Below, one piece after another: positions 1-64,000 of a stretch of DNA of 64,000 bases. This stretch comes from Brachybacterium sacelli. Lineage in GTDB: Bacteria > Actinomycetota > Actinomycetes > Actinomycetales > Dermabacteraceae. Numbering within the stretch: position 1 is the first letter of the stretch; every line of letters begins with the position of its first letter. The position numbers and the translations under genes were made by a program. The notes beneath the pieces are model-generated. The model was not told where the DNA came from. It saw only the letters and a list, made by a program, of their open reading frames with translations, and did no database searches. Location: positions 2,728,001 through 2,792,000 of the forward strand of contig NZ_JAGIOD010000001.1 of NCBI RefSeq assembly GCF_017876545.1, in the 5' to 3' direction.

Positions 1-90
1 GCCGGGCACATCGCGAACCTCTCCCGGCCCAAGCGTTTCGCCAAGGTGCTGCGCCGCGCAGCCGGTGCCAGGAGCGTGAGCGGTGTCTGA
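1..90 (+). CDS. alpha/beta hydrolase, C-terminal fragment (partial)
   Basis: Frame 1 is open from the left edge to a TGA at 88-90 and gives 29 residues containing GHIANLSRPKRF. In alpha/beta hydrolases the catalytic His is typically followed by such a G-H-x-x-N-L-x-x-P-x-x-F pattern, so this is probably the last strand and helix of a hydrolase that begins outside the window. The next gene carries the same pattern (THLVNLTQPERF) at its own C-terminus and overlaps this one by 8 bp, which suggests a tandem pair of related hydrolases in one operon. The fragment is too short to name a substrate. Confidence 0.55.
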   Translation, partial: AGHIANLSRPKRFAKVLRRAAGARSVSGV

Positions 91-907
91 GGCGGTCGTG
101 CTCGTCCACGGTGCCCGGACCTCCTCGAGCCAGTGGGACCTGCAGCTGCCCGGGCTGCAGCAGGCCGGGTACAGGACCGTCGCCCCGGACCTGCCCGGTC
201 ATGGCATGCGTCGCGGCGAACCGTTCACCCTCTCGTCGGCGACCGCGACGCTCCTGGGAGCGGTGCACGGGGCCGGCGCCGGCCCCGGTACGGTGCACCT
301 GGTCGGATCCTCCCTCGGCGGCATGCTCGCGATCCATGCGGCCGCCGCGCTGTACGGGTCCGACATCGATCCCCCAGGGACGGGCGCCCACGGCTCGTCC
401 GACACGGCGATGCGGAGCCCGCTCGCGAGCCTCACCCTCTGCGGCTCCGCCGTGCAGCCGAGCCCGCGCAGTGCACGCCTGTACGGCTTCGCCCTACGGG
501 CGGTCGACCACCTGCCGGGTTCCGGGCCTCGGGGCCCCCGCCGGTCCGGACGAGAGCGGGCCGGCGACTCTTCCGTCCCGCTGATCCACTCCCTCGTGCT
601 CGGCCCGCGCGGCGTGGAGGCCTACCGGCGCGGCGGCCGGGCCGGACCCGAGGTGGTGGTCCCCACTATGGCGGCGGTCACCGGGCTCGACCTGCGCGCC
701 GAGCTCCGCCGCATCCCGGTGCCGGTGACGATCCTCAGCCCCCGCTTCGACCAGCTGCGGATGCACGAACGCTCCTTCGCCCGAGCCGCGCCGCGCGGAC
801 GGGTGGTGACGCTCGGCTACGGCACCCACCTGGTGAACCTGACACAGCCGGAGCGCTTCACCGAAGATCTGCTGCGCGTGCTCGACGGCACCCCGCCGTC
901 GCACTGA
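83..907 (+). CDS. alpha/beta hydrolase
   Basis: 274-residue alpha/beta hydrolase fold protein starting with GTG at 83, overlapping the end of the previous hydrolase gene. It has the N-terminal oxyanion segment VLVHGARTSSSQWD, the strand-loop APDLPGHG, a nucleophile elbow GSSLGG with Ser77, a candidate acid in ILSPRFDQL and a candidate catalytic His in GYGTHLVNL near the end. All triad positions appear present, so an active esterase, lactonase or related enzyme is expected. The middle (about residues 85-165) is a poorly conserved Gly/Pro/Ser/Arg-rich lid region. No signal peptide is seen, so it should be cytosolic. Substrate unknown. Confidence 0.8.
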   Translation: MSEAVVLVHGARTSSSQWDLQLPGLQQAGYRTVAPDLPGHGMRRGEPFTLSSATATLLGAVHGAGAGPGTVHLVGSSLGGMLAIHAAAALYGSDIDPPGTGAHGSSDTAMRSPLASLTLCGSAVQPSPRSARLYGFALRAVDHLPGSGPRGPRRSGRERAGDSSVPLIHSLVLGPRGVEAYRRGGRAGPEVVVPTMAAVTGLDLRAELRRIPVPVTILSPRFDQLRMHERSFARAAPRGRVVTLGYGTHLVNLTQPERFTEDLLRVLDGTPPSH

Positions 908-1097
908 CCCCTCGGCCCGGCAGGTGGCCCGTGCGCAGGAGATGGCCGAGGGACCGAGCGCGGTGGCGCAGGGCAGGGAGGAGCGGGTTCCAGCCATGGC
1001 GCGCTCCTCGAGCCGGGATCCTCTGCACGGCGCGTCGGCCGGCGGCCCCGCCCGACGGACTGTGAACGCCGACGACATCCCCCGCCTCGCCCCGCCG

Positions 1098-1103
1098 TAG
1101 GCT
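1098..1103 (+). promoter_or_regulatory. predicted -10 box (TAGGCT) of a leaderless transcript
   Basis: TAGGCT fits the actinobacterial TANNNT -10 pattern and lies exactly 6 nt before the ATG at 1110, so transcription would start at or next to the start codon. No convincing -35 hexamer is visible. The same arrangement recurs before at least ten other genes in this window. Confidence 0.4.
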
Positions 1104-1109
1104 GGGGCC

Positions 1110-1655
1110 ATGACCCATCCCGTGCTGCGCGTCGGCTTCGTCCCGGGCGTCGAACCCGACCGCTTCGTGCGCCGGTGGCGCGCGGGCCGCCGACCGGCGA
1201 TGCTCGACACCGTCCCCGTGCCCGTCTCGACCCAGCGCGAGGCGCTCGCACACGGCGAGGTCGACATGTGCTTCGTGCGGCTGCCACTTCCCTCCGAGGA
1301 CCTCCACCTGGTGCCCCTGTGGGAGGAGCGACCCGCGATCGTCGTCAGCGCCGAGAACGTGCTGAGCCTGTACGAGGAGCTGTCGGAGACCGAGCTCGCC
1401 CAGGAGACGGAGATCCCCACCGCCGGGCCCGACGACGCCGCCGAGCAGGTCGCGGTGGTCGCGAGCGGGGTCGGCTACACCCGCCTCCCGCTGTCACTGG
1501 CCCGACTCCACCATCGCAAGGACGTCGTCCACCGGCCCCTGACAGACGCCGACCCCACCCGCATCGCCCTGGCCTGGCCCCGCGCGGACGACGACGAGCT
1601 GCGCCAGGAATTCGTCGGGGTCGTCCGCGGCCGCACCCCCCGTTCCAGCCGTTGA
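1110..1655 (+). CDS. LysR-type substrate-binding domain protein lacking a DNA-binding domain
   Basis: 181-residue protein resembling one lobe pair of a LysR-type regulator effector domain: LRVGFVPGV at the start, GEVDMCFVRLP, LVPLWEERPAIVVS and a late VASGVGYTRLPLSLARLHHRKDVV segment, the order seen in periplasmic-binding-like effector domains. No helix-turn-helix precedes it and only 202 bp of non-coding sequence separates it from the hydrolase upstream, so it is a stand-alone domain rather than a truncated gene in frame. Such proteins occur in actinobacteria, but their role is not established. It may bind a small molecule and act on a partner regulator. The tail GRTPRSSR is basic. Confidence 0.65.
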   Translation: MTHPVLRVGFVPGVEPDRFVRRWRAGRRPAMLDTVPVPVSTQREALAHGEVDMCFVRLPLPSEDLHLVPLWEERPAIVVSAENVLSLYEELSETELAQETEIPTAGPDDAAEQVAVVASGVGYTRLPLSLARLHHRKDVVHRPLTDADPTRIALAWPRADDDELRQEFVGVVRGRTPRSSR

Positions 1656-1725
1656 GACGGCACCAGTCACGGCAGACCGACCCAGGCAGATCAGTCCAGA
1701 CAGCGAGTTCCCGAGGAGAGACCCC

Positions 1726-2199
1726 ATGACCGAGCAGCCCCGCATGAACGTCGAGAGCTTCAACCTCGACCATCGCACCGTCGCCGCCCCCTACCTGCGC
1801 ATCGCCGACCGCAAGGAACTACCCGGCGGCGACGTGCTGACCAAGTTCGACGTGCGCTTCACCCAGCCCAACACCGAGCACCTGGACTCCGAGACCGTGC
1901 ACTCGCTCGAGCACCTGATGGCCGAGCACATGCGCAACCATTCGGACGACGTCCTGGACGTCTCCCCGATGGGGTGCCGCACCGGTTTTTACGTGCTGCT
2001 GGCCGGCGACCACGCCCCGGAGGGTTTCGCCCCCGTCCTGGAGGCCACGCTGGTGGATCTCCTCGCGGCCGGCGAGGTGCCCGCCGCCAACGAGATCCAG
2101 TGCGGCTGGGGTGCTCACCACACGCTGCAGGGTGCGAAGGACGCCGCGCGCGCCTTCCTCGACGCCCGCGAGCAATGGGGCCAGGTCACCGCGAGCTGA
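1726..2199 (+). CDS. luxS: S-ribosylhomocysteine lyase
   Basis: 157-residue LuxS, which cleaves S-ribosylhomocysteine to homocysteine and DPD, recycling S-adenosylhomocysteine and yielding the autoinducer-2 precursor. The Fe/Zn site is intact: His59 and His63 in HSLEH with catalytic Glu62, and Cys126 in EIQCGWG. Cys84 in PMGCRTGFY is the second catalytic residue. Length equals that of the family. The ATG at 1726 follows a purine-rich GAGGAGAG about 6 nt upstream. Its 3' end overlaps the convergent malQ gene by 14 bp and no terminator hairpin is visible between them. Cytosolic homodimer in the family. Confidence 0.97.
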   Translation: MTEQPRMNVESFNLDHRTVAAPYLRIADRKELPGGDVLTKFDVRFTQPNTEHLDSETVHSLEHLMAEHMRNHSDDVLDVSPMGCRTGFYVLLAGDHAPEGFAPVLEATLVDLLAAGEVPAANEIQCGWGAHHTLQGAKDAARAFLDAREQWGQVTAS

Positions 2200-4318
2200 G
2201 CCCTTCGCGGACCGCCGTCAGCCACCGCGCGGTGCGCTCGTCGTCGGCGATCTCGTCGACGCCGACCACCTCACCGTCCGCATCGGCCAGCGGGATGCGC
2301 CAGTTCGGGTACTCCTCGTCGGTGCCCGGCTGGTTCTGGATCCGGCGTTCGCCCACGCAGTCCACCAGCGAGACCCCCAGCAGCATCGACGTCGTGCGCG
2401 CCAGATGCCGGTGCAGGGCGATCACGGTGGCCTCGATGTCGGCCCCGGGCTCCAGCAGACCCTCCTCGCGCAGGACGTCGAGGACCTGCTCGCGCCCGGC
2501 GGCGTCGGCCGCCTGCTCCTGCTCCAGATCGCGCTCGAGCAGGCCCAGCTCATGGCGCAGTGCGACGTGGTCACCGGCCAGATAGCCCGCGGTCGGGGGC
2601 AGGTCGTGCGTGTTCACCGAGGACATGCACAGGGTGCGGTAGTCCTCCGCCCGCAGCGGGCGACCTGCGTCGTCGTGCTCGAACCACAGGATCGAGGTGC
2701 CGAGGATCCCCCGATCGACCAGGTAGTCGCGCACCCACGGCTCGAAGGTGCCGAGATCCTCGCCGACCACCACGGTGCCGGAGCGATGCGCCTCCAGCGC
2801 CAGGATGCCGATCATCGCCTCGTGGTCGTAGGAGACGTAGGCGCCGTCGGACGCCTCATGGCCCTCGGGGATCCACCACAGACGGAATAGCCCCAGCACG
2901 TGGTCGATGCGCAGCGCTCCCGCATGGCGCATGAGAGTGCGCAGCATGTCGCGCCAGGGCCGGTAGGAGGCTTCGCGCAGCTGCTCCGGGTGCCAGGGCG
3001 GCTGATGCCAGTTCTGCCCCTGCTGGTTGTACTGGTCCGCCGGCGCCCCGACGGAGGCGCCCCGGGCCAGCACCTCGCGCAGACGCCAGGAGTCCGCACC
3101 GATCTGCTCCACCCCGACCGCGAGGTCGTGCATGATGCCCAGGCGCATGCCTGCCTCCTGCGCGGCGGCCTGCGCGGCCCCCAGCTGCTCGTCGAGCAGC
3201 CACTGGGTCCAGATGTGGAACTCGATCCGCCCGGACAGCTCATCCCGCGCACGCCCGACGGCAGCGTCGTCGAGGGCGTCCAGCGGGGACTCCTCGACGG
3301 TGCCGCGCGCCCGCTCCGCCCACGCGGACCACAGAGCGAAGTCCTCGAGGCCCTGCCCCTCCCGCCGGCGATAGGCCTCCAGCAGGGCACGCCGCCCCGC
3401 CGTCAGCGGCACGGCGAACAGCGCCTCCAGCGCCTCCAGCTTCGCCGCGAGCACCCCGTCGCGCTCGAGATGGTCCGCCCGGGCGTTCCAGCCCGCGACC
3501 CGGCGCCGGAGGAGCTCCACCCGCTGCCGGGCGACGTCCGGCAGGTCCCGGTACTCCGCGACGTCCTCGAGTCGCAGGTACAGCACGCTGGCGAAGCGGC
3601 GCGTGACGGGCAGGTACGGAGAGGGCTCGACCGGCGGGGTCGGATACGAGGCATGCAGCGGATTGACCAAGAGGAAGTCCGCACCGTGCCGGGTGGCCGC
3701 GATCGCCGCGAGATCTTGCATGTCACCGAGGTCACCGATGCCCCACGACCGTGGTGAGCGCACGGAGTACAGCTGCGCCTGCAGGCCGAAGCCCCGCCGC
3801 GCGACGAAGGCATCGGGGGTGGTCAGCCGGGCGGGGGTGACGACCACGTCCGCCTGAGACGGGCCGGACGCCGTCTCGGCGACCAGACGGTGCCAGCCCA
3901 GCGGCAGCCCGGCGGGAAGACGGAACCGGGCACGACCACGCAGGTGACCCTCCAGCTCGTAGGGCGGGGTGAAGTCCTCGACCTGCGCGAGATCCTCTCG
4001 CCCGCCCTCCTCGAGCAGCAGGTGCGCCGCCACCGCTGCGCCGTGCTCGACGTGGATGGGGACCGTGGTGCCGAGATCCTCGCGCAGCACGGTCACCGGC
4101 GGCAGGGTGCGCTCCCAGGGTGCGCGTTCGTGCTCGGCGCGGATGCGGGCGATGTCCTGCTCGGAGGAGACCTCCGCCCCGAGGGCCGTGAGGACCGCGC
4201 GCAAGGTGGCGTCGGCGACGTCCCGGCGAGTGCCGTCCCATCCCCGGTAGTCGGTGCCGACGCCGAGGTCCCGGGCGAGATCGCGCAGCGGAGAGGAGTC
4301 CGAAGCCGTGCGGCTCAT
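2186..4318 (-). CDS. malQ: 4-alpha-glucanotransferase (amylomaltase)
   Basis: GH77 disproportionating enzyme of about 710 residues that transfers alpha-1,4-glucan segments between maltodextrins. The actinobacterial-type N-terminal extension (about residues 1-150, LRDLARDLGVGTDY onward) precedes the TIM barrel. Catalytic motifs are visible: RIDHVLGLFRLW with the nucleophile Asp, VVGEDLG with the acid/base Glu and NTHDLPPT with the transition-state Asp. I prefer the ATG at 4318 (MSRTASD). A GTG at 4333 would add five residues, and neither has a clear ribosome-binding site. It lies about 85 bp downstream of the mannosyltransferase gene on the same strand and converges on luxS. Confidence 0.95.
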   Translation of the reverse strand: MSRTASDSSPLRDLARDLGVGTDYRGWDGTRRDVADATLRAVLTALGAEVSSEQDIARIRAEHERAPWERTLPPVTVLREDLGTTVPIHVEHGAAVAAHLLLEEGGREDLAQVEDFTPPYELEGHLRGRARFRLPAGLPLGWHRLVAETASGPSQADVVVTPARLTTPDAFVARRGFGLQAQLYSVRSPRSWGIGDLGDMQDLAAIAATRHGADFLLVNPLHASYPTPPVEPSPYLPVTRRFASVLYLRLEDVAEYRDLPDVARQRVELLRRRVAGWNARADHLERDGVLAAKLEALEALFAVPLTAGRRALLEAYRRREGQGLEDFALWSAWAERARGTVEESPLDALDDAAVGRARDELSGRIEFHIWTQWLLDEQLGAAQAAAQEAGMRLGIMHDLAVGVEQIGADSWRLREVLARGASVGAPADQYNQQGQNWHQPPWHPEQLREASYRPWRDMLRTLMRHAGALRIDHVLGLFRLWWIPEGHEASDGAYVSYDHEAMIGILALEAHRSGTVVVGEDLGTFEPWVRDYLVDRGILGTSILWFEHDDAGRPLRAEDYRTLCMSSVNTHDLPPTAGYLAGDHVALRHELGLLERDLEQEQAADAAGREQVLDVLREEGLLEPGADIEATVIALHRHLARTTSMLLGVSLVDCVGERRIQNQPGTDEEYPNWRIPLADADGEVVGVDEIADDERTARWLTAVREGLSSR

Positions 4319-4403
4319 CGTAACGGCGATCACATCGGGTGCCGCGGGTGGCGCCGTGCCGGTGATGGGCAGCAGCTCACTCAGCGACGGCGCCGGCGTC
4401 GTT

Positions 4404-6005
4404 CTAGGTCCAGGACGGCAGCCACATGCGGAACCTCCACTGCTCGAGGTCGATCACCTCGCCGCTCCAGATCGGCCAGAAGAACGCGGAGACGAGCACG
4501 ATCAGCACCAGCAGGGAGCCCGTGAAGAGACCTCCGGCCAGGCGTCTCTCCCCGTCGGACCCGGACGGACCGATCACCAGACCCAGTACGTAGGCCAGGC
4601 ACATGAGCAGCCACGGCTCGAACGCGATGGCGTAGAAGGTGAAGATCGTGCGGTCCATGTACATCAGCCACGGCAGGTACCCGGCCGCGATCCCCGCCAG
4701 CGCCGCCCAGGCCCGGCCGTCGAATCGCACGATCGCGATCACCAGCGTGACCAGCACGGCGACCGTGCCCAGCCACCAGATCAGCGGATTGCCGACGGAG
4801 AGCACGTGCGAGGCGCACTCGGCGACCGAGCAACCGTGCTCGCCGTACTCGTAGGTGCGGTAGTAGAAGTTCGTCGGCCGCAGCATGAGCGGCCACCCCA
4901 GCGGATTCGCCTCATAGGGGTGCTCGGAGTCCAGGCCGATGTGGAACTCGTAAGCCTGCCGGTGGTACAACCAGAAGGACAGCAGCGAGTCCAGCACCCC
5001 GTTCCCGGTGCTCGCGCCGTCCTGCTCCGCGAGGTGTCGGTTGTACCCCACCGACGAGGCGAACCAGCCGCTCCAGGAGGCGAGGTAGACCACCACCGCC
5101 GTGCCCACGGTGGCGAAGAAGGCGGGGATCGCGTCGCGCACCAGCCCGCCCAGCAGCCAGCGCCGCTGGGCGATGGTGCGTCGGGCCCACCAGTCCCACA
5201 GCACTGTCATGATCCCGAAGACCGCCAGGAAGTACAGACCGGACCACTTGACCGAGCAGGACATGCCCAGCAGCACCCCGGCCGTCAGCCGCCACGGACG
5301 TAGTCCGCCGGAGATCCCCAGCGGGGGAGCGACCGTGGCACTGGTGTGCAACCGGGCCGCCTGGACCGCCAGATGCTCGCGGAAGCGGTCGCGGTCGATC
5401 AGCAGCGCCCCGAACGCGGCCAGGGCGAAGAACATCACGAAGGGATCGAGCAAGCTCGTGCGCGAGTGCACGATGGCCAGGCCGTCGACCGCCAGCAGCA
5501 GCCCCGCGATGAGCCCGACGGTGGTGGAGCGGAACAGACGCCGCGCGATGAACGCCAGCATCGGGACGGCGACGGCCCCGAGCACGGCCGTCGAGATCCG
5601 CCAGCCCACGGGGTTGTCGGCGCCCAGCACCATCATCCCCAGGCCGATCAGCCACTTGCCCAGCGGTGGATGGACGACGTAGGACGCGGTGTCCTCGTAG
5701 GAATCGACATCGCCGGATTCGAAGACGTCGTCCTGGTCGTCCGGCCACGACATCTCCACGCCCTCCTGGGTGAGGGCGTAACCGTCCTTGACGTAGTAGG
5801 TCTCGTCGAAGATCAGCTCGTCGATCCCGCCCAGGCCCCACAGCCGCAGCACGAGCGCGAGGCCGAACAGGGCCATCGCCCCGGCCCAGGCCATTCGGGA
5901 GACCGGGAGATCGAAGGTCTTCAGACGCCGACGGTAGGAGGACTCCAGGGCGGCGGGCTCGTCCTGGACGTCGGCCCGGTGGCTCGTCTCCTCCTCCGTG
6001 TGCAC
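4404..6005 (-). CDS. pmt: dolichyl-phosphate-mannose--protein mannosyltransferase (Pmt, GT39)
   Basis: About 533-residue polytopic membrane enzyme that transfers mannose from polyprenyl-phosphate mannose to Ser/Thr of exported proteins. A cytosolic N-terminus is followed by a first membrane helix (WAGAMALFGLALVLRLWGL) and the catalytic DE motif in IFDETYYVKDGYAL just outside it. The PLGKWLIGLG loop and a series of further hydrophobic helices follow. M. tuberculosis Pmt (Rv1002c) is likewise divergent from rsmI. GTG 6005 is chosen because TAGCAT lies exactly 6 nt upstream of it, the leaderless arrangement seen elsewhere here. GTG 6011 would add two residues. The C-terminus WLPSW is typical of the bacterial family. 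Confidence 0.93.
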   Translation of the reverse strand: MHTEEETSHRADVQDEPAALESSYRRRLKTFDLPVSRMAWAGAMALFGLALVLRLWGLGGIDELIFDETYYVKDGYALTQEGVEMSWPDDQDDVFESGDVDSYEDTASYVVHPPLGKWLIGLGMMVLGADNPVGWRISTAVLGAVAVPMLAFIARRLFRSTTVGLIAGLLLAVDGLAIVHSRTSLLDPFVMFFALAAFGALLIDRDRFREHLAVQAARLHTSATVAPPLGISGGLRPWRLTAGVLLGMSCSVKWSGLYFLAVFGIMTVLWDWWARRTIAQRRWLLGGLVRDAIPAFFATVGTAVVVYLASWSGWFASSVGYNRHLAEQDGASTGNGVLDSLLSFWLYHRQAYEFHIGLDSEHPYEANPLGWPLMLRPTNFYYRTYEYGEHGCSVAECASHVLSVGNPLIWWLGTVAVLVTLVIAIVRFDGRAWAALAGIAAGYLPWLMYMDRTIFTFYAIAFEPWLLMCLAYVLGLVIGPSGSDGERRLAGGLFTGSLLVLIVLVSAFFWPIWSGEVIDLEQWRFRMWLPSWT

Positions 6006-6011
6006 CTGCAC

Positions 6012-6017
6012 ATGCTA
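6012..6017 (-). promoter_or_regulatory. predicted -10 box (TAGCAT) for pmt
   Basis: On the minus strand TAGCAT is followed by GTGCAG and then GTG at 6005, giving a 6-nt spacing and a predicted leaderless mRNA. It faces the identical TAGCAT of rsmI about 60 bp away, so the two divergent genes share one compact promoter region. Confidence 0.4.
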
Positions 6018-6076
6018 GGACATCTGTCTCCGCGCCCCGGGTGGCCCCCGGGCGGGCTCCGGGGCCGACGGGTGGC

Positions 6077-6082
6077 TAGCAT
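6077..6082 (+). promoter_or_regulatory. predicted -10 box (TAGCAT) for rsmI
   Basis: TAGCAT is followed by six bases (GGCCGG) and the ATG at 6089, so the transcript is predicted to be leaderless. No good -35 element is visible, and no ribosome-binding site precedes the ATG. Confidence 0.45.
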
Positions 6083-6088
6083 GGCCGG

Positions 6089-6931
6089 ATGCTCGAGCCC
6101 GGAGTCCTCACCCTCGCCGCCACCCCGATCGGCAACCCGCTCGACGCCTCGGTGCGCCTGATGCGGGCACTGGGGGAGGCCGACCTCCTCGCCGCCGAGG
6201 ACACCCGGCGCCTGGCGCGCCTCGTCGCCGCCCTCGAGGTGGAGACCACCGGCCGGATCATCTCGTACCACGAGCACAACGAGGCCGAGCGCACCGAGGT
6301 GCTGCTCGAGGCGCTCGAGGACGGTCGGCGCGTCCTGATCGTCACCGACGCGGGCATGCCCGCGGTCTCCGACCCGGGGTTCCGTGCGGTGCGCGCCGCC
6401 ACTGAGGCGGGGTACCCGGTCACCGTGATCCCGGGACCCTCCGCGGTGCTCACGGCGCTGGCGGCCTCGGGGATCGCCCCGGACCGCTTCACCTTCGAGG
6501 GATTCCCGCCGCGCCGCGAGGGCCGCCGCGCGAATGCGCTCGAACCGCTCGGCGAGGAGCAGCGCACGATGGTGTTCTTCGAGTCACCGCGCCGCACCGC
6601 GGCCACGCTCGCCGCGATGGCCGAGGCCTTCGGGCGAGACCGCGGGGCCGCCGTGGCGCGGGAGCTGACCAAGACCCACGAGGAAATCATCCGCGGAGGC
6701 CTCGGCGAGCTCGCCGACTGGGCGGAGTCCACCGAGGTGCTGGGCGAGATCGTGATCGTGGTGGCGGGAGCGGAACCTGTCGCGAAGAACGCCGAGGACC
6801 TCGTCGAGGAGGTCCTGGCCCGCGCGGCGGCGGGGGAGCGGCTCAAGACCGCGGCCAAGGAGCTGGCCCGGACCAGCCCCGGGGTCGGCGCGAGCGAGCT
6901 CTACGACCTGGCGGTGCGCCGACGGGAGTAG
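6089..6931 (+). CDS. rsmI: 16S rRNA (cytidine1402-2'-O)-methyltransferase
   Basis: 280-residue RsmI of the tetrapyrrole-methylase (SPOUT-unrelated) superfamily, which 2'-O-methylates C1402 in the ribosomal P site. Signature segments are ATPIGNPLDAS at residues 10-20, AAEDTRR, ISYHEHNE, VTDAGMPAVSDPGF, the SAM-binding VIPGPSAVLTALAASG and FEGFPPRREGRR. Length matches the family. The start follows a predicted leaderless promoter. It is divergent from pmt, as in M. tuberculosis (Rv1003 beside Rv1002c). A strong hairpin at 7043-7073 lies between it and convergent rpmF. The metS gene found downstream in mycobacteria is absent here. Confidence 0.96.
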   Translation: MLEPGVLTLAATPIGNPLDASVRLMRALGEADLLAAEDTRRLARLVAALEVETTGRIISYHEHNEAERTEVLLEALEDGRRVLIVTDAGMPAVSDPGFRAVRAATEAGYPVTVIPGPSAVLTALAASGIAPDRFTFEGFPPRREGRRANALEPLGEEQRTMVFFESPRRTAATLAAMAEAFGRDRGAAVARELTKTHEEIIRGGLGELADWAESTEVLGEIVIVVAGAEPVAKNAEDLVEEVLARAAAGERLKTAAKELARTSPGVGASELYDLAVRRRE

Positions 6932-7042
6932 CAGCCCGGGTTGGGGCGCGGGCGAGGACCGCGGGCGCCGTGGCGTCGGCCGGGGCGCGCGGGTGAGGAT
7001 CGTCGGCCCTGCCTGGTGGCCCGGCCCCGGAGCGGACATGAC

Positions 7043-7073
7043 GAAGCCCCCGGCACCAGGTGCCGGAGGCTTC
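7043..7073. terminator. bidirectional terminator hairpin between rsmI and rpmF
   Basis: Inverted repeat with arms 7043-7057 and 7059-7073. GAAGCC pairs with GGCTTC and GGCACC with GGTGCC, with a single C-A mismatch between them. It lies between two convergent genes, so it probably ends both transcripts. There is no long T-run, as is common in high-GC actinobacteria. Confidence 0.75.
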
Positions 7074-7112
7074 GGAAGGTGGATCACTGCACGGGCCGAG
7101 GGCCCGCGGGGA

Positions 7113-7283
7113 TCAGTCCTCGATCTGGAGGAGGCCGCGCTGGTACGCCTTGGCCAGACGACGCGGGACGGACGCGGTGCGGCCACGGACCGTCACCTGC
7201 ACGAGGCCGTCGTTGTTGGCCTTCCACTGCGAGCGACGGGCGTGGGTCCGAGCGCGGGACAACTTGAACTTGGGCACTGCCAT
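7113..7283 (-). CDS. rpmF: 50S ribosomal protein L32
   Basis: 56-residue basic protein beginning [10 protein letters not shown] and containing [10 protein letters not shown], the hallmark of bacterial L32, followed by [14 protein letters not shown]. It has no cysteine, so it belongs to the zinc-free form without the C-terminal zinc ribbon. ATG 7283 is preceded by AAGGAGCG about 7 nt upstream, and a longer in-frame reading upstream lacks any L32 similarity, so this start is firm. The gene is monocistronic on the minus strand between rsmI and tatD. Confidence 0.95.
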
Positions 7284-7545
7284 GAGGACGCTCCTTGACG
7301 GTCCGGAGATGAACGAGCGTTGGCATCCGTCCCGAGCAGCGACCCGAACCCGGTCCAGCGGAATCGGGGCGCTCGGGTGCACGAAAGGACGCGCAACGAC
7401 GACCCATCTTGTCACATCGGGCGTGAACTCGCGCCCCTGAGGGCCCGTGAGCTATCCCACCGGTGCCCTGCCCACCTGGTGCCGGGCGGCCCGTGCGACC
7501 TGCTCGAGGTGCGGGCGAACGCGCCGGTGGGGTCGGTGACCCTCC

Positions 7546-7551
7546 TACCAT
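7546..7551 (+). promoter_or_regulatory. predicted -10 box (TACCAT) for tatD
   Basis: TACCAT is followed by GGTCGC and the ATG at 7558. This is the same TANNNT-N6-ATG spacing as at rsmI, so a leaderless tatD-rsmA-ispE transcript is predicted. Confidence 0.4.
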
Positions 7552-7557
7552 GGTCGC

Positions 7558-8562
7558 ATGCCGTCACCGCACGAGACAGAGACCGCAGCGACCCCGGCTC
7601 CCGGGGCCGCTCCCGCGGCGAGCTCCCCGGCCCCGGTGCGCAGCCGCGAGGACATCGATCCCCGCGGGCGCTCCCGCGACCGCTCCTGGCCGCCGACTCC
7701 CGAGCCGCTGCCGTTCCCGGTGATCGACAACCACTGCCACCTCGACTTCGCCGACGGTGAGCAGTCGCTGGGCGTCGACGACCACGTCGCCCGCGCGGAG
7801 GCAGCCGGCGTGGACGCGCAGATCACCATCGGCTCGGACCTCGAGGCCGTGCGCTGGACCGCCGCGCTGCTGGCCTCCGACACCTGCCCGGCCACCCTGC
7901 GCGGCGGCGTCGCCGTGCACCCCAACGAGGCGGCGCTGCACGCCCGCGGCTCCGACCACGACGGGAAGGCGCTGATCGGGCTCGACGCCGCGATCGCCGA
8001 GGTCTCCGAACTGCTGACCGGTCCCGGCATGGTCGTGGTGGGGGAATCGGGACTGGACTGGTTCCGCACCTCCCGCGAGGACGAGCAGGCCCGCGCCGCG
8101 CAGATCGAGTCGTTCCGGGCGCACATCGCGCTCGCCAAGGAGCTCGACCTGCCGCTGCAGATCCACGACCGTGACGCCCACCAGGACGTTCTCGAGATCC
8201 TCGAGGCGGACGGCGCCCCCGAACGTACCGTCTTCCACTGCTTCTCGGGCGACGCGGAGTTCGCGCGCGCCTGCGTCGACCGCGGCTGGTACCTCTCCTT
8301 CGCCGGCACCGTGACGTTCAAGAACGCTGCCGGCCTGCGTGGTGCGCTCGCAGAGGTGGGACTGGGACGCGTGATGGTCGAGACCGACGCCCCGTTCCTC
8401 ACCCCCGTCCCGTACCGGGGCAGGCCGAACTCCTCCTACCTCATCCCGCTCACCATGGCGACGATCGCCGAGGTCACGCAGACCGGGCTGGAGGAGGCCT
8501 GCCGCGCCGTGCGCGCCACCACCGAGCAGGTCTACCGATGGCCGGAAGCGACGAGCGCATGA
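7558..8562 (+). CDS. tatD: TatD family metal-dependent deoxyribonuclease
   Basis: 334-residue TatD-family hydrolase with a metal-dependent TIM barrel, a DNase in characterised relatives. Metal ligands visible are His59 and His61 in IDNHCHLD, Glu in VVGESGLDW, His in LQIHDRDAH, His in VFHCFSG and Asp in VETDAPFLTP. Residues 1-50 form a Pro/Ala/Ser/Arg-rich extension not needed for the fold, and the leaderless promoter six bases upstream supports the long form. It overlaps rsmA, giving the tatD-ksgA-ispE order of actinobacteria. The rpfB gene that separates tatD from ksgA in M. tuberculosis is missing. Confidence 0.93.
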   Translation: MPSPHETETAATPAPGAAPAASSPAPVRSREDIDPRGRSRDRSWPPTPEPLPFPVIDNHCHLDFADGEQSLGVDDHVARAEAAGVDAQITIGSDLEAVRWTAALLASDTCPATLRGGVAVHPNEAALHARGSDHDGKALIGLDAAIAEVSELLTGPGMVVVGESGLDWFRTSREDEQARAAQIESFRAHIALAKELDLPLQIHDRDAHQDVLEILEADGAPERTVFHCFSGDAEFARACVDRGWYLSFAGTVTFKNAAGLRGALAEVGLGRVMVETDAPFLTPVPYRGRPNSSYLIPLTMATIAEVTQTGLEEACRAVRATTEQVYRWPEATSA

Positions 8563-9587
8563 GCAGCTCCACGCCGCGGGGCGCGCAGGGAGCGGAGACG
8601 GGCCCGGGTGCGGAGGCCGGCCCGGGTGCGGAGGCCGGACGACTGGACCAGCGACGGGAGCCGTCGGCCGCGGGGTCGGATCGGGACCCGACGGTGGGGA
8701 GTCCGGATCACGACCCGTCGGCCGGGGATCTGCTGCTGACAGCGCGCGACATCCGCCAGCTCGCCGAGGAAGCCGGGATCCGGCCCTCGAAGCAGCGCGG
8801 CCAGAACTTCGTGATGGACCCCAACACGGTGCGCACCATCGTCGGCCGCGCCGACGTCGCCGAGGGCCGGGCCGTGCTCGAGGTGGGACCGGGCCTGGGA
8901 TCGCTCACCCTCGGTCTGCTCGAGACCGGGGCCGACGTCGCCGCGGTCGAGCTGGATCGCGGCCTCGCGGAGCTGCTGCCGCTGACGCTGCGGGCCCGGG
9001 GCGTCGCCGAGGACAGATTCCGTCTCGTGCACGACGACGCGCTGAGGATCACCGAGCTCCCCGAGCTGCCCCGCACCGGAGCGCCGACCGTCCTGGTCGC
9101 GAACCTGCCCTACAACGTGGCCACCCCGATCCTGCTGACCATCCTGGAGCGCTTCGAGTCCATCCGGTCCGCGCTGGTCATGGTCCAGTCCGAGGTCGTC
9201 GACCGGCTCACCGCGGGTCCCGGGTCGCGTACCTACGGCGGCCCTAGCGTCAAGGCCGCGTGGTACGGCCGCGCCGTGAACGCCGGCCGCATCTCACGGC
9301 ACATCTTCTGGCCGGTCCCTCACGTCGACTCGGCCCTGGTCGAGCTCGTGCGGTACGACGAGCCGCTCGGCGGACCCGAGGAGCGTGAGCAGGTGTTCGC
9401 CGTCGTCGACGCCGCTTTCGCTCAGCGTCGCAAGACCCTGCGCGCCGCGCTCGCGAGCTGGGCCGGCAGCGCGGTGCGGTCCGAGGAGATCCTGCGCGCC
9501 GCCGGTATCGACCCGGGTGTGCGTGGGGAGACGCTCGGGATCGAGCAGTTCCGCGCGATCGCCCGCGCGAGCGGCGGGATCACCTGA
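8559..9587 (+). CDS. rsmA: 16S rRNA (adenine1518-N6/adenine1519-N6)-dimethyltransferase
   Basis: 342-residue RsmA/KsgA that dimethylates two adenines at the 3' end of 16S rRNA. Visible are GQNFVMDPN, motif I EVGPGLGSLT, motif II VAAVELDR, the catalytic NLPYNVATPIL and the VDSALV and FAQRRKTLR segments of the C-terminal domain. ATG 8559 forms an ATGA overlap with the tatD stop and is preferred. ATG 8538 would add seven residues. Residues 1-60 are a Gly/Ala/Glu/Pro-rich extension that includes two copies of an 18-bp repeat (8603-8638). The ispE-like gene follows with a TGATG overlap. Confidence 0.95.
   Translation: MSSSTPRGAQGAETGPGAEAGPGAEAGRLDQRREPSAAGSDRDPTVGSPDHDPSAGDLLLTARDIRQLAEEAGIRPSKQRGQNFVMDPNTVRTIVGRADVAEGRAVLEVGPGLGSLTLGLLETGADVAAVELDRGLAELLPLTLRARGVAEDRFRLVHDDALRITELPELPRTGAPTVLVANLPYNVATPILLTILERFESIRSALVMVQSEVVDRLTAGPGSRTYGGPSVKAAWYGRAVNAGRISRHIFWPVPHVDSALVELVRYDEPLGGPEEREQVFAVVDAAFAQRRKTLRAALASWAGSAVRSEEILRAAGIDPGVRGETLGIEQFRAIARASGGIT
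8603..8638 (+). repeat. two tandem copies of an 18-bp unit inside rsmA
   Basis: 8603-8620 and 8621-8638 are identical (CCCGGGTGCGGAGGCCGG). They encode PGAEAG-type hexapeptides in the non-conserved N-terminal extension of RsmA, and an imperfect half copy precedes them. Confidence 0.85.
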
Positions 9588-10513
9588 TGACGGAGGGCTT
9601 GGACCGGGTGGTGGTGCGCGCCCCCGGCACGATCACCGTGTCCCTCGCCGTGGGCGCCGCTGACGGTCGCGGGGACCGTCGCCTCGCCACGATGTTCCAG
9701 GCAGTGGACGTCTACGAGATGATCACCGCGACCCGGCACGACCGGCTCGTGGCCGGCATCGACGACGTCAGCCTGCGCGAGGAGCCCCGGGACGGGACGG
9801 AGTTCGCCCTCCGCGCTGCGCAGCTCCTGCGCGAGGAGCACGAAGTGACCGACGGGGCCGCGCTCCGGATCCGACGTCAGGTGCCGGACACGGGCGGCTT
9901 GGGCAGAGGAGCGGCCGACGCCGCCGCGACATTGGTCGCACTCGACCGGCTGTGGGGCCTCGCGCTGCCCGGCGAGGAGCTACGCCGTCTCGGGGCACGG
10001 CTCGGGGCGGAGGTCCCGTTCGCGATGCTCGGCCACACGGCGCTCGCTCGCGGCACCGGCGCGGACCTCACCACCGTCCTCACCCATGGCGAGTGGACGT
10101 GGCTGCTGGCCTGCCCGAGTGGCCGGCTGTCGATCGCCGAGGTGTACCGGCGCCACGATCAGATCGCCCTGGCCGTGGGCCGCGACCTTGCCGCGCGGCC
10201 CGAGATCGACGAGCAGCAGTTCCAGGCGCTCAGCAGCGGCGATGCCTCCCTGCTCGGCCGCACCCTGCACAGCGATCTGCAAGCGGCCGCCTTCGCTCTT
10301 TTGCCGGACCTCGAATCATTGGTCGAGGCCGCGGAACGAGCCGGCGCCTTCGGTGCCGTCGTCTCGGGAGTCGGGCCGACGGTCGCGGTGCTCGTCGAGG
10401 ACGACGCGCAGGCGCAGGAGGTCGCCGCTCTGCTCACGAGCGAGAAGCTCGTCGAGACGTGCCGGGTGGTGCGGGGGTCGGCACCCGGGGTGGGTGTGCT
10501 CGAGGAGAGCTGA
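9587..10513 (+). CDS. ispE: IspE-like GHMP kinase with altered catalytic residues
   Basis: 308-residue homologue of 4-diphosphocytidyl-2-C-methyl-D-erythritol kinase (MEP isoprenoid pathway), placed directly after rsmA as in other actinobacteria. The overall pattern is IspE: RAPGTITVSLAVG, QVPDTGGLGRGAADAAATLVALDRLWG, LGAEVPFAMLGHTAL and VVSGVGPTVAVL. Residues that are normally invariant differ. The PGK catalytic Lys is Thr15, the following GYH is GDR, the ATP loop GGGSADAA reads GRGAADAA, the general-base Asp of GADVPF is Glu142, and GSGPT is GVGPT. Length and frame are intact and the reading frame is not decaying. It may be inactive, slow or repurposed. Family assignment is firm, activity is doubtful. 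Confidence 0.85.
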   Translation: MTEGLDRVVVRAPGTITVSLAVGAADGRGDRRLATMFQAVDVYEMITATRHDRLVAGIDDVSLREEPRDGTEFALRAAQLLREEHEVTDGAALRIRRQVPDTGGLGRGAADAAATLVALDRLWGLALPGEELRRLGARLGAEVPFAMLGHTALARGTGADLTTVLTHGEWTWLLACPSGRLSIAEVYRRHDQIALAVGRDLAARPEIDEQQFQALSSGDASLLGRTLHSDLQAAAFALLPDLESLVEAAERAGAFGAVVSGVGPTVAVLVEDDAQAQEVAALLTSEKLVETCRVVRGSAPGVGVLEES

Positions 10514-10552
10514 GGTGCTTTCCGGAGATCGCTGGCCCTCCACAGTAGTGCG

Positions 10553-10561
10553 TTATCCACA
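10553..10561 (+). repeat. DnaA-box-like motif TTATCCACA, copy 1
   Basis: Perfect TTATCCACA followed by ATATTGCG. A second copy at 10843-10851 is followed by the similar TTTTGCG, and a related TTGTCCACA lies after the HNH gene at 12715-12723. All three are in the same orientation. There is no dnaA, dnaN or AT-rich unwinding region here, so this is not an origin. Confidence 0.6.
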
Positions 10562-10842
10562 ATATTGCGGGGCCTCTTGACAGGTTTCCGAATGATGGTC
10601 CTTCGGATTGCTGCCTCGGGTGTGGGGTCGCGAACGCAGTGACGAGCAGTAAGGCGCTTCTGCGGGACAGACCTGCTGGCCCTCGTGCGGGCCGCGACGA
10701 GCAGCAACTTTCTCGCCGTCACCTCCGATGTAGCTCACAGCCTGAAAGTCCCGCCCGACACTCCGGAGCCGGGCCTCACCTCGTGGGCACGTTGCGTGCT
10801 CTGCTGTCGGGCGCCGGTTCATCGTTCCTCCCTGGTGGGTGG

Positions 10843-10851
10843 TTATCCACA
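10843..10851 (+). repeat. DnaA-box-like motif TTATCCACA, copy 2
   Basis: Second perfect TTATCCACA, 35 bp upstream of the predicted HNH promoter, embedded in GGTTATCCACATTTTGCG, which matches the copy-1 context. Confidence 0.6.
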
Positions 10852-10885
10852 TTTTGCGTCGAATGAAGAAATCTATTGGTGACTC

Positions 10886-10914
10886 TTGGGTAAGTCGAAC
10901 GGGAGTGCGATAAT
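10886..10914 (+). promoter_or_regulatory. predicted promoter of the HNH gene (TTGGGT-N17-GATAAT)
   Basis: A -35-like TTGGGT at 10886-10891 and a near-consensus -10 GATAAT at 10909-10914 are separated by 17 bp. Seven bases later comes the ATG at 10922, so the mRNA would be leaderless, although AGGTGG within those bases could also serve as a weak ribosome-binding site. Confidence 0.55.
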
Positions 10915-10921
10915 AGGTGGC

Positions 10922-12691
10922 ATGGATGAAGAGGTCGAGGGTGTGAACACCGAGGGAGCGAGGGACCGCTCTGCGGGGAGTGGTGATGCATCCCCGGCTG
11001 CCGACGTCGCTTCCACGCCCGCCGGCGGGCGCGTCAGCGACTTGGCGAGGCTCAGGGGGTTGGTCGTTGCGGCGGGGGTGGGGCAGTTGCAGGTGGGGGA
11101 GGTTGACGTGTCCTCGGCCACGGGCGTGCTGGCGGAGCTGGGCGCGAAGGGGTCGGTGTCGTTGGACGGGTTGTCGGCGCCGGAGACGGTGGATGTGCTG
11201 GCGGGCTTGCGGGAGCTGTCGACCGCGATCGCGGGGGTGCAGGCTCGGGCGCTGGTGCAGTTGGAGGCGGCGGCCAAGGCGGATGCGTTGGCGCGGGGAG
11301 AGAGGCCGCGTGCTGCGTTGAAGGTGGCGCGAAAGGAGGCCTCGTTCGCGTTGCGGGCCTCCCCGTCGGCTGCTGGGCAGACGATGTCGAGTTCGCGGCG
11401 GTTGGTGCAGTCGATGCCGGGGATGCTGGCCGCGATGGCGCAGGGGCGGATCTCGGCCGCGGCCGCGCACCGGGTGGGGAAAGTCGTCGCGGCGGCCAGT
11501 GCCGGGTTGCGGCGGCAGGTCGATGAGGTCCTGATCGAGAATCTGGCCTATCTGGAGGGGTGTGGGGTCCAGGAGTGGGCGGGGGAGGCTGAGCGGGTGA
11601 TGCATGCGTTGGATCCGGAGGGGGTGATGGGGCGGCATCTGCGGGCCAGGACCACACGTGGGGTCACAGTCCGTCGTGGGGACCACGGGATGTGCACGCT
11701 GACGGCGACGGTGACCGCTCTGGACGGGGCGAGGATCCGGAAGGCCCTCTCGCTGGGGGCGGAGAAGGCCAGGGCCCGGGGGGATGGGCGGGGTCACCAG
11801 CAGATCATGGCCGATGACTTCACCGATGTGCTGCTGGGTCGGGGGTCGGGGCAACTGGTGACGACGATGGAGATCGGGGTGATCATCACCGACCGGTCGC
11901 TGCTGGCACCGGGGCATGCTGATGCGGCGACGGTCGAGGGGATCGGCTCTGTGCCCTACGAACACGTGCGTGAGGAGATGCTCCAGGCTGTCACCGCTGC
12001 CGAGGAGGATCCACAGTTGCGGGTGGCGTTGCGCCAGCTCTACACCGGTCCCGAGGACGGGCAGCTGGTCGCTGTCCAGGCCCGGTCGCGAGTGTTCCCG
12101 CCGGCCCTGTCACGGTTCTTGCGGTGGAGTCATCTGACGTGTCGGGCGCCGTACTGTGACGCGCCGATCCGGCAGAACGACCACATCACGCCCCACTCCC
12201 GAGGCGGGGAGACATCGCTGGACAACGGTAACGGGCTGTGTGCGGGCGATAACCAGAAAGAAGAAGCCGGAGTCACTGCCCGGGTGGTTGGCGACGAGAA
12301 CGGCAAACGCCGCAGCGTGGAGTGGACCACCCGGTACGGGCAGAAAGCCCGCCGGTCGGGATACAACTTCGACCCCCTCGGCACTGCCCGACGCCGACGA
12401 CGTGCCCGCGAGCAGTCCGCACACGAACCTGCGGACGAAAGCGACGCGCAGGCGGGGTTCGCGTCGAGGTCGTGGACCACCTGGACCCTCGATGACGTCT
12501 TCGGCCCCCACGGAGGAGAGGACGGCGAATCCCCTCTGTATCGCGGGCTGCGTTGGATCGGCCGACGTGCCTTCGAGGCGACGGATCCCCACCCCGCCTG
12601 GCGGGGCGTGCGACTGAACCGCCACCACCTCCCCCGCGGCAACATCGACTACGTCTTCGACGACTCCCAGCGCCCGCCCCGACCCACATGA
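10922..12691 (+). CDS. DUF222 domain-containing HNH endonuclease (13E12-type)
   Basis: 589-residue protein of the actinobacterial DUF222-HNH family. The N-terminal half is the helical DUF222 region (for example LSTAIAGVQARALVQLEAAAKADA and MEIGVIITDRSLL). The C-terminal HNH domain has paired Cys in CRAPYCDAPIRQNDH, with ITPHSRGGETSLDNGNGLC completing the motif. An Arg-rich tail follows. ATG 10922 is preferred over an in-frame ATG at 10886 because the promoter lies between them. These genes occur in many copies per genome and behave like mobile elements in mycobacteria (REP13E12). The gene uses many TTG leucine codons, unlike its neighbours, and is flanked by DnaA-box-like motifs. Target unknown. 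Confidence 0.9.
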   Translation: MDEEVEGVNTEGARDRSAGSGDASPAADVASTPAGGRVSDLARLRGLVVAAGVGQLQVGEVDVSSATGVLAELGAKGSVSLDGLSAPETVDVLAGLRELSTAIAGVQARALVQLEAAAKADALARGERPRAALKVARKEASFALRASPSAAGQTMSSSRRLVQSMPGMLAAMAQGRISAAAAHRVGKVVAAASAGLRRQVDEVLIENLAYLEGCGVQEWAGEAERVMHALDPEGVMGRHLRARTTRGVTVRRGDHGMCTLTATVTALDGARIRKALSLGAEKARARGDGRGHQQIMADDFTDVLLGRGSGQLVTTMEIGVIITDRSLLAPGHADAATVEGIGSVPYEHVREEMLQAVTAAEEDPQLRVALRQLYTGPEDGQLVAVQARSRVFPPALSRFLRWSHLTCRAPYCDAPIRQNDHITPHSRGGETSLDNGNGLCAGDNQKEEAGVTARVVGDENGKRRSVEWTTRYGQKARRSGYNFDPLGTARRRRRAREQSAHEPADESDAQAGFASRSWTTWTLDDVFGPHGGEDGESPLYRGLRWIGRRAFEATDPHPAWRGVRLNRHHLPRGNIDYVFDDSQRPPRPT

Positions 12692-12714
12692 CAAGACCCC
12701 CGGCAATTCTGGAG

Positions 12715-12723
12715 TTGTCCACA
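12715..12723 (+). repeat. DnaA-box-like motif TTGTCCACA, copy 3
   Basis: TTGTCCACA fits the TT(A/G)TCCACA consensus used by actinobacterial DnaA. It lies 24 bp after the HNH stop codon and is followed by AT-rich ATTTCAA, so the HNH gene is bracketed by related 9-mers. Confidence 0.5.
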
Positions 12724-12803
12724 ATTTCAAGGAACCGGTGGTGAGCGGACCTGGGGCCCGCTACGTTGAGCGAGTCCCTCTCCCTCCTCAGGAGTCCACG
12801 CGT

Positions 12804-13442
12804 ATGTCGCATCGTCGCCTCGGCGCCCTCTCCCTTGCTGTTGCCCTCTCCTTCAGCCTCGTCGCCTGCGGTGGAGATGACGAGCCGCGTACTCCTCCCA
12901 CGATTGACGCCTCGAACGCGAGCGACGGGGGAGGCGCAAGCGACGGCGGCGGAGCGAGTGATGGGGGAGCCGATGAAGGCTCGACCGCCGCTGCGGCCGA
13001 CATCCCAGCACCGGATCCTGCGGATTTTGCGGGAATGGACGAGGAGACGCCTGAAGGTGCGGAGCAATCGTTTCGGTACTACTGGGCAATGCAGATGTGG
13101 GCGTATCAAACCGGGGAGACTGATGCGCTGGCGGATTTGGCGACCGATGATTGCAAAGGCTGTAGCCAATTCGCTGCGGAGCATCGTGACCGAAAAGCCA
13201 ATGATGCTCTCTGGGGTAATGTATCGTCTACCGACCTTAGCGTGCGCCACACTGGCACAGAAGACGGTGCTGACGTCATGGTCTCCTATGAATTCAGAGT
13301 GTCGGAACATACTGAGGTTGACGCAGAGACCGGTGTGAAAAGTGTGGAGCCAGTACAAAAATACAGATCGGCGGGCGGAATGCTTTGGCAGGGTGAAAAA
13401 TGGCTCGTCTCTGGACTTGCAATCCTCCCACTAGATGAGTGA
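12804..13442 (+). CDS. DUF6318-like secreted lipoprotein
   Basis: 212-residue lipoprotein. The N-terminus MSHRRLGALSLAVALSFS leads to a lipobox LVACGG, then a Gly/Ala/Ser/Asp-rich low-complexity linker (ASDGGGASDGGGASDGG) and a globular domain. The domain carries SFRYYWAMQMWAYQTGETDAL and DDCKGCSQF, the Cys-x-x-Cys layout I associate with DUF6318. ATG 12804 follows CAGGAG at a good distance. A longer in-frame reading would place a non-signal sequence before the signal peptide, so it was rejected. GC content falls to about 52% over 13081-13500. The stop overlaps a GTG of the next gene. Function unknown. Confidence 0.8.
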   Translation: MSHRRLGALSLAVALSFSLVACGGDDEPRTPPTIDASNASDGGGASDGGGASDGGADEGSTAAAADIPAPDPADFAGMDEETPEGAEQSFRYYWAMQMWAYQTGETDALADLATDDCKGCSQFAAEHRDRKANDALWGNVSSTDLSVRHTGTEDGADVMVSYEFRVSEHTEVDAETGVKSVEPVQKYRSAGGMLWQGEKWLVSGLAILPLDE

Positions 13443-13447
13443 CTCTA

Positions 13448-14509
13448 ATGCCCAATAGTAGAAAGTGGCTAGCTGTTCTGGTTGTTTTAGTAGCTGCCTT
13501 GTGGGGTCCGACTGCGTACGCAGAAATTACGGCGACTTGTTTCGAGCCAGAGGCCGAGTGTAGAACAGTTAAACAAAGTGACGCGACGCCTCCGGTCGAT
13601 CCAAGTGCGCCGAAGGAGCCTGCGGGCACTGGGGTATCGACGACAGAAAACCGAGACTCCCCGCCGCCCCCGCGCTTCATGGAGATCCTCGATCGCGCAA
13701 CGGAAGATCTGACCGGTTGTCGCGAAACTGGAAGTGGCGCGACTATGTGTGGGGCTCCGCGTAATACCTGCGAGTCCAACGGGACGCAGACCCGCCAGGT
13801 GGCCACCGATGTGTTCCAGATGGTCGACACGGGCGGCGCCACCGATGCCCCGGAGGACGGCGTGAACTTCGAGGTGAATACGCTGGACACGAAGACCGGC
13901 GACAGGGACTTCGCGGGATACAGGTGCAGAGCCCCGGGCGAGCCTCGCACGCCTGCGGCCGCGGAAGCAGAGCCGGTTGAGATCACGATGAGCGTGACCG
14001 AATTCGCCAAACTTCCGATCAAAGCGATGTCGGCGCATGCGGGACCTGAAGCCGGCTGGATCCCCGTGAACATGGACGTCGTCCTCTACGCCACCGGTGA
14101 GTCGCAGATGCTCCAGACAGAACTTCTCGGCACCCCGGTCGCGGTGCGAGCAGTGCCGACCGAGTACGAGTGGGACATGGGCGACGGAAACACGCTCGTC
14201 ACGTCCGATCCGGGCAAGCCATTCCCCAGCCGCGACGTGGCGACCACCTACTCGTCCGAGGGCTGGTACGACATCACGCTGACCACGACCTTCACGGGGC
14301 AGTTCTCCGTCGACGGCGGCGAGTGGCAGGACATCGTCGGAACGGTGACCGTGGAATCCGACCCCGTGGAACTCTTCGCCAAGAGCCTCGAATCGCGACT
14401 GGTCGATGGTGATGTCCCGGTCGACGAAGAGGGGGACCCGTGGGTTCCGGAGCGGACCTCCGAGACCGAGGGGCAGGCCGATCCGGAGGCGACCGCGCGC
14501 GAACTCTGA
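13448..14509 (+). CDS. secreted PKD domain-containing protein
   Basis: 353-residue exported protein of unknown function. It starts with a signal peptide (KWLAVLVVLVAALWGPTAYAE, probable cleavage after AYA), then a Cys-containing N-terminal part (TCFEPEAEC, GCRETGSGATMCGAP) and a proline-rich stretch. A PKD-like beta-sandwich with YEWDMGDGNTL and TTYSSEGWYDITLTTTF follows. The charged C-terminus has no sorting motif. ATG 13448 and the GTG at 13439 that overlaps the lipoprotein stop are both possible, and neither has a clear ribosome-binding site. It is probably co-expressed with the lipoprotein. The first 100 bp are low in GC while the PKD half has host-like GC, so the gene looks mosaic. Confidence 0.8.
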   Translation: MPNSRKWLAVLVVLVAALWGPTAYAEITATCFEPEAECRTVKQSDATPPVDPSAPKEPAGTGVSTTENRDSPPPPRFMEILDRATEDLTGCRETGSGATMCGAPRNTCESNGTQTRQVATDVFQMVDTGGATDAPEDGVNFEVNTLDTKTGDRDFAGYRCRAPGEPRTPAAAEAEPVEITMSVTEFAKLPIKAMSAHAGPEAGWIPVNMDVVLYATGESQMLQTELLGTPVAVRAVPTEYEWDMGDGNTLVTSDPGKPFPSRDVATTYSSEGWYDITLTTTFTGQFSVDGGEWQDIVGTVTVESDPVELFAKSLESRLVDGDVPVDEEGDPWVPERTSETEGQADPEATAREL

Positions 14510-14717
14510 GGGCGCCGATAGAAGTCAGCGGAGTAGGAAGCGTGCCCGTGCGGCGGGCGCGCGCGATCGCCTGGCGCGACCACGATCTGGAAGCTGAGCG
14601 CGGGTATCTGCAGTTCAGCAGGCGAGTTCGCTTCAGAAGACGAACTCACAGCCAGCGAGATCTCGACCATTGTGCGCTCAATCGATCTGCACTGAACGGA
14701 TGCGCGCTCGAGCTACC

Positions 14718-16592
14718 TCAGCCGACCTGCTCGGACAGTTCCAACCAGCGTTCCTCGAGCCCTTCGATCTCGGCCTCGACCGCTCGCAGATCCTCCGTGA
14801 TCGACTGCAGTCCCTGGTAGTCGGACTGGTCGTGCGCCGCGAGCTTCTCGTGGAGCTTCCGGGTCTGTCCCGACAGCTTCTCCATGCGCCGCTCCACGGC
14901 GCTGAGCTCCTTCTGGGCAGCGCGCGCCTCGGCCCCGGACAGCGCCGGAGCGGCGGACGCTTCCAGGGCCGACCCACCGGCCCCGCTTCCTGCGGACGAC
15001 GTCGTCGCACCGGCAGCACTCACCGAGCCCGACTCCTGCGTGCGGGACGTTGCCCCCACACTCGTCGCCCCCGAGCCCGACGCCGCCTCGGACGCGCGGC
15101 GCAGCTCGATGTACTGCTCCACACCGCCCGGCACGTGCCGCACCTCGCCATCGAGCACCGCGTACTGAGTGTCCGTGACGCGCTCGAGCAGGTACCGGTC
15201 GTGGGAGACCACGATCAGCGGGCCCGGCCAGGTATCCAGCAGGTCCTCCATGGCCGCGAGCATGTCGGTGTCCATGTCGTTCGTCGGCTCGTCGAGCACC
15301 AGCACATTGGGTTCCTCCAGCAGCGTCAGCAGCAGGTCCAGCCTCCGCTGCTGTCCGCCGGACAGTGCCCCGACCAGGACCTTCTGATGCGCTGTGGTGA
15401 AGCCGAGACGCTCCAGCAGCTGGCCGGGGGAGACCTCGTCCTTCCCCGCGCGGAAGGAGCTGCGGTACCGGCCCACCACGTCGCTGACCCGCGAGCGCAG
15501 ATGGTCCTGCAGCCCTTCGATCCGCTGCGACACCTGGCGCACCGTGACCGTCTTGCCGCGCTTGACCCGACCTGCCTGCGGCGCGAGGTCACCGGTGATC
15601 AGTGCGAGCAGCGTCGACTTGCCGGCACCATTGGGGCCCAGCACCCCGATACGGTCCGCCGGGCCGATGTGCAGCGTCACGTCGTGAAGCACTCGTACGT
15701 CTCCGTACCCTGCATCGACGTCGAGCACGTCGATCACGTCGCGTCCGAGCCGCGAAGTCGCCAGCTGCGTCAGCTCCACGCTGTCGCGCATCGGTGGCTC
15801 GCCGGCGATCAGCTCGTTCGCGGCGTCGATCCGGAACTTCGGCTTCGAGGTCCGGGCCGGAGCTCCTCGCCGCAGCCAGGCGAGCTCCTTGCGCATGAGG
15901 TTCTGCCGCTTCGCCTCCACGGCGGCGGCCTGGCGATCTCGCTCGACCCGCTGCAGCACATAGGCCGCGTATCCGCCTTCGAAGGGGTCGACCACGCCGT
16001 CGTGCACCTCCCACATCCGGGTGCACACCGCGTCGAGGAACCAGCGGTCGTGGGTGATCACCACGAGTCCGCCGTCCTTCGCGGTCCACCGGCGACGCAG
16101 GTGCTCGGCGAGCCAGGCGATACCTTCGACGTCGAGGTGGTTGGTGGGCTCGTCCAGCAGCAGCACATCCCAATCGCCCACTAGCAGCTCCGCGAGGTGC
16201 ACGCGGCGCAGCTGTCCGCCGGAGAGGTCCCCGAGCGGTGTCTCCAGATCCATCTCCTGGAGCAGACCGGCCAGCACGTCCCGGATCCGCGGATCCGAGG
16301 CCCATTCGTAATCGGGGCGCTCGCCCACCACCCGTTGGCGCACCGTGGTGTCCTCGGTGGCCTCGTCCTGCTGGCTGAGCACGCCGACCCGTACTCCGCC
16401 GCGCACGGTGACCCGGCCCGAATCAGGGTCCTGGAGCCGGGCGAGCAGGCGCAGCAGGGTGGACTTGCCGTCGCCGTTTCGGCCGACCACACCGATGCGG
16501 TCTCCCTCGTCGATCCCGACGGTGACGTCCTCGAGCAGGACGCGATCGGGCAGGGAGACGTGCAGGGACTGTGTGCCGAGCAGATGGGCCAT
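14718..16592 (-). CDS. ABC-F family ATPase (Uup-like)
   Basis: 624-residue soluble protein with two ABC ATPase domains and no membrane segments. Domain 1 has Walker A GRNGDGKST (residues 37-45; the usual Ala is Asp), signature LSGGQLRRV and Walker B LLLDEPTNHLD. Domain 2 has GPNGAGKST, LSGGQQRRL and LVLDEPTNDMD. After an Ala/Ser/Gly linker, a C-terminal coiled coil (ARAAQKELSAVERRMEKL through EIEGLEERWLEL) resembles the Uup C-terminal domain. ABC-F proteins act on the ribosomal E site or on branched DNA. Uup-like members are housekeeping rather than resistance factors. The MarR gene is upstream on the same strand. Confidence 0.92.
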   Translation of the reverse strand: MAHLLGTQSLHVSLPDRVLLEDVTVGIDEGDRIGVVGRNGDGKSTLLRLLARLQDPDSGRVTVRGGVRVGVLSQQDEATEDTTVRQRVVGERPDYEWASDPRIRDVLAGLLQEMDLETPLGDLSGGQLRRVHLAELLVGDWDVLLLDEPTNHLDVEGIAWLAEHLRRRWTAKDGGLVVITHDRWFLDAVCTRMWEVHDGVVDPFEGGYAAYVLQRVERDRQAAAVEAKRQNLMRKELAWLRRGAPARTSKPKFRIDAANELIAGEPPMRDSVELTQLATSRLGRDVIDVLDVDAGYGDVRVLHDVTLHIGPADRIGVLGPNGAGKSTLLALITGDLAPQAGRVKRGKTVTVRQVSQRIEGLQDHLRSRVSDVVGRYRSSFRAGKDEVSPGQLLERLGFTTAHQKVLVGALSGGQQRRLDLLLTLLEEPNVLVLDEPTNDMDTDMLAAMEDLLDTWPGPLIVVSHDRYLLERVTDTQYAVLDGEVRHVPGGVEQYIELRRASEAASGSGATSVGATSRTQESGSVSAAGATTSSAGSGAGGSALEASAAPALSGAEARAAQKELSAVERRMEKLSGQTRKLHEKLAAHDQSDYQGLQSITEDLRAVEAEIEGLEERWLELSEQVG

Positions 16593-16825
16593 TCAGGAGT
16601 GTCCTTCAGGAAGCAGGGTGTCGGGGTGAGTGCGGGGGTCGAGCGAGGATCTCGGCCGAAGTGCCGACGAGCCCGGTGAGCTCGCCGACGGGTCGCCGGG
16701 TCGACATGAGCCGGACGACGGAGTGACCGTGCGAGGAGAGCTGCCGACGGATCGCCGTGATCCGCTGACGGACGGGATCGAAGCCGGCCGGGCCGGTGCT
16801 GCGGCCGCCGAGGAGCCGTCGGCCC

Positions 16826-17362
16826 TCAACGTCCCACGGGGTCGTCCACCTCGAAGGTCAGCAGGAGTGACCGGAGGGTGTCGGCGAGCGCCGTCCGACC
16901 GTCCGCGCTGAGGGGGCGGAGCAGGTCGCGCTCCGCGGCGAGCAGGCTCTCCATGGCGTCGTCGACCCGACGCACGCCCTCGGGCTGCAGACGCACCTCG
17001 ACAGCGCGACCGTCGCGAGGGCTGCGGTTCTTGCGGACCAGGCCCCGGGTGACCAGCTTGTCGATCCGGGTCGTCATGGTGCCGCTGGTGACGAGCGTCT
17101 GGTGCATGAGGGCGCCGGGGGAGAGGGCGTCGTCACCGCTGCGTCGCAGCGCGGAGAGCATGTCGAACTCCCAGCCCTCGAGCCCGGCGGCCGTGAAGGA
17201 GTCGCGGCGCGCGGTCTCCAGATAGCGGGCCAGTCGCGAGATGCGGGAGAAGACGGCCAGCGGCTCGATGTCCAGATCGCCCCGTGCCCGTTCCCAGCCC
17301 TCGATGATGCGGTCGACCTCGTCGAGGCGCGGCACGGCGGCGTCATCAGGCGTGGTGGGCAT
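16826..17362 (-). CDS. MarR family transcriptional regulator
   Basis: 178-residue winged-helix regulator. It has the helical N-terminus, LEGWEFDMLSALRRSG, the recognition region LVTSGTMTTRIDKLVTRGLV and the wing RSPRDGRAVEVRLQPEG, all typical of MarR. It lies 233 bp upstream of the ABC-F gene on the same strand, so regulation of that gene or of itself is possible but not shown. A TAGACT box six bases before the ATG predicts a leaderless transcript. The ligand cannot be inferred. Confidence 0.92.
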   Translation of the reverse strand: MPTTPDDAAVPRLDEVDRIIEGWERARGDLDIEPLAVFSRISRLARYLETARRDSFTAAGLEGWEFDMLSALRRSGDDALSPGALMHQTLVTSGTMTTRIDKLVTRGLVRKNRSPRDGRAVEVRLQPEGVRRVDDAMESLLAAERDLLRPLSADGRTALADTLRSLLLTFEVDDPVGR

Positions 17363-17368
17363 GCGCAG

Positions 17369-17374
17369 AGTCTA
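17369..17374 (-). promoter_or_regulatory. predicted -10 box (TAGACT) for the MarR gene
   Basis: On the minus strand TAGACT is followed by CTGCGC and the ATG at 17362, the same TANNNT-N6-ATG pattern as rsmI and tatD. Confidence 0.45.
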
Positions 17375-17441
17375 GGGCGCAGCCCGAGCGAGGGGGAGAG
17401 GCCGGTCCGCCTCAGGTGGTCCGTGCCACGGCACGGCGCGC

Positions 17442-18089
17442 TCAGCCCCGGGAGCCGGCGTGCAGGGACGGCGTCTTCTGCAGCGCCCCCAGCCCGTACC
17501 AGGACAGGTTCACCATGCGGGCGGCGACGATCCCCTTCGACGGTCTGCGGGACTCCAGCCACCATTGGCCCGTGTAGGCGACCATCCCCACCAGCATCTG
17601 CGCGTACATCGTCGCGTCCTGCGTGGGGTAGGAGTGCAGTTTCAGCTGGGCGGCGAGGATCTCCTCGACGCGCTGGGCGACATCGGTCAGCAGGGAGGAG
17701 AAGGTGCCGCCGGTCTGGCTGACCGGGGAGTCCCGCACCAGGATCCGGAACCCGTCCTCGTTCTCGTCGATGTAGGTCAGGAAGGCGGTCGCCGTCCGCT
17801 CCATGAGCAGACGGGGATGGGCGCGCTGGTCTCGCAGGGAGTGCTCGAGAGCGGCCAGCAGGGTGGAGACCTCACGGTCGACGACGACCGCGTAGAGCCC
17901 TTCCTTGCCGCCGAAATGCTCGTAGACGATCGGCTTGGAGACCGTCGCCCGGGAGGCGATCTCCTCGACGCTGGCCATGTCGAAGCCTCGTTCGGCGAAG
18001 ACCTGCCTGCCCACGGTCACGAGCTGCTCACGACGTTCCCGTCCCGTCATCCGGGTCGATCGACCGCGAGGGGCACCGTTCTCCACCAT
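17442..18089 (-). CDS. TetR/AcrR family transcriptional regulator
   Basis: 215-residue TetR regulator. The DNA-binding region is RREQLVTVGRQVFAERGFD, MASVEEIASRATVSKPIVYEHFGGKEGLY. The C-terminal ligand domain includes AFLTYIDENEDGFRILVRDSP and WWLESRRPSKGIVAARMVNLSW. ATG 18089 is chosen because GGGAG lies about 9 nt upstream; an upstream in-frame ATG lacks this. A TetR gene (Rv1019) also sits beside glmU-mfd in M. tuberculosis, so this is probably the conserved orthologue. Target genes unknown. Confidence 0.92.
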   Translation of the reverse strand: MVENGAPRGRSTRMTGRERREQLVTVGRQVFAERGFDMASVEEIASRATVSKPIVYEHFGGKEGLYAVVVDREVSTLLAALEHSLRDQRAHPRLLMERTATAFLTYIDENEDGFRILVRDSPVSQTGGTFSSLLTDVAQRVEEILAAQLKLHSYPTQDATMYAQMLVGMVAYTGQWWLESRRPSKGIVAARMVNLSWYGLGALQKTPSLHAGSRG

Positions 18090-18257
18090 GGCGCGAGTCT
18101 CCCACAGGCGTGGCAAGGAGCACCCGGGTTCGGCGGGGATCCGGTCCGGGCCCCCGCGGGCGGACGTTAGGATTCTTTCGCGCTCACGAAGCCTCCGCTC
18201 CCACCCGCCGACCCTTCGGAGGTCGACGCCCGTCGGACGCGGGTGCCTCGGGTGCGG

Positions 18258-18329
18258 TCCGCCATGGTGTAATCGGCAACACCTCAGATTTTGGTTCTGA
18301 AGTTTCAGGTTCGAGTCCTGATGGCGGAA
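18258..18329 (+). tRNA. tRNA-Gln (anticodon TTG)
   Basis: 72-nt cloverleaf. Acceptor arms TCCGCCA (18258-18264) and TGGCGGA (18322-18328) pair fully, with discriminator A at 18329. The anticodon stem TCAGA/TCTGA encloses the loop TTTTGGT with TTG at 18291-18293, and the T-arm has GGTTCGAGTCC. CCA is not encoded. It lies 62 bp upstream of glmU in the same direction. Confidence 0.97.
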
Positions 18330-18391
18330 CGCTCACCGCCGTGCAGGTGGTGTCGCCGCACAACACCCGTCGATCCCGAGGAGCTGCCGAC

Positions 18392-19891
18392 GTGGAATCC
18401 CCCGCCCCCGCCGCTGTCATCGTTCTGGCCGCAGGCGCCGGGACCCGTATGAAGTCCCGGACGCCGAAGGTCCTCCACGAGATCGGGGGCAGATCCCTCC
18501 TCGTGCACGCGGTCACCGCCGCCGAGGGCACCGGCCCCTCCGAACTGGTCGTGGTGCTCCGCCACGAGCGGGACCGGGTCGCCGAGCACCTCGCCGAGCA
18601 CGCCTCCGAGGTGGCCGTCGCCGATCAAGACGAGATCCCCGGCACCGGTCGCGCCGTCCAGTGCGGCCTCGAGCAGGTCACCGCGAGCGAAGGCACGGTA
18701 CTGGTCACCTACGGCGACGTGCCCCTGCTGGACCCGGCGACCCTGAGGGAGCTCGTCGGCGCCCATGAGGACGCGGGAGCCGCGGTCACCGTGCTGACCG
18801 CCCGGGTCCCCGACCCCGGCGGGTACGGCCGCATCCTGCGCAGCGACGACGGCACCGAGGTGCTCGGCATCGTCGAGCACAAGGACGCGACCGACGAGCA
18901 GCGCGGGATCGACGAGATCAACTCCGGCATCTACGCCTTCGACGTGGCCGTGCTGCGGGACGCCCTGGGACGCATCACGAGCGACAACGCCCAGGGCGAG
19001 CTGTACCTCACCGACGTGCTCTCGATCGCTCGGGCCGATGGCCGCTCCGTGCGCGCAGTCGTCACCCAGGACGTGATGATGGTCGAGGGTGTCAACGACC
19101 GCGTCCAGCTCTCCCAGCTCGGCGCCGAGATGAACCGCCGCACCCTCGAGCGCCACATGCGAGCCGGGGTCACGATCGTCGACCCGTCCACGACCTGGAT
19201 CGACGCCGACGTCGCGATCGCCCAGGACGCGGTGATCCTGCCGGGCGTCCAGCTGCACGGCGCGACCGATATCGGCGCGGACGCCGTGATCGGCCCCGAC
19301 ACGACGTTGCGGGACACCGAGGTCGGCGCCGGCGCCGAGGTGGTCCGCTCCCATGCGGTGCTCGCGGTGGTCGGCGCGGAGGCGAGCGTCGGCCCCTTCT
19401 CCTACCTGCGGGCGGGCACCGACCTCGGCGTGAAGGGCAAGATCGGTGGTTTCGTCGAGACCAAGAACGCGCAGATCGGCCAGGGCGCGAAGGTCCCGCA
19501 CCTCAGCTACGTGGGCGACGCCGAGATCGGCGAGGGCACCAACATCGGTGCGGCGACGATCTTCGCCAACTACGACGGCGTGACGAAGAGCCGCACCAGC
19601 GTCGGCAAGCACGTGCGCGTCGGCTCCGACAACGTGCTCGTCGCACCGGTCACGATCGGCGACGGCGCGGCCACCGGAGCCGGGACCATCGTGCGCAAGG
19701 ACGTTCCCCCGGGTGCGCTGGGAGTGAACGCGGTCTCGCAGCGGAACGTGGAAGGATGGACCCTGCGACGCCGCGCGGGGACCGCGGCCGAGGACGCGGC
19801 ACGCGCCGCCCTTGACTCGGCGGACCGGTCCGCTGCCGATGCGCCGGCCAGTACAGATGCCGAGGAGCACAAGGAGCACGAGCAGCGATGA
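18392..19891 (+). CDS. glmU: bifunctional UDP-GlcNAc pyrophosphorylase / GlcN-1-P N-acetyltransferase
   Basis: 499-residue GlmU, which acetylates glucosamine-1-phosphate and uridylylates it to UDP-GlcNAc for peptidoglycan. The N-terminal nucleotidyltransferase has VLAAGAGTRMKS (residues 11-22) and the metal-binding YGDVPLL. The C-terminal left-handed beta-helix has many hexapeptide repeats (IGADAVIGPDTTL, VGPFSYLRAGTDLG) and catalytic-site segments KVPHLSYVGDAEIG and GAATIFANYDG. GTG 18392 is chosen because GAGGAG lies 8 nt upstream and the conserved domain begins at residue 8; the frame is open further upstream through the tRNA, which cannot be coding. An ATGA overlap couples it to prs. Confidence 0.97.
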   Translation: MESPAPAAVIVLAAGAGTRMKSRTPKVLHEIGGRSLLVHAVTAAEGTGPSELVVVLRHERDRVAEHLAEHASEVAVADQDEIPGTGRAVQCGLEQVTASEGTVLVTYGDVPLLDPATLRELVGAHEDAGAAVTVLTARVPDPGGYGRILRSDDGTEVLGIVEHKDATDEQRGIDEINSGIYAFDVAVLRDALGRITSDNAQGELYLTDVLSIARADGRSVRAVVTQDVMMVEGVNDRVQLSQLGAEMNRRTLERHMRAGVTIVDPSTTWIDADVAIAQDAVILPGVQLHGATDIGADAVIGPDTTLRDTEVGAGAEVVRSHAVLAVVGAEASVGPFSYLRAGTDLGVKGKIGGFVETKNAQIGQGAKVPHLSYVGDAEIGEGTNIGAATIFANYDGVTKSRTSVGKHVRVGSDNVLVAPVTIGDGAATGAGTIVRKDVPPGALGVNAVSQRNVEGWTLRRRAGTAAEDAARAALDSADRSAADAPASTDAEEHKEHEQR

Positions 19892-20868
19892 GCGGAATCG
19901 TCACCACGGGGGAGAAGCGGCTGGTCCTCGCCTCGGGCAGGGCCCATTCGGTCCTCGCGCAGGAGGTTGCCGAGGAACTCGGCGTCGAGGTGCTCCCCAT
20001 GGACGCCTGGGACTTCGCCAACGGGGAGATCTACGTGCGCTACGGCGAGTCCGTGCGCGGCACCGACGTCTTCGTGCTGCAGTCGCATCCCGCGCCCATC
20101 AACACGTGGGTGATGGAGCACTTGATCATGATCGACGCGCTCAAGCGCGCGTCGGCCAAGCGGATCACCGCGATCGCCCCGAGCTTTCCGTACGCCCGCC
20201 AGGACAAGAAGCACCGCGGCCGCGAACCGATCTCCGCCCGGCTGGTCGCCGACATGTACGAGACCGCCGGCATCGACCGCATGATCTCCGTCGACCTCCA
20301 CGCGCCGCAGGTGCAGGGCTACTTCAACCGCCCGCTCGACCACCTGATGGCGCTGCCGATCCTGGCCGATTACATCCAGAAGAAGTACGGCGAGGAGGAC
20401 ATCGCCGTGGTCTCCCCGGATGCCGGTCGGATCCGCGTGGCCGAGCAGTGGGCCAAGAAGCTCGGTGGCGTGAACCTCGCCTTCATCCACAAGTCCCGGG
20501 ATTCCACGCGACCCAACCAGGCCGTCGCCAAGCGCGTGATCGGCGACGTCGAGGGCAAGACCTGCATCCTGGTCGACGACATGATCGACACCGCCGGCAC
20601 GATCGTGCAGGCTTCCGATGCCCTGATCGCGAACGGGGCGAACTCGGTGATCATCGCGACCACGCACGCGATCCTCTCGGACCCCGCGACCGAGCGGCTC
20701 AAGAGCAGCTCGGTGCGCGAGGTCGTGTGCACCAATACCCTGCCGGTCCCCGCCGAGAAGCAGTTCGACCGCCTCACCCAGCTGTCGATCGCCCCGCTGC
20801 TGGCGCGGGCGATCCGGGCAGTCTTCGACGACGGCTCCGTCACCAGCCTGTTCGACGGTGAAGTCTGA
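19888..20868 (+). CDS. prs: ribose-phosphate diphosphokinase
   Basis: 326-residue PRPP synthetase (ribose-5-phosphate plus ATP to PRPP and AMP), which feeds purine, pyrimidine, His, Trp and NAD synthesis. Visible are FANGEIYVRYGESVRGTDVF, the FPYARQDKKHRGREPISA ATP-binding loop, VDLHAPQVQGYF and the PRPP-binding ILVDDMIDTAGTI. Length is normal. The ATGA overlap with glmU and the glmU-prs-rplY order agree with other actinobacteria. A perfect 24-bp inverted repeat follows 38 bp after the stop. Confidence 0.97.
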   Translation: MSGIVTTGEKRLVLASGRAHSVLAQEVAEELGVEVLPMDAWDFANGEIYVRYGESVRGTDVFVLQSHPAPINTWVMEHLIMIDALKRASAKRITAIAPSFPYARQDKKHRGREPISARLVADMYETAGIDRMISVDLHAPQVQGYFNRPLDHLMALPILADYIQKKYGEEDIAVVSPDAGRIRVAEQWAKKLGGVNLAFIHKSRDSTRPNQAVAKRVIGDVEGKTCILVDDMIDTAGTIVQASDALIANGANSVIIATTHAILSDPATERLKSSSVREVVCTNTLPVPAEKQFDRLTQLSIAPLLARAIRAVFDDGSVTSLFDGEV

Positions 20869-20906
20869 TCGACGTACTGCGAGCGTCTCCCTCCATCGAG
20901 CTCCAT

Positions 20907-20963
20907 CGAGATCGACATGGGGACCACTTTTCGTCACGCAAAGTGGTCCCCATGTCGATCTCG
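20907..20963. repeat. perfect 24-bp inverted repeat downstream of prs
   Basis: Left arm 20907-20930 (CGAGATCGACATGGGG and onward) and right arm 20940-20963 are exact reverse complements separated by a 9-nt loop (TCGTCACGC). The central part reads GGGGACCACTTT / AAAGTGGTCCCC. It may act as the prs terminator, but at 24 bp without mismatch it is longer than the other terminators here and could be a dispersed repeat. Confidence 0.9.
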
Positions 20964-21243
20964 ACCTGCCGTCACGGCGAGAGAGTCGATTGATCGGGGC
21001 GATACAGGGCGCGCTCGCTCTACTTCCCGGCAGCAGAGGCGCGGGACTCCTGGGCGCTCCGCGATGACCGTCACGTCAACGGGCGTCCGCTCCTGACCGC
21101 GTGCTATCCTCACCGGGTCACTTCGGCGAGGGAGCGGGCACCATGCCCCTCCGTGATCGACGCGGTGCGGATATCGGGAGGAGTCTCCCGAGCCCCGTGG
21201 CGTCGCTCATCGTCGAGCAACCGCATCCACGAGGAGCACCAAC
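20964..21243. other. non-coding region before rplY
   Basis: Together with the inverted repeat this is a 375-bp gene-free gap. No protein gene is supported. TATCCT at 21105-21110 could be a -10 box for rplY but no -35 hexamer fits at 16-18 bp. AGGAG lies 9 nt before the rplY ATG. Confidence 0.4.
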
Positions 21244-21876
21244 ATGGCTGAGAAGCTGAACGTCGAGCTGCGCGAAGGCTTCGGCAAGGGCGCTGCCCGC
21301 CGTCTCCGCGCCGAGCAGCGCGTCCCCGCCGTCCTGTACGGCCACGGCGAGGCCCCGATCCACCTCTCCCTGCCGGGCCACGAGACCGCACTCGCCGCTC
21401 GTAATCCCAACGCCCTGCTCGAGCTCGCGCTCGCCGACGGCACCCAGCACCTGGCCCTCATCAAGGAGATCCAACGTCACCCGCTCAAGCGGAGCCTGAC
21501 CCACCTCGACCTGATCACCGTCCGTCGTGGCGAGAAGGTCGAGGTCGACATCCCGGTCTCCGTCTCCGGCGAGCCCGTCGCCCCGGCCATCGCCGTCGTC
21601 GACCTGCAGGCCCTGACCCTCTCCGTCGACGCGCTCCACGTCCCCGAGCACGTCGAGATCTCGGTCGAGGAGGCCGAGGACGGCTTCCAGCTCTTCGCCG
21701 GCGACGTCACCCTGCCGGGCGACGCGGAGCTGGTCACCGACGCCGAGCTGCTCGTCGTCTCCGTCCAGACCCCGCGCGTCGAGGAGGAGCCCGAGACCGA
21801 GGAGTCCGAGGAGGGCGCCGTGGCCTCGGACGAGGAGAGCACCGAGGGTTCCGAGGAGTCCTCCGAGCAGGAGTGA
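21244..21876 (+). CDS. rplY: 50S ribosomal protein L25/general stress protein Ctc
   Basis: 210-residue long form of L25 (Ctc/TL5), which binds 5S rRNA. The N-terminal 5S-binding domain has LREGFGKGAARRLRAEQRVPAVLYGHGE and the HLALIKEIQRHPLKRSLTHLDL segment. The second beta-rich domain covers about residues 100-185, and an acidic Glu/Ser tail of about 30 residues follows. AGGAGCACCAAC precedes the ATG. A strong hairpin at 21942-21972 ends the transcript before pth. Gene order rplY-pth is conserved. Confidence 0.96.
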   Translation: MAEKLNVELREGFGKGAARRLRAEQRVPAVLYGHGEAPIHLSLPGHETALAARNPNALLELALADGTQHLALIKEIQRHPLKRSLTHLDLITVRRGEKVEVDIPVSVSGEPVAPAIAVVDLQALTLSVDALHVPEHVEISVEEAEDGFQLFAGDVTLPGDAELVTDAELLVVSVQTPRVEEEPETEESEEGAVASDEESTEGSEESSEQE

Positions 21877-21941
21877 CCCGTCCGAGCGGAACCTGACGCG
21901 GCCACGGTCCCGTCGGCCGCTCGTTACCTCACACCCATCGC

Positions 21942-21972
21942 CCGGGGCGTCGCGCACTGCGCGGCGCCCCGG
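21942..21972 (+). terminator. terminator hairpin after rplY
   Basis: Arms 21942-21955 and 21959-21972 form a 14-bp stem with one U-G wobble and an ACT loop. The core TCGCGCACTGCGCGGCG is identical to that of the ndh terminator at 32322-32346. Confidence 0.8.
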
Positions 21973-22076
21973 TACGGTGTCCGGGGCCGGTGGGCGCCCC
22001 GAGGGCCCCGGCCGGGACCAGGCCGCGCCGGCAGGAGATCCGGCGGCGGCGTCGACGCTGCAGCGAGGAGCAGTCC

Positions 22077-22691
22077 ATGACCGTGAGCGACCGTCGACAC
22101 GGGCCGCACCTGGTGGTGGGGCTCGGCAATCCCGGCCCGAAGTATGCCGCGACCCGGCACAACATCGGTCAGATGGTGCTCGACCACATCGCGGACGCTG
22201 CGGGGGCCCGCTTCGCGGCCGCACGCCGCGCCCAGGCCGTCGTGGTCGAAGGGTGCCTCGGCCTGCCCGGCGCCGACGAGCGGGTGGTCCTCGCCAAGAC
22301 CACCACGTTCATGAACGTCTCGGGCGGTCCCGTGAAGGGCCTCGCGGCCTATTACGACATTCCTCCGGAGCGTATCGTCGTCGTCCACGACGAGGTCGAC
22401 ATCCCCTTCGACACCCTGCGGATGAAGCGTGGTGGCGGAGAGGGCGGGCACAACGGTCTGCGCGACATCACCAAGGCGCTGGGCACCAAGGACTATCTGC
22501 GCGTCCGCGTCGGCGTGGGCCGCCCCGCCGGAGGGCGGGACACCGCCGACCACGTCCTCGCCCCGTTCTCCGCGACCGAGCGCAAGACCCTCGAGCTGCT
22601 GATCGCGGACGCCGCCGATGCGGTGGAGGCCGTGGTCCTCGAGGGCCTCACCGCCTCCCAGCAGCGATTCCACTCCAAAGAGGCACGATGA
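22077..22691 (+). CDS. pth: peptidyl-tRNA hydrolase
   Basis: 204-residue Pth, which frees tRNAs from prematurely released peptidyl-tRNA. The sequence [17 protein letters not shown] carries catalytic His28. TTFMNVSGG supplies the substrate Asn, and HDEVDIPF plus [15 protein letters not shown] complete the active site. ATG 22077 follows GCGAGGAG. An upstream in-frame extension is Arg-rich without similarity and was rejected. The ATGA overlap with mfd indicates coupling. Confidence 0.97.
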
Positions 22692-25600
22692 CCACGAACA
22701 CGCTTCCCGCCACGGCGACCCGCGCCCCGCTGCGCCCGCTGCTCGAGCAGCTGGCCGACGGACGCGACCTCACCGCCCTGCGCGACCTCGTCGAGGAGGG
22801 CTCGAGCTCCGGCGAGGGCGGCAGCATCGTCGCCGCGACCGGGCTGTTCCCCTTCGCCGTCGCCGACCTCGCCCGTCGCGCCACCGCGGAGAACCCGCTC
22901 GTGGTCGTCACCCCGACCACCCGCGCGCTCCAGGACCTCCGGGCGGCGCTGTCGGTGCTGATCGGCATCGAGCACGTCGCCGAGCTGCCCGCCTGGGAGA
23001 CGCTCCCGCACGAGCGTCTGTCCCCTCGCGCGGACACCGTCGCGGCCCGATTGGCCACCCTGCGACGGATCGCCCATCCCGAGTCCGAGGACCCGGTGCA
23101 CGTGCTGCTGATGCCGGTGCGCTCACTGCTGCAGCCGATCGCGAAGGGCCTCGGCGACCTGCGGGCGGTGCGCGCCGCCGTCGGCGACGTCCATCCCCTC
23201 GACGACCTCGTGCGTGACCTCGCAGACGCCGCCTACGCGCGCGTGGACATGGTCGAGAAGCGCGGCGAGTTCGCGGTGCGCGGCGGGATCCTCGACGTCT
23301 TCCCGCCCACCGAGCCGCACCCGGTCCGCGTGGACCTCTTCGGCGACGAGATCGACGACGTGCGCTACTTCTCCGTGGCCGATCAGCGGTCCCTGGACCC
23401 GGCCCCGCGCGGGCTCGACGCCCCGCCGTGCCGCGAGATCCTGCTGACCCCGGCGGTGCGCGAGCGCGCCCGCACCGCGGCCGAGGAGCTGCCCGGAGCC
23501 CGCGACCTGCTGCTGCGCATCGCCGACGGGATCGCCGCCGACGGCATGGAGTCGCTCAGCCCGGTCCTGGTCGACGGCATGGAGCAGGTCGCCGACGTCC
23601 TCCCCGCCGGGGCCCGCTTCCTGGTGCTCGATCCCGAGCGCGCCCGCGCCCGCGCCGAGGAGCTGGTCGCCACCACCGACGAGTTCCTCGCCGCCGCCTG
23701 GTCCAGCGCCGCGGCCGGGGGAGGCCTGCCCCTCGACGTGGGTGCGGCGAGCTTCGTACCGCTGGCCGAGGCGAAGGGCCATGCTCGCGAGGGCGGACGC
23801 CCGTGGTTCACCCTTGCCGCTTTCGGCCTGGACGCCGACGTCGACCTCACCACCGGCGCCCGCACCCATCCCGGGTACTCCGGCAAACCGGGAGACGCCG
23901 CCAAGGACCTCGAGACGCGACGCGCGGACGGCTGGAGCGTCGTGGCCACCATGGTCGGGCCCGGAGGTGCGCGCCACGTCGCGGAGAACCTCCGCGCCGA
24001 GGGCATGCCGGCCGTGTTCGCCCCCGACCTCGAGGGACCGGTCGCCGGCGGCGAGGCGGTCGTGACCGTCGGCCCCTTCCCCGACGGCCTCGTCGTCGAG
24101 GACCTGCGACTGGTCCTCGCCTCCGAGCGCGACCTGACGGGCAAGTCCGGGGCCCGCCGCGGCGAGGAGCGCAAGATGCCCTCGCGGCGGCGCAACGTCG
24201 TCGACCCGCTGCAGCTGCGGCCCGGCGACCACGTCGTCCATGCCCATCACGGCGTCGGCCGCTTCGTCGAGATGACCAGCCGCACCGTCGGCACCGGTGC
24301 GAAGCGCACCACCCGCGAGTACCTGGTCATCGAGTACGCCCCGTCCAAGAAGGGCCATCCCGGGGACCGCCTCTACGTCCCCAGCGACCAGCTCGACCAG
24401 GTCACCAAGTACGTGGGCGGCGAGGAGCCGAGCGTCAACCGCATGGGCGGAGCCGACTGGGCGAAGACCAAGTCCCGCGCCCGCAAGGCCATCCGGGAGA
24501 TCGCCGACGAGTTGGTGCGCCTGTACTCCGCCCGACAGTCCGCCCCCGGTCATCCCTTCGGTCCCGACACCCCGTGGCAGCGTGAGCTCGAGGACGCCTT
24601 CGAGTTCGTCGAGACCCCGGATCAGCTCTCCACCCTCGATGACGTCAAGTCCGACATGGAGAAGACCGTCCCGATGGACCGGCTGATCCTCGGCGACGTC
24701 GGCTACGGCAAGACCGAGATCGCGGTGCGGGCCGCGTTCAAGGCCGTCCAGGACGGCAAGCAGGTGGCCGTCCTGGCCCCGACCACGCTGCTGGCCCAGC
24801 AGCACCTGGACACCTTCGCCGAGAGGTACATCGGATTCCCGGTCACGGTGCGGGGGCTCTCGCGCTTCCAGAGCCCCGCCGACTCCGAGCGGACCATCGA
24901 GGGGATCGCCGACGGCAGCGTCGACATCGTCATCGGCACCCACCGTCTGCTGACCGGCAACGTGCGCTTCAAGGACCTCGGTCTGCTGATCGTCGACGAG
25001 GAGCAGCGCTTCGGCGTCGAGCACAAGGAGACCCTGAAGGCGCTGCGCACGGACGTCGATGTGCTGGCGATGTCCGCCACCCCGATCCCGCGCACCCTGG
25101 AGATGGCCGTCACCGGCATCCGGGAGATGTCGATCCTGGCCACCCCGCCGGAGGAGCGACACCCGGTGCTCACCTACGTGGGCGCCCAGGAGGACAAGCA
25201 GGTCACCGCCGCTATCCGCCGTGAGCTGCTGCGCGAGGGCCAGGTCTTCTACATCCACAACCGGGTCGAGGACATCGATCGGGTCGCCGCGCACCTGCGT
25301 GAGCTGGTGCCCGACGCCCGGGTCCAGGTCGCCCACGGCAAGATGAACGAGGCGCAGCTGGAGCGGGTCATCATCGACTTCTGGGAGCGCGACTTCGACG
25401 TGCTGGTGTGCACCACCATCGTCGAGACCGGGCTGGACATCGCCAACGCCAACACCCTGATCGTCGAGAACGCCGACAAGTTCGGGCTCTCCCAGCTGCA
25501 TCAGCTGCGCGGTCGCGTCGGACGGTCGAGCGAGCGTGCCTACGCCTACTTCCTCTACAACGCCTCCAAGCCGCTGACGGAGACCGCGCACGATCGCCTC

Positions 25601-26293
25601 ACCACCCTCGCGACCAACACCGACCTCGGTGCCGGCATGCAGGTCGCGATGAAGGACCTCGAGATCCGCGGGGCCGGGAACCTGCTGGGGGGCGAGCAGT
25701 CCGGGCACATCGCCGGGGTCGGCTTCGACCTCTACGTGCGCATGGTGGGGGAGGCCGTGGCCGCCTTCCGCGGCGAGTCCGCCGCCCCCGAGAAGGAGAT
25801 CCGGGTCGAGCTGCCGCTGGACGCCCACGTCCCGCACGACTACATCGGTTCCGAACGACTCCGGCTGGAGGCCTACTCCAAGCTCTCCGCGGTGCGCGAG
25901 GTCTCCGAGATCGACCAGATCCGGGCCGAGCTCACCGACCGCTACGGCGCGCCGCCCGAGCCCGTCGAGGTGCTGCTGGACGTGGCGCGCTTCCGGATCG
26001 ACGCCCGGACGGCCGGCGTGGACGAGGTGCAGGCCCAGGGCAAGATGATCCGCTTCGCCCACCTCGAGGTGCCCGACTCCGCCGCGATGCGGATGAAGCG
26101 CCTCTACCCGGGCACCCTGCTCAAGCCCGCCACCCGCCAGGTGCTGGTGCCCCGGCCCATGACCTCCCGCTTCGGCGGCACGGAGCTGCGTGACCACGAG
26201 CTGCTGGAGTGGGCCCGTCAGGTGCTGCGCACTCTGGTGCCCGCGGCGGCCGACGCGATGACGCCGCCCACGATCGAGGGCACAGCGCAGTAA
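22688..26293 (+). CDS. mfd: transcription-repair coupling factor
   Basis: 1201-residue Mfd, which removes stalled RNA polymerase and recruits UvrA. The N-terminal UvrB-like module includes [15 protein letters not shown]. The RNA-polymerase-interaction domain starts near [13 protein letters not shown] (about residue 515). The translocase motor has Walker [10 protein letters not shown], the [12 protein letters not shown] box, [31 protein letters not shown] and [11 protein letters not shown]-terminal TRCF domain follows. Length is typical for actinobacteria. ATG 22688 overlaps the pth stop; the frame is open far upstream through pth, so this start relies on the overlap and the conserved beginning. 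Confidence 0.97.
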
Positions 26294-26296
26294 CCT
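26291..26296 (+). promoter_or_regulatory. predicted -10 box (TAACCT) for mazG
   Basis: TAACCT starts with the TAA stop codon of mfd and is followed by seven bases and the GTG at 26304. A leaderless mazG transcript is predicted, independent of read-through from mfd. Confidence 0.35.
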
Positions 26297-26303
26297 CGCC
26301 CCT

Positions 26304-27161
26304 GTGAGCGACGAACAGACCGGGGACCGGACCTCAGACCCGACCGGGAACCAGCCAGGAGACACCTGCGGAGAGCCCGCGCCCCGCGGGACGGCCTTGC
26401 TGCGCGCCGTGGAGGTGATGGATGCCCTGCGCGCGTCGGACGGCGACGCCTGGACCCATCAGCAGACGCATGCCTCGCTCGCGAGGTACCTGCTGGAGGA
26501 GACCCACGAGGTGCTCGAGGTGATCGACGATCCCACGGCCCACGGCCCCGGCGCGCTGGCCGACGAGCTCGGGGACCTGCTGTTCCAGATCCTCTTCCAC
26601 GCCCGCATCGGCCGCGGGGAGGAGCCCGCCTGGGACGTCGACGACGTGGCCCGGTGCTTCGTCGCCAAGATGGAGCGGCGCAACCCTCACATCTTCTCCG
26701 CGCAGCGGGAGCAGGCGCTGACGGACCACGAGGACGTCAAGGAGATCATCGCGCAGTGGCACGCCGTGAAGGCGGCCGAGCGCCGGGCCTCCGGGACGGG
26801 CCCCCGCGGATGGGCCGACGGGATCCCCGCGCGGCTGCCCGCCCTCCAGACCGCGGCCAAGATCGTCCACCGCGCCCGTTCCGACGGGAAGCTCGAGCAG
26901 CTGCTGGTCGCCGCCGACGTCGCGGCCGACGCCCCGGACGCCGCCCAGTGGGGCGGTGACCTCGGGCGGGCCCTGCTCGATCTCGTCGTGGCCGCGGAGG
27001 GCCGGGACGACGACCCCGAGACCGCCCTGCGGGCGCTGCTCGCGCGGCTGCGCATGCAGGAACTCGGCGGGAACGCGGGCGCGGGCTCGGACGAGGGTGC
27101 GGGGGAGCGCGGCAGCACGGCCGACGGTCCGGGGTCGGGCACCGAGGGCCCGACGGCCTAG
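26304..27161 (+). CDS. mazG: MazG family nucleoside triphosphate pyrophosphohydrolase
   Basis: 285-residue MazG that hydrolyses (d)NTPs to monophosphates and removes aberrant nucleotides. The metal-binding EExxE...ExxD layout is seen as LLEETHEVLEVIDD and LADELGDLLFQILFHARIG. A second, weaker MazG-like half follows (RLPALQTAAKIVHRARSDG). The N-terminal 30 residues and the C-terminal Gly/Ser-rich 40 residues are low-complexity. The mfd-mazG-eno order matches Rv1020-Rv1023. Confidence 0.93.
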   Translation: MSDEQTGDRTSDPTGNQPGDTCGEPAPRGTALLRAVEVMDALRASDGDAWTHQQTHASLARYLLEETHEVLEVIDDPTAHGPGALADELGDLLFQILFHARIGRGEEPAWDVDDVARCFVAKMERRNPHIFSAQREQALTDHEDVKEIIAQWHAVKAAERRASGTGPRGWADGIPARLPALQTAAKIVHRARSDGKLEQLLVAADVAADAPDAAQWGGDLGRALLDLVVAAEGRDDDPETALRALLARLRMQELGGNAGAGSDEGAGERGSTADGPGSGTEGPTA

Positions 27162-27212
27162 ACTTGCCTGCGGACGGTCAGCGACGACCGCCGTGACCGC
27201 TTGTCGCCCTGA

Positions 27213-28520
<1,308 letters not shown>

Positions 28521-28528
28521 ACGCCCAG

Positions 28529-28548
28529 CCCGAGGTTGTAACCTCGGG
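28529..28548. repeat. 20-bp palindrome over the ftsB-like gene's -10 box
   Basis: CCCGAGGTT (28529-28537) and AACCTCGGG (28540-28548) are exact reverse complements around GT. The right arm overlaps the predicted -10 TAACCT (28539-28544) and ends 2 bp before the ATG at 28551. It could be an operator or the end of the eno transcript. Confidence 0.7.
28539..28544 (+). promoter_or_regulatory. predicted -10 box (TAACCT) for the ftsB-like operon
   Basis: TAACCT is followed by CGGGGC and the ATG at 28551, giving the TANNNT-N6-ATG leaderless pattern. It lies inside the 20-bp palindrome. Confidence 0.4.
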
Positions 28549-28550
28549 GC

Positions 28551-29237
28551 ATGAGCAGCAGACGACCGGGTGCCCCGCGATCAGCGAGGCGCCCGGTCTC
28601 TGCGTCCGGGGCCCGTCGCTCCGGGGCGAGACCGTCCGCACGCGGTTCCGGCAGCCCCTCGCGCCAGGCCGCGTCGAAGGGCCCGGGTGCCTCCCGCAGT
28701 CGCGGTCCGGCCCCCGCCTCCCGTCCTCGCAGCACCGCCCCGCGCGGTCCCGAGGAGGACGGCCCGGGCATCACCATCACCCGTCGCACCCTCGCCCTGG
28801 TCGCCCTCGTGGTGATCGCGCTGGCCGCGCTGGTCCCCACGATCAACAACTACGTCGCCCAGCGTCAGCAGATGGCGGAGCTGCGCACCCAGGTCGAACG
28901 CCAGGAGCAGGACGTTCAGACTCTGCGCGAGGAGGTCGCCCGCTGGGAGGACCCGGCCTTCGTCGCCGCCCGTGCCCGCGAGCGGCTGCTCTTCGCGATG
29001 CCGGGGGAGACCCAGTACCGCCTCACCGACACGTCCGGGCAGGACGTCCCCCTCACCGAGGCGGAGCAGGCCGCGGAGAAGGCTCAGGAAGGTGAGTGGT
29101 ACTCGACCCTCTGGAAGAGCGTCGAGGGTGCCAGCCGTCTGACCCCCGAGGACATCCCCGACGAGACCGGATCCACCGACGAGGACGTCCCCGACGAAGA
29201 ACCCGCCGACACCACCGACCAGGACCCCGACCAGTGA
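28551..29237 (+). CDS. FtsB/DivIC-type septum formation initiator
   Basis: 228-residue bitopic membrane protein. A disordered cytosolic region rich in Ser, Arg, Pro and Gly (about residues 1-73) is followed by one membrane helix (TLALVALVVIALAALV). A coiled coil (AQRQQMAELRTQVERQEQDVQTLREEVARWEDPAFV) and the ARERLLFAMPGE segment typical of DivIC/FtsB follow, with a long acidic tail. In the family it bridges FtsL and FtsQ at the division site. The eno-ftsB-DUF501-ppx order matches Rv1023-Rv1026. The stop overlaps the GTG of the DUF501 gene. Confidence 0.93.
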   Translation: MSSRRPGAPRSARRPVSASGARRSGARPSARGSGSPSRQAASKGPGASRSRGPAPASRPRSTAPRGPEEDGPGITITRRTLALVALVVIALAALVPTINNYVAQRQQMAELRTQVERQEQDVQTLREEVARWEDPAFVAARARERLLFAMPGETQYRLTDTSGQDVPLTEAEQAAEKAQEGEWYSTLWKSVEGASRLTPEDIPDETGSTDEDVPDEEPADTTDQDPDQ

Positions 29238-29809
29238 CAGCACTCCCTCCTCTTCCCTACGACACCCCCGCGGACGAGCACGATCTGGCGGTGATGCGGC
29301 AGCAGCTGGGGCGGGACATGCGCGGGGTGGTCTCCATCGCTCGCCGCTGCGGCTGCGGCCGCCCCGCCGTGGTCCGCACCGCACCCCGGCTGGAGGACGG
29401 CACCCCCTTCCCCACCTCGTTCTACCTCACGCTCCCGTGGCTCACCCTGGTCCTCTCCCGGCTCGAGGCCACCGGCGCCATGGCCGAGCTCACCGACCGG
29501 CTCAGCGGCGAGGAGGGGCTGGCCGCGGGATACCGCCGCGCCCATGAGCGCTATCTCGCCCGCCGCGCGGAGATCGGGGAGGCCGAGGAGGTCCGCCACG
29601 TCAGCGCGGGCGGCATGCCCACCCGGGTGAAATGCCTCCATGCCCTGGCGGGGCAGGCACTGGCCGAGGGCCCGGGCGTCAACCCAGTCGCCGACCGGGT
29701 GCTCGCCGGGCTCGACGGCGTGATCCCCGAGCTGGTCTGCCGCTGCGAGAGCGCGGAGGCCGGGGCCGGCCCCGACCCCGAGGCCCGCGGAGAGGGGGAG
29801 GCACGATGA
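29234..29809 (+). CDS. DUF501 domain-containing protein
   Basis: 191-residue protein of the DUF501 family (Rv1025-like), function unknown. It has VMRQQLGRDMRGVVSIARRCGCGRP with a Cys-x-Cys pair, TPFPTSFYLTLPWL, AAGYRRAHERYLARR and MPTRVKCLHALAGQALAEGPGVNPVAD, which carries conserved Lys, Cys, His and Asn that could form an active site. A late CRCE repeats the Cys-x-Cys theme. GTG 29234 makes a GTGA overlap with the previous gene, and the next gene overlaps by ATGA, so the three are translationally coupled. Confidence 0.9.
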   Translation: MTALPPLPYDTPADEHDLAVMRQQLGRDMRGVVSIARRCGCGRPAVVRTAPRLEDGTPFPTSFYLTLPWLTLVLSRLEATGAMAELTDRLSGEEGLAAGYRRAHERYLARRAEIGEAEEVRHVSAGGMPTRVKCLHALAGQALAEGPGVNPVADRVLAGLDGVIPELVCRCESAEAGAGPDPEARGEGEAR

Positions 29810-30765
29810 GCCTGTCAGCGCCGGTCGCCGCCATCGACTGCGGCACCAACTCCATCCGTCTGCTCATCGCCCGCCGCGACCCGACCACCGGTGCGCTCGT
29901 CGACCTCGAACGGCGCCTGGAGATGGTCCGCCTGGGCCTGGGCGTGGACCGCACCGGCCGCTTCGACCCCGTGGCGATCGAGCGCACGCTCGGGGCGGCC
30001 CGGGGTTACCAGGAGCTCATCACCCACCACGGGGTCGCCCCACGGGACGTGCGCTTCGTCGCGACCTCCGCCACGCGCGACGCCGCCAACCGGGAGGTGT
30101 TCATCGGCGGCATCGAGCAGATCCTCGGTGTCCGCCCCGAGGTGATCACCGGCGACGAGGAGGCGGCTCTCTCCTTCCGCGGCGCCGTCAGCACGGTCGA
30201 CGGACTGCCCGAGGGACCGCGCCTGGTGGTCGACATCGGAGGCGGCTCCACCGAGCTCGTGCTCGGCACGGAGACCCCCACCCACCGCATCAGCCTGGAC
30301 ATCGGTTCGGTCCGCCTCACCGAGCGGCACCTGGCCACCGACCCGCCCACGGCCGCGGAGATCGCCGCAGCCACCGTCGACATCGACGCCCTGCTCGACG
30401 AGGCCGCGGCGGCGGTGCCGCTCCAGCGTGCGACCGCACTGGTCGGCGTCGCCGGCACCGTGACCACCATCACGGCCGTGGCCGAGGGCCTGCAGGACTA
30501 TCGACCCGACGTCACCCACGGCGCGACCCTGCAGATCGAGGACGTCGAGCGGGAGTGTCGTGACCTGCTCTCGCGCACCCGCGTCCAGCGCGCGGAGCAC
30601 CGGCTGATCCACCCCGGTCGCATCGACGTGATCGGCGCCGGGGCACTGATCTGGTCGCGGATCATGCAGCGGGTGGCTGCGGCCTCCGGGATCACGCAGA
30701 CCCGCACCAGCGAGCACGACATCCTCGACGGAATCGCCCTGGACCTGCTGGATCACGTGGGCTGA
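29806..30765 (+). CDS. ppx: Ppx/GppA family exopolyphosphatase
   Basis: 319-residue phosphatase of the ASKHA fold acting on polyphosphate or pppGpp. Phosphate loops are AAIDCGTNSIRLLIA (residues 7-21) and VVDIGGGSTELVLG. FVATSATRDAANRE, ITGDEEAALSFRGA and VAGTVTTITAVAEGL also match the family. It is the short two-domain form without the C-terminal helical domain, equivalent to M. tuberculosis Rv1026. ATG 29806 overlaps the DUF501 stop. It is the last gene of the ftsB-like operon. Confidence 0.94.
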   Translation: MSLSAPVAAIDCGTNSIRLLIARRDPTTGALVDLERRLEMVRLGLGVDRTGRFDPVAIERTLGAARGYQELITHHGVAPRDVRFVATSATRDAANREVFIGGIEQILGVRPEVITGDEEAALSFRGAVSTVDGLPEGPRLVVDIGGGSTELVLGTETPTHRISLDIGSVRLTERHLATDPPTAAEIAAATVDIDALLDEAAAAVPLQRATALVGVAGTVTTITAVAEGLQDYRPDVTHGATLQIEDVERECRDLLSRTRVQRAEHRLIHPGRIDVIGAGALIWSRIMQRVAAASGITQTRTSEHDILDGIALDLLDHVG

Positions 30766-30864
30766 ACCACCCAGGACAGGCTCCCTCGCGCGCACGGGAC
30801 GCCGCGTGGCGGGACTGTCGACGGGTCGTGGCACGTCACGGCCTGTCCATGGGCGACGTCGTTT

Positions 30865-30893
30865 TTGTCTCAGGGCCCACACAGTTCTAGGCT
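30865..30893 (+). promoter_or_regulatory. predicted promoter of ndh (TTGTCT-N17-TAGGCT)
   Basis: TTGTCT at 30865-30870 and TAGGCT at 30888-30893 are separated by 17 bp. Seven bases later comes the ATG at 30901, so transcription should begin at the start codon. It is the best-formed of the leaderless promoters in the core genes. Confidence 0.55.
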
Positions 30894-30900
30894 GGGGTCC

Positions 30901-32274
30901 ATGAACACCACTTTCGGCGGTAAGCCCCATGTCCTGATCCTCGGCGGCGGTTCCGTCGGTCTGACGACCGCGTCCGATCTGCGCAAGACCCTCGGCTCCG
31001 AGGTCGCCATCACCATCGTCGACCCGCGGCCGTACATGACCTACGCGCCCTTCCTCCCCGAGGTCGGCGCCGGCAGCATCGACCCCCGCAACGTCCTCGC
31101 CCCCCTGCGCAAGGTGCTCGCGGGCACCAAGGTCGTCACCGGCTCGGTGTCGCAGATCCGCAGCGCGGAGAACACCGTCGTGGTGACCACCGATGAGGAC
31201 GTCCAGCTCGAGATCTCCTACGACTACCTGGTCGTCGGCCTCGGCTCCGTCCCGCGTCTGCTGCCCATCCCGGGCCTGGCGGAGAACGCCATCGGCTTCA
31301 AGCAGATCGAGGAGGCCGTGGCCGTGCGCGACCGCATCCTCGCGAACCTCGCCGAGGCCGCCTCCACCAAGGATCCGAAGATCCGCAAGCGCCTGCTCAC
31401 CTTCACCTTCATCGGCGGTGGCTTCGCCGGCGGCGAGGCCGTCTCCGAGACCGAGGACATGGTCCGCGACGCGCTGCGCTACTACCCCGATCTGCACGCC
31501 TCGGACATCCGCTTCGTGCTCATCGACGCCGCGCCGTTCGTGTTCCCCGAGCTCACCGAGGACCAGCGTGCCTACGTGCTGAACCAGCTGCGTGAGCGCG
31601 GCGTCGAGGTCAAGCTCGAGACCTTCCTCAACTCCGCCGAGGACGGCGTCATCAAGACCAGCGACGGCGACGAGTTCGAGTCCGGCCTGCTGGTGTGGAA
31701 CGCCGGTGTGAAGCCCAATCCGGTGCTCGGCGACGAGGAGTCCTCCGATCTCCCGGTGATCACCGAACGCGGCCCCATGATGGGCAAGCTCGACGCCCTG
31801 GCGGACCTCCGCGTCAACGGCACCGACGGCCCGTTCGACAACGTGTTCACCGGCGGCGACTGCGCCGCGGTGCCGGACCTCGCCTCGGGCGAGGGCAAGT
31901 TCTGCCCGCCCAACGCACAGCACGCCGTGCGTCAGGGCAAGCGCGTGGCCGACAACATCGCCCGCTCCGTGCAGGGCCGGCCGCTGGTGGACTACTACCA
32001 CAAGAACCTCGGCGTCATGGCGACCCTGGGTATGTACAAGGGCGTCGGCCGCCTGAACGTGGCAGACAAGGAGCTCGACATCCGCGGGCTGCCGGCGTGG
32101 GCCATGGCCCGTGCCTACCACGTGTACGCGATGCCGACCCTCGGCCGGAAGGCCGCGGTGATCGCGGGCTGGGCGACGAACCTGATCTCCCGCCGCGACA
32201 TCATCGGCATCCCGCAGTCCTCGACCCCGCGCGCCGCCTTCGAGTACGCCGCGAACACCGGCAAGAAGAAGTGA
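30901..32274 (+). CDS. ndh: type II NADH dehydrogenase (NDH-2)
   Basis: 457-residue FAD-dependent NADH:quinone oxidoreductase that passes electrons from NADH to menaquinone without pumping protons. The FAD site is HVLILGGGSVGLTTASDL at the N-terminus. The NADH site is TFIGGGFAGGEAVSE, and the second flavin motif is VFTGGDCAAVP. YMTYAPFLPEVGAGSI is a family hallmark. There is no long membrane helix; the C-terminal region with LGRKAAVIAGWATNLI is amphipathic or hydrophobic and could dock on the membrane. ATG 30901 agrees with the leaderless promoter. A terminator hairpin follows at 32322-32346. Confidence 0.95.
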   Translation: MNTTFGGKPHVLILGGGSVGLTTASDLRKTLGSEVAITIVDPRPYMTYAPFLPEVGAGSIDPRNVLAPLRKVLAGTKVVTGSVSQIRSAENTVVVTTDEDVQLEISYDYLVVGLGSVPRLLPIPGLAENAIGFKQIEEAVAVRDRILANLAEAASTKDPKIRKRLLTFTFIGGGFAGGEAVSETEDMVRDALRYYPDLHASDIRFVLIDAAPFVFPELTEDQRAYVLNQLRERGVEVKLETFLNSAEDGVIKTSDGDEFESGLLVWNAGVKPNPVLGDEESSDLPVITERGPMMGKLDALADLRVNGTDGPFDNVFTGGDCAAVPDLASGEGKFCPPNAQHAVRQGKRVADNIARSVQGRPLVDYYHKNLGVMATLGMYKGVGRLNVADKELDIRGLPAWAMARAYHVYAMPTLGRKAAVIAGWATNLISRRDIIGIPQSSTPRAAFEYAANTGKKK

Positions 32275-32321
32275 TCCGGTCGGGAGCCGCCGACCGCCGC
32301 CGCTCCCGTCGCTGATCGAGG

Positions 32322-32346
32322 CACCGTCGCGCACTGCGCGGCGGTG
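32322..32346 (+). terminator. terminator hairpin after ndh
   Basis: Arms 32322-32332 and 32336-32346 form an 11-bp stem with one U-G wobble and an ACT loop. It shares the 17-nt core TCGCGCACTGCGCGGCG with the rplY terminator. Confidence 0.8.
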
Positions 32347-32390
32347 TCTCCTCGCGTACGGGGTGATGATCGCGGTGCGCGGCCCCTGCG

Positions 32391-32465
32391 GTCCCGACAC
32401 CGGTGGTCCCGACACTGGTGGTCCCGACACCGGTGGTCCCGACACTGGTGGTCCCGACACCGGTG
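32391..32465 (+). repeat. five tandem 15-bp repeats upstream of nagB
   Basis: Five contiguous copies of GTCCCGACACYGGTG, in which the variable base alternates C, T, C, T, C, so the array also reads as a 30-bp unit. Each copy contains the near-palindrome CACYGGTG. The array ends 126 bp before the nagB ATG and lies 45 bp after the ndh terminator. Confidence 0.95.
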
Positions 32466-32591
32466 GTCCACCTCATGCTCGTCGAGAGACGACTCCCCAC
32501 GGATGACGGAGTATGCTCATTTGCACCATTACGTGAGCAGGTATGGCCAGGGACCGCTGTCAGGGCGGCAGGGCCGGGAGGAAAGGACCTC

Positions 32592-33389
32592 ATGGAGATC
32601 CACATCGTGACGGACGCGGTCGAGCGGGCGGGGGTCGTCGCCGACGTCTTCGTGCGCACGCTGCAGGAGAGCGTCGGGAGCGGCACGGTCCTGGGGCTGG
32701 CCACCGGCTCCTCTCCGGTCCCGGCCTACACCGAGCTGATCCGCCGCCACCGCGAGGAGGGACTCTCCTTCGCGGGGGTTCGCGCCTTCCTGCTGGACGA
32801 GTACGTGGGCCTGCCGCCCGGGCACGAGCAGAGCTACCACCGCTTCATCCGTGAGAACTTCACCTCCCATGTCGACATCGACGACTCGGCGGTCCTGTCA
32901 CCGGACGGTTCCGCCGCCGATCCTGCGGCGGAGGCCGCGGCCTACGACCGACGGATCACGGAGGCAGGTGGCGTGGATCTGCAGATCCTCGGCATCGGCT
33001 CCAACGGGCACATCGCCTTCAACGAGCCCGGCAGCTCGCTGGCCTCCCGCACCCGCGTCGTCGGTCTGACCCGGCGCACCATCGCGGACAACGCGCGCTT
33101 CTTCGAGAACTCCGAGGACGTCCCCGTCCGCGCCCTCAGCCAAGGGCTGGGCACGATCCGCGAAGCACGCCGCATCGTGCTGACGGCGACCGGGGAGGGC
33201 AAGGCCGAGGCCGTGGCGCAGCTCGCCGAGGGCGCGATCAGCGCGCGCTGGCCTGCCACCAGCCTCCAGCTGCACCCGGACGTCACCGTCGTGGTGGACG
33301 AGGCCGCCGCCTCCCGCCTCGAACTGGCCGACTACTACCGGTACGCCCGCGGCCTCGAGCACTCCGGTCCCGTCGCACCTCACAGCTGA
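32592..33389 (+). CDS. nagB: glucosamine-6-phosphate deaminase
   Basis: 265-residue NagB, which converts glucosamine-6-phosphate to fructose-6-phosphate and ammonia in amino-sugar catabolism. It has LGLATGSSPVPAYTEL, FLLDEYVGLPPGHEQSYHRFI with the catalytic Asp, LQILGIGSNGHIAFNEPGS with catalytic His and Glu nearby, and the ALSQGLGTI segment. ATG 32592 is supported by GGAGGAAAGGA upstream. The longer reading through the tandem repeats is not credible as protein. The repeat array in its 5' region may influence expression, but no regulator gene is adjacent. Confidence 0.95.
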   Translation: MEIHIVTDAVERAGVVADVFVRTLQESVGSGTVLGLATGSSPVPAYTELIRRHREEGLSFAGVRAFLLDEYVGLPPGHEQSYHRFIRENFTSHVDIDDSAVLSPDGSAADPAAEAAAYDRRITEAGGVDLQILGIGSNGHIAFNEPGSSLASRTRVVGLTRRTIADNARFFENSEDVPVRALSQGLGTIREARRIVLTATGEGKAEAVAQLAEGAISARWPATSLQLHPDVTVVVDEAAASRLELADYYRYARGLEHSGPVAPHS

Positions 33390-33428
33390 GCAGGACCGCC
33401 GGGGGCGACCGGGCAGGGGAGGGCCGGA

Positions 33429-33434
33429 TACGAT
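33429..33434 (+). promoter_or_regulatory. predicted -10 box (TACGAT) for the purine permease
   Basis: TACGAT is followed by seven bases and the ATG at 33442, the leaderless pattern again. No ribosome-binding site is visible. Confidence 0.4.
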
Positions 33435-33441
33435 CGATCTC

Positions 33442-34944
33442 ATGCAGAAGGTCGATCCCTCCTCCTCGTCCCCCTCCCCGGCGGTCACGGCACCGCCCAG
33501 CGGCTTCGACCGGTTCTTCCGGATCTCCGAGCGCGGTTCGACGCTGGCCCGCGAGATCCGCGGCGGCCTGGTCACGTTCTTCTCGATGTGCTACATCGTC
33601 GTCCTGAACCCGCTGATCATCGGGACCGTGCCGGATTCGACCGGGCAGTACCTCGGGGGAGGGGCGGAGCCCAACCTGCCGGCAGTCGCCGCCGGCACCG
33701 CGCTGGTCGCAGGGCTGCTGAGCATCTTCATGGGGGCATGGGCGAAGTTCCCACTGGCCCTGGCGACCGGACTCGGACTGAACGCGTACATCGCCTACTC
33801 GGTGGTCCCCCTGCCCGGGATGACCTGGGGCGGCGCGATGGGCCTGGTCCTGCTCGAGGGCGTGGTCATCCTGATCCTCGTCCTGACCGGCTTCCGCAGG
33901 GCGGTCTTCAACGCGGTCCCGCCCTTCCTCAAGACAGCGATCGCGGTCGGCATCGGCCTGTTCATCGCCTTTCTGGGCCTGTTCAACGCGAAGTTCGTGA
34001 CCACTGCTGCCGGCACCCCCGTCCAGCTGGGCAACGACGGCTCGCTGACCGGCTGGCCGACGTTCGTGTTCGTCGCCGGGCTGCTGCTGATGTTCGTCCT
34101 GTGGGTGCGCAAGGTCCCCGGAGCCATCCTCATCGCGATCGTCTCGGCGACGGTGCTGGCTATCGTCATCGAACGCTTCACGCACCTCGGGGCCTTCGCC
34201 GCCCCCGATGACACCGGCGCCGGCGGGAATCCCGGGGGCTGGGCCATGAACGTCCCGGCGATCACGGAGTTCCCCGTCCAGACGCCGGACTTCGCGACCC
34301 TGTTCACCGTCGACCCGATCGGCGGGATCACGGCCGCCGGAGGCATCGGGGCGATCGTCATCGTCTTCTCGCTGCTGCTGGCCGACTTCTTCGACACCAT
34401 GGGCACGATGGTCGCCGTCGGCTCCGAGGCAGACCTCGTCGACGACGCCGGGGAGATCCCGTACTCGCAGCGGATCCTCGTCGTGGACTCGGTCGCCGCG
34501 ATCGCCGGCGGCGCCGGCGGCGTCTCCTCCAACACCAGCTTCGTCGAGTCCACCTCGGGTGTCGCCGAAGGGGCGCGCACGGGACTCGCCTCCGTCGTGG
34601 TCGGCATCGCGTTCCTGCTCACGACGTTCCTGTCCCCGCTGGTCGCGCTGGTGCCCTACGAAGCGGCCACCCCGGCCCTGGTGATGGTGGGCTTCTTGAT
34701 GATGACGCAGGTCGCTGACCTGGACTTCACCGACGTCGAGGTCGCGCTGCCGGCCTTCCTCACCATCATCCTGATGCCCTTCGCCTACTCGATCACGGTC
34801 GGCATGGGCGCCGGCTTCCTCATGTACGTGCTGATCCGCGTGGTGCGCGGCAAGGCGCGCGAGGTGCACTGGCTCATGTACGTCATCGCAGTGCTCTTCG
34901 TCGTGTACTTCCTGCGCGGTGCCTTCGAGGGTCTGCTGCTGTGA
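33442..34944 (+). CDS. NCS2 family purine permease (AzgA-like)
   Basis: 500-residue polytopic membrane protein of the AzgA/PbuG branch of nucleobase-cation symporters, which import adenine, guanine or hypoxanthine. The N-terminus RFFRISERGSTLAREIRGGLVTFFSMCYIVVLNP is the branch hallmark. FPLALATGLGLNAYIAYSVV, LADFFDTMGTMVAVGSEADL and SSNTSFVESTSGVAEGARTGLAS contain the substrate-site residues. About 12-14 membrane helices are visible. The last bases overlap the GTG of a MarR gene, which suggests local control. Exact substrate uncertain. Confidence 0.92.
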   Translation: MQKVDPSSSSPSPAVTAPPSGFDRFFRISERGSTLAREIRGGLVTFFSMCYIVVLNPLIIGTVPDSTGQYLGGGAEPNLPAVAAGTALVAGLLSIFMGAWAKFPLALATGLGLNAYIAYSVVPLPGMTWGGAMGLVLLEGVVILILVLTGFRRAVFNAVPPFLKTAIAVGIGLFIAFLGLFNAKFVTTAAGTPVQLGNDGSLTGWPTFVFVAGLLLMFVLWVRKVPGAILIAIVSATVLAIVIERFTHLGAFAAPDDTGAGGNPGGWAMNVPAITEFPVQTPDFATLFTVDPIGGITAAGGIGAIVIVFSLLLADFFDTMGTMVAVGSEADLVDDAGEIPYSQRILVVDSVAAIAGGAGGVSSNTSFVESTSGVAEGARTGLASVVVGIAFLLTTFLSPLVALVPYEAATPALVMVGFLMMTQVADLDFTDVEVALPAFLTIILMPFAYSITVGMGAGFLMYVLIRVVRGKAREVHWLMYVIAVLFVVYFLRGAFEGLLL

Positions 34945-35429
34945 CGCCGCAGGGCGAGGACGGGCCGTCCGTCGGGGTCGACGGACCCGGCGAGGGCCAT
35001 GACGAGGTCACGGAGCTGGCGGGCGAGCTGCGCCGGCTGCTGCTCGTCTCTTCCCGCATCCTCCGCTCCCACACCGCGTCCGAGGACGTCTCCGCTTCCC
35101 AGTACTCGGTGCTCGCCTACCTCCAGCGCTCGGGGGAGTCGACCCCCGGGGCCCTCGCCGACTTTGAGCACGTCAGCCCCCCGGTCATGACGCGGATCCT
35201 GGGCCGGCTCGAGGAGGCCGGCCTGGTGCGGCGCGCCGCGCATCCCGGGGACGGGCGCCAGGTGCGGGTGACGCTCACGGAACCGGGGGAGCAGGTCGTG
35301 CTTCAGGGGCGCGCCGAGCGGGACGCGTGGCTGCGCAGTCGGCTCCAGGCGGCCGGGCCGGAGGAACGAGAGACCCTGCGCGAGGCGACCGCGCTGCTGC
35401 GTCGGACGCTCATCGAACGGCGCGACTGA
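34941..35429 (+). CDS. MarR family transcriptional regulator
   Basis: 162-residue winged-helix regulator. It has ASQYSVLAYLQRSGESTPGALADFEHVSPPVMTRILGRLEEAGLV with the recognition helix and the wing HPGDGRQVRVTLTEPG. It is translationally coupled to the purine permease by a GTGA overlap, so a purine-related effector is an attractive but unproven idea. The stop is followed by a gene-free stretch with a strong hairpin at 35520-35550. Confidence 0.92.
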   Translation: MTPQGEDGPSVGVDGPGEGHDEVTELAGELRRLLLVSSRILRSHTASEDVSASQYSVLAYLQRSGESTPGALADFEHVSPPVMTRILGRLEEAGLVRRAAHPGDGRQVRVTLTEPGEQVVLQGRAERDAWLRSRLQAAGPEERETLREATALLRRTLIERRD

Positions 35430-35519
35430 GCGTCGAGGTCCGCCGTGGCGGGGACGGGACCCGTCCCGCCGGATCCCTGAGCGCGGGGCGTGAGGACCTG
35501 ATCGCCGCAGCGACGAGAA

Positions 35520-35550
35520 CGGCCGGACCACCGGTGGGGTGGTCCGGCCG
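35520..35550. terminator. bidirectional terminator between the MarR gene and serC
   Basis: Perfect 13-bp stem, CGGCCGGACCACC (35520-35532) with GGTGGTCCGGCCG (35538-35550), loop GGTGG. It sits between convergent genes. Confidence 0.8.
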
Positions 35551-35592
35551 ATCTCGTCCAGGGCCCGGGGAGCCGACAGGCTCAGGATCGGT

Positions 35593-36873
<1,281 letters not shown>

Positions 36874-36880
36874 TCAGGAC

Positions 36881-37579
36881 ATGAACCGTGCCGATCTCGA
36901 CAAGCAGCCGTACGACGTCGCGGGGATGTTCGACAGCATCGCCGGACGATACGACCTCATCAACGACGTCGCCGCCCTGGGACAGGTCCAGATGTGGCGC
37001 GCGGCCATGGTCGACGCGCTCGAGATCGAGACCGACGGTACGGTCCTGGACCTCGCGGCGGGCACCGGCACGTCCTCCGCGGCGATCGCACGGAGCGGCG
37101 CGCGGGTGGTCGCCGCCGATTTCTCCCTGGGGATGATGGCAGAGGGCCGGCGTCGCGGAGCGCCGGTCCCCTTCATCGGGGCCGACGCGCAGCACCTCCC
37201 CTTCGCCGACGACTCCTTCGACGCCGCCGTGATCTCCTTCGGGCTGCGCAACGTGCACAGGCCGCAGGACGCCCTGGCCGAGATGGCGCGCGTGGTGAGA
37301 CCGGGAGGTCGCGTGGTCGTCTGCGAGTTCTCCACTCCCACCTCTCTGCTGTTCCGCACGGTCTACGAGAGGTATCTGCTGCGAGCCCTGCCGGCGGTGG
37401 CGCGCCGGCTCGCCACGAGTGCCGAGGCCTACGACTACCTGGCCGAGTCGATTCTCGAATGGCCGGATCAGGAAGAGCTGCGCCGATGGTTCCTCGCGGC
37501 CGGCCTCACCCGAGCGCGGTACCGGAACCTGACCGGGGGGATCGTCGCGCTCCATCGCGGCGTCGTGCCTCACACCTGA
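36881..37579 (+). CDS. menG: UbiE/MenG-type quinone methyltransferase
   Basis: 232-residue SAM-dependent methyltransferase for the last step of menaquinone synthesis (demethylmenaquinone methylation). Motif I is [16 protein letters not shown], with [43 protein letters not shown] and [18 protein letters not shown]. The [20 protein letters not shown] start is diagnostic of the UbiE/MenG family. ATG 36881 is the first start before the conserved sequence. It precedes the rRNA promoter region by about 140 bp. Electrons from ndh would reach the quinone it completes. Confidence 0.93.
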
Positions 37580-37717
37580 CGGAGCATTCCCGAGGGTCGC
37601 CCTCGCTCGCCAGAGTCGACGGGCACACCGCGGAAGGTGCGATCAACGGCGTGACCTGCAATGCTGTCATCACACGACGGATGTGGCGCAGCACACGGCC
37701 GGACGAGCCGTTCTGGC
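37580..37717. other. gene-free stretch upstream of the rRNA promoters
   Basis: No gene is seen from the menG stop to the first rRNA promoter. Including the leader, 501 bp separate menG from mature 16S. No FIS-like or UP-element repeats were recognised. Confidence 0.5.
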
Positions 37718-37747
37718 TTGACGGGCCCTGAGCGACCTGCGTAATGT
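37718..37747 (+). promoter_or_regulatory. rRNA operon promoter P1
   Basis: TTGACG at 37718-37723 and TAATGT at 37742-37747 with an 18-bp spacer. The expected start is near 37754, about 330 nt before mature 16S. The hairpin motif GCGGAAGAGCCGA follows at 37776. Confidence 0.7.
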
Positions 37748-37775
37748 TCTTCCTCGTGCCCAACAGAACGGGACA

Positions 37776-37796
37776 GCGGAAGAGCCGAGAGGTTCG
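37776..37796 (+). promoter_or_regulatory. rRNA leader hairpin, copy 1 (GNRA tetraloop)
   Basis: GCGGAAGAGCCGA is followed by GAGGTTC. GAGCC pairs with GGTTC (one G-U) around the tetraloop GAGA. The same 13-mer recurs after P2, where the other arm is GGCTT, so paired positions covary. Confidence 0.6.
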
Positions 37797-37874
37797 ACCA
37801 GGAAACCGGCACTGAACTGGCACAGCAGGTCTCTCCGACAGCAGTCGGCGCGGCGCGGATCACATCCCACCGAG

Positions 37875-37903
37875 TTGACATGGAGGACCGGACGCCCTAA
37901 GTT
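37875..37903 (+). promoter_or_regulatory. rRNA operon promoter P2
   Basis: TTGACA (37875-37880), a perfect -35 hexamer, and TAAGTT (37898-37903) with a 17-bp spacer. The predicted start is near 37910, about 170 nt before 16S. Confidence 0.75.
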
Positions 37904-37920
37904 ATAAGGGTTGCCCCGGA

Positions 37921-37942
37921 GCGGAAGAGCCGAAAGGCTTGG
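37921..37942 (+). promoter_or_regulatory. rRNA leader hairpin, copy 2 (GNRA tetraloop)
   Basis: GCGGAAGAGCCGA recurs about 11 nt after the P2 start. Here GAGCC pairs with GGCTT around the tetraloop GAAA. By position it may belong to the antitermination or processing signals of the leader. Confidence 0.6.
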
Positions 37943-38080
37943 ACGGCCGAGTGCGCGTGTTGCTTGATATCTCAATAGCGTGTCTGTTTGTTGATGCCAT
38001 TTTTTTGAATGGCAAATTTTAACGGATGATACAGCAGTTTATGCTGGTTGTTTGTTGTTTGCCGGGATTTTTTCTATGTT
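37943..38080 (+). promoter_or_regulatory. AT-rich rRNA leader with boxA-like element
   Basis: This stretch is much more AT-rich than its surroundings. It holds CTCAATAGCGTGTCTGTTTG, a form of the sequence commonly found in actinobacterial rRNA leaders near the antitermination boxA, then TGTTTGTTG. A small hairpin (TGCCATT/AATGGCA near 37994-38012) and a second TTGTTTGTTG (38048-38057) follow. Transcript processing in this segment yields the 16S 5' end. Confidence 0.55.
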
Positions 38081-43024
<4,944 letters not shown>

Positions 43025-43130
43025 TTGTATTGTGTGCTGTGTTCGCGTCCACTGTGTGGTTCTGGAGAAACAACCCCGGGACGCCATCTCGTTTGGGGGT
43101 GGTGTTGGTGGGCTGGTTGTGTCTCGTCGT

Positions 43131-43249
43131 GTTACGGCGGTCATAGCGTCGAGGAAACGCCCGGTTCCATTCCGAACCCGGAAGCTAAGCTCGATTGCGC
43201 CGATGGTACTGCACTCGGGAGGGTGTGGGAGAGTAGGACGCCGCCGGAC
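43131..43249 (+). rRNA. rrf: 5S ribosomal RNA
   Basis: About 119 nt with the conserved core CCCGGTTCCATTCCGAACCC, GAAGCTAAGC and GGGAGAGTAGG. The ends GGCGG (near 43136) and CCGCC (near 43241) form the closing helix. It binds the L25 protein encoded at 21244. Confidence 0.95.
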
Positions 43250-43258
43250 ATCTTCCAC

Positions 43259-43320
43259 GGGAGTGGGAGGCAGCTGGAGACCCTGGATCCCCGGGGTTTC
43301 GCGCCTCCCACTCCCCTTTT
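43259..43320 (+). terminator. rRNA operon terminator
   Basis: Perfect 13-bp stem, GGGAGTGGGAGGC (43259-43271) with GCCTCCCACTCCC (43303-43315), loop of 31 nt, followed by CTTTT and further T residues. It is the only hairpin in the window with a clear T-run. Confidence 0.9.
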
Positions 43321-43668
43321 TCATGCCCTGACGCGGTCGCGGGTGGAGCGGACTGTCCCCGGCAGGTGGGCACTGCGCTGAGCGTGTGGCAGCGGGCCGG
43401 CGTCGAGTCGAGCTGTTGGGGGAGGGCTCGGCGCCGTTCACACCGGTTCGATGGGTGCCCCTGACGAGCTTCCGGTTCTTTTCACTGGGCTCTGCAGGGG
43501 CCGAGGCGGAGCGCTGTGTCCTGGTGCACCCCGCGTTCATCCGGCTGTGACCTGCTCGGTGAGAGCAGTCACGGAAGGCGGGCTACCGGTGAGTCAATTC
43601 CCGCCGACGCCCTAGGCTGGGCCACTGACAACGGCATAGGGCGAGACGACGAGAGACGGACGGTTCAC
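43321..43668. other. gene-free region between the rRNA operon and the TPR gene
   Basis: About 350 bp. The only recognisable element is TAGGCT at 43613-43618, a possible -10 box that would give the next gene a leader of about 45 nt. No small RNA or tRNA was recognised. Confidence 0.4.
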
Positions 43669-45534
43669 GTGGCTGAGTACAGCAACAGCGAGAACGACCG
43701 CGGGCACGGCAGCAACAGCCGGGGCGGCCAGCGGCGCGACCAGCGCACGTCCGCGCCCCGTGCTCGGTCTCCGCATCCCGGTGGCGAGTCCTGGTCCGGC
43801 TCGTCCGCGACCTCCGGCGGGGGTGGGCCGCGGGGGGAGTACGGAGGTCGTCCTTCGCGTGGGGACCGTGGCCGCGAAGCCTCCCAGCGCTCGGACGACG
43901 GTCGGAGGAGCGGACGCCCTCGCTCCGAGCGTCCGGACCGGCAGGGTGATCGTCCGAACCGTCAGGATCGCGGCGAGCGGCAGGGTGATCGGTCGTACCG
44001 CTCCGATCGCCCGGGCGACCGTCCGTACCGAGGCGACCGCCGGACCGACGGTGCTCGCGGCGCACGCTCCGAGGACCGCGGAGGCAATCGCAGCGGCTCG
44101 CGTGATCGCCGGGACGAGCGTCCGGGGGAGAGGCGCGATCGCCGGGATGACCGTCCCTGGGAGAAGCGTGGCCCTCGTGACGGGCGCTCCGGCGACAGGC
44201 GTGACCGTGCGGGGTACCGCGATGAGCGTCGGGGGAACGATCGCGATGAACGTGGCGGAGGCGACCGTCCCCACCGCGACTCGACGGGTGACCGTCGGGG
44301 CCGAGGCTCCGGCCCTGAGCGCCGTGGTGAGCGGGGACCCCGGGACGACCGCGGACGGACCGGCGGCGGACACGACGCCCGCGGCAGGTCCGGCGGCGGG
44401 CACGACGACCGCGGCAGGTCCGGCGGCGGGCACGACGACCGTCGCAGCTCGCGGCCCGGCCAGGAGGCGCGAGCGGATCGCCCCTTCGAGCCCAGGATCC
44501 CCGAAGGCATCACCGGGCGCGAGCTCGACAAGGAGGTGCGCGAGGAACTGCGCGGCCTGAGCAAGGAGACCGCCGACCGCGTCGCACAGCACCTGGTCGC
44601 GGCCTACCTCCTGGAGGACACCGACTCCGAGGCGTCGCAGGCGCATGCCCGCTTCGCGGCACGCATCGGCGGCCGGGTCGGAGCGGTGCGCGAGACCTAT
44701 GGGATCCTCGCCTACCGTGCGGGTGACTTCCGCACCGCGGTGCGCGAGCTGCGCACCTCTCTGCGCATCACTGGACGCACCGATGTCCTCCCTCTCATCG
44801 CCGACTCCGAGCGCGGCATGGGACGCCCGGAGCGCGCCCTCGACCTCGCGGCCTCCGACGACGCCACCTCGCTCGGGGTCGACGCGGCGATCGAGCTGAT
44901 GATCGTCGTCGCCGGCGCCTATGCCGACACCGGCGACGTCGAGACCGCCTTGCGCACCCTCGAGGTCCCCGCCCTCCGGCACAAGGTCGACGGTCGCTGG
45001 CAGGTTCGTCTGTGGGTCGCATATGCCGATCTGCTGGACCGTGCGGAACGGACCGAGGAGTCCAAGCGCTGGCTCACCCTCGCCGCCGATGCCGACACCG
45101 AAAAGCTGACCGACGCCGCCGAGCGCCTGGGACGGCCCGCGCCGATGGTCGAGGAGAACCCGACCTTCGCTGACGACGAGTCGGTCGCCGTCCTGGACGC
45201 CTACGACCCGAGCTCCGAGGAGCAGGGCGCGGAGGAGGCGGATGCGGCGGACGAGGAACCGGCGGTCCGGTCCTCGGGCGGCCCGAGCACTGGGCCGGGG
45301 GTCGAGTCCTCCGGCGACGAGGGTGATGTGCAGGTCACCGCCGCCGCCGAGGACTCGACGGCAGGGGCGACGTCCGTCGAGGACGCGAGCGAGAACGTGG
45401 CGACCACCGAGGACGAGCCCGCGGAGGTCGCGGACCCCGAGGACGTTTCCGCGGAGGCCGGTGCCGGTACTCCGGTCGACGGCGAGACTTCGGTCCCGCA
45501 GTCCGCGGCATCGAGTGCGGAGGGCCGGGCGTGA
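43669..45534 (+). CDS. TPR-like protein with long Arg/Asp/Gly-rich disordered region
   Basis: 621 residues in three parts. Residues 1-270 are a disordered, highly charged region dominated by R, D, G, S and E (for example GDRPYRGDRRTDG, RRDERPGERRDRRDD), ending in GRSGGGHDDR decapeptide repeats. Residues 271-505 are helical with TPR-like pairs (AYLLEDTDSEASQAHARFAARI, YRAGDFRTAVRELRTSLRIT, AYADTGDVETALRTLE). Residues 510-621 form an acidic Ala/Glu/Ser tail. It occupies the place of Rv1691, a TPR protein. GTG 43669 is the best start; upstream in-frame codons look non-coding. The charge pattern suggests RNA or protein scaffolding, but function is unknown. A GTGA overlap leads into the phosphatase gene. 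Confidence 0.85.
   Translation: MAEYSNSENDRGHGSNSRGGQRRDQRTSAPRARSPHPGGESWSGSSATSGGGGPRGEYGGRPSRGDRGREASQRSDDGRRSGRPRSERPDRQGDRPNRQDRGERQGDRSYRSDRPGDRPYRGDRRTDGARGARSEDRGGNRSGSRDRRDERPGERRDRRDDRPWEKRGPRDGRSGDRRDRAGYRDERRGNDRDERGGGDRPHRDSTGDRRGRGSGPERRGERGPRDDRGRTGGGHDARGRSGGGHDDRGRSGGGHDDRRSSRPGQEARADRPFEPRIPEGITGRELDKEVREELRGLSKETADRVAQHLVAAYLLEDTDSEASQAHARFAARIGGRVGAVRETYGILAYRAGDFRTAVRELRTSLRITGRTDVLPLIADSERGMGRPERALDLAASDDATSLGVDAAIELMIVVAGAYADTGDVETALRTLEVPALRHKVDGRWQVRLWVAYADLLDRAERTEESKRWLTLAADADTEKLTDAAERLGRPAPMVEENPTFADDESVAVLDAYDPSSEEQGAEEADAADEEPAVRSSGGPSTGPGVESSGDEGDVQVTAAAEDSTAGATSVEDASENVATTEDEPAEVADPEDVSAEAGAGTPVDGETSVPQSAASSAEGRA
44341..44460 (+). repeat. 30-bp repeats encoding GRSGGGHDDR-type decapeptides
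   Basis: Four consecutive 30-bp units, of which 44371-44400 and 44401-44430 are nearly identical (CACGACGACCGCGGCAGG and onward). The flanking units at 44341-44370 and 44431-44460 are degenerate. They lie in the disordered part of the TPR-like protein and could vary in number by slippage. Confidence 0.85.
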
Positions 45535-46547
45535 TCCGTCGGCCCGACCCGTCGCTCCTGGACCTCCACGACGCGCTGCTGCTGGACCTCGACGGCACCC
45601 TCATGCACGGAGGGAACCCGATCCCGCACGCCGCGGCAGCGGTCGAGCGAGCCCGCACAGCCGGCCGCACGGTCGTCTTCGCGACCAACAACGCCTCCCG
45701 CACCCCGCGCCAGGCTGCCGACCACCTCGCCCAGGTGGGTGTCGACGCCCGGCCCGAGGAGTTCGTGACCTCCCCGCAGGTCGCCTCCCGTCTGCTCGCG
45801 GATCGTCTCGAGCCGGGACAGAAGGTGCTCGTCGTCGGCGGTGAGAGCCTGGCCGCCGAGATCAGCGAGGTCGGACTCGAGCCCGCGGCGACCGACAGCG
45901 AGGACGTCGTCGCGGTCGTCCAGGGCTGGTCGCCGGACCTGAACTGGTCCCTCCTGGCCGAGGGCGCCTACGCGATCCGCCACGGCGCCCTGTGGATGGC
46001 CACCAACATCGACGCCACCCTGCCCACCGAACGGGGCATGGCCCCCGGAAACGGCGCGATGGTCGCGGCGCTGCGCCACGCGACCGGCGCCGTGCCCGAG
46101 GTCGCCGGCAAGCCAGAGCCCGGCATGTTCGCCGTCGCCGCTCGCGACGCGAACTCCCGGCGGCCGCTGATCATCGGCGACCGGCTCGACACCGACATCG
46201 AGGGCGCGGTGCGCGCCGGCATGGACTCCCTGCTGGTCCTCACGGGCGTCGACGGCATCGACACCGCGCTGCGGGCCGATCCCGTGCGCCGACCCACCTT
46301 CATCCTCGCCGACCTCTCCGAGCTCGGCGCCCCGTTCCCGCTGCCCGTCGTCCAGGGCGACACTGCGCGCTGCGGCGCCGTCAGCGCGCGCTGGGACGAC
46401 GGAGACGTCGTCCTGACCGGTGCGCTCGAGGACCCGCGGGTGCTGCGTGCCGTCCTGGCCCTCCTCCATGCCCGGTCGCCCCGGGCGCCGTGGACCGGCC
46501 GCCTCCTGGACCGCGACGGCACCGAGCAGCGCCCCACCGACCGGTGA
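45531..46547 (+). CDS. HAD superfamily (NagD-like) phosphatase
   Basis: 338-residue HAD hydrolase, subfamily IIA. Motif I is LLLDLDGTLMHGG with nucleophile and acid Asp, motif II LATNNASRTP-like (VVFATNNASRTPRQ), and the metal site IIGDRLDTDIEGAVRAGMDSLLVLTG. It corresponds to Rv1692, a glycerol-3-phosphate phosphatase in M. tuberculosis, so recycling of glycerophosphate is a reasonable guess. About 60 residues after the HAD core are not conserved. GTGA overlaps join it to the TPR and tlyA genes. Confidence 0.92.
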   Translation: MIRRPDPSLLDLHDALLLDLDGTLMHGGNPIPHAAAAVERARTAGRTVVFATNNASRTPRQAADHLAQVGVDARPEEFVTSPQVASRLLADRLEPGQKVLVVGGESLAAEISEVGLEPAATDSEDVVAVVQGWSPDLNWSLLAEGAYAIRHGALWMATNIDATLPTERGMAPGNGAMVAALRHATGAVPEVAGKPEPGMFAVAARDANSRRPLIIGDRLDTDIEGAVRAGMDSLLVLTGVDGIDTALRADPVRRPTFILADLSELGAPFPLPVVQGDTARCGAVSARWDDGDVVLTGALEDPRVLRAVLALLHARSPRAPWTGRLLDRDGTEQRPTDR

Positions 46548-47389
46548 GCCCGGAGCGTCTGGACGTCGCCCTGCTCGCCGCGGGGCTGGCCCGGTCCCGC
46601 ACCCACGCCCGGCGCATCATCGACGAAGGCCGCGCCCGCGTGGACGGGCACCTCGCCACCAAGCCCTCGACGCCCGTGACCGCCGGCGTGAAGCTGCAGG
46701 TCATCGACGTCCCCGACGGTGTCGAATACGCCTCGCGCGCAGCGCACAAGCTCCGCGGCGCCCTCGACGCCCTCGGCCTGGATCCCGCCGGTGCGCGCTG
46801 CCTGGACGCGGGCGCCTCCACGGGCGGATTCACCGACGTCCTCCTGCGCCGCGGCGCCCGGTCGGTGATCGCCGTGGACATCGGCCACGACCAGCTCGCC
46901 GAGCACGTGGCCGCGGATCCCCGGGTGACCGTGCTCGACGGCACCAGCGTGCGCGACCTCACCCCGGAGCTGGTCGGCGGCGTCGTCGACCTCCTGGTCG
47001 CCGACCTCTCCTTCATCTCCCTGCGCACCGTGATCGCGCCGCTGGCGCGCGTCGTCCGCCCCGCCGGCGACCTCCTGCTCATGGTGAAACCCCAGTTCGA
47101 GGTGGGACGAGCGGCGCTGCCCCGCACCGGCGTGGTCTCCGACCCCGTTGCCCGGGTCGATGCCGTGCACGGGGTCGCCGAGGCCGCTGCCGAGACCGGG
47201 CTCCGACTGCGCGCCGTCGGCCCCAGCGCCCTGCCCGGCCAGGACGGCAACCGCGAGTACTTCCTGCAGCTGCGGCCCACCGGCGTGACCTGCACGCCCG
47301 ACGAGGTCGCCTGTGACATGATCGGGGACGCCGTGCGCGAGAACCAGCCGCGCCAGCGCGCAGCCCCGAACGACAGCCAGGAGGAATGA
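46544..47389 (+). CDS. tlyA: TlyA family rRNA (cytidine-2'-O)-methyltransferase
   Basis: 281-residue TlyA. The N-terminal S4 RNA-binding domain (ERLDVALLAAGLARSRTHARRIIDEGRARVDG, given here only by its ends ERLDVALL and GRARVDG) precedes a Rossmann methyltransferase with motif I CLDAGASTGGFTDVLLRRGA, VADLSFISL and MVKPQFEVGR. In M. tuberculosis it 2'-O-methylates 16S C1409 and 23S C1920, and loss gives capreomycin resistance. GTG 46544 makes a GTGA overlap with the phosphatase gene. nadK follows after 4 bp. Confidence 0.95.
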   Translation: MSPERLDVALLAAGLARSRTHARRIIDEGRARVDGHLATKPSTPVTAGVKLQVIDVPDGVEYASRAAHKLRGALDALGLDPAGARCLDAGASTGGFTDVLLRRGARSVIAVDIGHDQLAEHVAADPRVTVLDGTSVRDLTPELVGGVVDLLVADLSFISLRTVIAPLARVVRPAGDLLLMVKPQFEVGRAALPRTGVVSDPVARVDAVHGVAEAAAETGLRLRAVGPSALPGQDGNREYFLQLRPTGVTCTPDEVACDMIGDAVRENQPRQRAAPNDSQEE

Positions 47390-47393
47390 CCAG

Positions 47394-48338
47394 ATGAGAC
47401 GGTTCCTCCTCTACGTCCACACGGGCCGGCGCGCGGCGCTCGGCGCCATGCTTACGGTCCTCGAGGAGCTCACCCGGCGCGGCGTGCGCGGTGTCGTGGT
47501 CGACGAACAGGTCGACGAGATCTTCGCGCTGCCCGAGGACGTCCCGCCCCCGAAGCTGCTGACCTTCCTCACCAACGGCGGGGTCGACGTGCTGGACGCC
47601 GTCTCGGCGGCCGATCTCGTCGAGCTCGGCATCGTCCTGGGCGGCGACGGGACCATCCTGCGCGCCCTGGAGGCCGTGCGCGAGGCCGACGTCCCCGTCC
47701 ACGGGGTCAACCTCGGCCACGTCGGCTTCCTCGCAGAGAGCGAGGTGGAGGACCTCTCCATCACCGTCGCGCGGCTGCTCGACGGCGACTACGAGATCGA
47801 GAAGCGCGCCGCTCTCGAGGTGCATGTGCTGGACGCCGACGATCGCCCCGTCGAAGAGCACTGGGCACTGAACGAGGCCTCGCTCGAGAAGGCCGATCGG
47901 CTGAAGATGATCAACGTCGCCATCGAGATCGACGGCCGCCCGGTCTCCTCCTTCGGCTGCGACGGTGTGGTGCTGTCCACGTCCACCGGCTCGACCGCCT
48001 ACGCCTTCAGCGCCGGCGGCCCGGTGATCTGGCCCGAGGTCGACGCGATGCTGCTGATCCCGCTGGCCGCGCACGCCCTGTTCGCCCGCCCGCTGATGCT
48101 GGGACGCTCCTCCGAGGCCGCCATCGAGATGACCCTCGACAACCGCGAGGACGGCATCCTCACCCTCGACGGCCGTCGCACCGCCGACATCACCGCCGGG
48201 ATGCGCGTCGAGGCCCGACTGTCCGAGCAGTCCGTGCGCCTGGTCCGCCTGAGCACGACTCCCTTCGCGGACCGCCTCGTCGAGAAGTTCCAGCTCCCGG
48301 TCGTCGGCTGGCGGGGACGCAGCCCGCGCACGCGGTGA
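47394..48338 (+). CDS. nadK: NAD kinase
   Basis: 314-residue NAD kinase producing NADP. The catalytic GGDGTILRALE, GVNLGHVGFLAE, the NAD-binding NEASLEK and STGSTAYAFSAGGPVI are all present. GGAGG precedes the ATG by about 9 nt. The tlyA-nadK-recN order is conserved across actinobacteria and many other bacteria. Cytosolic, usually a homo-oligomer. Confidence 0.97.
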   Translation: MRRFLLYVHTGRRAALGAMLTVLEELTRRGVRGVVVDEQVDEIFALPEDVPPPKLLTFLTNGGVDVLDAVSAADLVELGIVLGGDGTILRALEAVREADVPVHGVNLGHVGFLAESEVEDLSITVARLLDGDYEIEKRAALEVHVLDADDRPVEEHWALNEASLEKADRLKMINVAIEIDGRPVSSFGCDGVVLSTSTGSTAYAFSAGGPVIWPEVDAMLLIPLAAHALFARPLMLGRSSEAAIEMTLDNREDGILTLDGRRTADITAGMRVEARLSEQSVRLVRLSTTPFADRLVEKFQLPVVGWRGRSPRTR

Positions 48339-48354
48339 GGGGCTGATCCGTTCC

Positions 48355-50106
48355 ATGCTGTCCACCCTGCGCATCCGCCAGATCGGTGTGATCGACGACG
48401 CGATGCTGGAGTTCGGCCCCGGCTTCACCGCGCTGACCGGCGAGACCGGCGCCGGCAAGACCATGATCGTCACCGGGATGAGCATGCTGCTCGGGGACCG
48501 CCTGGACCGTGGCCGCACCCGCGGGTCGAGCACGGTCGACGGAGCCCTGGCGCTGGCCGGGCACGACGAGCTGGCCGCCTCCCTCGACGAGCTCGGGGCC
48601 GACGAGGACGACGGCGAGGTCCTGGTGGTGCGTCGCGTGACCCGCGACGGTCGCTCCCGCGCGCAGATCGGCGGGGTCCCCGTGCCGATCGGCACGCTCG
48701 CCCGTCTCGTCGGCACGGCCGTGACCGTGCACGGACAGGCCGACCAGCAACGACTGCGCGATCCGGATGCCCAGCGGGAGGCGCTGGATCGCTTCGCGGA
48801 CACCGAGATCGGCCCGCTGCTGGCCCGACACCGCGAGGTCTGGCGAGAACGCACCACGCTGACCGAGCGCGTCAGCGAGCTCGACGGCCTGCTGGCCGAG
48901 CGCGAACGCCGCGGCACCGCTCTGCGCGAAGCGCTCGAGCGCCTCGAACGGACCGACCCCCAACAGGGGGAGGACGACGCCCTGCGCGCCGAGCTGGAAC
49001 GGCTCGGCAACGCCGAGGAGCTGCGCGGCGCCGCGACCCAGGCCGCCCTCGCCCTGGTGGGCGATGACGACGGCCCCGCCGCCGGCTCCCTGCTCGACGT
49101 CGCCTCCGAGTCCCTGGGCCGCGCCGCCCGCACGGACGCCACCCTGTCACCGCTGGTGGAGCGCCTGGACGCCGCCCGTCTCGAGCTGTCGGACGTCTCG
49201 GGCGAGCTGACCCGCTACGCCGAGGACATCGACGCCTCCCCGGGCCGTCTCGAGGAGGCGAACGAGCGTCTCCACGAGCTCACCGTCCTGGTCCGTGACC
49301 TCGGGGCCCTGCTGCCCGGTCCCGATGGCCCCGCCGAGGACGTCACCGCCCTGCTGGAGACCTCCCGCAACGCCGCCGCCGACCTCGACCGCTTCGACGG
49401 CGCCGAACAGGAGCGCGCCACCGCCGCCGCCCGCCTCGAGACCGTCCAGGACGAGCTCGACGAGACGGCCGACGCCCTGACCGTCGCACGGACCTCCGCG
49501 GCCGAGCGCCTCGCCGAGGCCGTGCAGGAGGAGCTGCGCCACCTCGAGATGCCCGACGCCGCCCTCCGCGTCGACGTCTCGACCCGGACCCATCGCGCTC
49601 ACGGTCGCGACGCGGTCGCGATCCTGCTGGCCCCGCATCCCGGCGCCGAGCACCTCCCGGTCTCCCAGGCCGCCTCCGGCGGCGAGCTGTCCCGCGTCAT
49701 GCTGGCCCTCGAGGTGGCGCTGGCCTCCTCCCGCAGCGACCGCACCGCCGCCCCCGTCTTCGTCTTCGACGAGATCGACGCGGGCATCGGCGGTCGGGCC
49801 GCCCTCGCCGTCGGCCAGCGCCTGGCGCAGCTGGCCCGTCACGCACAGGTCATCGTCGTCACCCACCTGCCCCAGGTGGCCGCCCACGCCGGCACCCACC
49901 TGCAGATCGTGAAGTCCACGAACGACGACGGGGCCACCAGCTCCACGGTCCAGACCCTGGAGCGACCCGGGCGGATCCGCGAGCTGGCGCGGATGCTCGC
50001 GGGCGACGACGCCTCCGACGTGGCCCTCGCCCATGCCGAAGAGCTGCTCGAGGAGGCTCGCACGGTCACCACCGGCGGCCTGTCGGCGCGCGGGACCGAC
50101 GGATGA
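48355..50106 (+). CDS. recN: DNA repair protein RecN
   Basis: 583-residue SMC-like ATPase for double-strand break repair. Walker A is TGETGAGKTMIV (about residues 28-39), followed by the QADQQRLRD segment. Long coiled-coil arms (LTERVSELDGLLAERERR and later helices) flank a middle region. Signature SGGELSRVMLAL and Walker B FVFDEIDAGIGG are followed by VVTHLPQVAAHA. Length is normal. ATGA overlap with steA. Confidence 0.96.
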   Translation: MLSTLRIRQIGVIDDAMLEFGPGFTALTGETGAGKTMIVTGMSMLLGDRLDRGRTRGSSTVDGALALAGHDELAASLDELGADEDDGEVLVVRRVTRDGRSRAQIGGVPVPIGTLARLVGTAVTVHGQADQQRLRDPDAQREALDRFADTEIGPLLARHREVWRERTTLTERVSELDGLLAERERRGTALREALERLERTDPQQGEDDALRAELERLGNAEELRGAATQAALALVGDDDGPAAGSLLDVASESLGRAARTDATLSPLVERLDAARLELSDVSGELTRYAEDIDASPGRLEEANERLHELTVLVRDLGALLPGPDGPAEDVTALLETSRNAAADLDRFDGAEQERATAAARLETVQDELDETADALTVARTSAAERLAEAVQEELRHLEMPDAALRVDVSTRTHRAHGRDAVAILLAPHPGAEHLPVSQAASGGELSRVMLALEVALASSRSDRTAAPVFVFDEIDAGIGGRAALAVGQRLAQLARHAQVIVVTHLPQVAAHAGTHLQIVKSTNDDGATSSTVQTLERPGRIRELARMLAGDDASDVALAHAEELLEEARTVTTGGLSARGTDG

Positions 50107-51281
50107 GCGCCGCACCGCCGACCGTCTTCGGCATCGCCCGGCTGGGCAAGCGCACCAAGGACCTCACCAAACGTCTCCAGCCCGGGGACATCGCGATCAT
50201 CGACCACGAGGACATCGACCGTGTGGCCGCGGAGGCACTGATCGAGCGGCACCCTGCCGCGGTGCTGAACGTCTCCGCCTCCACCTCGGGGCGTTACCCG
50301 AACGCCGGTCCGCGCATCCTGGTCGACGCCGGGATCCTGCTCGTCGACGGTCTCGGCGACGAGGTGTTCGAAGGCGTCCGCGACGGACAGACCCTCGAGG
50401 TCGCCGGGGGCGAGGTGCTGCTCGAGGGTGACGTCATCGCCCACGGCACCGACCAGGACGACGTCACGATCGCCGCCTCCCTGGAGATCGCCCGCGCCGG
50501 CCTCTCCGAACAGCTCGAGCTGTTCGCCGAGAACACGATGGAGTACATGCTGCGCGAGCGCGACCTGCTGCTCGACGGGATCGGGGCACCCGAGGTGCGC
50601 ACCGTCCTGGACGGGCGACCGGCACTGATCGTCGTGCGCGGCTACCACTACAAGGAGGACCTCGCGACGCTGCGGCCCTTCCTCCGCGAGAACCGGCCCA
50701 TCATCATCGGTGTCGACGGCGGCGCCGACGCGGTGCTCGAGGCCGGGTTCCGCCCCGACATGATCATCGGGGACATGGACTCCGTCTCCGACCGGGCCCT
50801 GCGCAGCGGCGCCGAGCTGGTGGTCCACGCCTACCGCGACGGACGCGCCCCCGGCGCGGAGCGGCTCGAGGAGCTCGGGCTCGGGGACGAGGTGGTGCTG
50901 TTCCCCGCCTCCGGCACCAGCGAGGACATCGCCATGCTGCTGGCCGACGAGAAGGGGGCATCCGTGATCGTCGCCGTCGGCACCCACGGCACGCTCGAGG
51001 AGTTCCTCGACAAGGGCCGGGCCGGGATGAGCTCGACATTCCTCACCCGACTGCGCATCGGCTCGAAGCTGGTCGATGCCAAAGGGGTCTCGCGCCTGTA
51101 CCGTCAGAGGATCTCCACCTTCCAGCTGGTGCTGCTCGCCCTGGCCGGATTCGCCGCCCTCGCGGTCGCGCTCTGGGCAACCCCCGGCGGGCAGGCGCTG
51201 GTGCAGATCCTCGGCGCCCGTCTCGATGCACTGCTGTCCTGGTTCACCTTGCTGTTCTCACCCCGGGCCACCGGGTCGTAG
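50103..51281 (+). CDS. steA: SteA-like cell-separation protein
   Basis: 392-residue protein of the Rv1697/SteA family. A thiamin-pyrophosphokinase-like catalytic fold is visible (IIIGVDGGADAVLEAGFRPDMIIGDMDSVSD in part: GVDGGADAVLEAGFRP, IIGDMDSV). Near the C-terminus is one membrane helix (FQLVLLALAGFAALAVALWA), leaving the bulk in the cytosol. In Corynebacterium glutamicum SteA works with SteB in control of septal peptidoglycan hydrolysis by RipC/FtsEX. The next gene is the SteB-type partner, which supports the assignment. Confidence 0.88.
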   Translation: MSAAPPTVFGIARLGKRTKDLTKRLQPGDIAIIDHEDIDRVAAEALIERHPAAVLNVSASTSGRYPNAGPRILVDAGILLVDGLGDEVFEGVRDGQTLEVAGGEVLLEGDVIAHGTDQDDVTIAASLEIARAGLSEQLELFAENTMEYMLRERDLLLDGIGAPEVRTVLDGRPALIVVRGYHYKEDLATLRPFLRENRPIIIGVDGGADAVLEAGFRPDMIIGDMDSVSDRALRSGAELVVHAYRDGRAPGAERLEELGLGDEVVLFPASGTSEDIAMLLADEKGASVIVAVGTHGTLEEFLDKGRAGMSSTFLTRLRIGSKLVDAKGVSRLYRQRISTFQLVLLALAGFAALAVALWATPGGQALVQILGARLDALLSWFTLLFSPRATGS

Positions 51282-51295
51282 GAGGGTCTCGACCC

Positions 51296-52354
51296 GTGAT
51301 CGATTTCCGTTACCACCTCGTCTCCCTGATCTCCGTGTTCCTGGCGCTCGCCGTCGGCATCGTGCTCGGAGCCGGACCCCTGCGCGAGAGCCTCGGCGAC
51401 CAGCTGGCCGGCCAGGTCGAACAGCTGCGCAGCGAGCAGGACCAGCTGCGCACGGAGGCCGACGAGCTCACCACCCGCAACGGGCAGCTGGCCTCCTTCG
51501 TCACCGACATCGGACCGGAGCTGGTGGCCGACACCCTGCCGGGGGCCGACGTCGCGATCCTCACCGACCACTCCTCGACCCGCTCCGACACGGATCGGAT
51601 CACCTCGCTGCTCGAGGATGCGGGCGTCGGGTCCACGCTCCGCGTCGACCTGCAGCCGTCGCTGTGGGAGCCCGGCCAGGAGCAGGCGCGCACGGAGTCC
51701 GTCGAGCAGATCCGGGCGATCGCGCCCGTGCTGCTGGAGGACGGGCTGGATGACTCCGAGCAGCTCACCGCGGTGGTGGTGGCTCTCCTGAATCCTTCGA
51801 CCGCCGGCGAACTCTCCGAGGAGCTGCGCACCCAGGTCTGGCAGGTGCTGACGGGCCACGAGATGGTCGCCCTGGACGGAGAGGTCCCTGCAGGGGTCGA
51901 CGGCGTCGTGGTCGCCAGCGCCGCCCCGGAGGAGTTCACCGACGAGGCCGAGTCCGACGACGTCGCCGCGGAGCGCGCCCAGAGCCTCCTGGCGGCCCAG
52001 ACCGCCGTGCTCACCCGCCTGTCCGGGGCCGGGATCCCCTCGGTGGTCTCCGCGGCCACCCCCCAGAACGACGCCTCCACCGGGATCCTGCGCACGGTCC
52101 GCGGCGATGCCGCCTTCGAGGCGCTGTCGACCACCGACCGGCTCCAGGAGGCCGACGGCCCCGTGCTGTCGGTGCTGGCCCTGATCGAGCAGGCCCGCGG
52201 CGGGCAGGGCGCCTACGGCACCACGGTCGACGCCCAGGACCGCCTCCCCGCGCTGCCGGAGACGCGCGGTGTCGAGGACGGGGCCGGGGGTGGGGGCGAC
52301 GGGCAGGACACCGGCGCCCAGGGCGCCCCGTCGGACGGCGGGGGAGCGGAGTGA
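51296..52354 (+). CDS. steB: SteB/MctB family membrane protein
   Basis: 352-residue bitopic protein of the Rv1698 family, named MctB for a proposed copper role and SteB for cell separation. An N-terminal membrane helix (LISVFLALAVGIVLGAG) is followed by a coiled coil (QVEQLRSEQDQLRTEADELT) and a large extracytoplasmic domain, with a Gly/Asp-rich tail. GTG 51296 has GGAGGG about 10 nt upstream, and the conserved MIDFRYHLVSLI start confirms it. The steA-steB pair argues for the cell-separation role. A GTGA overlap follows. Confidence 0.85.
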   Translation: MIDFRYHLVSLISVFLALAVGIVLGAGPLRESLGDQLAGQVEQLRSEQDQLRTEADELTTRNGQLASFVTDIGPELVADTLPGADVAILTDHSSTRSDTDRITSLLEDAGVGSTLRVDLQPSLWEPGQEQARTESVEQIRAIAPVLLEDGLDDSEQLTAVVVALLNPSTAGELSEELRTQVWQVLTGHEMVALDGEVPAGVDGVVVASAAPEEFTDEAESDDVAAERAQSLLAAQTAVLTRLSGAGIPSVVSAATPQNDASTGILRTVRGDAAFEALSTTDRLQEADGPVLSVLALIEQARGGQGAYGTTVDAQDRLPALPETRGVEDGAGGGGDGQDTGAQGAPSDGGGAE

Positions 52355-53211
52355 CGGCGGGGAGCGAGAGCTGCCGCGACGTCCTGGGCACCGTCCTGGC
52401 CGAGCTGCGCCGCACCAACTTCGCCGGACGACGGGTGAGCCTGCTCGAGGGTGCCCTGGTGGTCGCGGGAGGCGGGGGGATCGCGCTGGGCACCGGCCGG
52501 GCCGCCGACGCCGCCGTGCTGAGCGGCATCGGCGCGCTGGGACTGATCGACGACCTGCTCGAACCACGCCAGCGACGCGCCGGGGGCGTGGTCTCCAAAG
52601 GGCTGCGCGGGCATCTGGGTGCCCTGCGGCAGGGGAGGATCACCACGGGAGCGGCCAAGGCGCTCGGCATCCCCGTGCTCGCCCTGGCCGGCGCGGCGAC
52701 CGCGCCGCACCCGCGCGGCGGGCCGATGGTCCTGGCTGACGGTGCCCTCGCGGCGGGCTGCGCGAACCTCGCGAACCTGCTGGACCTGCGGCCGGGCCGC
52801 GCCCTGAAGGTCGTGCTGCCGGCCGCTGCCGCGCTGGCGGTGCTCGCCCCGCTCCGCCCCGCCGAGGACCTCCGCTCCGCCAGCGGCCGCTCGCTCGCCC
52901 TGGCCGCACTGGTCCCCGGCGCGCTCGCGCTGCCCACCGATCTGCGCGAGCACGGCATGCTCGGCGACGCCGGCGCCAACGTCCTGGGGGCCGCGGTGGG
53001 CACCGCCGCGGCCCGCACCCTGCCCCGTCCCGTCCGGCTGGCCCTGCTGACCGTCGTCGTCGCCCTCACCCTGGCCAGCGAGAAGGTGAGCTTCAGCGCC
53101 GTCATCGACACCACGCCCGCGCTGCGGGCGGTGGATCTCCTGGGGCGACGCGAGCCTCCGCGGGACGGCGAGGCGCCGGAGCCCGGCTCCGGGACGGTGG
53201 GGGACCGATGA
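52351..53211 (+). CDS. MraY/WecA-like polyprenyl-phosphate sugar-1-phosphate transferase
   Basis: 286-residue hydrophobic protein with features of the polyprenyl-phosphate N-acetylhexosamine-1-phosphate transferase family. It has an Asp pair in ALGLIDDLLEPRQRR (67-68), a basic loop KGLRGHLGALRQGRITTGAAK, NLANLLDLRPGRALK in place of the usual Asn-Asp motif, and EHGMLGDAGANVLGA. It is shorter than MraY, with fewer membrane helices. Its neighbours are a MurJ-like flippase and a GT4 glycosyltransferase, all with ATGA/GTGA overlaps, which fits lipid-linked sugar synthesis. The exact substrate is unknown. Confidence 0.7.
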   Translation: MTAGSESCRDVLGTVLAELRRTNFAGRRVSLLEGALVVAGGGGIALGTGRAADAAVLSGIGALGLIDDLLEPRQRRAGGVVSKGLRGHLGALRQGRITTGAAKALGIPVLALAGAATAPHPRGGPMVLADGALAAGCANLANLLDLRPGRALKVVLPAAAALAVLAPLRPAEDLRSASGRSLALAALVPGALALPTDLREHGMLGDAGANVLGAAVGTAAARTLPRPVRLALLTVVVALTLASEKVSFSAVIDTTPALRAVDLLGRREPPRDGEAPEPGSGTVGDR

Positions 53212-55190
53212 CCGCCGGCGATCCCGCCCTCGACGACACGCCGGCACGGTCCGGTATCGCCCGCGCCGTCCTGCGGGGTGCCGGGCTGATCCTCGTGATC
53301 ACCGTGCTCGCACGCATCGCCGGCTTCGTGCGCTACCTCGTCTTCGGGGCCAGCGTGGGCGCCGGGGACGTCGGCACCGCCTACACCACCGCGAACCTGC
53401 TGCCCAACGTCCTGTTCGAGATCGTCGCCGGCGGCGCACTGGCCGCTGTCGTCGTCCCCTTGATCGCGGGTCTGGTCCCGGAGCGCGATCCGGCCGAGCA
53501 CCCGGAGCACCCGGAGATCGGGGACGATACGGTCGAACCCGACGGGCCCACGCACGACGAGCACGGCGGGCGGGGGCATGACGAGCGGGAGGTCGACCTC
53601 GGCCAACGGGCGGGCGCGCACCAGCAGGTGGGCCCCGCCGCCTCGGACCCCGCGGCGTCGCGTCCACAGCTCCCTCGCCCCGCTCGTGACCAGCTGCCCC
53701 CGCGTCGTGATCGCCGGGACGGCTCCGAACGGGCCGACCGGATCATCTCGGCCCTGCTGACCTGGACCCTGCTGGGCACGGGGCTGCTCACCGCCGTGGT
53801 CGTCGTGTCCGCGGAGGGTCTGGCCGGTCTCCTCCTGTCCACCGAGGACACCTCCGCCGGCAGCGTGCACCTCGGAGCGGTCCTGCTGCGCATCTTCGCG
53901 CTCCAGCTCCCCCTGTACGGGATCTCCGTGGTCCTGGGGGCCTACCTCCAGGCGCGCAAACGGTTCCTGTGGCCCGCGATGATGCCGCTGATCTCCTCCC
54001 TGGTCGTGATCGCCTCCTATCGCGTCTACGCCTGGCTGGTGCCGCCGGTGGCGACCACCACCACCATCGACGACCCGGCGATCGCCTGGCTGGGATGGGG
54101 CACCACCGCGGGGGTCGCCGCGATGACGGTGCCCGTCCTGATCGCCGCGCTGCGCTCGGGCCTGCATCTGCGACCCACCCTGTCGATGCCCCCGCGCTAC
54201 GGGCGCAAGGCCCTGGCCCTGGGTGGGGCCGGTCTCGGTGCCGTCGGCGCCCAGCAGCTCGTGCTCGCCCTCGTGCTGGTGCTCGCCATGCGGGCCGGCG
54301 GCACCGGCACCCTCCCCGTGTTCCAATACGCCCAGGCCCTGTATCTGCTGCCCTACGCGGTCCTCGTGGTCCCGTTGGTCACCGCCGTGTTCCCCCACCT
54401 CTCGGAGCTGCGTCTGGTCGGCGACACCACCGGTTTCGCCCGCGTCTCCGCCGCCTCGACGCGCACCGTCATGGTCGTCGGCGTGATCGGGGCGGCGACG
54501 CTGTTCGCCGCGGCCCCCGCCCTCGAGCAGTTCTTCCGTCTGATCGACCGGGCCGGCGCCAGCGGTGTCGGCTCCACCGCGGCGGCGCTCGCCCTGGGGC
54601 TGCCCGGGTACGCCGTCGCCATCCAGTGCACCCGGATCCTCTCCGCGGCGCTGCGGGCCCGGGATGCGCTGCTGGTCGGCTCGGTGGGCTGGGGGGTCGC
54701 CGCCGTCGCGATCCTGGTGCTGGTGATCCCCAGTCCGACCCGCTCGCCCGCGGAGGCCTCCACCGCCTTCGGCATCACCATCGCGATCGGCATGGCGCTC
54801 TCCGCCCTGGTCGGCCTCGCCCGCATCGCCGACATTCTCGAGCCCGGCGGGGACCTGCCGCGGGTGCGGCGCACCGCGATCCTCACCCCCCTGGCCCTCG
54901 TGGTCGGCGGCGTCCCCGGCATGCTGCTGGGCAAATGGCTGGTGACCACGGGCACCGGGGAGATCGGCGCCGTCGCCTCCGGGGTCCTCTGCGGCCTCGT
55001 CGCGGCTGTGCTGGCGAGCGCCGTGATGGCCGCGGCCGATCCGGTGACCACGCGTGACCTGCTGCGCCGTGCGCGTCGCCGCTGCGCCGCGAGCGATACG
55101 GATCCCGCTGCGTCGAGCGACGAGGACGATGCCTGGACCGGTGACGCCTCGACCGACGCGGACGAGCCGCAGACAGGGGCGCAGCGATGA
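53208..55190 (+). CDS. MurJ/MviN-like lipid flippase
   Basis: 660-residue MOP-superfamily membrane protein with about 14 helices. The start is typical of MurJ (LARIAGFVRYLVFGASVG, TTANLLPNVLFEIVAGGALAAVVVPL). Residues about 91-177 are a hydrophilic insertion with six His and many Asp/Glu, followed by an Arg-rich part, before the third helix. Later segments LYGISVVLGAYLQARKRF and QYAQALYLLPYAVLVVPLVTAVFP match the family. A charged C-terminal tail of about 45 residues is also present. It may be a paralogue of the housekeeping lipid II flippase, here paired with a MraY/WecA-like and a GT4 enzyme. Confidence 0.88.
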   Translation: MTAGDPALDDTPARSGIARAVLRGAGLILVITVLARIAGFVRYLVFGASVGAGDVGTAYTTANLLPNVLFEIVAGGALAAVVVPLIAGLVPERDPAEHPEHPEIGDDTVEPDGPTHDEHGGRGHDEREVDLGQRAGAHQQVGPAASDPAASRPQLPRPARDQLPPRRDRRDGSERADRIISALLTWTLLGTGLLTAVVVVSAEGLAGLLLSTEDTSAGSVHLGAVLLRIFALQLPLYGISVVLGAYLQARKRFLWPAMMPLISSLVVIASYRVYAWLVPPVATTTTIDDPAIAWLGWGTTAGVAAMTVPVLIAALRSGLHLRPTLSMPPRYGRKALALGGAGLGAVGAQQLVLALVLVLAMRAGGTGTLPVFQYAQALYLLPYAVLVVPLVTAVFPHLSELRLVGDTTGFARVSAASTRTVMVVGVIGAATLFAAAPALEQFFRLIDRAGASGVGSTAAALALGLPGYAVAIQCTRILSAALRARDALLVGSVGWGVAAVAILVLVIPSPTRSPAEASTAFGITIAIGMALSALVGLARIADILEPGGDLPRVRRTAILTPLALVVGGVPGMLLGKWLVTTGTGEIGAVASGVLCGLVAAVLASAVMAAADPVTTRDLLRRARRRCAASDTDPAASSDEDDAWTGDASTDADEPQTGAQR

Positions 55191-56245
55191 GCGTGATCGT
55201 GGTGCGCCCGCAGGCCGGCGGCGGTCTCGCCGCCCACGTCGAGCAGGAGCTGGCCGAGCTGGCGGAGGCCGGTCTCGACGTGCGCGAGGCGCCGGTCCAC
55301 ATCCAGGACCGCCCCCGCCCCCTCGCCGACCTTCGCACAGTCCGCACCCTGCGGCGCTGTGTCCGCACCGCCCCTGCCCCGGTCGCCGTGCACGCCCACG
55401 GCCTGCGAGCCGGCGCTCTCGCCGCGTGCGCCATGCCCCGGGGCGACGACGCGCACCTGGTCGTCACCCTGCACAATCGCACCGTCGGGTCGCTCCCGGT
55501 CCGGACCCTCGGCGCGGTGCTGCTGCGCGTCCTCTCCCGGCGTGCGCAGATCGTCCTGGCGGTCTCCCCGGATCTCGCCGAGGACGCCCGTCGCGCCGGC
55601 GCCGGCGAGGTGCGCCACGCCGTGATACCGGCCCCGGAGGCTCCCGCACCGACGGGCATGGCCGCGCCGGGTCCGGCACCGGAGCCCTCGGTCCCCATCC
55701 CGGGCGCCGGGGTCGCGACGCCGGACGACACGCTCGAGGTGCTGGTGGTCGCGCGCCTGGCCCCGCAGAAAGGGCTGGATGACCTGCTGGACGCCGCCGC
55801 CCTCCTCGATCGCGAGGCGGTGAGGATCCGGGTGGCGGGCGACGGGCCCCTGCACGGGAGGCTGAGCGACCGGATCCGGGCCGAGCAGCTGAGCGTCGAG
55901 CTGCTCGGCCGCCGCCAGGACGTCCCCGCCCTGCTCGAGAGCGCCGACCTGGTGGTCTCCGCCGCCCTCTGGGAGGGCCAGCCCGTCTCCCTGCAGGAGG
56001 CGCTGCGGGCCGGGCGCGCGATCGTCGCGACCGACGCCGGCGGCACCCGCTGGGTCACCGCCGAGGCGGCACAGCTGGTGCCGAGCGGCGACCCCGTCGC
56101 ACTGGCGGAGGCGATCAGCGCCCATCGCGATCCGGAGCGGCGCCGGGACGCGCAGGCGCGGTCCCGTCGCCGCGCCCGGGAGCTGCCCACCGCGCGTGAC
56201 ATGGTTCGCCAGCTGACCGAGATCCTGGTCCCGCCCGGGCGCTGA
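55187..56245 (+). CDS. GT4-type glycosyltransferase
   Basis: 352-residue GT-B glycosyltransferase. The N-terminal domain starts VIVVRPQAGGGLAAHVEQELAELAEAGLDV. The C-terminal donor domain has VLVVARLAPQKGLDDLLDAAALL, VAGDGPLHGRL, the ALWEGQPVSLQEALRAGRAIVATDAGG nucleotide-sugar site (key residues E and P) and VPSGDPVALAEAI. No signal peptide, so it acts on the cytosolic membrane face. It is coupled to the MurJ-like gene by an ATGA overlap, consistent with adding sugars to a polyprenyl-linked precursor before flipping. Donor and acceptor unknown. Confidence 0.88.
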   Translation: MSVIVVRPQAGGGLAAHVEQELAELAEAGLDVREAPVHIQDRPRPLADLRTVRTLRRCVRTAPAPVAVHAHGLRAGALAACAMPRGDDAHLVVTLHNRTVGSLPVRTLGAVLLRVLSRRAQIVLAVSPDLAEDARRAGAGEVRHAVIPAPEAPAPTGMAAPGPAPEPSVPIPGAGVATPDDTLEVLVVARLAPQKGLDDLLDAAALLDREAVRIRVAGDGPLHGRLSDRIRAEQLSVELLGRRQDVPALLESADLVVSAALWEGQPVSLQEALRAGRAIVATDAGGTRWVTAEAAQLVPSGDPVALAEAISAHRDPERRRDAQARSRRRARELPTARDMVRQLTEILVPPGR

Positions 56246-56248
56246 TGG

Positions 56249-56254
56249 TAGGTT
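56249..56254 (+). promoter_or_regulatory. predicted -10 box (TAGGTT) for pyrG
   Basis: TAGGTT is followed by eight bases and the GTG at 56263. A leaderless or very short-leader pyrG transcript is predicted, with GAGAG in between as an alternative weak ribosome-binding site. Confidence 0.3.
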
Positions 56255-56256
56255 GA

Positions 56257-58080
<1,824 letters not shown>

Positions 58081-58084
58081 GCCG

Positions 58085-58717
58085 ATGACGCTGCGCGACA
58101 CGCCCGGCGCCCGCCCCATCGCCGACCGCACCACGGTCCACTCCGGGATGGTGTTCGACATCGTGCGGGACAGGATCGACTTCGCCCCCGGAGTGCGGTT
58201 CGACCGGGAGTACATGCGCCACCCCGGGGCGGTCGCGGTGCTCGCCGTCGACGAGCAGGATCACGTGCTGCTGATCCGCCAGTACCGCCATCCCGTCGGC
58301 CACACGCTGTGGGAGATCCCCGCCGGGCTGCTCGACGTCGACGGGGAGAGCCCGCACGTCGGCGCGCTCCGGGAGGTCGGCGAGGAGACCGCTCACACCG
58401 CCGCGCATCTGCACACCCTGGTCGACCTGCGCCCCAGCCCGGGCGGCAGTGACGAGGTGATCAGGATCTACCTCGCCACCGGCGCGTGCCCGCTGGGGGA
58501 GGCCGGCGGTTTCGAGCGCACCGACGAGGAGGCGGAGATCGAGACCCGCTGGGTCCCGCTCGCCGACGCCGTCACGGCGGTGCTCGAGGGCCGCCTCACC
58601 AATGCCACCACGGCCGCGGCCGTGCTCGCCCTGGCGGCCCACCGGGCCCGCGGTGGGGACGAGGCGATGCTGCGACCGGCCGACGCCCCGTTCCCGGAGC
58701 GGCCCGGCCGGTCCTGA
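58085..58717 (+). CDS. Nudix hydrolase (ADP-ribose pyrophosphatase-like)
   Basis: 210-residue Nudix hydrolase. The ADP-ribose pyrophosphatase pattern is seen as DHVLLIRQYRHPVGHTLWEIPAGL and the Nudix helix GALREVGEETAHT, with one extra residue between the first Gly and Glu of the box and Ala in place of the final Gly. SPGGSDEVIRIYLATG also matches. It is equivalent to Rv1700 and starts 4 nt after pyrG, so it is co-transcribed. A C-terminal Ala/Arg/Pro tail is not conserved. Confidence 0.92.
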   Translation: MTLRDTPGARPIADRTTVHSGMVFDIVRDRIDFAPGVRFDREYMRHPGAVAVLAVDEQDHVLLIRQYRHPVGHTLWEIPAGLLDVDGESPHVGALREVGEETAHTAAHLHTLVDLRPSPGGSDEVIRIYLATGACPLGEAGGFERTDEEAEIETRWVPLADAVTAVLEGRLTNATTAAAVLALAAHRARGGDEAMLRPADAPFPERPGRS

Positions 58718-58741
58718 GGCCCGGCCCTGGGCCGGCGTCGA

Positions 58742-58763
58742 GGCCCCGGCGAGGTGCCGGGCC
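58742..58763. terminator. convergent terminator between the Nudix and fecB genes
   Basis: GGCCCCGGC (58742-58750) pairs with GCCGGGCC (58756-58763) with one bulged C and the loop GAGGT. It is placed between converging genes. Confidence 0.55.
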
Positions 58764-58766
58764 CGC

Positions 58767-59837
58767 TCAGGAGGACCGGAAGTCCTCGAGGGCGCCGCGG
58801 ATCTGCTCGAGCGAGAAACGGGCGTCGGAGAACCCGGCGATGGTGTTCTTGCCGAAGGCGTGGACGCGCCCGGCCTTCACCGCTTCCAGCTGCTGGTACA
58901 GCGAGGACTCCTGGAGCTCGACCATGAAGGAGTTGGGTTCGCCGAGCAGATTGCTGTCGTAGAAGAGGAGGTCGGCGTCGCCGACCACCTCGAGGATCCG
59001 CTCGGAGGAGATCGTGGCCTCCGGTTCGCCCTGCCCGGCGACCGCCTGGTTCTCCTGCGCCGACCAGGTCAGACCCAGGGGAGTCAGGAGCGTGCCGGGC
59101 ATGTTCTCCTCACCCCAGGCGTAGAAGTTCCCCGTCTCGTAGGCCCCGATCACGCCGACCACCAGGCCGTCGGTGACGTCCGCGTACTCCTCGGCGGTCG
59201 TCGCCAGCTCGTCCTCCCAGGCGGACTTCAGGTCCGTGAACTCCTGCCCGAGCCCCAGCGCCTCGGCGACCTCGTGGACACGCTGCTGCCAGTCGGCACG
59301 ATCGCCGCCGCGCAGGGTGAAGCCGAAGACGGGAGCGATCTGCTCGAGCTGGGAGAGGACGTCGTCCTCGAGCACGTTGTGGGCGAGGACGAGATCCGGC
59401 TCGAGTCCGGCGACCGCCTCGATGTCGACCTCGCCGCCGGGGACCACCACCGGCACTTCCTGCAGATCGGTCCACAGGTTCTCGGGCACGTACTCCAGGC
59501 CGTCCTCACCGGATTGCCCGGCAGCTCCGGTGCCCACGGGGATCACACCGAGATCCATCATCGCCTGCGTGCCCGCGTAATGCAGCGAGACCACCGCCCT
59601 GGGCTGCAGCGGCAGCTCGACCTCACGGCCCATGGCGTCGGTCACCGTGCGGAGGTCGCTGTCATCGTCGGAGCCGCTGGTGAGGGTCCCGGCTTCCCCC
59701 GCGCCGCAGGCGCTCAGCGTGGTCAGGCCGAGCAGGCCGGCGCCGGCCAGCAGGCTTCGGCGGTCGAGCACGCTCGAGGGTGCGAGGCCGTCGCGCAGGG
59801 GTGCGGTGATCGATCGGGAGCGGTGAGGGACAGTCAT
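58767..59837 (-). CDS. Fe-siderophore ABC transporter substrate-binding lipoprotein
   Basis: 356-residue FecB/FhuD-type binding protein. The signal DRRSLLAGAGLLGLTTLSAC has an Arg pair before the hydrophobic core and a lipobox ending at Cys44, so a Tat-type lipoprotein route is possible. The mature part has TVTDAMGREVELPLQPRAVVSLHY, VDIEAVAGLEPDLVLAHN, VYDSNLL-like (LFYDSNLLGEPNSF) and AFGKNTIAGFSDARFSLEQI, as in class III metal-siderophore binders. ATG 59837 makes an ATGA overlap with the ATPase gene and has AAAGG 8 nt upstream. It is the last gene of the operon. Siderophore unknown. Confidence 0.93.
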   Translation of the reverse strand: MTVPHRSRSITAPLRDGLAPSSVLDRRSLLAGAGLLGLTTLSACGAGEAGTLTSGSDDDSDLRTVTDAMGREVELPLQPRAVVSLHYAGTQAMMDLGVIPVGTGAAGQSGEDGLEYVPENLWTDLQEVPVVVPGGEVDIEAVAGLEPDLVLAHNVLEDDVLSQLEQIAPVFGFTLRGGDRADWQQRVHEVAEALGLGQEFTDLKSAWEDELATTAEEYADVTDGLVVGVIGAYETGNFYAWGEENMPGTLLTPLGLTWSAQENQAVAGQGEPEATISSERILEVVGDADLLFYDSNLLGEPNSFMVELQESSLYQQLEAVKAGRVHAFGKNTIAGFSDARFSLEQIRGALEDFRSS

Positions 59838-60712
59838 GGACATGACCTTTCCGGAGTGGGGAGGGGTTCGGGCACAGCGGGCGGGACGGGCCTGGTCCCG
59901 TGCCGGGGCACGACGAGCGGACCGCCGTTGACGGGGTCCTCGATGACGGCGGCGTCCAGACCGAACACCGTGGCCAGCAGATCCGGGGTGATGACCTCGG
60001 CGGGGTCCCCCTCGGCGTGGATGCGCCCCTCGCTCATCACCACCAGGTCGGTGGCGTAGCGCGCGGCATGGTTGATGTCGTGCAGCACCGCGACGACGGT
60101 GCGGCCCTGCGCATGGAGCGTGGCGAACAGGTCCATCAGAGCGATCTGGTGGGCGATGTCGAGGAAGGTGGTCGGCTCGTCGAGCAGCAGCAGATCCGTC
60201 TGCTGGGCCAGGACCATCGCCACCCAGGCGCGCTGGCGCTGACCGCCGGAGAGCTCGTCGACCTGCCGCGCGGCGAGGTCCGTGATGCCGGTGGATTCGA
60301 GGGCCGCGCCGACCGCCTGCTCGTCGGCCGCGCTCCATCGGGCGAGCATCGACTGGTGCGGATACCGTCCCCGTGCGACGAGGTCGGCGACCGTGATGCC
60401 CTCGGGGGAGAGCGCGGACTGGGGCAGCAGACCCAGGCGTCGCGCGAGCTCCTTGGCGCGCAGCTGATGGATGGCCCGCCCGTCCAGTGCGACCGTGCCC
60501 GCGGTGGGGCGCAGCAGGTTGGACAGGGCGCGCAGCGTGGTCGATTTGCCGCAGGCGTTCGGCCCGATCACCACCGTGAAGGATCCGTCGACGACGGTCA
60601 GGTCGAGGTGCTCCGCGATGACGCGCTCGTCGTAGGCCAGGCGGGCATCGTCCATCCGCAGCGCCCCGACCGGCCGGGGCGGGGTGGGCGGGGTTCTCGT
60701 CGTCGGGCTCAC
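59834..60712 (-). CDS. Fe-siderophore ABC transporter ATP-binding protein
   Basis: 292-residue FecE-type ATPase. Walker A GPNACGKSTTL, Q-loop LLPQSALSPEGITVADLV, signature LSGGQRQRAWVAM, Walker B LLLLDEPTTFLD and switch His in VLHDINHA are all intact. GTG 60712 gives a GTGA overlap with the permease gene. It energises the two FecCD-type permeases upstream in the operon. Confidence 0.96.
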   Translation of the reverse strand: MSPTTRTPPTPPRPVGALRMDDARLAYDERVIAEHLDLTVVDGSFTVVIGPNACGKSTTLRALSNLLRPTAGTVALDGRAIHQLRAKELARRLGLLPQSALSPEGITVADLVARGRYPHQSMLARWSAADEQAVGAALESTGITDLAARQVDELSGGQRQRAWVAMVLAQQTDLLLLDEPTTFLDIAHQIALMDLFATLHAQGRTVVAVLHDINHAARYATDLVVMSEGRIHAEGDPAEVITPDLLATVFGLDAAVIEDPVNGGPLVVPRHGTRPVPPAVPEPLPTPERSCP

Positions 60713-61761
60713 AGGGCTCCCCTCCGGTTCTCCCTCACGATGAGGTACAGCAGGTACAGACCGCCGAGGCTCACGGTCATCAGGCCCACCGGAAGCGACC
60801 GGCCGGGCAGGGTGTGCTGGGCGACGAGGTCCGCGCCGAGCAGCAGCACGGCCCCCGTGCAGGCCGCCGGCAGCATCGGCGTGCCCTGGGAGGCGGTCAG
60901 GCGGCGGCCGATCTGCGGGGCGGCCAGGGCGATGAAGGCGACGGGCCCGGCGACGGCTACGGCGACCGCCACCAGCAGCACCCCGAGGACGATGGCGATC
61001 AGCTGCGTGGCCTGCGGGCGGGCACCGATCGCTCGGGCGGTGTCCTCGCCGAGGTCCAACTGGGCCAGGGGGCGGCTGAGCGGGATCAGCGCCGCGAGCA
61101 GCACCACCGCCACCGCCAGGGTGGGGCCGACGTAGGGCCATGCGACACCGTTGAGGGACCCCACGCCCCAGGTGGAGGCGACGATCGCCAGGTCCAGCTC
61201 GGCGGTCAGCACGAGGTAGGTGTCCACGCTGGCGAGCATCGCGGTCAGGGCGATGCCCACGATGATCAGTCGGAACCCGGAGATGCCGCCGCGATGGGCC
61301 AGACCCATCACCACCGCGGCGCTCGCCAGGCCCCCGAGGACCGAGCCCGCCGTCAGCGCCGGGTACGAGGCGGTGCCCAGGACCAGGATCACCAGCAGCC
61401 CCCCGGTCTGCGCGCCCGTGGTGAACCCGATGATGTCGGGGGAGCCCAGGGGATTGCGGGTGAGGGTCTGGAAGATGGCCCCGGCCGCGCCCAGCAGCGC
61501 CCCCACCGCGAGGGCCGCGAGCGCCCTGGGCAGGCGCCACTCCATCACGTACAGCGTCACCAGGCGGTCGGCGCCCCCGGTCAGTGCTGCGAGCACGTCG
61601 GCGGGAGCGATCAGCACGTCCCCCAGCACCAGGGCCGCTCCCAACAGGATGAGCGCGAGCAGGAAGAGCACCGCGCAGACCGTCGCGGTGCGCACCGGGA
61701 TCCGAGTACCGAGAGGGCGGCGGAGGACCCAGTACCGGGGCGGGGCCGGGAGGGCGCTCAC
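60709..61761 (-). CDS. FecCD family iron-siderophore permease, second subunit
   Basis: 350-residue membrane protein with about ten helices. The family hallmark is WRLPRALAALAVGALLGAAG and FQTLTRNPLGSPDIIGF, and the late LAAPQIGRRL and GRSLPVGLMTVSLGGLYLLYL segments match. It probably pairs with the other permease as a heterodimer. GTG 61761 overlaps the upstream stop by GTGA. Confidence 0.95.
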   Translation of the reverse strand: MSALPAPPRYWVLRRPLGTRIPVRTATVCAVLFLLALILLGAALVLGDVLIAPADVLAALTGGADRLVTLYVMEWRLPRALAALAVGALLGAAGAIFQTLTRNPLGSPDIIGFTTGAQTGGLLVILVLGTASYPALTAGSVLGGLASAAVVMGLAHRGGISGFRLIIVGIALTAMLASVDTYLVLTAELDLAIVASTWGVGSLNGVAWPYVGPTLAVAVVLLAALIPLSRPLAQLDLGEDTARAIGARPQATQLIAIVLGVLLVAVAVAVAGPVAFIALAAPQIGRRLTASQGTPMLPAACTGAVLLLGADLVAQHTLPGRSLPVGLMTVSLGGLYLLYLIVRENRRGAL

Positions 61762-62747
61762 AGGCCGCTCACCCGCCTGCGCCGCACCAGCAGCACCAGC
61801 ACGGGTGCGCCGACGAAGGCGGTGACCACCCCGACCGGCAGCTCGCGCCCGGGCAGCACCACCCTCGCCAGCACGTCGGAGACCAGCAGGAGCAGGGCGC
61901 CGCCGAGAACGCTCAGGGGCAGGATGCGCCGCTGATCGGGGCCGACCGTCCAGCGCACCGCGTGGGGCACCATCAGACCCAGGAAGGAGATCGGGCCCGC
62001 GATCGCGGTCGCGGCGCCCGCGAGCAGCGTCACAGCCCCCACGGCGAGCACCCGAGCGGGCGCCAGGCGGACCCCGAGCGACCCGGCGAGGTCCTCGCCC
62101 AGGGCGATGGCGTTCAGAGGACGCGTCACCCCCAGGGCGATCAGCAGACCGATCCCGATCCAGGGCGCCACCGACACCAGCTGCGCGAGGTCAGGTCCCG
62201 CCACGGAGCCCGCCGCCCACACCCGGAAGCGGTCGAAGGTCCCGGGATCCAGCAGACGCAGCCCGGAGGTGACACCGCCGAGCACCGCGGCCAGCGCCAC
62301 CCCGGCCAGCGTCGTGCGCAAGGGGGTGGCCGGGCCCCGCCCCCCGGCGCCGATCGCGACCACCGCCAGGGATGCGACCGCGGCGCCGAGCAGGGCCGCG
62401 ACGATCAGTCCCGAGGTGTCGACCACCCCCAGGGCGGCGATGGCCACGGTCACCGCGAAGGCGGCACCGGCATTGACCCCGAGGATGCCCGGATCGGCGA
62501 GCGGATTGCGGGTGAAGGCCTGGATCAGACCGCCGGCGACCGCGAGAGCCGCACCTACCAGCAGCGCGACCAGCGTGCGGGGGAGCCGGTAGTCCCACAG
62601 CAGCGCGGTCGCCTCCGCACTGCCGTGGTCGCGCAGCACGTTGAGGATCTCGGCAACGCTCAGCGGCCTGGCCCCGACGGCCAGACTGAGCACGACGGAG
62701 GACAGCAGACCGATCAGCAGTCCCGCTGTCAGCAGGGCGGTCCTCAC
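61758..62747 (-). CDS. FecCD family iron-siderophore permease, first subunit
   Basis: 329-residue membrane protein with about ten helices. YRLPRTLVALLVGAALAVAG and IQAFTRNPLADPGILGVNAGAA are the family hallmark, followed by FLGLMVPHAVRWTVG and RELPVGVVTAFVGAPVLVLL. GTG 62747 forms a GTGA overlap with the SIP fusion gene. Longer in-frame readings into that gene were rejected. Confidence 0.95.
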   Translation of the reverse strand: MRTALLTAGLLIGLLSSVVLSLAVGARPLSVAEILNVLRDHGSAEATALLWDYRLPRTLVALLVGAALAVAGGLIQAFTRNPLADPGILGVNAGAAFAVTVAIAALGVVDTSGLIVAALLGAAVASLAVVAIGAGGRGPATPLRTTLAGVALAAVLGGVTSGLRLLDPGTFDRFRVWAAGSVAGPDLAQLVSVAPWIGIGLLIALGVTRPLNAIALGEDLAGSLGVRLAPARVLAVGAVTLLAGAATAIAGPISFLGLMVPHAVRWTVGPDQRRILPLSVLGGALLLLVSDVLARVVLPGRELPVGVVTAFVGAPVLVLLVRRRRVSGL

Positions 62748-64000
62748 GGGCGGGTGGGCGCGTTCGCGCCGGAGGCGTCGGCGATCACGACGGAGGGGCC
62801 GAACCCCCAGCCGAGCGGCGCACTGCGCACCCCGGAGCAACGGGCGCCCTCGAGCAGATCCCGCAGCTGGGTGCTGGTGCGCAGCGCGACCCCGGTCGAG
62901 GTGAGCGCCGTCAGCGTCCGGGCGGCGACGTGGTCGTCGGTCCGGGCGTCGTCGGCGAGGTCCGTCACCAGCAGCAGCTGGGCACCGGTGCGGCGGGAGA
63001 GGCGGTCCAGGAGCGAGCGGAGACGCGCGTCGGGGAGTGCTTCGGTCGCGTGCTGGAGGATGCTCACCTCCGTCAGAGGCAGTTCCTCGTCCTCGAGGAC
63101 CAGCTGCACTCGCCGGCGCCGGGAGGGATCGGTGATCTCGCGGTCCAGGCGCTGTCGGATCATCTCCGCGCGGCGCGGCGCCACCAGCAGGCTGACCCTG
63201 CGGTCAGCCCGTGCCAGCAGCGCGGCGGCCGTCGGGACGATGCCGTCGCCGCAGAGCAGCACCGTCCCCGCGGCGGCCACCTCCGGCAGGTCGGCCAGGG
63301 GCTGGACGTTCCACTGCAGCGAGTCCTCGCGGCGGCCGTGGAACGCCGCGTCGACCTCGTCGTCGTGGCCGCGCCAGGTCACGAGGTCCGCCGGCAGCGC
63401 CGGGGCGGTGGCCACCTCTCCGGTGCGCACCACCGTGAGCAGTTCGAGCAGGGAGAGGTCCACCCGGCCGGCCGGCGTGTCCAGATCCAGCGACTCCTGG
63501 ACGCTCTCCTCGAGCAGCACCTCGCCCAGCGCGGTATGGACGAAGCCTCCACGGCCGTCCTCCCGCAGCAGTCCCAGAGCGATCATCGCGTCCAGGAGCG
63601 GGGACAGCCGCTCGACGGGGACCCGTGTCGTCTCGACCAGTTCGGGGAGCGAGCGGGCGGCGTCGGCGAGGGCGACCGGGATGCCCAGGGACACGGCGAC
63701 CCGCAGCACGATGGGGGCCAGCAGCTCGCTCATCTCGTGCACCTGGTGCATCAGCTCCTGCGGGGAGGCGGGCGTCGGCGGGTCCGACGCCGGTGCGCGG
63801 TCCGCGGACGGCGTCGGCACGGGCTCGGAGGATGTCGGCGGTGCGGGGGAGGTCGCCCTGTCCGGTGCGCCGCCGCGGCGCGGTGACTCGGCGCGGTCCT
63901 CGTCGCCGGTCACCCGGCGCCAGTAGCCCACCACCTCGACGTCCTCCTTCGGCAGCGCGAGATCGCGGCGCAGGTAGCGGCGGATGGGGGAGATGGTGAG
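62744..64000 (-). CDS. siderophore-interacting protein fused to an O-methyltransferase-like domain (partial, 5' end outside window)
   Basis: The minus-strand frame is open from the right edge to TGA at 62744, at least 418 residues. The first 29 visible residues (ISPIRRYLRRDLALPKED, then VVGYWRR) match the C-terminal end of SIP-type NAD(P)H-flavin ferric-siderophore reductases. After a Pro/Ala/Thr-rich linker of about 45 residues comes a winged-helix-like dimerisation domain (LLAPIVLRVAVSLGIPVAL, LSPLLDAMIALGLLRED, FVHTALGEVLLEE) as in class II O-methyltransferases. A Rossmann-like domain follows. Its glycine motif is weak (LLCGDGIVPTAAALL), so SAM binding is uncertain. First gene of the siderophore uptake operon as far as visible. 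Confidence 0.75.
   Translation of the reverse strand, partial: LTISPIRRYLRRDLALPKEDVEVVGYWRRVTGDEDRAESPRRGGAPDRATSPAPPTSSEPVPTPSADRAPASDPPTPASPQELMHQVHEMSELLAPIVLRVAVSLGIPVALADAARSLPELVETTRVPVERLSPLLDAMIALGLLREDGRGGFVHTALGEVLLEESVQESLDLDTPAGRVDLSLLELLTVVRTGEVATAPALPADLVTWRGHDDEVDAAFHGRREDSLQWNVQPLADLPEVAAAGTVLLCGDGIVPTAAALLARADRRVSLLVAPRRAEMIRQRLDREITDPSRRRRVQLVLEDEELPLTEVSILQHATEALPDARLRSLLDRLSRRTGAQLLLVTDLADDARTDDHVAARTLTALTSTGVALRTSTQLRDLLEGARCSGVRSAPLGWGFGPSVVIADASGANAPTRP

Follow-up and report, generated by a model that had tools for sequence, protein, structure and literature searches.

The gene considered here lies in a 64,000-nucleotide stretch of the Brachybacterium sacelli genome (the window, in whose numbering positions are given), which falls on the 3.14-Mb contig of a 4.87-Mb genome with an estimated completeness of 100% (G000 in the comparisons below). 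The locus contains the following two genes.

8538..9587, plus strand: rsmA (ksgA), the stop of which overlaps the ispE-like start by one base
9587..10513, plus strand: gene for an IspE-like protein of 308 aa, with an ATG start and catalytic residues lost

The initial annotation described the second gene as an ispE homologue in the normal position after rsmA, with an intact frame and full-length alignment to IspE, and each of these points holds. The open reading frame adjoins rsmA, the rsmA stop and the ispE-like ATG overlapping in the sequence TGATG at 9585-9589 (a junction that is identical in genomes G018, G028 and G007), and it is uninterrupted by any stop, so that the broken frame of a pseudogene is absent. 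It is followed at 10886-12691 by a gene for what we take to be a DUF222/HNH-type protein, a relative of which is located directly after rsmA in G016 and G014, at the site of their ispE deletion. The IspE profile NF002870 matches residues 6-307 with 259.7 bits, below its cut-off of 286, and TIGR00154 likewise matches below its cut-off (127.4 versus 138.7 bits). Both GHMP domains, PF00288 (54.2 bits) and PF08544 (46 bits), score above gathering, which places the protein in the GHMP superfamily. Identity is 44-69% to full-length IspE matches within the genus, and 53-68% to the homologues of named relatives, which are Brachybacterium or recorded as Actinomycetales. An identical protein was observed on three contigs, the longest of which (4,993,006 bp) exceeds either contig of G000 (3.14 and 1.73 Mb), and sequencing error is therefore unlikely. 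The overlap with rsmA proves nothing about the role of the protein, as the rsmA-ispE order is described as general in actinobacteria (PMC1084345).

Changes at active-site positions fall in the following segments (E. coli numbering for numbered residues that are replaced, own numbering for replacements).

9623..9646, plus strand: remnant of GHMP motif 1 (residues 13-20, PGTITVSL), with Lys10 replaced by Thr15 and Asn12 by Thr17
9671..9679, plus strand: GYH cytidine-site motif, now GDR (residues 29-31), placed by alignment
9884..9919, plus strand: GHMP motif 2, or P-loop (residues 100-111), with Gly replaced by Arg107 and Ser by Ala109
10010..10012, plus strand: codon of the equivalent of the catalytic Asp141, now Glu142, placed by alignment
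10364..10381, plus strand: GHMP motif 3 (residues 260-265, SGVGPT), with Ser replaced by Val262

The catalytic Lys and Asp of a functional IspE (E. coli 10 and 141) are thus Thr15 and Glu142 here, Tyr25 and His26 are Asp30 and Arg31, and the P-loop reads GRGAADAA in place of a glycine-rich loop with Ser. In A. aeolicus IspE, Lys9 and Asp130 are given as catalytic and Asn11, Tyr24 and His25 as substrate-site contacts in a structure paper that also describes the GHMP motifs (PMC2655357), and Lys10, Asp141, His26 and Phe185 are E. coli IspE residues named in PMC11541488. All of the residue changes put forward in the initial annotation were recovered in an alignment of 31 sequences (27 from the genus and 4 from other families of the same order), which added the Asn12 to Thr17 replacement. 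The K, N, Y, H and D at the key positions are kept in 29 of the 31, the exceptions being G000 and a second Brachybacterium genome, G010. Over 97 columns that are invariant in the 25 functional genus sequences, G000 differs at 23 and G010 at 22; in a leave-one-out control, each of the 25 differs at 0-3 of 99-102 invariant columns. The number of changed invariant columns is far beyond chance. The initial annotation allowed that a nearby Lys might take over from Lys10, but the single Lys in the whole protein is residue 287, and no neighbouring Lys can therefore substitute.

Gene content bears on the explanations that the initial annotation had offered, namely an IspE with a different mechanism, a new role, or isoprenoid supply through another kinase or the mevalonate pathway. 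Profile searches of the G000 genome gave no match for Dxr, IspF, IspG or IspH, and no true dxs or ispD was found there. Seven Dxs matches were obtained; the four listed are all confined to the profile's C-terminal part, and C-terminal-only matches of the same kind occur in relatives too. The IspD-like gene of G000 is an 85.6% orthologue of the second G018 copy and is 27.8% identical to the IspD beside IspF. This cytidylyltransferase gene, located at G000:C2:56553-57200 (L183) and adjoining a short-chain-dehydrogenase-like gene, could be mistaken for IspD in a mevalonate-only genome. The rest of the MEP pathway that would accompany a functional IspE was thus not found in G000. A complete mevalonate cluster, mvaK1-mvaD-mvaK2-fni-hmgR-hmgS, is present at G000:C1:416867-423238 (L148 4868-11239), with five of its six genes above curated cut-offs and only hmgR below, so that supply through the mevalonate pathway is borne out by gene content. 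A second ispE is ruled out, as the genome has only one match. Since neither the enzymes that produce CDP-ME nor those that consume it were found, it is very unlikely that the protein is an IspE acting through another mechanism.

We surveyed 38 genomes of the genus. An ispE above the cut-off was detected in 25, an intact gene below it in two (G000 and G010) and none in nine; the gene is split in G023 (85% complete, with other genes split too), and G027 has a fragment with two stops. HMGR is present in 15 of the 38, all 15 of which have the six-gene mevalonate cluster. In G012, HMGR gave weak matches (E 4.6e-9 and 8.7e-4) to two pieces of one frame, which were not counted. Each of Dxr, IspG and IspH went undetected in one and the same set of 12 genomes, every one of which has HMGR; IspF went undetected in this set and in G006 (88% complete). 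Within these 12 mevalonate-only genomes, ispE is undetected in nine (the sisters G014 and G016 and seven others, including G003, 81% complete), broken in one, and intact but degenerate in two. Both pathways are present in G018, G022 and G024, the last with ispF in two pieces on two contigs, and all three have kept the normal IspE residues. Decay of ispE therefore accompanies loss of the MEP pathway (12/12) and not possession of the mevalonate pathway as such (0/3). As to whether the changes are fixed among relatives, a point that the initial annotation had raised, they are not a genus-wide trait, given the 25 genomes with IspE above the cut-off.

Mixed pathway use in Brachybacterium is already published: species are reported to use MEP, mevalonate or both, with B. 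kimchii and a halotolerans species mevalonate-only (PMC13001223). No mention of an ispE relic was seen in that review, whose main text contains none of the terms relic, remnant and pseudogen, and full-text literature searches on Brachybacterium, ispE pseudogenes and GHMP pseudoenzymes returned no report of an IspE relic. With respect to the mevalonate cluster itself, rhamnulokinase-like and LacI-family genes flank it in G000, G014, G016 and the distant G010 (L148, L160, L157 and L149), which suggests an ancestor with both pathways whose descendants kept one or the other. Between the G018 cluster (L150) and its counterpart in G000, identity is 51-74%, lower than for rsmA and tatD (80-81%), and the G018 cluster was thus probably acquired separately.

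A species tree built from rpoB, rpoC and rsmA of 31 genomes places G000, G014 and G016 in one clade (support 100) that joins G018, G028 and G007 (support 100). G014 and G016 are mevalonate-only and have no trace of ispE after rsmA. Elsewhere in the tree, G010 pairs with G011 and G027 with G012, both partners having the MEP pathway (supports 100 and 99); an rsmA-only tree does not recover these pairs and sets the incomplete G003 beside G010. The mevalonate-only state would thus have arisen at least four times, provided that no lineage regained the MEP pathway. The spot from which dxr is gone is the same in G000, G014 and G016 and retains an alignable 37-base remnant of equal length; ispG is also gone from all three, just past the next gene. 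Each was removed almost exactly, with the gene between them retained and remnants of 37 and roughly 90-110 bases at the following loci.

G000:C1:2317960-2319560: dxr/ispG deletion
G014:C1:4273868-4275445: dxr/ispG deletion
G016:C1:4149068-4150640: dxr/ispG deletion

The three genomes also lack ispH from a common place, where G000 has 2.2 kb that the others lack. The simplest reading is a single loss of the MEP pathway before the three lineages split, with ispE lost afterwards in both sisters. The common dxr scar puts the loss before G000 separated from G014 and G016, and the G000 lineage would consequently have spent some 59% or more of its branch (0.0110 of 0.0189) without the pathway. G027 is closer to its MEP sister than G000 is to its own, yet its ispE copy is already broken.

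To examine selection on the gene we used a codon model with MG94-type rates and position-specific base frequencies (own implementation; 18 taxa, 307 codons). Branch lengths were fixed from the whole gene, and every relic is represented by one terminal branch that began before pathway loss. Ligand-contact sites comprised 45 columns taken from the A. aeolicus structure paper (PMC2655357) and mapped by hand with offsets of +6, +12 and +24, with Ile53, Ile55 and Leu208 left out; the remainder amounted to 262 columns. At the contact columns, omega rises from a background of 0.022 to 0.267 in G000 (about 12-fold, 2dlnL 58.7) and 0.336 in G010. The corresponding values for the rest of the protein are 0.126 for the background, 0.166 for G000 (2dlnL 4.2) and 0.207 for G010 (2dlnL 14.2), a slight relaxation in the former and a clear one in the latter. 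General relaxation as strong as that at the contact columns predicts 0.359 (G000) and 0.420 (G010) for the rest and is rejected (2dlnL 44.4 and 40.5), as is a branch that is 59% neutral (2dlnL 159.1 and 113.5). Specifically, the rest omega of 0.166 in G000 is not that of a pseudogene evolving neutrally across its whole length. Residues 99-109, the ATP loop, were included in a second, literature-based site list. With this list, whose other positions come from PMC11541488, PMC12902931 and PMC3340893, general relaxation is again rejected for both G000 and G010, and omega at the literature sites falls to the lower bound of the optimiser (0.0009) on five functional control branches. When columns are instead split into invariant and variable, the test rejects general relaxation for G000 only (p 2e-5; p 0.45 for G010), and the variable columns of G000 show no relaxation (omega 0.182 versus 0.183 in the background). 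An earlier site list, partly picked after the alignment was seen, gave similar omegas and stronger enrichment values. Taken together, the codon models show constraint that is largely gone from the active site and largely kept in the rest of the protein, and they uphold for G000 the initial description of substitution under constraint rather than decay.

The pattern is not confined to G000. Among 120 homologues listed and the 31 genome sequences, seven lack at least one of Lys15, Asn17, His31 and Asp142. Two are duplicate entries for G000 and G010, and P0048, P0049 and P0051 are further intact cases. Changes were counted over 97 near-invariant columns drawn from 84 functional sequences, 36 of them contact columns and 61 others. 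Contact columns are enriched in G000 (16/36 versus 7/61 elsewhere, Fisher p 0.0003), G010 (14/36 versus 9/61, p 0.008) and P0051 (16/36 versus 7/61, p 0.0003), and not significantly in P0048 (9/36 versus 10/61, p 0.22) or P0049 (5/36 versus 4/61, p 0.20); permutation within residue types for all five relics together gives a p of only 0.04. In P0049 the losses are chiefly in the substrate pocket (K15R, N17A, Y30R, F37L and T183R), and both Asp142 and a normal P-loop remain; alone among the five relics it scores above both profile cut-offs, which suggests that decay begins with the substrate pocket. Recurring replacements are Lys to Thr or Arg, Asn to Thr, Tyr to Asp and Phe to Leu, all toward G/C-richer codons, and we reason that base-composition drift at released sites may explain them.

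With regard to independence, homologue trees were built from 93 sequences (the 31 from genomes and P0002-P0064, less P0056, whose key residues are those of G010; none of P0065-P0120 was included). P0049 is placed with P0030, and P0051 with P0038 (supports 0.98-0.99), which makes both independent of G000 and G010. Supports for the placement of P0048 relative to G000 are 0.0-0.29, and as P0048 may not be separate from G000 the lineages number at least four rather than five. Common descent of the G000 and G010 changes was also considered: the full-length gene tree joins the two (support 68), and they have five novel residues in common. It was rejected, as with near-invariant columns removed G000 moves to G018/G028/G007 (0.976) and G010 to P0014 (0.868), and the species tree likewise separates them. 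We read the joining in the gene tree as convergence, which leaves at least four independent lineages (G000, G010, P0049 and P0051) in which an intact IspE-like protein has lost active-site residues.

These results bear unequally on the available explanations. A still-working, compensated IspE might be argued from the intact frame and from identities of up to 69% to functional relatives, but it is hardly credible in a genome that lacks a true IspD and any match to Dxr, IspF, IspG or IspH, and the same applies to a sequencing artefact, given the identical protein on three contigs. We also regard as quite unlikely a GHMP kinase for a new substrate, in which the CDP-ME pocket would have been rebuilt and Glu142 or another residue would act as base. 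Consistent with such a kinase, Asp to Glu is conservative, the P-loops of G010 (GGGSADAA) and P0049 (AGGSADAA) are normal, and pocket residues are hit repeatedly (N17 and Y30 in 5/5 relics, T183 and P184 in 4/5 each). The P-loops of G000, with Arg107 and Ala109, and of P0051, which reads GAAAAGAA, speak against it, as do the position of the sole Lys of the G000 protein, replacements that differ from lineage to lineage, and the presence in G000 of its own mvaK1, mvaK2 and mvaD.

Rather unlikely, in our estimation, is a neutral relic, that is, a pseudogene in the making whose frame has been kept by chance, high G+C making stop codons rare. In simulations of neutral decay, the gene is still free of stops with a probability of 0.16-0.41 when 36.5% of the branch is neutral, and of 0.10-0.57 when the neutral share is 20-60%. 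Furthermore, ispE is undetected or broken in 10 of the 12 mevalonate-only genomes, and several of the replaced residues (K, N, Y, H, F and M) have A/T-containing codons, at which drift toward G+C is to be expected by reasoning. Set against this, the probability of an intact frame at 36.5% neutral branch drops to 0.0002-0.0006 with an assumed 0.03 indels per substitution, and the scar places about 59% or more of the branch after pathway loss. General relaxation is moreover rejected for G000 in three column splits, and its variable columns remain at background omega.

We consider it probable that the IspE-like protein is a post-pathway pseudoenzyme kept for its fold, the last survivor of an MEP pathway ceded to mevalonate. 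An ancestor of this Brachybacterium would have given up the MEP pathway for the mevalonate pathway, presumably before the split from its sister species. The protein would still fold, judging from the constraint on its sequence, would no longer phosphorylate CDP-ME, since CDP-ME is not made, and may have been kept as a non-catalytic GHMP-fold protein with a secondary function, one perhaps already present in ordinary IspE. A new role, one of the alternatives in the initial annotation, is thus the option we favour; a link to RsmA, its translational partner, and a part in sensing nucleotides or small molecules are both speculative. Arguing against such a role, ispE is dispensable in the nine mevalonate-only relatives without a detected copy, and any function of the relic would therefore be lineage-specific or minor.

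The protein resembles IspE (TIGR00154 / NF002870) in full-length homology, in its GHMP N and C domains and in its position after rsmA, and departs from it in scoring below both curated cut-offs, in its changed catalytic residues, substrate-site motifs and P-loop, and in that the rest of the MEP pathway was not found. Gal3p is not known to have kinase activity, and an orphan IspE annotation may exist in staphylococci. Gal3p and XOL-1, a regulator that showed no detectable ATP binding in vitro (PMC11349215), likewise have the GHMP fold, and XOL-1 indicates by analogy that this fold can serve without catalysis; these are eukaryotic regulators, however, to which the bacterial relic is likened by fold alone. 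Incomplete MEP pathways beside mevalonate are reported for Listeria and some Enterococcus and Streptococcus (PMC13001223), and as in those cases an MEP gene is retained here in a mevalonate user. The partial pathway of Listeria is described as running to MEcDP, whereas G000 has a single enzyme without catalytic residues.

One genus here offers a pathway replacement caught in progress, with genomes that have both pathways, precise gene-by-gene deletions and one leftover enzyme. It also carries a warning, as profile-based annotation can label such a catalytically degenerate protein a kinase. More tentatively, the IspE of Brachybacterium, and perhaps of actinobacteria in general, could have a second, non-catalytic job that preserves the fold after the mevalonate swap, dead IspE having been exposed independently at least four times among Brachybacterium and its close relatives. 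If this is true, nature would have set up in these lineages a separation-of-function experiment on a drug target supposed to have a single purpose. If the constraint reflects function, IspE, a studied antibacterial target, does more than isoprenoid synthesis, and mevalonate-only Brachybacterium would be the place to find its other role.
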